Of a stretch of 32,107 bases of DNA, positions 1 to 32,107 are shown one piece after another. The stretch comes from Prosthecobacter debontii. GTDB lineage: Bacteria; Verrucomicrobiota; Verrucomicrobiia; Chthoniobacterales; Chthoniobacteraceae. Under the pieces are notes generated by a model. The model made no database searches and was not told where the DNA came from. It saw nothing but the letters and a program-made list of their open reading frames with translations. How positions within the stretch are numbered: the stretch's first letter is position 1; each line of letters begins with the position of its first letter. The stretch lies in NCBI GenBank assembly GCA_945905735.1, contig CAMDQC010000046.1, forward strand, positions 1 through 32,107, written 5' to 3'. The position numbers and the translations under genes were made by a program.

Positions 1-1
1 C

Positions 2-1156
2 GTGCTCTCGCAACTTCCCGCCGCCGTGCCGTTCGCCATTACGACCAATGGCGGCGCGAATTTCACCGTTAATTCCACGCAGGTCGCGCTTGATGGAAGC
101 GGCTGGATCGACGTGCGCGAAATCCGCCGGGCCGACACCGGTGCAGTCCTCGACACTGAGTGGACCGGCGAAAACACATGGCGGATCAGCCTCGCCCTGC
201 TGAACGGCGCGAACGCGATCACGCTCCGCGCTTTTGATCATCAGGGCACCCAGGTCGGGACCGACACCATCACGATCACCAGCACACTGAACGCACCGCT
301 GCCCCGGGATTTCCTCCGCATCACAGAACTCCACTACCACCCCACACCGCCCGTCGGCGCGGAGCTGAACGTGAGCACGGACAAGGACGACTTCGAGTTC
401 ATCGAGCTGCGCAACCTCGGCGCGCAGACGCTCGACATCAGCGGCTGCGCCTTCACCGCTGGGGTCGATTTCATCTTCCCTTCCAACACCACGCTCGCCG
501 CAGGCGAGACCATCCTCGTCGTCCGCCACGTCGCCGCCTTCCAGACCCGCTACGGATCCGCTCAGCGCCTAGCTGGAGCTTACGGCCCGGCTGACAGTCT
601 CAGCAACAGCGGCGAAACCGTCACGCTCGTGGATGCAACCGGCGCCGTCATCCAGAGCTTCACCTACGACGACGCACTGCCGTGGCCCGCGAACGCCGAC
701 GGCGCTGGCTACTCACTCATCTCCATCGCCCCGCAGCTCGCGCTGAACGGCAGCCTCGCCTCGAGCTGGCGCGCCAGCGTCGCCGTCGGCGGAAATCCCG
801 GTGCCAGCGACGCCGCGACTTTCGTCGGAAATCCCAACGCCGACGCGGACTTCGACGGTCTCACCGCGTTTTTGGAATACGCCCTCGGCACGAGCGACAC
901 TCAGCCCAACACGAACATGCTCCTGCTTCTGCCCGAGGCTGGCGGCACCCTCGCGGTCACCTTCACCCAGCGACTCGCCGCCGACGACATCACACTCACG
1001 CTCGAAACGTCGCCGAATCTCGCCGCATTTGCGCCCGCCTCCGCCACACTGCTCGCGAGTTCGCAAGGCGGGGCCTTGCTCACGCAGACATGGCGTCTCA
1101 CGCCGCCCGCGGGTAGCAGCACATTCTTCGTGAGGTTGAAGGCGAGCTCGCGCTGA
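2..1156 (+). CDS. Lamin-tail-domain secreted protein, 3' part only (5' end outside window)
   Basis: This is the C-terminal ~384 residues of a larger protein; the frame is open to the window edge, so the GTG at base 2 is probably not the real start. Residues ~1-95 resemble the beta-sandwich repeat that often precedes lamin-tail domains in Verrucomicrobia (NGGANFTV..., then GANAITLRAFD). Residues ~103-245 match a lamin-tail domain: LRITELHYHP at its start, DFEFIELRNLG, then LSNSGETVTLVD and PWPANADGAGYSL. The last ~110 residues look like the C-terminal module that ends many secreted PVC proteins (FLEYALGT ... FFVRLK). Such proteins are exported and often also carry CotH-kinase-like domains, which would lie upstream of the window. 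The exact role is unknown. The family call is firm, the function is not. Confidence 0.8.
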   Translation: MLSQLPAAVPFAITTNGGANFTVNSTQVALDGSGWIDVREIRRADTGAVLDTEWTGENTWRISLALLNGANAITLRAFDHQGTQVGTDTITITSTLNAPLPRDFLRITELHYHPTPPVGAELNVSTDKDDFEFIELRNLGAQTLDISGCAFTAGVDFIFPSNTTLAAGETILVVRHVAAFQTRYGSAQRLAGAYGPADSLSNSGETVTLVDATGAVIQSFTYDDALPWPANADGAGYSLISIAPQLALNGSLASSWRASVAVGGNPGASDAATFVGNPNADADFDGLTAFLEYALGTSDTQPNTNMLLLLPEAGGTLAVTFTQRLAADDITLTLETSPNLAAFAPASATLLASSQGGALLTQTWRLTPPAGSSTFFVRLKASSR

Positions 1157-1170
1157 GGGACACGCTTGGT

Positions 1171-1299
1171 TCAATGCGCGGCTTTGCCGGAGCGGCGCTC
1201 TTCGCTTGGCGTGCGGCCGTAAATGCGGCGGTAGCTGCGGTTCAAATGGGAGAGGTGGTTGAAGCTACCGCAAACGCCGCAGCGCTCACAGCGTCCTAG
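1171..1299 (-). pseudogene. Remnant of an AraC-family regulator (last helix-turn-helix)
   Basis: On the minus strand a 42-codon open stretch ends in TGA at 1171-1173. It reads CGSFNHLSHLNRSYRR followed by IYGRTPSEERR, which matches the second helix-turn-helix and the conserved YG-x-TPxxYR end of AraC/XylS regulators. An in-frame TAG lies directly upstream (complement of 1300-1302). I could find no N-terminal part between here and the PEP-CTERM gene, so this is a decayed tail and not a gene. The match is by eye over a short stretch. Confidence 0.6.
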
Positions 1300-1528
1300 C
1301 TAGCCAGACACGATACGATGCTGGGCGCGGTCGCCGTCACGATCATCGGGGATCATCGGGCATTTCGACGGCACGGACGCAAACACCACGCGCCGCTTCT
1401 TCCGGCTCCATGCGACGCTCCAGCCCGGACCGTAACGACTCCCCCCGGCCGGGATCCCATAAAATATATCGTGCGAACGGAATATTTTCTCTTGCCGAAC
1501 TTCGATTGGTGTTTCAGCCTCGCGGCGT
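1300..1528. other. Intergenic stretch with a 10-bp tandem repeat
   Basis: No gene is supported here. GATCATCGGG occurs twice head-to-tail at 1341-1360. The 3' part (about 1459-1500) is AT-rich compared with its surroundings and could hold the promoter of the downstream PEP-CTERM gene, but no convincing -35/-10 pair is visible. Confidence 0.4.
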
Positions 1529-2314
1529 ATGAAAGCCAAATTCTTTCCCAGTATCCTTTCGGTGACCACAGCTTCGGCAATCATCGCCCTCCTTGTCCCG
1601 GCTGGACAGGCAGACGCGGCGGGCATCAGCTTCAATTTCGCCAGCGGTCCTGACATTCTGGCAGGGGGGACAGACCCGGCCGTGACCTACATGATGGCAG
1701 CGTTGGATGTCGCGGGCGTCGTCGCCCTGGACCACTGGAACAATCTAACCGGCCAGTCCGGCACCTTTGGCAGTCTTCTTGACAACACCGGTGCTTCCAC
1801 CTCCGCTTCGGTGACATGGAATAGCAACGGCACATATCATGTTGGCCCCCTCGCGGTGAGCCCCGGAAACTTCACCATGATGAAATCCCATCTGGATGGC
1901 CGGGCATCCGGATTTGGTTCGCCTGTTGATCCAACCGTGACGGTTTCCTAGCTGAACGCGGCCATTGGGAGCCTCTACGATGTTTACGTCTATTTCGATG
2001 GGGAGACTGCCGACGGCACCGTGCAGACGAACTACACGATCGGCTCGACGACGTATTATATCTCTGACACGACGACCTTCAACGGCACCTTCGTCCAGGG
2101 CACCGGCACCACCGCAGGAACGCGGACGGCGGGAGCCAACTACGTGCTCTTCAGCGGACTCACTGGAGACAGTTTCACGCTCACTGCGGACTCGGAGAAC
2201 TTCCGCGCGGAAATCAGCGGCGTTCAAGTCGTCGGTGTCCCCGAACCGGCTTCTTCACTGTTCATTCTTGCCGGGGTTACTGCCTTGGTCGCCCGGCGCC
2301 GGAAGCGGGCGTGA
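1529..2314 (+). pseudogene. PEP-CTERM sorting-domain protein split by an in-frame TAG
   Basis: The frame runs from ATG 1529 to TGA 2312-2314 with a single TAG at 1949-1951; reading through gives about 260 residues. The N-terminus is a clear signal peptide (MKAKFF, a hydrophobic core, then QADAA at about residues 28-32). The C-terminus has the PEP-CTERM tripartite tail: VPEPASS, a hydrophobic span, then RRRKRA. This tail targets exosortase-dependent sorting to the surface or matrix. The middle is rich in Gly, Thr and Ser with no known catalytic motif. Codon usage and family-like sequence (NAAIGSLYDVYVYFDG) continue directly after the TAG, so the stop looks recent, recoded or artefactual. Without readthrough the 140-residue product would lack the sorting tail. 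No clear ribosome-binding site precedes the ATG. Confidence 0.75.
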
Positions 2315-2500
2315 TTTGAGTTCTTGGTCGAGAGGGGGAAGCAGTCACGAGGAAACTCGTGTGCCTGAACGACAAGGAGCGTTCGCTGGAAAACTGTTCG
2401 TCTGTCCCTCTGTGCGCGCTCCCCTACGGCTCGCGCTCCTGCGCTGCCGCCCTGCGCCTCGTGCGATTTGAGCCTCCAGTCGTAGAGGAGGTTGTTGCGC
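2315..2500. other. Unexplained segment at the broken 3' end of the PSCyt1/DUF1549 gene
   Basis: Between the PEP-CTERM stop and the point where the DUF1549 homology is lost (about 2500) lies a stretch with no recognisable protein on either strand. A perfect 6-bp stem with a GAAA tetraloop (CACGAG-GAAA-CTCGTG) sits at 2346-2361. There is no T-run, so a terminator role is only possible. GATTTGAG occurs near both edges (about 2313 and 2465), which could reflect an inserted or duplicated fragment. Confidence 0.35.
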
Positions 2501-3079
2501 CACGCGTTCCGGCGCTGGTGGCAGTCCGGTAAAATCGAAAGAGAGGCGTCGAATGAGCGTGCGACGATCTGCTTCCGGCGACATCGCCAATCCTTTTGCG
2601 GAGAGCGACGCATTGATGAAAGCGTCGATGGAAAGTTGCTCAGGCTTGAACCCGAAAGGTTCGGCTAAAGCCGAAGCCACTTTGAGCGGCTGCACCGACC
2701 AATGCCCGCCACGCTTGTCCGTAGCCGCCGCTTTGTCGGCCTCGCTCTCCGGCCACACCGCGCCGCTCTCGATCCACGCTTTCACCGTCGCGACCTGCGC
2801 GGGCGTCAGAGCCTCGCCCTCGGGCGGCATCCGCTCGTCATCGTCGGTGCTCGTGATGCGCCGAAACATCGGCGACGCGTCTGCTTTCCCCGCAACAATC
2901 GCCGGACCGTCGTGCCCGCCTTTAAAAGCAAACGCCTTCGCATCCAGCCGCAATTCGCCCTTCTGCTTTTTCGCGCCGTGGCACTCGATGCAGTGCTTTT
3001 GCAACAGTGGGCGGATTTCCTTTTCGAAACTGGCGGCTACGGCGGCTGAGAGACAGAAGAATGGGGTTATGGGTCGCAT
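2345..3079 (-). pseudogene. Truncated PSCyt1/DUF1549 (Planctomycete cytochrome-type) protein
   Basis: The start has a signal peptide (MRPITPFFCLSAAVAA). A PSCyt1 domain follows, with a heme-binding CIECH at residues 30-34, then GELRLD and RMPPEGEALT. From about residue 150 the start of DUF1549 is visible (IDAFINASL ... RRLSFDFTGLPPAPERV). At about residue 193 (near base 2500) homology stops and the frame runs into Arg/Gln-rich shadow-like sequence. Intact family members have about 800-1000 residues with the rest of DUF1549 and a DUF1553 domain, so most of the protein is missing. It lies 23 bp downstream of the exported hypothetical gene on the same strand and was probably the last gene of that cluster. 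The 735-bp frame may still be translated but is very unlikely to give a complete protein. Confidence 0.7.
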
Positions 3080-3102
3080 GGCCTGTTCTTAATGCACGCC
3101 GG

Positions 3103-4365
3103 TCAGTATTTCGGGAAGATGGCCGGGCTCGGGAAGCGCTCTTCGAGACCGTCGTCGGTGAGGTATTCTTCGCGGGGCACTTGGACGTTCGGCCAGTTGC
3201 CGGGGCGGACTCGGACCGTCCGGCCGGGGCGGATGCCTTCGATGATGAGGTCGGTCTCGAAACGGATCTGGATGCCGCTGCTGCCTAGCGGCGCGTCTCC
3301 GGGTATTTTCGTGACGTCGAGGATGGAGCCTCGCGAGGCCATGTGCTCGGGACCGTATGCGCCGTGGGTGTGCTTCAAGGTGTTCGCGACGGCGTTCATC
3401 ATGGCTGGGCTGCCTTTTTTGAAATCGGCGTAGAGCTTGGCGTCCATGCCGCCAAATAAGGTCGCGGTGACGGTGGCGCGGCCAAATTTGCCATACTCGA
3501 CGGCGTCAATTGAGGCACCCATCCAGCGGCTGCGGATGAAGGCCTTGTGCACCGCCGTCTGGTGATGTGAGGCGCGTTGCATCGCGGCGTCGTCCAGCCA
3601 GATGTCGGAGATGTGGAACCGGGTGAAGATGGCGTCTGGCGTGGGTTTCCACGTGATGCCAAGCAGGACGGATTGTCCACCGAGAGACTTTTTTCCGTCG
3701 GCGGGCCATGCGCCTTCGGCTATGAGCTCCTCGATGCTGAGGCTTTCGCGGCCGCGCCAGATGCGGGTGGCGGCATCGAAGGTCATTTTCTCCTCGCTGG
3801 CCTTGCTGTCCCCGCCGGATTTGGGTTCTCGGGTGGCGACGATCAGGCCCTCGTTGTTTTTGAGATCCACTTCTTTGAGCTTCCAAACGAATCCCTCGCG
3901 CAGGCAGTGGCTGGGCTCGTCTTCGAGCAGAAGGACGTGATTTTCGGCGGGCGCGATGCCGGCGCCGCGATTGTGATTTGCGTCGTTCTTCTTGTTGTCC
4001 ACCGGCAGAACGGGCACGGCGGAAATCTTCGGGTCCGGCGGGAGAAAGGCGCGGACGTGCAGCACGGTGCCGAGCGGGATGTCGCGGAGGTCCGCCGGTG
4101 CGCCGTGATACCGCACGATGCCATAGGGCAGCATGGCGAATGGGTGCGGGTCGTTTCGGAAATACTGGCCATTGCCCCGCACGCGGACGCTGCCGCGGCG
4201 GTTGGCATGGTCCACGAAAACGAGTTCGCCTTGGTAGGAGTGGGCTTTTTCCAAAGGCGGGAACTTCCCGGCTTCCGGGCGGAAGGGGGCTTCGGCGGCG
4301 CTTGCGGCGATCGTGAGCAAGGAGAGGCCCAGACAAAAGACCATCAGGCGCAGTTTTTTAATCAT
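3103..4365 (-). CDS. Exported hypothetical protein of the DUF1552/DUF1592 cluster
   Basis: Predicted 420-residue protein. I chose the ATG at 4365 because it begins a clean signal peptide (MIKKLRLMVFCLGLSLLTIAASAAEA). The frame is open further upstream to 4497, but that extension only translates the inverted repeat at 4391-4478. The body has no transmembrane segment and no catalytic motif that I recognise. A beta-rich region around residues 40-110 (GELVFVDHANRRGSVRVRG, then LPYGIVRYHG and GTVLHVRAFLPPDP) may form an OB-like or barrel fold; that is a guess. The product is probably periplasmic. It lies between the DUF1552 gene and the truncated PSCyt1 gene, all on the minus strand, so it may take part in the same unknown extracytoplasmic process. 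Confidence 0.6.
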   Translation of the reverse strand: MIKKLRLMVFCLGLSLLTIAASAAEAPFRPEAGKFPPLEKAHSYQGELVFVDHANRRGSVRVRGNGQYFRNDPHPFAMLPYGIVRYHGAPADLRDIPLGTVLHVRAFLPPDPKISAVPVLPVDNKKNDANHNRGAGIAPAENHVLLLEDEPSHCLREGFVWKLKEVDLKNNEGLIVATREPKSGGDSKASEEKMTFDAATRIWRGRESLSIEELIAEGAWPADGKKSLGGQSVLLGITWKPTPDAIFTRFHISDIWLDDAAMQRASHHQTAVHKAFIRSRWMGASIDAVEYGKFGRATVTATLFGGMDAKLYADFKKGSPAMMNAVANTLKHTHGAYGPEHMASRGSILDVTKIPGDAPLGSSGIQIRFETDLIIEGIRPGRTVRVRPGNWPNVQVPREEYLTDDGLEERFPSPAIFPKY

Positions 4366-4390
4366 GATTTTATGTTCTTCATTTTTGTCT

Positions 4391-4478
4391 CCAGCAGATT
4401 CAGGGAGGCCAGCAGATCGGGGATGGGTTTGAACTACATTCTGAAGAGGCAATCTGCTGGCCTCCTTGAATCTGCTGG
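4391..4478. repeat. Inverted pair of the 28-bp repeat (no internal gene)
   Basis: Unit 1 (4391-4418, plus orientation) and unit 2 (4451-4478, reverse complement) flank a 32-bp loop. Each unit contains CCAGCAGAT twice, separated by TCAGGGAGG or a one-base variant. The pair fills the gap between the DUF1552 stop and the start of the exported hypothetical gene. The loop contains CATTCT at a position equivalent to the start codon of the GxxExxY gene in the 6683-6781 copy, but here the ATG is followed at once by TAG. Confidence 0.85.
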
Positions 4479-4503
4479 AAATCACAAGCCGTGGCAAACT
4501 AAG

Positions 4504-5877
4504 TCACAGCGTGACCACCTTGTTGCTGTCGCCAAACTTGTCCGTCTCCACGCCCATGCGATGGGCCATTAGAAGAAGGAGGTTGCTCATGTGGGCGTCG
4601 GTATTCGCGGGGCGGCTGCAAAGCTGGTAATGCGCGCTGGTGAGCGCTCCGTCCGCGCCGAGCGCGTAGCCTTTGAAGTCTTTGGCTGATTTGTTGAAGT
4701 CGAGATGGCTGCCGTGCTTTATGCCGAGGTCGGATCCGCCGGCGAGAACTAGCGGGAGATTGGCGTTGCCGTGGCTGTGGCCGTAGGACATGCCGCTGCC
4801 GAAGAGCGCCATCGTCGAGCCGAGGAGCGGCTTGCCTCCGAGGTCCTTGGTCTCCGCGAGGCGGGTAAGGAAGTAGGCGAATTGCTCGATGGCGAAGGTG
4901 TCGTAGTTGGTGAGTTTCTCCATGTAGCCAGCATCGCCGCCGTGGTGGCTGAGCTGATGGCGCGACTCGGTGATGCCGATTTCAGGAATGGCGAAAGCAT
5001 CCCCTTCGCCGCCGAGGCTGAAGGTGGCCACGCGAGTCACGTCGGTCTGGAAAGCGAGCACCATAAGGTCATAAACGGTGCGGAAATAATCCCCAGCCAT
5101 GGTGGCGGCGATGTCGCGGTTGGTGCGCTTGCGGTCGGCGTCGGAAACGGCGGGCAGCGGTGTGTCGAGCCATGTATCGGCCCGCCGCGTGCGGATCTCC
5201 GCTTCGCGGACGGAAGTGAGATATTGGGTGAGGCGTCCTTTGTCCTCCGAGCCCATCTTTTTCTCGAGCTGACGCACTTCCGCAAGGTTGGCGTCGAGCA
5301 CACTGCCCTTGCGGCGGAGAGCGCGGCGTTGGACTGTTTTGCCGCCTTTCGGTTCCTCGAAGAGCGATGCAAAAATCTCACTGCAACGACGCAGCGAAGG
5401 TAATTGCACGCCGTCCGCGGTCCACGCGAGCGAAGCCCCGGTGAGGGCGACTTCCATCGAAGCGATTCGTGTCTGTTGCGCGGTGAGTTCGGCCATCTTT
5501 TGGTCCACGGAAATGGTGTTGCGGTCCGATGGGCCGAGCTTCCCGCCGGTCAGGAAAACGTTGATGCAGTTGTGATGATGGCTGATCGCTCCCGGGTGAT
5601 GCAGCCCGCTGATCGGCGTGATGTTCTCGCGGTGCTTCTCCAGCGGCTTCAGCGCCCTGGAAAACTGGTAATCTTTGCCCTCAGTCGTGATCTGGTAGTT
5701 GAGCGAATGAACGCCGTTCGCGAGGTAGATGAAAGCGCTGCGCTTCGGCGTGGTGGTAGCATTTTTTGCGGCGCGGAGAGGCATCATGCATTCAAGCAGC
5801 GGAAGGGAAATGAAGCTGCCGAGCGCGCGGAGGGCGTGACGGCGGTTGATCAGCCAGGATTGGGATAGGTAGTTCAT
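4504..5877 (-). CDS. DUF1552 family exported protein
   Basis: This 457-residue protein has the features of DUF1552: a twin-arginine-like N-terminus ([23 protein letters not shown] at residues 12-13), then [31 protein letters not shown], and a C-terminal stretch with [16 protein letters not shown] and the conserved LVLAGG. Length fits the family. DUF1552 genes in Verrucomicrobia and Planctomycetes are usually paired with a DUF1587/1592/1588/1585 gene, and one lies just upstream here (6783-9230). The biochemical role of the pair is not known to me. The protein is probably exported folded by Tat. Two conserved His-rich stretches suggest metal binding (inference). One 28-bp repeat unit ends 19 bp upstream of the start codon. 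Confidence 0.88.
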
Positions 5878-5895
5878 AGATGTTTCTTTTAATTT

Positions 5896-5923
5896 CCAGC
5901 AGATTCAGGGAGGCCAGCAGATT
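5896..5923 (+). repeat. Single unit of the 28-bp repeat
   Basis: Identical in sequence to the consensus of the other units (two CCAGCAGATT copies separated by CAGGGAGG). Its last two bases are the first two bases of the TAA complement that ends the GxxExxY gene (5922-5924), so the repeat abuts that gene's 3' end. No inverted partner lies within 100 bp. Confidence 0.85.
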
Positions 5924-6737
5924 ACTTTTTTGGATGTTGGATGAAGGTGATTTCGGCGGCGGTTTTGCCAAAATGGAAGATAATGCCCCAGTCGAGGTTG
6001 AGCCAGCGGAGATGGGTTTGAAGTGTGGCGCGATCGGTCGCGGTGATGCCGTCCGTGAGCGCTGTGACAGAAACGGCGCAGGTGTCGTCGATGACGAGAC
6101 TGGACATTCCGACGCCCGGATATTTTAGCACGGTGGCGGTTGGATTGAGTTGGACGTTGGAACCGGAGGATTGGATCGCGGCCCTAACGAGGCCTTTCCA
6201 TGTGCTCGCCCGATAGCCGAGTCCGATTTCGTTCAGGCATTCGCTAACCGCTTGGACAATGGCAATCGCCAGTGCGGGCTTGGAGACGAATCCCGGAAGC
6301 TCGGTCGCTGGGAAACTCGCTGTGTGAGAACGATATAGAAGCCGCTTCCAAATCAGGCTTTGCTTGCCGAAGTCCACCAGCAGACTGGTGCGAAGCCGCC
6401 AGAACTTGTTGTAGCAGAACAACTGAACCAGATGTTCCGCAGTAAATGCTCCGAAAAGACATTTCAACTCCGGGATGAAATGGTCCGCGACAACAAAGTC
6501 TGGCTCAAAGGCGTCCGCAACAATCCCGCGATAAACCAACTCCCGCCGTGGTTTGGAAAGATGCGAAATACCAGCCGCCGTGAGAGTCGCGACAAGCTCT
6601 TGATGGTAAATCTCCTCATTCAAACCTGGCCCGACCGCTGAGTGCACTTTCATCGCATGACCGATGAAGGCATGGGTGATTGGGTCACCAGCAGATTCAG
6701 GGAGGCCAGCAAATTCGGTATTTGGTTCGGTTGTCAT
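5922..6737 (-). CDS. GxxExxY protein with a degenerate second copy of the domain (PD-(D/E)XK-like)
   Basis: A 271-residue protein. The N-terminal half (about residues 18-130) is a GxxExxY domain: G38-L-N-E41-E-I-Y44, then D80 in EPDFVV, E90-L-K92, Q105 in HLVQLFCYN, and LLVDFGK. The D...ExK pattern is that of PD-(D/E)XK nuclease folds. The C-terminal half (about 155-271) looks like a decayed repeat: ECLNEIGLGYR, then LRWLNLDWGIIFHFGK, with no ExK. Family members are usually ~125-130 residues, so this is a tandem double. The start (ATG 6737) lies in the loop of an inverted repeat, and residues ~8-17 are encoded by a 28-bp repeat unit. The gene sits between the DUF1592 and DUF1552 genes, which are normally adjacent, so it looks inserted. 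The family's biochemical function is unproven. Confidence 0.82.
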   Translation of the reverse strand: MTTEPNTEFAGLPESAGDPITHAFIGHAMKVHSAVGPGLNEEIYHQELVATLTAAGISHLSKPRRELVYRGIVADAFEPDFVVADHFIPELKCLFGAFTAEHLVQLFCYNKFWRLRTSLLVDFGKQSLIWKRLLYRSHTASFPATELPGFVSKPALAIAIVQAVSECLNEIGLGYRASTWKGLVRAAIQSSGSNVQLNPTATVLKYPGVGMSSLVIDDTCAVSVTALTDGITATDRATLQTHLRWLNLDWGIIFHFGKTAAEITFIQHPKK

Positions 6738-6781
6738 TCTTAAAAAATAATCTGCTGGCCTCCCTGAATCTGCTGGTGACC
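6683..6781. repeat. Inverted pair of the 28-bp repeat spanning the GxxExxY start
   Basis: Arms of 33 bp at 6683-6715 and 6749-6781 pair almost perfectly (one mismatch: AAATT against AGATT). They include unit copies 6688-6715 and 6749-6776 plus 5 extra paired bases (GGTCA/TGACC). The 33-bp loop contains the ATG of the GxxExxY gene. The outer arm ends one base before the stop codon complement of the DUF1592 gene (6783-6785). Confidence 0.88.
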
Positions 6782-6782
6782 T

Positions 6783-9230
6783 TCACCGTTTACGCATGAG
6801 TTCGGAAAGACTAATGGCGCGGATGATGTCCTTGATTCGGTATTGGTTTTTCTTCGCTTCGGCTTGGATGACGTTGATGTCGTCCTGATCGTCGAAGGCG
6901 AGGGCGCGGCGGAGGGCGTAGGTGCAGAGGTGTTCGATGAATGCGCGGGCGACTTTGTCGCGGTCTTCGAGCAACAGGCGTTTGAACTCGTTTGCGTCTT
7001 TGAACGCGCGGCCATCGGGCATTTCACCGGTAGGGTTCACCACGGGGTCCGCTCCGAGGCCTGCGGCGACTTTTTCGTGAGTGCGCCACTGGCCTATGGC
7101 GTCGTAGTTGTCCCAGGCGAGACCGAGCGGGTCGATTCGAGCGTGGCAGGCTGCGCAGTTCGCGTCTTTGGCGTGTGCCTCAAGTTTCTCGCGGATCGTT
7201 GCTTTGGGGCTTTTCGGGGGATTGGGTTCGATGGCGGGGACATTGGCGGGCGGCGGCGGCGGCGTCTTTCCGAGGACCACTTCGCTGAGCCACACACCGC
7301 GATGCACCGGGCGTTGCCGCGTGCCGTCGGAGGTGAGGCCGAGCACGGCGCCCATGGTGAGCAGGCCGCCGCGGCGATGCTCGGGCTTGAGCGAGACGCG
7401 TTGAAAGTCGCCCTCTTTCGGCTCCGGCAGTCCGTAGAAATCGCAGAGCCGCGCATTCGCAACGGTCCAGTCGGAATCGATGAAACCGTCGATGGGCAGG
7501 TTCTTGCCGAACATCTCGCGGAAGAACTCCACCGGCTCGGAGCGCATGCTTTTCTCCAGCCATGCGTCGTAAGTGGGATAGAGTTTCTTGTCCGGCGGGA
7601 ACATGCCCACGCGGTGCAGTTGCAGCCACTGCCGCGCAAAGTCATCGATGAAACGGCTGGCCTTGCCGTCAGCGAGCATGCGGTCCACTTCTTTCGCGAG
7701 CCCATCGCCGTTCAGCGAGCCCCCTTTGGCTGCGCCGAAAAGCCCGTCATCGGGCATCGAACTCCACAGAAAAAACGAAAGTCGCGAGGCGAGTTCCGAG
7801 TCCGTGAGCCGCTCGCGGGCCACCGTGTCGCCCTCGACAAGGTAGATGAAATGCCGGGAAGTCAGCACGCCCTGCAACGCAACGCGATAAGCATCCGCAA
7901 GCTTTTCGCCCGCCTCGCGCTCGGTGCGGTAGGATTGCAAATACTGCTCCAGCTCGTCCGTTTTCACCGGACGCCGCCAAGCGCGTTCGGCGAAGCGTTG
8001 CAGATACTCCGCCACCACCTCGGGCGTGGCATCGTCGGCAGGCACCAGATCCTTGCGCCGCGATTTTTCCTCCTCGGACACCAGCGGCCCCTCCCACTCG
8101 ATCCAATCCAGCAGCACCGTGGAAAAAAGTCCGTTGCCCTTGTCGTCAAACATCTGCGGCGCGTTCGGATTGAGCAACTGCGTCTCGCTGCTGTGCGTGA
8201 AAAGGTAACCATTCCTGCTGCTCAGCGCGCTGCGAAAAGCCGCGCCTTGCCTTCGGTCCACCACGTCCGTGGCCACCACGCAAAACTCCAGCGTCGCGGG
8301 CATCTCGAGAAACACCGAAAACTCATACACCTGCGGCTTGTCCTCCGGTCCCGTGAGGTCAAACTCGACGAGCCCATCCACCGTCTCCTCGCCCGTGCGC
8401 TTGCCGATGCTCAAGTGCGCCGGTTGGCCACCGGGAGGACGGATACCACTCGCCTGGAGGCGGACTTTGTAGAGCCCGCTGTGCTCCGGCCCATTCTTTC
8501 CAAACCAGCCGGACGAAAACGCATTCTGGTTGCTGCCGGGAAACAGGAGATACCGGAGAGGCCGCTTGATGCCAAAGCGATCCAGCGCCGCCTGCTGCGA
8601 CTTTCCGTCGCCGTAACGCAGTTCCACCGCCGTCTTGCGCACTTTCCGAGCCTCGCTCGACGCGGCAGGAAATGCGCGATCCAGCACCAGCTCCGCCGCG
8701 CGGTAATAGCGGTCCACATGCGACGGCGAGAGCGAAAGCTCCGAGCCGATGCGCTCAAACCCATGCCACAGCGTGTCCTCGTTCAGCTCCCCCGGCTTCG
8801 CGGGATCATAGCGCACGCCGAGCAAGTCATAGACTGTGTTTTGATACTCCCTTCGGCTCAGCCGATAATGCGCCACCGCCGGACGCGCCGCCTTTCGCGC
8901 CGCCCGGCCCTCTTTGATGCGCGAATCGAGACTCGTCACAAACGCCGCCATCTCATCCTGCGTCGGTCGCTTCTCCTTCTTCGGCGGCATTTCGCCTGAA
9001 TTGACCTGCTCCATCATCTCCGCCCAATGATGCGTATCCGCGCCCAATTTAAAATCGCGAGAAAGCCGGTCGATGCGTAAATCGCCCTTCTCCTTTTCCG
9101 GCCCGTGGCAGCGGATGCAATGCGCCTCCAAGAAACCTTCAAATGGCTCCGCAGCATCAGCCAGTCCGACGCTGACGGCGAGAAGCAGCGCCGCAACGGA
9201 CGGTGAATAACAGCGATGGTGTAAGGTCAT
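6783..9230 (-). CDS. DUF1587/DUF1592/DUF1588/DUF1585 cytochrome-type protein
   Basis: An 815-residue exported protein with a signal peptide (residues 1-27). A PSCyt1-like heme domain follows (C38-I-R-C41-H42, then a GEMPPKK loop near 80). DUF1587 starts near 122 ([18 protein letters not shown]). A DUF1595-like region ([14 protein letters not shown]) is followed by DUF1592 near 470 ([20 protein letters not shown]). DUF1588 lies near 620 ([20 protein letters not shown] ... PPPPPANVP). A second CxxCH (CAACH, near 692) precedes the DUF1585 C-terminus ([12 protein letters not shown]). Two heme c sites suggest electron transfer in the periplasm. The overall reaction is unknown. All domains appear complete. 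It heads the minus-strand cluster with the DUF1552 gene, its usual partner. Confidence 0.9.
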
Positions 9231-9703
9231 GATCGAATCAACGTAATGTGCTACCGCCTGCCTTCCTTAGTGTGTAACTACTCACGCCAATCGCCGCTAA
9301 TCGCGCCGACGCATCAGTTCGAGTCAGACTGCGATTTCTTCCCGTCCGTTACCGATGGCTTCATAAGCGGCTTCCAGTCGCAATCGCGCACCGCGAGCGC
9401 GGGCAGGAGTTCGGGCGACGGCGGCATGGTTTTGTAGTCGGGTGGACGCCCCCAAAAGATGGGCGCTTTGCGCGAAGCGCCGTTTTCGCCATCGAATGCG
9501 GCTCAGGCGGTTGGAGTGACTTTCGCGATGGGAGCGGAGTCCGGACAGATTCAGAGCAAGAAAAGAGACAGTAACCCGTGAGTTGCCGCTCCGCACGACC
9601 TCGGGCAATTTCCCAGCGTGAGCATGCTCGCTGAAATCGAGGAGGCGATGGCCCATATTTTATCGGTGATTTCCCTCGCGCCTTTTGCGAAGACTCTGCG
9701 CGA
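9231..9703. other. Intergenic region with a sulfatase remnant, otherwise empty
   Basis: This 473-bp gap separates the divergent DUF1592 and TrhO-RluA genes. Apart from the sulfatase tail described separately I see no gene, RNA or clear promoter. The upstream regions of both neighbours must lie here, and neither start codon has a visible Shine-Dalgarno site. Confidence 0.5.
9314..9546 (-). pseudogene. Remnant of a sulfatase C-terminus
   Basis: The minus strand reads DSAPIAKVTPTA, stop (TGA at 9503-9505), AAFDGENGASRKAPIFWGRP, then PPDYKTMPP, LPALAVRDCDWKPLM, and a TGA at 9314-9316. The order DG(E) ... PIFW.RPPD ... LAVR..DWK is characteristic of the C-terminal part of arylsulfatases of the alkaline-phosphatase superfamily, a family expanded in Verrucomicrobia and Planctomycetes. 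The catalytic N-terminal domain is absent and an internal stop is present, so this is a decayed gene tail. The motif order is clear, but I identified it by eye only. Confidence 0.6.
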
Positions 9704-11494
9704 ATGCCGAATATCCAAAATATCGCTGCCTACAAATTTGCTACGCTGACGGAGCTGAGGCCGATGCGTGCCCGGCTTCAGGAACTCTGCAAGGCGCGCG
9801 GGCTGCGGGGGACGATCTTGTTGAGCCCGGAGGGGATCAACTTGTTCGTCGCGGGGCTGGCGGCGGATGTGGATGCGCTGCTCGCTGAGTTGCGCAGCAT
9901 TCCGGGCCTCGAAACGCTGGAGCCGAAGGTCAGCGAGACGGAGCACCAGCCGTTCAATCGGATGCTCGTGCGGCTCAAAAAGGAGATCATCGCTTTCGGC
10001 GTGGAGGGCATAGAGCCGGGCAAGCGCACTTCGCCGAAGCTCGCAGCGAAGGAGCTGAAGCGGTGGCTCGACGAGGGCCGCGCCGTCACGCTTCTCGACA
10101 CGCGCAACGACTACGAAGTGCGGCTCGGCACCTTCCGCAACGCTCTGCCCATCGGCGTGGACACGTTCCGCGAGTTCCCCGAGGCGGTGGCGAAATTGCC
10201 CGCCGAGCTGAAGGAGACGCCGATCGTGATGTTCTGTACGGGCGGCATCCGGTGCGAAAAAGCGGGGCCGTTTATGGAGCGCGAGGGCTTCAAAAATATC
10301 TACCAGCTCGACGGCGGCATCCTCAAATACTTCGAGGAATGCGGCGGGGCGCACTACGACGGGGAGTGCTTCGTTTTCGACCAGCGCGTCGGCGTGGACC
10401 CGAGCTTGAGCGAGACGGACTCCACGCGCTGCTTCGCCTGCCAATCGCCGCTGAGTGCCGAGGAGCAAGCGGACTCGCGCTACGTGCCCGGCAAGTCGTG
10501 CCCGTATTGCTTCCAGACGCCGGAGCAGCAGCGCGCCATCGCCATCGCCGGGCGCATGGCCGCTATCGCCCGCGCATTTTCCCCGCTGCCCGGCAGTGTG
10601 CCGCACGATAATTTCAAGCCCGTGAATATCCCGCGCGATTGCGACGGCTTCACGCTGCTCGCGGCGCTTTCGCACTGCGTGAAAGCGATGAGCGAGGAGC
10701 AATGGGCGGCGCGGTTTGCCGTCGAGCGCGTGCTTGATCTAGATACGCACGAGCCCGTGAAGCCCGAGCGCATCGTCCGTGCAGGCGAGCGGTTCGTGCA
10801 TAAAGTGGAGCAAGTCATCGAACCCGACGTCAGCGCCGACGTGACCATCCTCTACGAAGACGAAGCGCTCATCGTGCTGAACAAACCCGCCCCGCTGCCC
10901 ATGCACGCGGGCGGGCGCTTCTTCCGGAACACGCTCCAGCACTTGCTCAACGAAGTCTATGCGCCGCAGAAACCGAACCCCGGCCACCGGCTCGATGCGA
11001 ACACCACGGGCATCGTCCTGTTCACGCGCACGCGCCATTTTGCCAGCCTGCTCCAGCCGCAGTTCACGCGCGGTGAAGTTCGCAAGACCTACATCGCCCG
11101 TGTCCAAGGGCACCCGGCGGCGGACGAGTTTGTGTGCGATGCGCCGATTACCGATGAGCCCGGCCCGCTAGGCTCGCGGACGGTGGATGAAAAGGACGGG
11201 CTGCCAGCGAAGACGGAGTTCACGGTAAAATGCCGCTTGCCCGACGGCACGGCGCTTATCGAGGCCCGCCCGCTCACGGGCCGCACGAACCAGATCCGCG
11301 TCCATCTTTGGCACCTCGGGTTCCCCATCTGCGGCGATGCTGCGTATCTGCCCGGCGGCAAGCTCGGCACGCAGCAGACGCTCGCCATCGGCCAGTCGCC
11401 GCTCTGCCTCCACGCCGCGCACATCGCGTTCAGGCATCCGCTGACGGGGGAGCCCGTCGAGTTCTCCGCACCGGCGCCGGATTGGGCGTTATAG
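9704..11494 (+). CDS. TrhO-type rhodanese fused to an RluA-family pseudouridine synthase
   Basis: A 596-residue fusion. Residues ~5-275 form a TrhO/YceA (UPF0176) protein: an acylphosphatase-like N-terminal domain (GLRGTILLSPEGINLFVAG), a rhodanese domain (LLDTRNDYEVRLG; catalytic C178 in CTGGIRCEKAG) and a C-terminal Cys cluster (CFAC 243-246, CPYC 266-269). TrhO makes 5-hydroxyuridine at U34 of some tRNAs. A linker (about 280-375) includes an S4-like stretch (AVERVLDLDTHEPVKPERIV). Residues ~380-596 are an RluA synthase: VLNKPAPLPMHAGG, HRLDANTTG (catalytic D431), ARPLTGRTNQIRVHL. RluA enzymes convert uridine to pseudouridine in rRNA or tRNA. Both active sites are intact. The target RNA of the second half cannot be told from sequence. 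The gene stands alone, transcribed away from the DUF1592 cluster. Confidence 0.9.
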   Translation: MPNIQNIAAYKFATLTELRPMRARLQELCKARGLRGTILLSPEGINLFVAGLAADVDALLAELRSIPGLETLEPKVSETEHQPFNRMLVRLKKEIIAFGVEGIEPGKRTSPKLAAKELKRWLDEGRAVTLLDTRNDYEVRLGTFRNALPIGVDTFREFPEAVAKLPAELKETPIVMFCTGGIRCEKAGPFMEREGFKNIYQLDGGILKYFEECGGAHYDGECFVFDQRVGVDPSLSETDSTRCFACQSPLSAEEQADSRYVPGKSCPYCFQTPEQQRAIAIAGRMAAIARAFSPLPGSVPHDNFKPVNIPRDCDGFTLLAALSHCVKAMSEEQWAARFAVERVLDLDTHEPVKPERIVRAGERFVHKVEQVIEPDVSADVTILYEDEALIVLNKPAPLPMHAGGRFFRNTLQHLLNEVYAPQKPNPGHRLDANTTGIVLFTRTRHFASLLQPQFTRGEVRKTYIARVQGHPAADEFVCDAPITDEPGPLGSRTVDEKDGLPAKTEFTVKCRLPDGTALIEARPLTGRTNQIRVHLWHLGFPICGDAAYLPGGKLGTQQTLAIGQSPLCLHAAHIAFRHPLTGEPVEFSAPAPDWAL

Positions 11495-11585
11495 TTCCTG
11501 CACGTAGGGAAGTTGTAATTGTCGATTAGTAGCGGCTCTTTGCCCGGCAGAGTGGGTCTCCGCCACAATAGAATGTGTTTTTTAG

Positions 11586-14234
<2,649 letters not shown>

Positions 14235-14300
14235 TTAAAAGAAAGGGACGAAAGGCTCCAAGAGCCCGTCCCGAATGAAGCCGAATAGATCTCCGATCGC

Positions 14301-16874
14301 ATGTATCACCAAAACGAAAAAGTAATTCCAATCAATGTTGCCGACGAGATGTCGAAGTCGTTTCTCGACTACTCGATGTCGGTCATTATTTCCCGTGCGC
14401 TGCCGGATGCGCGCGATGGGCTGAAGCCTTCCCAACGCCGCATCCTTTTCGCGATGTCGGAGCTGGGCGTGGGGCCGACTCGCAAGCCGCTGAAATGCGC
14501 GAAGATCGTCGGTGAGACGATGGGTAATTACCATCCGCACGGCGACCAGGCGATTTACCCGACGCTCGTCCACATGGCCCAGCCTTGGGCGATGCGCGAG
14601 ATGCTCATCGAGGGACAGGGGAATTTCGGCAGCGTCGAAGGCGACCCACCAGCGTCCATGCGTTACACCGAGGCGCGCTTGCAGCACCTCGGCGCAGCGC
14701 TGATGGACGACATGGAGAAGGACACCGTCAACTTCGTCCCGAACTACGACGAGACGCGGCAGGAGCCGACGGTGCTCCCGGCGGCGTTCCCAAATCTGCT
14801 CGTAAATGGCGGCACCGGCATCGCGGTCGGCATGGCCACGAACATGCCGCCGCACAACCTCACGGAAGTCATCGACGGTGTGTGTGCGCAGATTGACGAC
14901 CCGGAAATCACCATCGACGGGCTCATGGCGTATGTAAAAGGGCCGGACTTCCCGACGGGGTGCGAGATTCTTGGTTCGACCGGCATCAAGTCGTATTTCC
15001 ACACCGGCAAAGGCTCGGTGCGTGTGCGTGGAAAAATCGGCGTCGCAGAGCTAAAAGGCGGGCGCGAGCAGCTCATCATTTCGGAGATTCCGTATAACGT
15101 GAACCGCGCCACGCTCGTATCGCGCATTGCGGATTTGGTGAACGAGAAGATCATCACCGACATCAGCGCCATCCGCGATGAGTCGGACGAAAACACGCGC
15201 GTCGTCATCGACCTCAAGCGTGATGCAAATCCGAAGGTGGTCATCAACAATCTCTTCAAACACACCGCGCTGGAGTCTTCGTTCTCCGCATCGATGCTCG
15301 CCATCGATCACGGCAAGCCGAAGCTGCTCACGCTCAAGGACGCGATTACCTGCTTTATCGAACATCGCCGCGAAGTCGTTCTGCGCCGCACACGCTTCCT
15401 CCTTCGCGAAGCAGAGCATCTCGCCGAGCGCCTCGAAGCGCTGCTCATCGCGCTCAACAACCTTGATGATTTCATCAAAATCATCCGCGATTCCCGCGAC
15501 CGCGACGATGCGCGCACCAAGCTCATGGCGCTCTCGTGGACGAGGAAGAGCGTCGAACAAATCGGCATTCTCATCCGCGACGAAGGCAAGCTGACCGCCG
15601 GTGAATACAAGTTCAACGAGCGCCAGACCAACGCCATTCTCGACCTCCGCCTCTACCAGTTGACTGGTCTGGAGCGCGAAGCGATCAAGACGGAATACGA
15701 CGCGCTCATCGAGACGATCAAAGACCTGCTCGACATCCTCGCGAGAGAGTCGCGCGTCATGACGATCATTAAGAAGGAACTTCGCGTCATCAAAGACAAA
15801 TACGGCAATCCGCGTAAAACGCAGATCGTGCCGGATGAAGGCGAGATCAACATCGAAGACCTCATCGCGAACGAAGGCTGCATCATCACGATCACGCATG
15901 CGGGCTTCATCAAGCGCACCGCAGTCTCCGCCTACCGCGCACAGCGTCGCGGCGGAAAAGGCGTGAAAGGAATGGTCACCCGCGACGGTGCGACCGAGGA
16001 GGATGACGACGATTTCGTGGAGCATCTCTTCACCGCCACCACGCACGACTACCTCGTCTTTTTCACCAAGAGTGGTCGCTGCTATGTGGAGCGCGTGTAT
16101 GAGATTCCTGAAGGCTCGCGTGCCTCGAAAGGAAGGAGCATCGCGAACCTGCTGGAACTTCGGCAGGATGAAAAAATCGCGGCGACGATTCGCATTCAGG
16201 GGCAAAAGACTGATGAGGAAACGTGGTCGGAGAACCTGTTCATTTGTTTCGCCACGCAGAGCGGTATCGTGAAAAAGACGAACCTCAGCGAGTTCAAAAA
16301 CATTCGGAAAGGCGGCATCATCGCGATCAACATCGAGAAGGAAGACGTCCTCATTGATTGCAAACTGACGAACGGCACGAACGAAATGGTGCTCATTACG
16401 AAGGAAGGAATGAGTATCCGCTTCAACGAAGAAGAGATGCGGGATCAGGGCCGCAATAGCATCGGCGTGTGGGGCATCCGGCCCGACAAGGGTGATTGCG
16501 TCGTCGCAGCCGCCATCGTGGATAACGCGTGCACGCTCCTCGTCGCAGGGGCGAACGGCATCGGCAAGCGGACCCCGTTTGAGGATTACCGCGTCCAATC
16601 GCGTGGCGGCAAAGGCATCATCACGATGAAGACCGGAGATAAAACCGGCATCGTAGTCGGCGCGCTCACCGTGCACGAAAATGACGAACTGATGCTCATC
16701 ACCAACAAAGGCCAAATGGTTCGCACGCGGGTCAAAGAAGTCCGCGAAACCGGGCGCAACACGATGGGCGTCATCCTCATCAATCTGAAAGGCGCGGAGA
16801 AGCTCATCGGCATCGCGCCTGTCGTCGCCGACGAAGAAAGCGACGAGAACTACACCGTCGTCTCAGGAGAATAA
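14301..16874 (+). CDS. gyrA: DNA gyrase subunit A
   Basis: An 857-residue cleavage and re-joining subunit. The winged-helix region has the catalytic R121-Y122 (SMRYTEARL), at the same number as in E. coli. The C-terminal beta-pinwheel carries the GyrA box QRRGGKG at 548-554, needed for DNA wrapping, which supports gyrase over topoisomerase IV. Further pinwheel blades follow (VQSRGGKGIITM). The quinolone-determining stretch is HPHGDQAIYPTLV (residues 78-90), with Gln at the position of E. coli Ser83 and Pro at that of Asp87. The start ATG at 14301 lacks a Shine-Dalgarno site. The gene is co-oriented with gyrB upstream and with the DUF5069 gene, which starts one base after its stop codon, so the three are probably co-transcribed. 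Confidence 0.97.
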   Translation: MYHQNEKVIPINVADEMSKSFLDYSMSVIISRALPDARDGLKPSQRRILFAMSELGVGPTRKPLKCAKIVGETMGNYHPHGDQAIYPTLVHMAQPWAMREMLIEGQGNFGSVEGDPPASMRYTEARLQHLGAALMDDMEKDTVNFVPNYDETRQEPTVLPAAFPNLLVNGGTGIAVGMATNMPPHNLTEVIDGVCAQIDDPEITIDGLMAYVKGPDFPTGCEILGSTGIKSYFHTGKGSVRVRGKIGVAELKGGREQLIISEIPYNVNRATLVSRIADLVNEKIITDISAIRDESDENTRVVIDLKRDANPKVVINNLFKHTALESSFSASMLAIDHGKPKLLTLKDAITCFIEHRREVVLRRTRFLLREAEHLAERLEALLIALNNLDDFIKIIRDSRDRDDARTKLMALSWTRKSVEQIGILIRDEGKLTAGEYKFNERQTNAILDLRLYQLTGLEREAIKTEYDALIETIKDLLDILARESRVMTIIKKELRVIKDKYGNPRKTQIVPDEGEINIEDLIANEGCIITITHAGFIKRTAVSAYRAQRRGGKGVKGMVTRDGATEEDDDDFVEHLFTATTHDYLVFFTKSGRCYVERVYEIPEGSRASKGRSIANLLELRQDEKIAATIRIQGQKTDEETWSENLFICFATQSGIVKKTNLSEFKNIRKGGIIAINIEKEDVLIDCKLTNGTNEMVLITKEGMSIRFNEEEMRDQGRNSIGVWGIRPDKGDCVVAAAIVDNACTLLVAGANGIGKRTPFEDYRVQSRGGKGIITMKTGDKTGIVVGALTVHENDELMLITNKGQMVRTRVKEVRETGRNTMGVILINLKGAEKLIGIAPVVADEESDENYTVVSGE

Positions 16875-16875
16875 T

Positions 16876-17319
16876 ATGATCCCAACCACCGACCTCAACC
16901 AACGTCCACCACGCAGCGCCAAAGCCCGCCTCGGTGGGTACGCGCTATTGCCACGGATGCTCGACAAATGCCGCGCGGAGCTTAATGGCACCGCAAGTTC
17001 GTTCCACTACGCATGTCCGAACGACCAACGCGTGCTGAAGTTTATGGGTATCGATCCCGTGGCGCTCAAAGCGGAAGTTGCCAAAGGGCTCGGCGATGGA
17101 GATGTGCTGGCGTGGATTGAGGCGCACCAAAGCAACAAACTCACCCAAGCTGAAATCGAAGTGTGGAGCGATGCGAACGATAAGCGAAAGCCCGACGGAG
17201 GCGACCGCGAGTTTTTTGAAAAATATCTCGCGGAGTGTGGGCCGAATCGAACCGATATTATCTACTGGAGCGACCTCCTAGACCTCGACGACTACGTCTC
17301 ATACGGCGGAAAGGCCTAA
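16876..17319 (+). CDS. DUF5069 family small protein
   Basis: A 147-residue soluble protein with no signal peptide or membrane segment. Sequence features match DUF5069: LPRMLDKCRAELNGT near residues 25-40, the mid-region FMGIDPVALKAEVAKG, then DVLAWIEAHQ and EIEVWSDANDK. The function of the family is unknown to me. The gene begins one base after the gyrA stop codon. AGGAG at the end of gyrA, 7-8 bp before the ATG, is a good Shine-Dalgarno site, unusual for this window, and fixes the start. Tight coupling suggests co-transcription, possibly translational coupling, with gyrA. Confidence 0.75.
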   Translation: MIPTTDLNQRPPRSAKARLGGYALLPRMLDKCRAELNGTASSFHYACPNDQRVLKFMGIDPVALKAEVAKGLGDGDVLAWIEAHQSNKLTQAEIEVWSDANDKRKPDGGDREFFEKYLAECGPNRTDIIYWSDLLDLDDYVSYGGKA

Positions 17320-17451
17320 TGCGATGGACCGCTTTTGCGGAGCAAGTGACATCGCCTGCATGAGTCTAGTCGGGCGAGATGTCCGGTGTTCCGGAAAATC
17401 GAATAGGACGACTTGCCGGATGAAAGGCACGTGCCGTAGATCCCGTCTGCC

Positions 17452-20400
17452 ATGAGCACTGTGCCGCCAACTATCCCAAGTCGGATCGCGGAAATCTCAC
17501 GGCGCAGTGGGCGTGTCGCGTTGCGAGGTTGGCGGCGGTTGCTGGGGCGTCCGGGCCAATCGGAGGCGAAGAGTTTTCTGCCGCTACTCGTGCAAGTGTT
17601 GGCTGGGTTTTCAAAGCAGGATGGCGTGGTCATGGAGAAGGAGGTGGATTCCGCGCTCGGCTTTCTGCGCAACGATTATCCTGAGACCGTTTATTCCGAT
17701 CTCACACGCCAGTTTCGCGAAGCCCTCGGCCAGCAGCAGGATTTGTCGGCGATGGCGGAGCGACTGCGCAACGAGTTGCAGCCAGAGCGTAAGGTCATGC
17801 TGGGTGTGCAACTTTACGACATCATCGCTCGCGCTGGGAAGCAGCAGGCGCAGATGGATGCATTTCAGGCGTTCACCGAGAAGCTCGGGACGGCGGCAGA
17901 GACGCAGCACATCGTCCATCAACTCAATCTTTCCGGCACGGGCGAGGTTGCGCCTGCAGCTTCGAGCAATTCACCGCTGGAAATCCTCAGCTTTGGGCGC
18001 GATGCGAGTGCTGATGTGACGCTCAAAGGACTGCACGAAAACGACCGCCTGCTTGCGTTTCGATACCACGACCTGATCCTGCTGAAAAACAACAGCCGTC
18101 ATCCTGTTTTCGTGCGCGGCAGACCGCTGGAGCCAGGCTCATTTTGCCGAATCTATGCAGGTCAGCGTGTCATCCTCGACGAGCAAGTGCTCACCTTCCA
18201 GGACCTCTCGTATTACTTTAACGCGAAGAAGAACATCGCCGTCACGCAGGTCTATCTTGAGTTGAACGATAGCGACGAAGTGCAGATCGCTCGGGCTCGG
18301 AGTCGCGACAGTATTTTGGAGGTGCGATTCGGACTGAAGGTTCAAGTCCGCGCGTTGAAAAACATGGATGCGATGTTTAACAACGTCGCGCTGCGCCAAG
18401 GTACACTGCTGAACGGCAATCTCGAAGATCGCATCATTTTCCACAACGACTCAGAGTTGGTCCTTTCCGATCTCCGCCGTCGAGCGCGGGCTCTGGGCGG
18501 GCGATTTCAGCTCAAGAGCTACAAGAGCGTCTATCACGTTTCGAACCAAACACAGCGGCTGCAAGTCGATGACATCCTGCTATCCCCTGGGACGTCCGGC
18601 GCGGTGCTGCTGAAGATCTTGTGCGACTACGAAAATCGGGTCGGCCAACTCGAAGTTATCGAAGCCTACCGAGACATCACCGTGGGGGAACGCATCGTGC
18701 CAGTCGGCGGAAAGTGCGACCTGAAAGATGGCGACATCATCCGTATCGACGCAGGGCAAGGGCTGCGGTGCGACTTCAGCGAGCGCATCATCGAAGAGGA
18801 GCGCAATATCGTTTCCAGCATCGAATTGCACGACCTCACGTGCCATTTCGGCGATAAGGTAAAGGCGCTCGACGGTATCACCTTCACGCTCAATCGAGGC
18901 GATATTGTCTGTGTGATGGGAGGCAGCGGTTCGGGAAAAAGCACACTCCTTCGAGCCATCGCAGGACGCCTCCCGCCCACGCGCGGCACCGTTCTGCTCA
19001 ACGGCCAATCGCTCTACGACGACCTAGACGATTTTAAGCGATTCATCGCATTCATCCCGCAAGATGATGCTTTTGACGACCACCTCACTGTCGAGGAGAA
19101 CCTCCGCTACGCAGCCAGTATCCGTTCACCGCACCTCAGCAAGCGGGACCGTGAGCGCCGGGTGGACGGGCGTCTCGTGGAACTCGGGCTCGCCGAGCGC
19201 CGCGATGTCATCGTTGGCTCCGCCGAAAAAAAGACGCTCTCCGGTGGCGAACGGAAGCGACTGAACATCGGCCTCGACATGATCTCCAGTGCTGACGTGT
19301 TTCTTTTTGATGAGCCCACAAGCGGCCTCAGCAGCAAGGACAGCGAGCATGTTATCGAGATCATCCGTGGCCTCGCGCACAACAAGATCGTGCTCGTCGT
19401 GATTCACCAGCCAAGTCAGCGGCTCTTTCAGATGTTTAACAAAGCGGTGCTTCTCGACCGTGGCGGCAAGATGGTTTTCCACGGCAGTCCATCGCAGATG
19501 CTCGATTACTTCGGCGAGGCTGCGATCCATGAAAAAGGCATCTCGGCGGAGACCGTCGCCAGCGAAGGGCGTCGCCCCGAGTTCGCGTTCGACATCATTG
19601 AGACGCCTCTGCACGACCTCAGCGGCGACGAAATTTTGGAGGAGGCCACCAACGGTCAACTCATCCCGGCGCGCCGTTTCTCGCCAGACTTCTGGCGTGA
19701 TCGATACGAGACGCATCGGCTCTATCAGGACATGCGGCAGATTTCGCTGAAGCAGCAATCAACCACCGCCACGCCCACGGCAACCGAGCCTGCTAAAAAG
19801 CCCGTCGCTCCGCCGTTGATCAAGGTCCGCGCTCGCGAAGAGTGGCTGCAATTTACCACGCTCCTGCGTCGCGCCTTCCTCTCGAAGCTTCGCAATTTGG
19901 CCAGCCTGTTTGTCACGCTGCTCGCTCCGCCCTCGCTGGCATTCGTTGTCGGCTGGGCGCTCTACTTCACGGATAAAAAGGATGTGCCCGAGGGAGATTA
20001 CGTCTTTGCCCACGCATTTCACATCCCGACATACATCTTCATCTCGCTGCTTGTCGCCCTCTTCCTAGCGCTGATGAACAGCGTCGAGGACATCATCCGC
20101 GATCGCGTCATCCTCCAGCGTGAGCGGAATCTGAACGTTAGTATCGGCTATTACGTGCTGGCGAAATTCCTGACCCTTTGCGTTTTTTCCGCGTTCCAGT
20201 GTGCGCTGTTCGTCTTTGTCGGGAACTGGATTCTCGAAGTGCGCGGGATGTTTCACATCTATTTCCTGTGGACATTTCTTACCGCCGTCAGCGGTATCTC
20301 GCTCGGCCTGCTTGTTTCCGCCGTCGTGCCGAATTCGAAGACCGCTGCGATGCTCGTCCCTCTCATCCTCATTCCGCAGCTCATCTTTGGAGGTGCGCTC

Positions 20401-21087
20401 ATCAAGTACGATGAAATGAACCGAGACCCTGACTTGCTGTATTCGTTTAACCGAATCTTCAACGCCACGAAGTCGCCGGACGACGCTGAGACGGAAAAGA
20501 AACTGCGCGTCCCATTCATCAGTCGCCTTGTCGCTACTCACTATAGTTACGAGTCGCTTGTCGTCGCGCAGGCGAAGCTGAATCCACTCACGATCCGGCA
20601 GACCCGGCTTAATGAAATGATCCGCGCCTTAGCTAAGAACCCAAATACCACACCGGCGGAAAACGACCGTCTCGCAGACCTCAAAGAAACACTGGCTCAA
20701 CTCTCCGGGCTCGAAGCTGGCTCTGCGCGGGAAATTGATCGCCGACTCGGGCGTATCGACGAAATCATCGACGGAAGCGCTCCGACGCTCCGCGATTTCC
20801 GGACGAAAGTGTACATCACGAGCGCCGACCAGCTTTATAACAACACCAAGATCAACGACATGGTCTCCAAAGCCGAGAGCGAGCAAAACGACTATCGCCG
20901 CGACTATCGGCTCAACGTGTTCTTTAGCCCGGAAAAGCACCATTTCTATTGGTTTGCCGACAAAGACCTCGGCTGGACATCCAGCGTCTATTTTCGCAAC
21001 GCGCTGATTCTCCTCGGCACATCTGCCGGAATGCTCGTCCTGCTTGGTGCCGTCCTGCGGCGTCAGTTGAACCGCACGGCGACATAG
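17452..21087 (+). CDS. Giant ABC transporter with N-terminal TerB-like and FHA-like regions
   Basis: A 1211-residue fused ABC half-transporter. Residues ~40-155 resemble a TerB-like helical domain (LLVQVLAGFSKQDGVV...). Residues ~165-260 (ILSFGRDASADVTLKG...) resemble an FHA-like beta-sandwich without the usual phosphopeptide motif. A second beta-rich region follows (about 275-450). The ATPase domain (about 460-690) is complete: Walker A GGSGSGKST near 489-497, signature LSGGE near 597, Walker B VFLFDEP near 615-622 and the switch His in VVIHQPS. This ABCG/White-like order ends with an ABC-2 membrane domain having about five helices between 815 and 980, a ~200-residue soluble loop, and a last helix near 1180-1203. 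The substrate is unknown. It stands alone, convergent with pyk. The ATPase and membrane calls are firm; the N-terminal fold names are tentative. Confidence 0.82.
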   Translation: MSTVPPTIPSRIAEISRRSGRVALRGWRRLLGRPGQSEAKSFLPLLVQVLAGFSKQDGVVMEKEVDSALGFLRNDYPETVYSDLTRQFREALGQQQDLSAMAERLRNELQPERKVMLGVQLYDIIARAGKQQAQMDAFQAFTEKLGTAAETQHIVHQLNLSGTGEVAPAASSNSPLEILSFGRDASADVTLKGLHENDRLLAFRYHDLILLKNNSRHPVFVRGRPLEPGSFCRIYAGQRVILDEQVLTFQDLSYYFNAKKNIAVTQVYLELNDSDEVQIARARSRDSILEVRFGLKVQVRALKNMDAMFNNVALRQGTLLNGNLEDRIIFHNDSELVLSDLRRRARALGGRFQLKSYKSVYHVSNQTQRLQVDDILLSPGTSGAVLLKILCDYENRVGQLEVIEAYRDITVGERIVPVGGKCDLKDGDIIRIDAGQGLRCDFSERIIEEERNIVSSIELHDLTCHFGDKVKALDGITFTLNRGDIVCVMGGSGSGKSTLLRAIAGRLPPTRGTVLLNGQSLYDDLDDFKRFIAFIPQDDAFDDHLTVEENLRYAASIRSPHLSKRDRERRVDGRLVELGLAERRDVIVGSAEKKTLSGGERKRLNIGLDMISSADVFLFDEPTSGLSSKDSEHVIEIIRGLAHNKIVLVVIHQPSQRLFQMFNKAVLLDRGGKMVFHGSPSQMLDYFGEAAIHEKGISAETVASEGRRPEFAFDIIETPLHDLSGDEILEEATNGQLIPARRFSPDFWRDRYETHRLYQDMRQISLKQQSTTATPTATEPAKKPVAPPLIKVRAREEWLQFTTLLRRAFLSKLRNLASLFVTLLAPPSLAFVVGWALYFTDKKDVPEGDYVFAHAFHIPTYIFISLLVALFLALMNSVEDIIRDRVILQRERNLNVSIGYYVLAKFLTLCVFSAFQCALFVFVGNWILEVRGMFHIYFLWTFLTAVSGISLGLLVSAVVPNSKTAAMLVPLILIPQLIFGGALIKYDEMNRDPDLLYSFNRIFNATKSPDDAETEKKLRVPFISRLVATHYSYESLVVAQAKLNPLTIRQTRLNEMIRALAKNPNTTPAENDRLADLKETLAQLSGLEAGSAREIDRRLGRIDEIIDGSAPTLRDFRTKVYITSADQLYNNTKINDMVSKAESEQNDYRRDYRLNVFFSPEKHHFYWFADKDLGWTSSVYFRNALILLGTSAGMLVLLGAVLRRQLNRTAT

Positions 21088-21092
21088 CCTTT

Positions 21093-22496
21093 TTATCCGC
21101 CAATGCGCCGGAGTTGGATACCGTCGAAGCTATCGCCGGTGAACATATCTGCGACGATGATGAGATGCTCGCCGGGTTTCGCGAGGCCGCGTTCGAGAAG
21201 CACTTTCTCCGCTGCATTGACTGTCTCGGCTGGCGTCTCGGAAAAATCGAGCTGATGCGCAGTGAGTCCCCGCAGAAGGGAGAGCCGACGGCATTGCTCC
21301 CACGTCGGAGTGAAGGCGTGGATGGGCGCATTCTTCGGGCGTAGCCCTGCGACGTATCCCGCAAGGGTGCCGCGTCGCGTAAAGACGACGAGCTTTGCTT
21401 CGGGAAAGGTGTTCGCGAGTGTCACCGCTGCATTCGCTGTTTTCTCTCGGTCGTTATCGAGTACTGATTTTTGTGCGAAGCCGAGGCCGCCGCTTAGCTC
21501 GATACGCCGTGCGATTTTATCCAGCACGGCGACAGCCTCCACTGGGTAATTCCCCACGCTCGTCTCTCCGCTGAGCATGATGGCATCAGCTTCCTCAAAG
21601 ACTGCATTGGCAACGTCTGTCACCTCCGCGCGTGTCGGCACGGGGTTGGTGATCATACTCTCTAGCATCTGCGTCGCGACGATCACCGGGCGGCCTTGAA
21701 TGATGCACCGGCGCACGATCCGGCGTTGGATGATTGGGAGGTCTTCCATCGGGCACTCAACGCCGAGGTCGCCGCGCGCGACCATCACTGCGTCGGCCAC
21801 TGCGATAATTCCTTCGAGGTTTTCCACCGCGAGTTGGTCCTCGATTTTTGCGACGATCTTTGCCGTGCTGCCATGCGTCAGGAGGACGCTGCGGAGTTGC
21901 TCCACGTCTTGAGGGAACCGGCAAAAACTGAGCGCCACGAAGTCCACGCGCATCGCTGCTGCCAGCGCGACATCGGCGAGATCTTTCTCCGTCAACGCGG
22001 GCAGCTTTACGTGAACACCGGGCAGATTGATATGGCGACGAGACCCCATCTCGCCGGGCGTCAGCACCTCGCAGCGTAGCGCGCTTTCCGTCTTCGAGAG
22101 CACGCGCATGTGGATGAGGCCGTTATCCACGATCACTAAATTGCCGACGTGCAAATCTTCGACGAGGTGATCGTAATTCACTCCTACGCTCATCGTCTCC
22201 GTCGCCGCAGCACCGCGTACGGTGAACTCGAAAATATCTCCGCGCTTCAGCGTAAGTTTCGCAGGGACGTCGCCCGTGCGAATCGCCGGCCCTTGCGTAT
22301 CCAGCAGGATGCCCACGACCTCGCCCGACTCTTCCGCGATTTGACGGATGCGAGGCACGAGTGCCCGGACGGTCTCGTGCTTTGCGTGACTCATGTTGAT
22401 GCGGAAGACCGATACTCCCGCCGCGATGAGCGAGCGGAGCACTTCTGGTGATTCGGTGGCCGGGCCCAGCGTCACCACGATCTTTGTCTTACGCAT
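21093..22496 (-). CDS. pyk: Pyruvate kinase
   Basis: A 467-residue protein of normal length for bacterial pyruvate kinase, which makes pyruvate and ATP from phosphoenolpyruvate and ADP in the last step of glycolysis. Visible hallmarks are KIVVTLGPATES (residues 5-16), FRINMSHA with R32 and N34, the B domain, the active-site IVAKIED with its Lys, MVARGDLGVE near 238, and VATQMLESMITNPVPTRAE. The C-terminal regulatory domain is present (LSGETSVGNYPVEAV ... RGLAKPGEHLIIVADM). It is convergent with the ABC transporter gene with a gap of only 5 bp, and a cyclophilin gene lies 12 bp upstream on the same strand, so the two are probably co-transcribed. Confidence 0.96.
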   Translation of the reverse strand: MRKTKIVVTLGPATESPEVLRSLIAAGVSVFRINMSHAKHETVRALVPRIRQIAEESGEVVGILLDTQGPAIRTGDVPAKLTLKRGDIFEFTVRGAAATETMSVGVNYDHLVEDLHVGNLVIVDNGLIHMRVLSKTESALRCEVLTPGEMGSRRHINLPGVHVKLPALTEKDLADVALAAAMRVDFVALSFCRFPQDVEQLRSVLLTHGSTAKIVAKIEDQLAVENLEGIIAVADAVMVARGDLGVECPMEDLPIIQRRIVRRCIIQGRPVIVATQMLESMITNPVPTRAEVTDVANAVFEEADAIMLSGETSVGNYPVEAVAVLDKIARRIELSGGLGFAQKSVLDNDREKTANAAVTLANTFPEAKLVVFTRRGTLAGYVAGLRPKNAPIHAFTPTWEQCRRLSLLRGLTAHQLDFSETPAETVNAAEKVLLERGLAKPGEHLIIVADMFTGDSFDGIQLRRIGG

Positions 22497-22508
22497 CGGG
22501 TATTCTAT

Positions 22509-23006
22509 TTAGCCGAGAATCTTATTCCACTTATCGAGGTTCGCCTTTTGCGCGGCGAACAGATCATCTGTTGAATCTAATACCTCGATGCTTTTGATTT
22601 TATCGCCTTGCGCGATGGTATCCACGACGTTCTGGCCCTTCGTTACGTTGCCGAAAACGGAGTGCTTGCCGTCGAGATGGGGCGTCGGTCCGTGGGTGAT
22701 GAAAAACTGGCTGCCATTCGTGCCGGGTCCGGCATTTGCCATCGAGAAAACTCCAGCGGTCGAGTGCCGTAGTGAGCGGTCGAACTCGTCGCCGAACTTG
22801 TAGCCTGGCCCACCTGCGCCTGTGCCTGTCGGGTCGCCGCCCTGAATCATGAAGTTGGCGATGACGCGGTGAAACTTGATTCCATTGTAATAACCACGCT
22901 TGGCGAGGTTGAGGAAATTGGCTGCCGTCATAGGGACCTTGCTCGCGTAGAGCGTTCCTTCGATGCTGCCTTTGTCTGTATTGATGATGATGCGAATGTC
23001 TTCCAT
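22509..23006 (-). CDS. Cyclophilin-type peptidyl-prolyl isomerase
   Basis: A 165-residue cyclophilin that catalyses cis-trans isomerisation of Xaa-Pro bonds. The frame is open upstream to 23186, but I chose ATG 23006 because the family sequence starts there ([20 protein letters not shown]) and the extension has no recognisable homology. Active-site residues are visible: R47 and F52 in [21 protein letters not shown]55, M89, Q100 and F102 in GSQFFITH, and H115 in GKHSVFG. The Trp that contacts cyclosporin in human CypA is replaced by His110, as often in bacterial forms. No signal peptide is present, so it is probably cytoplasmic. It is the first gene of a likely two-gene unit with pyk. Confidence 0.92.
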
Positions 23007-23176
23007 GTAGGCGTGTACCGTGTCGGCTCGACGGGCGGGAATCAAGACTTCGTAAGCTCCGTGCGGTAAAAATCTCACGCTCTTCGGCATATCCGATGGA
23101 GTCGTTGGCTTACGCAGAGCGTATGGGGTCTTTTTTGCTCCCCAGCGAATGGCGACAGGCGATACACCGATGCCGT

Positions 23177-25753
23177 ATGCGTCCATTTATCTATCTACTC
23201 GCCGCCTCGTCCGCCCTCGCACTTGAAATCCGCGTTGCACCCGATGGGCCGGTTTCTTCGCTCGCTGCGGCTCGCGATGCTGTTCGCGCGGCGCGGGAAA
23301 AGGGCGATAGTTCTCCCGCTCGCGTGGTGGTTGCCGATGGCCTGTATTCACACACGGAGGCGGTTGTTTTCGAGCCCCGCGATGGCGGCGTGACGTATGA
23401 AGCGGCACCGGGGGCGAGGCCGGTTTTTTCCGGAGGGAAGAAGATTGGCGGTTGGAAGAAGGACGGTGCCCTTTGGACGACGAAGACAGATTTGCAGTTC
23501 GATGCGCTGTGGATCAATGATCAGCGCGCCCAGCGTGCGCGCACGCCGAACAAGGGGTTCATCCAGGCGATGGGGCAGCCGACTTCGCCGATTGTCGCGA
23601 GCACCGGGGAAGCTGGGAGCTCGCTGCTCGCGGTCGCGCCGGAGTTTGCCGCGCCGCTCGCTGCGCTGAAGGGCGATGAGGCGAATGATGTGAATGTCCT
23701 CGTCTATTTCAACTGGGACATGAACCGCCATCGCCTCGCGGCGGCGAAGGCGGACGGCACGTTGCAGTTCACCGGGCCGTTGCGCGGGCCGTTTTTCTCG
23801 CTCGCGCCGTTTCACAATATGCGGCTGGAAAACTACCGCGCCGCGCTTGATCAGAAGGGCGAGTGGTTCCTCGCTCGCGACGGCACGCTCAGCTACATGG
23901 GCGACGAGCCGAAGGAAGCCGTCGCGCCCGTCGCGCCCCAGTGGCTCATCATCCGCGGCGATGCAAAGGCGGACAAGCTGGTGAAAGGGCTGGCGTTTCG
24001 CGGGCTGGCATTCCGGCATCAGGGCTGGACGCTGCCTAAGGAAGGCGCGTTCTTTGGACAGGCGGAGAGCAAGCTCATCTCGGCAATCGAAGCGGACGGC
24101 GCGCGCGACGTGGTGTTCGAGGATTGCGAGTTCGGCCACACGCTCACGACCGCGGCGTGGTTCCGCCGCGGGTGCAGCGAAATCACGCTTCGCAAATGCC
24201 ACATCCACGACCTCGGCGCGGGCGGCGTGAAGATCGGCGACCCGGCGATTTCTCAAGTCGGCCCGGAGCACACGCATCACGTGCTCGTGGAAAATACGAT
24301 CATCTCCGGCGGTGGACGTCACTTTCCGGGCGGCATCGGCGCGACGATTTTCCATGCGAGCGACACGACGCTGCGGCATTGCGACATCGGGGATTTTTAC
24401 TACAGCGCCGTGAGCATCGGCTGGACGTGGGGCTACAAACAAACGGCCTGCGCGCGCAACGTCGTGGAGCATTGCAAACTGCATCATCTCGGCTGGTCGG
24501 AGATGTCGGATCTCGCCGCCGTTTACACGCTCGGGCCGCAGCCGGGCACGGTCATCCGCGACTGCTGGGTGCACGACATCGGCTGCCTCAGCTACGGCGG
24601 ATGGGGCCTTTACAACGACGAAGGTAGCACCGGCATCGTGTGGGAAAACAACCTCGTCCACGACACGCAGGACGGCGGCTATCACCAGCACTACGGACGC
24701 GGAAACATCGTCCGCAACAACATCTTCGCCAACCAGCGCGAGGTGCAGGTCCGGCGCAGCAAACCCGAGGAGTTCCTCGCGTTCTCGTTCGAGCAAAACA
24801 TCGTCGTGTTCAAAGAAGGCCGGCTGTTTGGTCACGTGGACAAAAACTGGTTCGACGGCCGCGTGGCGGTGAACCGCAACCTTTACTGGAAGACGGGCGG
24901 CAAGCCGTTCGACTTCGCCGGAAAAACGTGGGACGACTGGCGGCTGTGGGGCTTCGACGCCGAAGGAATCATCGCCGACCCGATGTTTGCCGATGTGGAG
25001 AAAGGCGACTTCACCCTGCGCGCCGGGTCGCCCGCGGACAGGATTGGCTTCAAGCCCTTCGACTGGCGCAAAGCCGGCGTGACCGGCGACGCTGCGTGGA
25101 AGGCGCTCGCCGCCCGGCCCCTCCCGCCGATGGTCTATGGCGCAAAACCCAAAGCGCCGCCGCTCAAACTCACGGACGGATTTGAAGGCACGGTCATCGG
25201 CGGCAAGCCCACGCAGGCCACCGGTGGATACAAGAAAGGCGACATCATCCGCGTCGTCGGCGAAGGTGCGGCGACCGGAGCGCGCTGCCTGCAACTCACC
25301 GACGGACCGGACATCGACCCCGCATTTGACCCCCACTTTTACTACCACCCCGGCCACGACAAAGGCACCACGCGCGTCGCATTTTCCATCAAGCTGGAGC
25401 CGGGCTTTCACCTCGTCCACGAATGGCGCGAAGACCGCGCCGACGGCGGCAAAGCGTACCAGAGCGGACCGATGCTCAACTTTGACAAAGGCGCGCTCTC
25501 CGTCCCCGGACGCAAGCTCGCCGACATCCCGGCCAGCGTCTGGCTGCGCATCGAGCTCACCGCAAAAGTGGGCGAGGATCGCGACAACACATTCACCCTC
25601 ACAGTAACCGAAGCCGGTAAGGCGACGCAGCGTTTCGAGAAGCTCCCCTTTGCGAGCACGACAAGCGCCCGCCTCGACTGGCTCGGCTTCATCGGCGCGG
25701 GAAAAGCGGCGGCGAAGGCGTGGGTGGATGATGTGGAGATTGGGAACGAGTGA
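23177..25753 (+). CDS. Secreted right-handed beta-helix protein with C-terminal jelly-roll-like domain
   Basis: An 858-residue protein. The start ATG 23177 begins a short signal peptide ([17 protein letters not shown]); the frame is open further upstream but that part overlaps the cyclophilin side and lacks homology. Residues ~19-120 match the N-terminal module of PL6/GH-like parallel beta-helix proteins ([20 protein letters not shown]). Residues ~290-560 contain the beta-helix repeats ([75 protein letters not shown]). The last ~190 residues ([13 protein letters not shown] ... [12 protein letters not shown]) look like a carbohydrate-binding or laminin-G-like sandwich. Such proteins usually act on polysaccharides outside the cell; the substrate cannot be assigned. 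No catalytic residues can be named. Confidence 0.8.
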
Positions 25754-26103
25754 GTGAGGCGCACCGCGTCCACGCTCTCTACCTTCCAATTCTGGGTGTG
25801 GTGGTAATCTCCCCGAAGGGCGTTGGTCAGGTATATGTTAGCTTAATTGGTAGGGCGTTATTCTCTCTGCTCTGTGTAATGGTGTAAGATATACATAAGT
25901 GGCGATCGGGGATTCCTCTGGAAGGTGTCCTTAATTCAAGTGAGAGCCGGTTGAATCGAGAAACAAAAGAAGCCGGGGCTTGACAGGAAGCCGAGCATTC
26001 CCGTATCCAAAGCTTGATATAAATATGAAAGTTAATTCGAAACAGCACGCCGCTCTGAAAATAGCCGCTGGAGCCCGTAACATCACAAGCCAAACCCACG
26101 CAA
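25754..26103. other. Intergenic region upstream of the cold-shock gene
   Basis: This 350-bp gap is clearly AT-richer than the rest of the window. It holds no supported gene. Its last ~120 bp probably form the promoter and long 5' leader of the cold-shock gene. TTAGCTTAATTGGTAGGGC at about 25838-25856 resembles a tRNA D-arm, but no complete cloverleaf can be built around it. Confidence 0.5.
25980..26009 (+). promoter_or_regulatory. Possible sigma-70 promoter of the cold-shock gene
   Basis: A perfect TTGACA (25980-25985) is followed after 18 bp by TATCCA (26004-26009), a weak -10. The leader to the ATG would then be roughly 85-90 nt, which fits the long untranslated leaders of cold-shock genes. 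The -35 is convincing, the -10 less so. Confidence 0.35.
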
Positions 26104-26301
26104 ATGTCTGAAGGTACTATTAAACGCATCACGGACAAAGGTTTTGGATTCATCGAGAGTGCTTCAAAGGTGGACTTGTTTTTTCATCACACTTCGGTGG
26201 AAGGCGTGACTTTTGACCAACTTACGGTGGGTCAAAAAGTAAGTTATAAAGAGAGCCAGGGACCAAAGGGCCCGCGTGCGGAGAACGTGAAGCCTGTATA
26301 G
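26104..26301 (+). CDS. Cold-shock domain protein (CspA family)
   Basis: A 65-residue single cold-shock domain, the usual length of CspA-type RNA chaperones that bind single-stranded RNA or DNA. RNP1 (KGFGFI, residues 12-17) and RNP2 (DLFFHH, residues 24-29) are intact, with the aromatic residues that stack on bases. The C-terminus (QGPKGPRAENVKPV) matches the family's last strand. It stands alone, preceded by an AT-rich leader. It cannot be told whether it is cold-induced or constitutive. No Shine-Dalgarno site is evident. Confidence 0.95.
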   Translation: MSEGTIKRITDKGFGFIESASKVDLFFHHTSVEGVTFDQLTVGQKVSYKESQGPKGPRAENVKPV

Positions 26302-26432
26302 TTGGCTACTGCCCCATTAGGGGAACTCTCAGGGAAGCGAGGAGTGGTTGCGATGGGCGTTCCAATTTGAAGGGTCACAGCCTTTTACATTGCGAAGGCT
26401 GACATCGTCTCGATGGGCGCAGAGAATACTTG

Positions 26433-27725
26433 TTACCTCGGAAGCGCCGAGTCGGGCGGAATCTCGCCGCGGATCATGCGCGCGCCCTGCCCGGTGAGCT
26501 TGAGGTAAAAGTCGGATGGCAGGCCGTCGAGGGTCACAAACTTATCCTGCGGGTTCACGGGCACATCGCTCGTGCATTTGAAGATAGCGGTGGCTTCGTC
26601 CACTTCGTCGAACATCGCGATGTAGAGACTGTCGGCTCCGGCCTTTTTCGCGGCGGCGAATTGCGACCACAGGAACTCGCCTTTGAGCCGCGGGATGCTG
26701 TCGAAGGATTTGCCTTTCATGTTGAACCAACTGAATCCGGGGAATGCTACGGGCAGGTAGTCGAGCCCGCGTTCGCGGCACCAAGCGATGTCGGGTTTGA
26801 TCAGTTTCTCGCCGTGTTGTGCGGCTTCGGCGGGCGTTTTGTAGCGACCTACGGTCCATGGGCTCACGACATCGGCGAGCTTCAGGACGTCGTGCAGTGC
26901 GGGGTCGTTCACGGCGTCGCGGGTGAGTTCGCGCCATCCGGTGGGGACGCCGAGCATGACGGTGCAGCCGTCCTTTTTCAAAAACTCCACGAGCTTCCCG
27001 CACTCGGCGACGGTGTAGTCGCGGTCTTTGTTGAAGCCTACACCCCATACGACGACGAGCGGCTTTCCCCGATGGCGCAGATACGCGGGGTCTTCGGTGA
27101 TGTGCATTTTCGTGCGCAGCCCGTGCCAGTCGTCGGCGACTTCTGCGACGCGGTCTTTGCGCATCCCGCTGAGGTCGTACATCACGGCGTATGCGCGGCC
27201 AAAGTGGTTTGCGCCTTCGCGGCAGTGGTCGAGCACGATGTTGTTCGCTCGAAGTTGGCGCGCGTCGCGGAGCGGTCCGCCGAAGCGCTGCACGAACACG
27301 CCGTCGATGCCGTAGTCGAGCATCCATTTGAAATGCCGCAGCACCGTCTCCTTTTTCGCCGAGCTGAAAACTTCCGCGGTGCGTCCGTCGGCGAGCTTTA
27401 GGTCGGTGGGAAAGCGCTCGTCGGCTGCGAGCTCGGAGACGTCCGGCCACATATCGACTTTCAAGTTTCCCGGCGCGGGGCGGGCGTTGTTCTTTGTCCA
27501 ATGATGATACGCCCGACCGACGCCGTCGCCCTCAGCGTTGAACCATCCTTGATAGCCTCACATCACCCTTCCGGTGAGCGAGCTTGCATCGACTGTGTGA
27601 ACAGTCTTGCCCGTGTAAGGGCGCATCGTCGCATCATTCACCGCCGCGAGTTCTGCGGGCGACGAGGCGGCTAGGCGTAGCGCAAAAACGCACGCACAGG
27701 CGTGCAGGAAAAGAAATCGGAACAT
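26433..27725 (-). pseudogene. GH71/99-like secreted protein interrupted by an in-frame TGA at a Cys position
   Basis: The minus-strand frame runs from ATG 27725 (an in-frame ATG at 27755 is also possible) to the stop at 26433, about 430 codons, with one TGA at 27558-27560 (codon 56). A signal peptide is clear (MFRFLFLHACACVFALRLAA). Before the TGA the sequence is SSLTGRVM and after it GYQGWFNAEGDGVGRAYHHW, which joins into the conserved VM-C-GYQGWF start of GH71/99-like proteins. The remainder continues normally: VDMWPDVSEL, MLDYGIDGVFVQRF, KPLVVVWGVGF, PGFSWFN, and YIAMFDEVDEATAIFK near the end. These proteins have a TIM-barrel related to endo-acting alpha-mannosidases and glucanases and are probably exported. 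The stop falls where relatives, as I recall them, have Cys. A shorter product from TTG 27464 would lack the signal peptide and first strand. Confidence 0.72.
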
Positions 27726-27771
27726 GAAGGCAACGCTTAGTCTTCGATAAGACATGGCGCAAACCCACTTT

Positions 27772-28632
27772 TCAAATTCCCACCGGATGCCATGCCGTCT
27801 TTAACTCTACGGTATCGAGAATCCAGTAAGGAGACTGCGCCTTTTCGCTGGCCCACTCTGAGGGGGTGAGCGTCCGGCCGGCGTAGCGCTTCATATTCAG
27901 CGCGCTGCCGGAGCGGAGGATGGCGCTGATGGCGGAGTCTCCGGCTCCATCCACGATGGCGTTGATGTCCATGTGGCTGGCGAAGTGGGGCGCGAGTTCG
28001 GCGCGGGAGCCGGTGAGCACGTTCACCACGCCGCCGGGGAGGTCGCTCGTGGCGAGGACTTCGGCAAAAGTGATGGCGGGCAGCGGGGTCGTGTTGCTGG
28101 CGAGGACGATGCACGTATTCCCGCTTGCGATGATCGGGGCGACTAGCGAGACGAGCCCGAGGAGTGCCGGTGCGTCGGGGCAGACGGCGACCGTCACGCC
28201 GGAGGCCTCGGGGAAGGTGAAGTTAAAGTGGGGCGAGGAGACGGGATTTACGGTGCTGAAAACCTGCGAGTATTTATCCGTCCAGCCCGCGTAGTGGACG
28301 AGCCGATCAATGGCGGCATCCACTTCCGCAGCGGCTCCTTTTGTCCCGGCGCGGGAAAGTTCGGCAGCCAGCTCGGCGGCGCGCATTTGCAGCATCTCGG
28401 CGGCGCGGTAAAGGATTTGGCCACGGAGGTAGGCGGACGCTTTTTCCCAGCCGGGTTGCGCTTTGCGGGCGGCGACGGCGGCGTCGCGGAAGTCCTTGCG
28501 CGAGGCGACGCAGTAGTTGCCGAGGCTTGTGCCATCGGGCGCGAGAGCCGGAGTGACGCGACCGCTTTCGCCGCGCGGGAATTTCCCGCCGATGGAGAGT
28601 TTGTAGGTTTTCAGAACATTGAGGCGTGCCAT
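27772..28632 (-). CDS. Short aldehyde-dehydrogenase-like protein without catalytic half
   Basis: Predicted 286 residues from ATG 28632 (MARLNVLKTYKLSIGGKFPR); an ATG five codons upstream is also possible. It follows the N-terminal, NAD-binding half of aldehyde dehydrogenases: IGGKFPRGESGR, AARKAQPGWEKASAYLRGQI, EASGVTVAVCPDAPALLGLV, GNTCIVLASNTTPLPA, LPGGVVNVLTG. It then ends where the catalytic domain should begin, without the catalytic Cys or its surrounding motif. Classical enzymes have about 480-500 residues. The frame ends cleanly (TAWHPVGI, TGA), and similarly short ALDH-like proteins are, as I recall, encoded next to full-length ones in some bacteria, so this could be a genuine pseudo-enzyme; no partner is within the window. 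It is 46 bp upstream of the GH71/99-like gene on the same strand, and divergent from the POT gene. Confidence 0.7.
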   Translation of the reverse strand: MARLNVLKTYKLSIGGKFPRGESGRVTPALAPDGTSLGNYCVASRKDFRDAAVAARKAQPGWEKASAYLRGQILYRAAEMLQMRAAELAAELSRAGTKGAAAEVDAAIDRLVHYAGWTDKYSQVFSTVNPVSSPHFNFTFPEASGVTVAVCPDAPALLGLVSLVAPIIASGNTCIVLASNTTPLPAITFAEVLATSDLPGGVVNVLTGSRAELAPHFASHMDINAIVDGAGDSAISAILRSGSALNMKRYAGRTLTPSEWASEKAQSPYWILDTVELKTAWHPVGI

Positions 28633-28720
28633 GCGCGCAGCATCCACGGCGGCGCACGATGTTCAACGCGGAAATGCGGGACATTTGCAAAACGAGCCGA
28701 TAGGAAGCGCGCACCATTCT

Positions 28721-30040
28721 ATGAGCGAAAACCTAGACCGCCTGCCTCCGCAGACCAAATACATCGTCGGCAACGAAGCCTGTGAACGCCTGAGCTACTA
28801 CGGCGTCGTGGCCATTCTCACCGGGTATGCCACGGCGCTCTTCGGCGGCGGAGAGCAAGGCGGCATCGAGGCGAAAAAGCTCGTCCACGACTGGAAGAGC
28901 CTGACCTACCTGCTCCCACTTTTGGGTGCATGGATCGCGGACCGTTATTGGGGGCGCTACAAGACGATCTTGTGGATTTCCATGGCCTATTGCGTGGGCC
29001 ACGCCGTGATGTCTGGCACGGAGGGCACGCGCTGGGGTTTGCTCGCTGGGCTCGGTCTGCTGGCCATCGGCTCTGGCGGGATAAAGCCGTGCGTCTCTGC
29101 ATTTGTCGGCGACCAGTTCGGGCCGGGGCAGGAGGCGCAGATGGCGAAAGTTTACGGGCTGTTTTATTGGTGCATCAATTTCGGCTCGTTCTTTGCCTTC
29201 GCCTGCATTCCCTACATCCGCGAGAAGACCGATTCGTACGCGGTCGCCTTCCTCATCCCGGGAATCTTCATGCTCCTCGCCACGATCATTTTCTACATGG
29301 GGCGCAAGCGCTACGTCATCAAGCCGCCCAGCTCCAGCCTGCCTCCACCCGACGACGCGACAAGAGCCGCCGACTTCAAGACACTCCTCCGCATCCTTGG
29401 GGTCTTTGTGCCCGTGATCGTCTTCTGGTCGCTCTTCGACCAGCAGCACACCACCTGGGTCCAGCAAGGCGCGCAGATGGTTTCGGTGAAACTCGGCGAC
29501 TACACCATCAACGGCGAAACCATGCAGTCGGTGAATCCGCTCTACGTCATGAGCATCATCCCGCTCTTTCTCATCGTCGTTTATCCGGCGCTTACACGAG
29601 CCGGACTCCGCCCCACGCCTCTTCGCCGCATGGGCAGCGGGATGGTCCTTGCCGCGCTCGCATTCCTGATTTCCGCATGGCTGCAACGCCGCATCGAAAG
29701 CGGCGAACAACTCAGCATCCTCTGGCAGCTCCTCCCCTACGGCGTCATGACTGCCGGCGAAGTTCTCATCTCCGCCACCGGGCTCGAGTTCGCCTTCTCC
29801 GTCGCCCCGGCGCGGCTCAAGAGCACCATCATGAGCTTCTGGCTGCTCACGGTCGCGATTGGTAATCAACTCGCCTCTCTCATCACCTCCCTCAACAGCA
29901 CGAAAACGGACACGGGCACGACCATTCGCCGCATCTCCGAGTCCAACGAAATGCTCGTCTATGTCGTTCTCATGCTGCTCGTAGCAGGCATTTTCGCCCT
30001 CATCGCCCGCAAGTTCCCTGAACAACACGCCGCTCCGTAG
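28721..30040 (+). CDS. POT/PTR2 family proton-coupled peptide transporter
   Basis: A 439-residue inner-membrane protein of the proton-dependent oligopeptide transporter family, importing di- and tripeptides or related solutes. The start ATG 28721 gives MSENLDRLPPQTKYIVGNEA; longer frames upstream are not family-like. The proton-coupling motif ExxERxxYY is present as E19-A-C-E22-R23-L-S-Y26-Y27. The PTR2 signature GSGGIKPCVSAFVGDQF lies near 117-133, followed by FYWCINFGSFFAF. About 11-12 hydrophobic helices are visible, with a cytoplasmic loop near 200-225. Substrate specificity cannot be told. It is divergent from the ALDH-like gene with 88 bp between starts. Confidence 0.92.
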   Translation: MSENLDRLPPQTKYIVGNEACERLSYYGVVAILTGYATALFGGGEQGGIEAKKLVHDWKSLTYLLPLLGAWIADRYWGRYKTILWISMAYCVGHAVMSGTEGTRWGLLAGLGLLAIGSGGIKPCVSAFVGDQFGPGQEAQMAKVYGLFYWCINFGSFFAFACIPYIREKTDSYAVAFLIPGIFMLLATIIFYMGRKRYVIKPPSSSLPPPDDATRAADFKTLLRILGVFVPVIVFWSLFDQQHTTWVQQGAQMVSVKLGDYTINGETMQSVNPLYVMSIIPLFLIVVYPALTRAGLRPTPLRRMGSGMVLAALAFLISAWLQRRIESGEQLSILWQLLPYGVMTAGEVLISATGLEFAFSVAPARLKSTIMSFWLLTVAIGNQLASLITSLNSTKTDTGTTIRRISESNEMLVYVVLMLLVAGIFALIARKFPEQHAAP

Positions 30041-30076
30041 GCTCGAAACTAACGGTTGGCACGGAGGCGCGATGGG

Positions 30077-30579
30077 TTACTTGCCGTCTTTCCAAAACTC
30101 TTCCGCAGTTTGCGCGGGTTCGCCGTTCTTGCTTGGACGTGTGGAGACGCGTTCGAGCTTCGGCAGTTTTTTTAGGACGTCCGTATTCGCTGCGGCTTCG
30201 GGGAAGGTGAGATGACGAAGCGTGGGCATCGCGGCGAGCGGTGCGAGATCGGTAACGCCAGTTTTGCGGATATCGAGGCCGGTGAGCTTGGATTTGGCGA
30301 GCACGGGCAATGTGTTAAATGCCGGATCTCGAATGACGAGAGTGGTGATCCCGTCTGCGCGCTGAGCGATCGCAAAATCAACCCCAGTGAGCGCTGGCAG
30401 CCACGTAAAACCCTCCCACTCTTGCCAAAACTCAGCCACGGTTCGTGTGGGCCGGAGCGTCTTGGTATTGAAATTGAATGCGAGGTGGCGCAGGCGCTCG
30501 TGGTTGCGCAGACTTTCGACGGATGTTGGATGTTCGGGCAGGATGACTTCCTCCAGAGTGGCGATACTTACCAAAGGTG
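30077..30579 (-). pseudogene. C-terminal part of an LRR-like protein cut by the IS3-family insertion
   Basis: About 167 codons remain between the IS left end (30580) and the stop at 30077. The sequence has leucine-rich-type repeats (LTGLDIRKTGVTDLAPLAAM, then LRHLTFPEAA, LKKLPKLERVS) and the phrases TVAEFWQEW and TAEEFWKDGK. This layout is common at the C-terminus of large Verrucomicrobia serine/threonine kinases and formylglycine-like proteins, so the parent may be one of these (recalled, not searched). The open frame continues to the edge of the inverted repeat and then breaks, and the N-terminal part should lie to the right of base 32107. The TTG at 30574 is unlikely to be a real start. 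Confidence 0.65.
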
Positions 30580-30593
30580 TGAGGTGGACCCCG
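30580..30593 (+). repeat. IS3-family left terminal inverted repeat
   Basis: TGAGGTGGACCCCG, exactly complementary to 32093-32106. The TGA start is typical of IS3-family ends. Confidence 0.9.
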
Positions 30594-30669
30594 AAATTCG
30601 GGCCAGGGGCTAAGCTATAAAATGGCGGTGGGAGGCGTGTTCAAACACAACACAAAGAACCACCACAAA

Positions 30670-30966
30670 ATGAAACAAAAACGCAAGCGGTAAGAAGCCG
30701 CATTTAAAGCCCGCGTCGCCCTCGAAGCGATCAAGGGGAACAAGACCATTAGTGAAATTGCCAGCGAGTTTGGAATCCATCCAGGGCAGGTCACGGATTG
30801 GAAAAAGACGCTCACCGAAGGACTGACTGGGGTGTTCGATAAAGGCGCTCCGGCGAGGGCTGAGGAGGGTTTCGAGCAGGAGCGCACGGAGTTACAATCA
30901 AAGATCGGGGAGCTGACCATCAAGGTCGATTTTCTGGTAAAAAAATCAAAACAACTCGGCCTGTGA
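30670..30966 (+). pseudogene. IS3-family OrfA with TAA at codon 8
   Basis: The frame from ATG 30670 reads MKQKRKR, TAA (30691-30693), then EAAFKARVALEAIKGNKTIS, EIASEFGIHPGQVTDWKK and a C-terminal leucine-zipper-like helix to TGA 30964-30966 (98 residues if the stop is ignored). This is the helix-turn-helix OrfA of IS3 elements, which provides end recognition. No alternative start codon is visible shortly after the TAA, so OrfA and the OrfAB fusion are probably not made from this copy. Relatives usually have an aromatic or polar residue here, so a single substitution (for example TAC or TAT to TAA) would explain it. Confidence 0.75.
30939..30945 (+). promoter_or_regulatory. A7 slippery site for -1 frameshifting between OrfA and OrfB
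   Basis: Seven consecutive A lie in the OrfA frame as gtA-AAA-AAA-T, the arrangement used for programmed -1 frameshifting in IS3 elements. A -1 slip would join VKK to IKTTRPVSGRAGLVDY and give an OrfAB transposase. Confidence 0.6.
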
Positions 30967-31841
30967 GCGGGCGTGCCGGGTTGGTGGATTACAAGCATCC
31001 GTATTTGAGTTTGAGGACGCAGTGCGAGCTGCTGAGTGTGAGTCGTTCGTCGCTGGATTATGTTCCGTTGCTGGCGTCGCCGGAGGAGTTGAACATCATG
31101 CGCATTATGGACGAAATTTATCTGCGGGACCCGTGTATCGGAGCGCGTAGAATCGTGCTGCTTTTGGAGCGCGATCACGGGCTTTGTGTGAATCGCAAAC
31201 GGGTGTCGCGGTTGCGGCGGGTGATGGGAATCGAGACGATCTTTTGTCGTCCTCGAACGAGTATTCCCGACCGCGAGCATGTGAAGTTTCCATATCTTTT
31301 GCGGGACAAAAACATCACGCGGGCGAATGAGGTATGGTGCTCGGATATAACGTACGTGCCGATGGCGCACGGGAATGCGTTTTTGTGCGTGGTGATGGAT
31401 TGGTATTCGCGCAAGGTGCTCGGGTGGGCGGTGAGCAACACGATGGACGTGGCGCTTTGTCTGACGGCGCTGGCACGTGCGCTGAAGGCTGGTGGTGGAG
31501 TTTTCCCGGAGATTTTCAATACGGACCAAGGGAGTCAATTTACGTCGCAAGAATGGGTCGCGGCGTTGCAGTCGAGAGGCATCGCGATCAGCATGGATGG
31601 CAAGGGTCGATGGATGGATAATGTGTTCGTCGAACGATTGTGGCGAAGCGTGAAATACGAGGACATTTATCTGCGTGGATACGCGGACATCGAGGAACTC
31701 AAAGTCGGGCTGACGCGCTGGTTTGGCGACTACAATGAGTGGCGTCCGCACCAGATATTTGGCGGGGCGACGCCCGCGACAATCTACGCGCAAAACGCGG
31801 CAGTCACCACACCACAACCGGAGTTGAAAGCCGCAGCATGA
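30963..31841 (+). CDS. IS3-family OrfB (DDE transposase catalytic domain)
   Basis: A 292-residue rve-type integrase core. The N-terminal HTH_21-like part (IMRIMDEIYLRDPCIGARRI, then VNRKRVSRLRRVMGI) is followed by the DDE triad: D128 in WCSDITYV, D188 in FNTDQGSQF and E224 in DNVFVERLW, with the 35-residue D-E spacing of IS3 elements. The GTG start at 30963 overlaps the OrfA stop by the pattern GTGA. In most IS3 elements OrfB works as an OrfAB frameshift product. The catalytic part is intact, but the premature stop in OrfA probably makes the element non-autonomous. The sequence ends in the usual HQIFGGATPATIY. Confidence 0.93.
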   Translation: MSGRAGLVDYKHPYLSLRTQCELLSVSRSSLDYVPLLASPEELNIMRIMDEIYLRDPCIGARRIVLLLERDHGLCVNRKRVSRLRRVMGIETIFCRPRTSIPDREHVKFPYLLRDKNITRANEVWCSDITYVPMAHGNAFLCVVMDWYSRKVLGWAVSNTMDVALCLTALARALKAGGGVFPEIFNTDQGSQFTSQEWVAALQSRGIAISMDGKGRWMDNVFVERLWRSVKYEDIYLRGYADIEELKVGLTRWFGDYNEWRPHQIFGGATPATIYAQNAAVTTPQPELKAAA

Positions 31842-31891
31842 AATCGCGGGACGACATGACCATCGGGGAAACCAAGGGGGGGATTTTTCGA

Positions 31892-31982
31892 CCGATATTT
31901 TGCTCTTCCACTGCGGGCTCCCGACGCTTTTCCGCTACGCTCCAAAGCGTCGGGAGCCCTCCGTTCCAGAGCAAAATATCGG
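31892..31982. repeat. Long imperfect palindrome in the IS right-end region
   Basis: Two stems nest in one hairpin. The outer stem is 15 bp (31892-31906, CCGATATTTTGCTCT, with 31968-31982). An 8-base internal loop on each side separates it from the inner stem of 16 bp (31915-31930, GGGCTCCCGACGCTTT, with 31944-31959), closed by a 13-base loop. Both stems are perfect. It lies after orfB and before the right inverted repeat, so it may be a terminator, a barrier to read-through transcription, or a small palindromic element nested in the IS. It has no T-run directly after it. Confidence 0.85.
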
Positions 31983-32092
31983 AGCCTTTCCTGCGAATCA
32001 CACCAATCTCCTTGACCAGAAACGACCACCATTCCATCACTTCTTTACGTCTCTCCGCCATAGCTTAATTTCCATTAACTCTGGCCGAAGAA

Positions 32093-32106
32093 CGGGGTCC
32101 ACCTCA
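32093..32106 (-). repeat. IS3-family right terminal inverted repeat
   Basis: CGGGGTCCACCTCA, exactly complementary to 30580-30593. One base of flanking DNA follows (G32107). Confidence 0.9.
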
Positions 32107-32107
32107 G

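Follow-up and report, generated by a model that had tools for sequence, protein, structure and literature searches.

Inverted tandem-unit arms matched to GxxExxY nuclease genes point to a putative mobile hairpin element in bacteria

The interruption of an operon in Prosthecobacter debontii by a small nuclease-like gene, set among short repeats that also occur in the neighboring intergenic gap, raises the question of whether repeats and gene belong together and, if so, what the gene product does with the repeats. The stretch of DNA that we analyzed, referred to here as the window, is 32,107 nucleotides long. A sequence-only reading had recorded five copies of a 28-nt unit in the gaps of the operon, four of them arranged as two inverted pairs with loops of 32 to 33 nt, and had proposed that the nuclease-like protein might be the partner of a new class of repeats resembling REPIN/RAYT. 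All five copies were located (Table 1); the number of matches of this type expected by chance in the window, assuming uniform composition, is about 8e-11. The pairs begin at 4391/4451 (loop of 32 nt) and 6688/6749 (loop of 33 nt), and their hairpins, folded as DNA, have z values of -8.5 and -13.2.

Table 1. Positions of repeat units and genes at the interrupted operon of the window
Feature	Coordinates	Strand	Basis
28-nt unit copy 1, arm of gene-less hairpin	4391..4418	+	at most 1 mismatch to CCAGCAGATTCAGGGAGGCCAGCAGATT
28-nt unit copy 2, second arm of gene-less hairpin (32-nt loop)	4451..4478	-	at most 1 mismatch to CCAGCAGATTCAGGGAGGCCAGCAGATT
Host operon gene downstream of insertion	4504..5877	-	DUF1552, PF07586
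28-nt unit copy 3, outer arm, 3' end of GxxExxY gene	5896..5923	+	at most 1 mismatch to CCAGCAGATTCAGGGAGGCCAGCAGATT
GxxExxY/PDDEXK_3 nuclease gene, 271 aa	5922..6737	-	TIGR04256, PF13366 profiles
28-nt unit copy 4, inner arm, read through by ORF start	6688..6715	+	at most 1 mismatch to CCAGCAGATTCAGGGAGGCCAGCAGATT
28-nt unit copy 5, outer arm, 5' side of GxxExxY gene	6749..6776	-	at most 1 mismatch to CCAGCAGATTCAGGGAGGCCAGCAGATT
Host operon gene upstream of insertion	6783..9230	-	DUF1592-type, PSD domains

The identity suggested for the inserted gene, a GxxExxY protein of the PD-(D/E)XK type, was borne out by profile searches, the product scoring well above the curated cut-offs of both TIGR04256 (GxxExxY; E 1.2e-26, 93.3 bits, cut-off 35) and PF13366 (PDDEXK_3; E 1.1e-24, 87.5 bits, cut-off 22). 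Read from its first ATG, the frame starts in the 6688/6749 loop, continues in coding sequence through the arm at 6688-6715 and ends at 5896-5923, as had been described. The outer arm at 5896..5923 comprises two CCAGCAGATT units around CAGGGAGG with a period of 18, and 97% complementarity between 5896-5930 and 6742-6776, on opposite sides of the gene, means that the GxxExxY gene occupies the loop of one long inverted repeat. Residues 20-133 of the protein appear from their sequence to form an active domain, with the catalytic E...D...(E/D)xK retained, and residues ~155-267 are modeled as a degenerate domain whose helices and strands succeed one another as in the first (pLDDT mostly 73-91). Since the first 12 residues of the model have a pLDDT below 50, the N terminus encoded by the arm probably lies outside the fold. 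Elsewhere in the window, near the end of the contig, an ORF at 30963-31841 carries rve integrase core and HTH_21 domains; an inverted repeat of 39 nt, with 87% complementarity and a loop of 13 nt, follows at 31892-31982.

The 28-bp unit itself proved to be rare. Genome-wide scans that allowed up to 3 mismatches recovered 7 copies in the window genome, 4 in the relative G002 and 0 in 36 other relatives; with only 7 copies in the genome, a genome-wide family of this unit is ruled out. Outside the operon, the window genome carries one pair, on a 3.9-kb contig (C243), and G002, a sister species, carries two, one of which occupies the place orthologous to the 4391/4451 pair, where G002 is 84% identical to the window. 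No GxxExxY match lies beside the pairs of C243 or G002, and the window's GxxExxY subfamily is not represented in G002. The unit is thus partly orphaned, and the proposal that it is linked to GxxExxY genes throughout the genome fares badly; the broader link between repeats and GxxExxY is strongly supported in the general form set out below, through the presence of arms, their match to protein clades and their concentration in particular genomes. The 28-bp unit represents a single local version of a wider rule that joins GxxExxY genes to inverted arms.

The window genome has five GxxExxY genes in all, the other four of which each lie within different inverted repeats with internal tandem units. 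To score such arms, ~400 nt upstream of a gene was aligned with the reverse complement of ~400 nt downstream, with a cut-off score of at least 16, which was reached by 52 of 64 GxxExxY genes of related genomes versus 5 of 444 other ORFs at the same loci, and by 55 of 75 GxxExxY loci across phyla versus 7 of 359 control ORFs. These counts, with the chance expectation given above, rule out a chance origin of the arms. Few short control genes flanked on each side by a gap at the same loci reached the score (3/224, one of them resembling a four-helix-bundle gene by eye), and 12 of the 64 and 20 of the 75 GxxExxY genes fell short of it. The related-genome test covered 64 of 65 genes, one having too little flank, with two matches left out; the window gene and one other (L075) exceed the distance limit because they extend beyond the domain and are counted among the misses, their arms having been entered by hand for the co-variation and period analyses. 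The cross-phylum set consists of the best 80 of at least 577 loci, leans to one clade owing to a narrower alignment and includes 5 loci without enough flank, leaving 75. The arms consist of 2 to 3 tandem units with a period of 7 to 18 nt, inverted across the gene, and the elements measure ~450 to 740 bp with the gene and roughly 70 to 300 bp without it. With one query protein, GxxExxY was found in 8 of 72,556 plasmid records and in 0 of 50,697 phage records, and arms accompany plasmid genes of Gemmatirosa (score 56.5) and Bernardetia (score 18). Plasmid 1 of Gemmatirosa kalamazoonensis, a 1.1-Mb replicon, has three GxxExxY places, and the gene at 993792-994165 (L403) has very long matching inverted flanks.

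Arm sequence follows the protein rather than the host. Among 120 elements with scores of at least 14 (55, 2 entered by hand and 63), arm similarity tracked protein identity with a Mantel r of 0.62, a value reached in 0 of 2000 permutations (highest, 0.17), so that the co-variation between repeat and GxxExxY subfamily for which the sequence-only reading had asked is present; within the subsets, r was 0.32 for relatives (57) and 0.31 across phyla (63). Proteins more than 65% identical shared an arm in 61% of 422 pairs, and pairs inside one genome had similar arms in 8% of 63; the arm goes with the protein clade, not the organism. By inspection of the tree, one clade with CGCAAAG-type units spans Bacteroidetes, Nostoc, Desulfobacterota, Planctomycetes and others, and further clades have CAGGAAA, CAGGATTA or CGCAGATT arm types. 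Spacing likewise tracks architecture: the arm period is 15 to 18 in all five two-domain proteins, that of the window included, versus 8 of 115 others with the wider spacing (Fisher, 7e-6), although the five form two groups in the tree and are not independent. Single-domain proteins have periods of 7 to 11 in 107 of 115 cases. The second domains of the two-domain proteins have neither the motif glutamate nor the usual D...ExK, and a family-wide search of 40 genomes returned no further two-domain GxxExxY protein. Co-variation of arm and protein would also be expected if the protein merely binds or regulates.

All 120 aligned GxxExxY domains retain the catalytic E, D, E/D and K, a degree of conservation that is partly selected for because the domains were found by profile. 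A single-domain model built from 45 sequences had a pLDDT of 95.8 and no PDB match at an E value of 0.001 or below; the best were Cas4 SSO0001 (1.2e-3), LHK-Exo (8.6e-3) and lambda exonuclease (2e-2), with TM scores of about 0.5. On this model, GxxExxY is a minimal PD-(D/E)XK enzyme whose predicted fold is nearest, among solved structures, to those of Cas4 and lambda exonuclease, with modest similarity; it differs from them in its smaller size (about 130 aa) and, at the loci read, in its position outside CRISPR and recombination operons. A sequence-profile search returned three matches at chance level, including T7 endonuclease I (E 0.58). None of 4 proteins matched a PADLOC defense system, and 2 of 3 had no PHROGs match, the third matching a primase weakly (E 0.004).

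Arms also occur in numbers that exceed those of the genes. Across genomes, arm types were counted with two general patterns only, the first of which, with a period of 8, occurred at 2431 sites across the 288 genomes sampled in the phylum versus 130 sites for a reversed control pattern; GxxExxY domain matches of every clade numbered 625 in the same 288 genomes. GxxExxY is present in 163 of these genomes, as well as in many other phyla, and period-8 arms were found in 115 of the 163 genomes with GxxExxY versus 14 of the 125 without, the latter accounting for only 58 of the 2431 sites. When labels were shuffled within families, with at least two sites required, the observed 103 genomes compared with a maximum of 94 in 5000 shuffles. 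The reversed pattern (130 sites in total) also leans toward GxxExxY genomes, occurring in 28/163 versus 4/125, so base composition may lie behind part of the genome-level association. In 150 listed places out of the 2431 sites, 21 of 28 pairs of neighboring sites no more than 800 nt apart converge; 16 of them enclose loops of 17 to 250 nt, 4 enclose loops of 387 to 419 nt, close to the length of the gene, and the remaining pair encloses 610 nt.

The second pattern, CGCAGATT, gave 14, 38, 10 and 45 sites in the four genomes with the matching clade, and the genome with 45 (G010) has a single GxxExxY match. Among 34 other genomes, there were 48 sites in G021, 7 in G009, 5 in G006 and 4 in G016, seven genomes had 1 to 3 and 23 had none; one of the 34, G026, encodes a related protein with period-10 arms that lie outside the CGCAGATT pattern. 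G009 and G016 lack any GxxExxY match. The 48 tandem sites of G021, which has no matching GxxExxY clade, are a real exception to the pairing of repeat and protein and represent either an orphan repeat population or one whose gene is absent from the assembly. The many gene-less sites fit an arrangement in which a few autonomous genes serve many dependents, as in RAYT/REPIN.

Arms of the same design surround a second, unrelated protein family. Genes of the four-helix-bundle family TIGR02436 (S23) lie in inverted tandem-unit arms with scores of at least 16 at 20 of 26 loci, a count made without a control set of its own, and the units are by eye unlike those of GxxExxY; the 26 were drawn from 30 loci (L373-L402), weak partial matches (L397-L400) being left out. 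The occurrence of two families in such arms raises the alternative that the arms form a mobile unit served by a different, unseen recombinase, with GxxExxY and four-helix-bundle genes carried as cargo, an explanation that also accommodates the excess of the counted arm types over genes, as in G010, and orphan populations such as that of G021. We nevertheless consider it unlikely, since arm sequence tracks the GxxExxY clade across phyla, arm spacing tracks domain number, arms are scarce in genomes without GxxExxY and cargo would not need the nuclease residues that all 120 domains retain.

The S23 family also brings to mind the intervening sequence of Coxiella 23S rRNA, which, according to PMC4990558, is ~430 nt long, has a terminal stem of ~28 bp and an S23 ORF, and is cut out by RNase III. 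The resemblance to the present elements lies in a terminal stem and a small ORF in the loop; it differs in its location in rRNA and in an ORF that encodes a four-helix bundle rather than a nuclease, and the window ORF, a nuclease gene within a protein operon, is not such an intervening sequence. The precedent, the position of GxxExxY elements inside operons and the strong hairpins of the arms (folded as DNA) would all suit an RNA device, in which the arms fold the gene out of the operon transcript for RNase III-like removal or control its expression, no contact between the protein and the arms in DNA being required. Such a device would leave unexplained why arm sequence and spacing track nuclease clade and domain number and why there are so many gene-less sites, and we regard it as improbable.

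Signs of movement were sought in orthologous gaps. Comparison of 27 gltB-gltD loci, one of which (G015) had no usable gap, left 26 readable family genomes, in which the gap contains a GxxExxY element in 6 (four of CGCAGATT type and two of CGCAGAG type), other inserts or long gaps in 4 and a short gap of 28 to 78 nt in 16. G009 and G006 are short there, and their gltD DNA is 94% and 96% identical, respectively, to that of G000; when G010 was set against G335 by eye, the insert started and finished with arms. The gap (L313-L338) is an insertion hot spot, two GxxExxY clades being found in it, and in other relatives it is longer, with other ORFs (G008 and G020) or repeats (G336 and G021). For the window's own gap, the 19 strongest places in 16 genomes, three of which have a second copy, comprise the element in 1, a small ORF in GTTCTTGG-type arms in 5 (L345, L346, L347, L349 and L355), a short gap in 10, a hairpin alone in G329, another ORF in G002 and a diverged second copy in G000. 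The small ORFs of G011 and G019 match TIGR02436, the arms in G011 scoring only 13. The filler in G002 (L023:4144-5415) is an ORF of 423 aa that is unrelated and matches no Pfam family. Empty orthologous sites had been proposed as a way of defining insertion ends; gltB-gltD shows filled and short states, and the closest relative, G002, whose gap holds another ORF, yielded no clean empty counterpart of the window element.

In several respects, the elements behave as would a classical insertion sequence (IS) or MITE, with terminal inverted repeats around a gene, gene-less derivatives and filled and short sites. Target-site duplications showed no excess over shuffles, which sets the elements apart from that class: among 108 elements with scores of at least 16 and enough flank, exact 4-mers occurred in 9, compared with a mean of 4.6 and a maximum of 10 in shuffles. 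That GxxExxY mobilizes the element is our inference from gene-less copies and from differences in presence among genomes, both read from sequence. A nuclease that instead trims or resolves repeat hairpins and cruciforms, keeping the repeats tolerable without moving them, would also have its residues intact, a fold nearest to DNA end-processing nucleases and few arms in genomes that lack it. We rate such a housekeeping pair as quite improbable, given that the gene itself sits between the arms and varies in presence among close relatives and that orphan populations persist without a matching protein.

The likeness to REPIN/RAYT was upheld in part. REP/RAYT systems, or REPtrons, as presented in PMC8266576 and PMC3733652, have an HUH single-tyrosine transposase and GTAG at the foot of the palindrome. 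The elements described here share with them dispersed short hairpins together with a dedicated, low-copy enzyme encoded by a gene that has the repeats on either side; of the REPIN/RAYT traits, dispersed inverted pairs are present, in that 21 of 28 neighboring pairs converge. They differ in having a PD-(D/E)XK rather than an HUH enzyme, arms of 2 to 3 tandem units and a gene inside the inverted pair. Membership fails on the enzyme family, the partner being a TIGR04256/PF13366 protein with a PD-(D/E)XK-type fold, and on the tag, GTAG or CTAC lying within 8 nt of the outer arm end in 7 of 119 elements with 11.4 expected at random places (CGTC, 2 of 119). A similar way of working is plausible.

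Other systems offer partial parallels. In TIRtrons (Di Nocera and others 2013, PMC3733652), the gene for the TIRYT enzyme likewise lies between inverted repeats, which in certain genomes also make up families at other places, but the enzyme is there given as an HUH tyrosine transposase, not a GxxExxY protein. In Geobacter metallireducens, paired multicopy intergenic sequences, one set of which resembles sequences in many other genomes, were read as putative IHF/HU-type sites (PMC2700814, in part). They are like GxxExxY arms in being intergenic and mostly paired, a likeness of description rather than of sequence, and they may be the same repeats; the excerpt of that paper names no link to a nuclease. 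We found no earlier description of a link between GxxExxY and repeats, which is weak evidence, since the search covered mostly open papers. Within the excerpts returned, no text naming GxxExxY concerned repeats or gave a function; PDDEXK_3 and TIGR04256 returned no papers, PF13366 only an algal study and six arm sequences only a paper on fish environmental DNA.

Taken together, the data point to a selfish or mobile DNA element of a kind not described before. We suggest, with somewhat better than even confidence, that the best reading is a hairpin element that is mobile and encodes a nuclease acting on the element's own arms. The full form would comprise the arms and the GxxExxY gene and the gene-less form a plain hairpin. 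The nuclease would recognize the spaced units of its own arms when these fold as a hairpin or cruciform or turn single stranded, and would cut at the folded or single-stranded repeat, and cutting would lead to the spread of gene-bearing and gene-less copies. The gene would thus act as the autonomous partner on which the solo hairpins depend, in a relation like that of RAYT to REPIN with an unrelated enzyme. We extend this more tentatively, at a little under an even chance, to phylum-spanning mobile hairpins in which each Cas4-like clade has its own arm code and drives gene-less hairpins, with S23/TIGR02436 as a second branch and the 23S intervening sequences as a trapped special case.

The clade-by-clade match between nuclease and repeat supplies GxxExxY proteins with a substrate that can be tested and suggests where a large class of hairpin repeats in bacteria may have originated. 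It would set a PD-(D/E)XK nuclease beside HUH enzymes as a driver of small repeats, and the matched series of arms and proteins, the fused proteins included, constitutes a system in which to learn how a small nuclease reads spaced DNA units.
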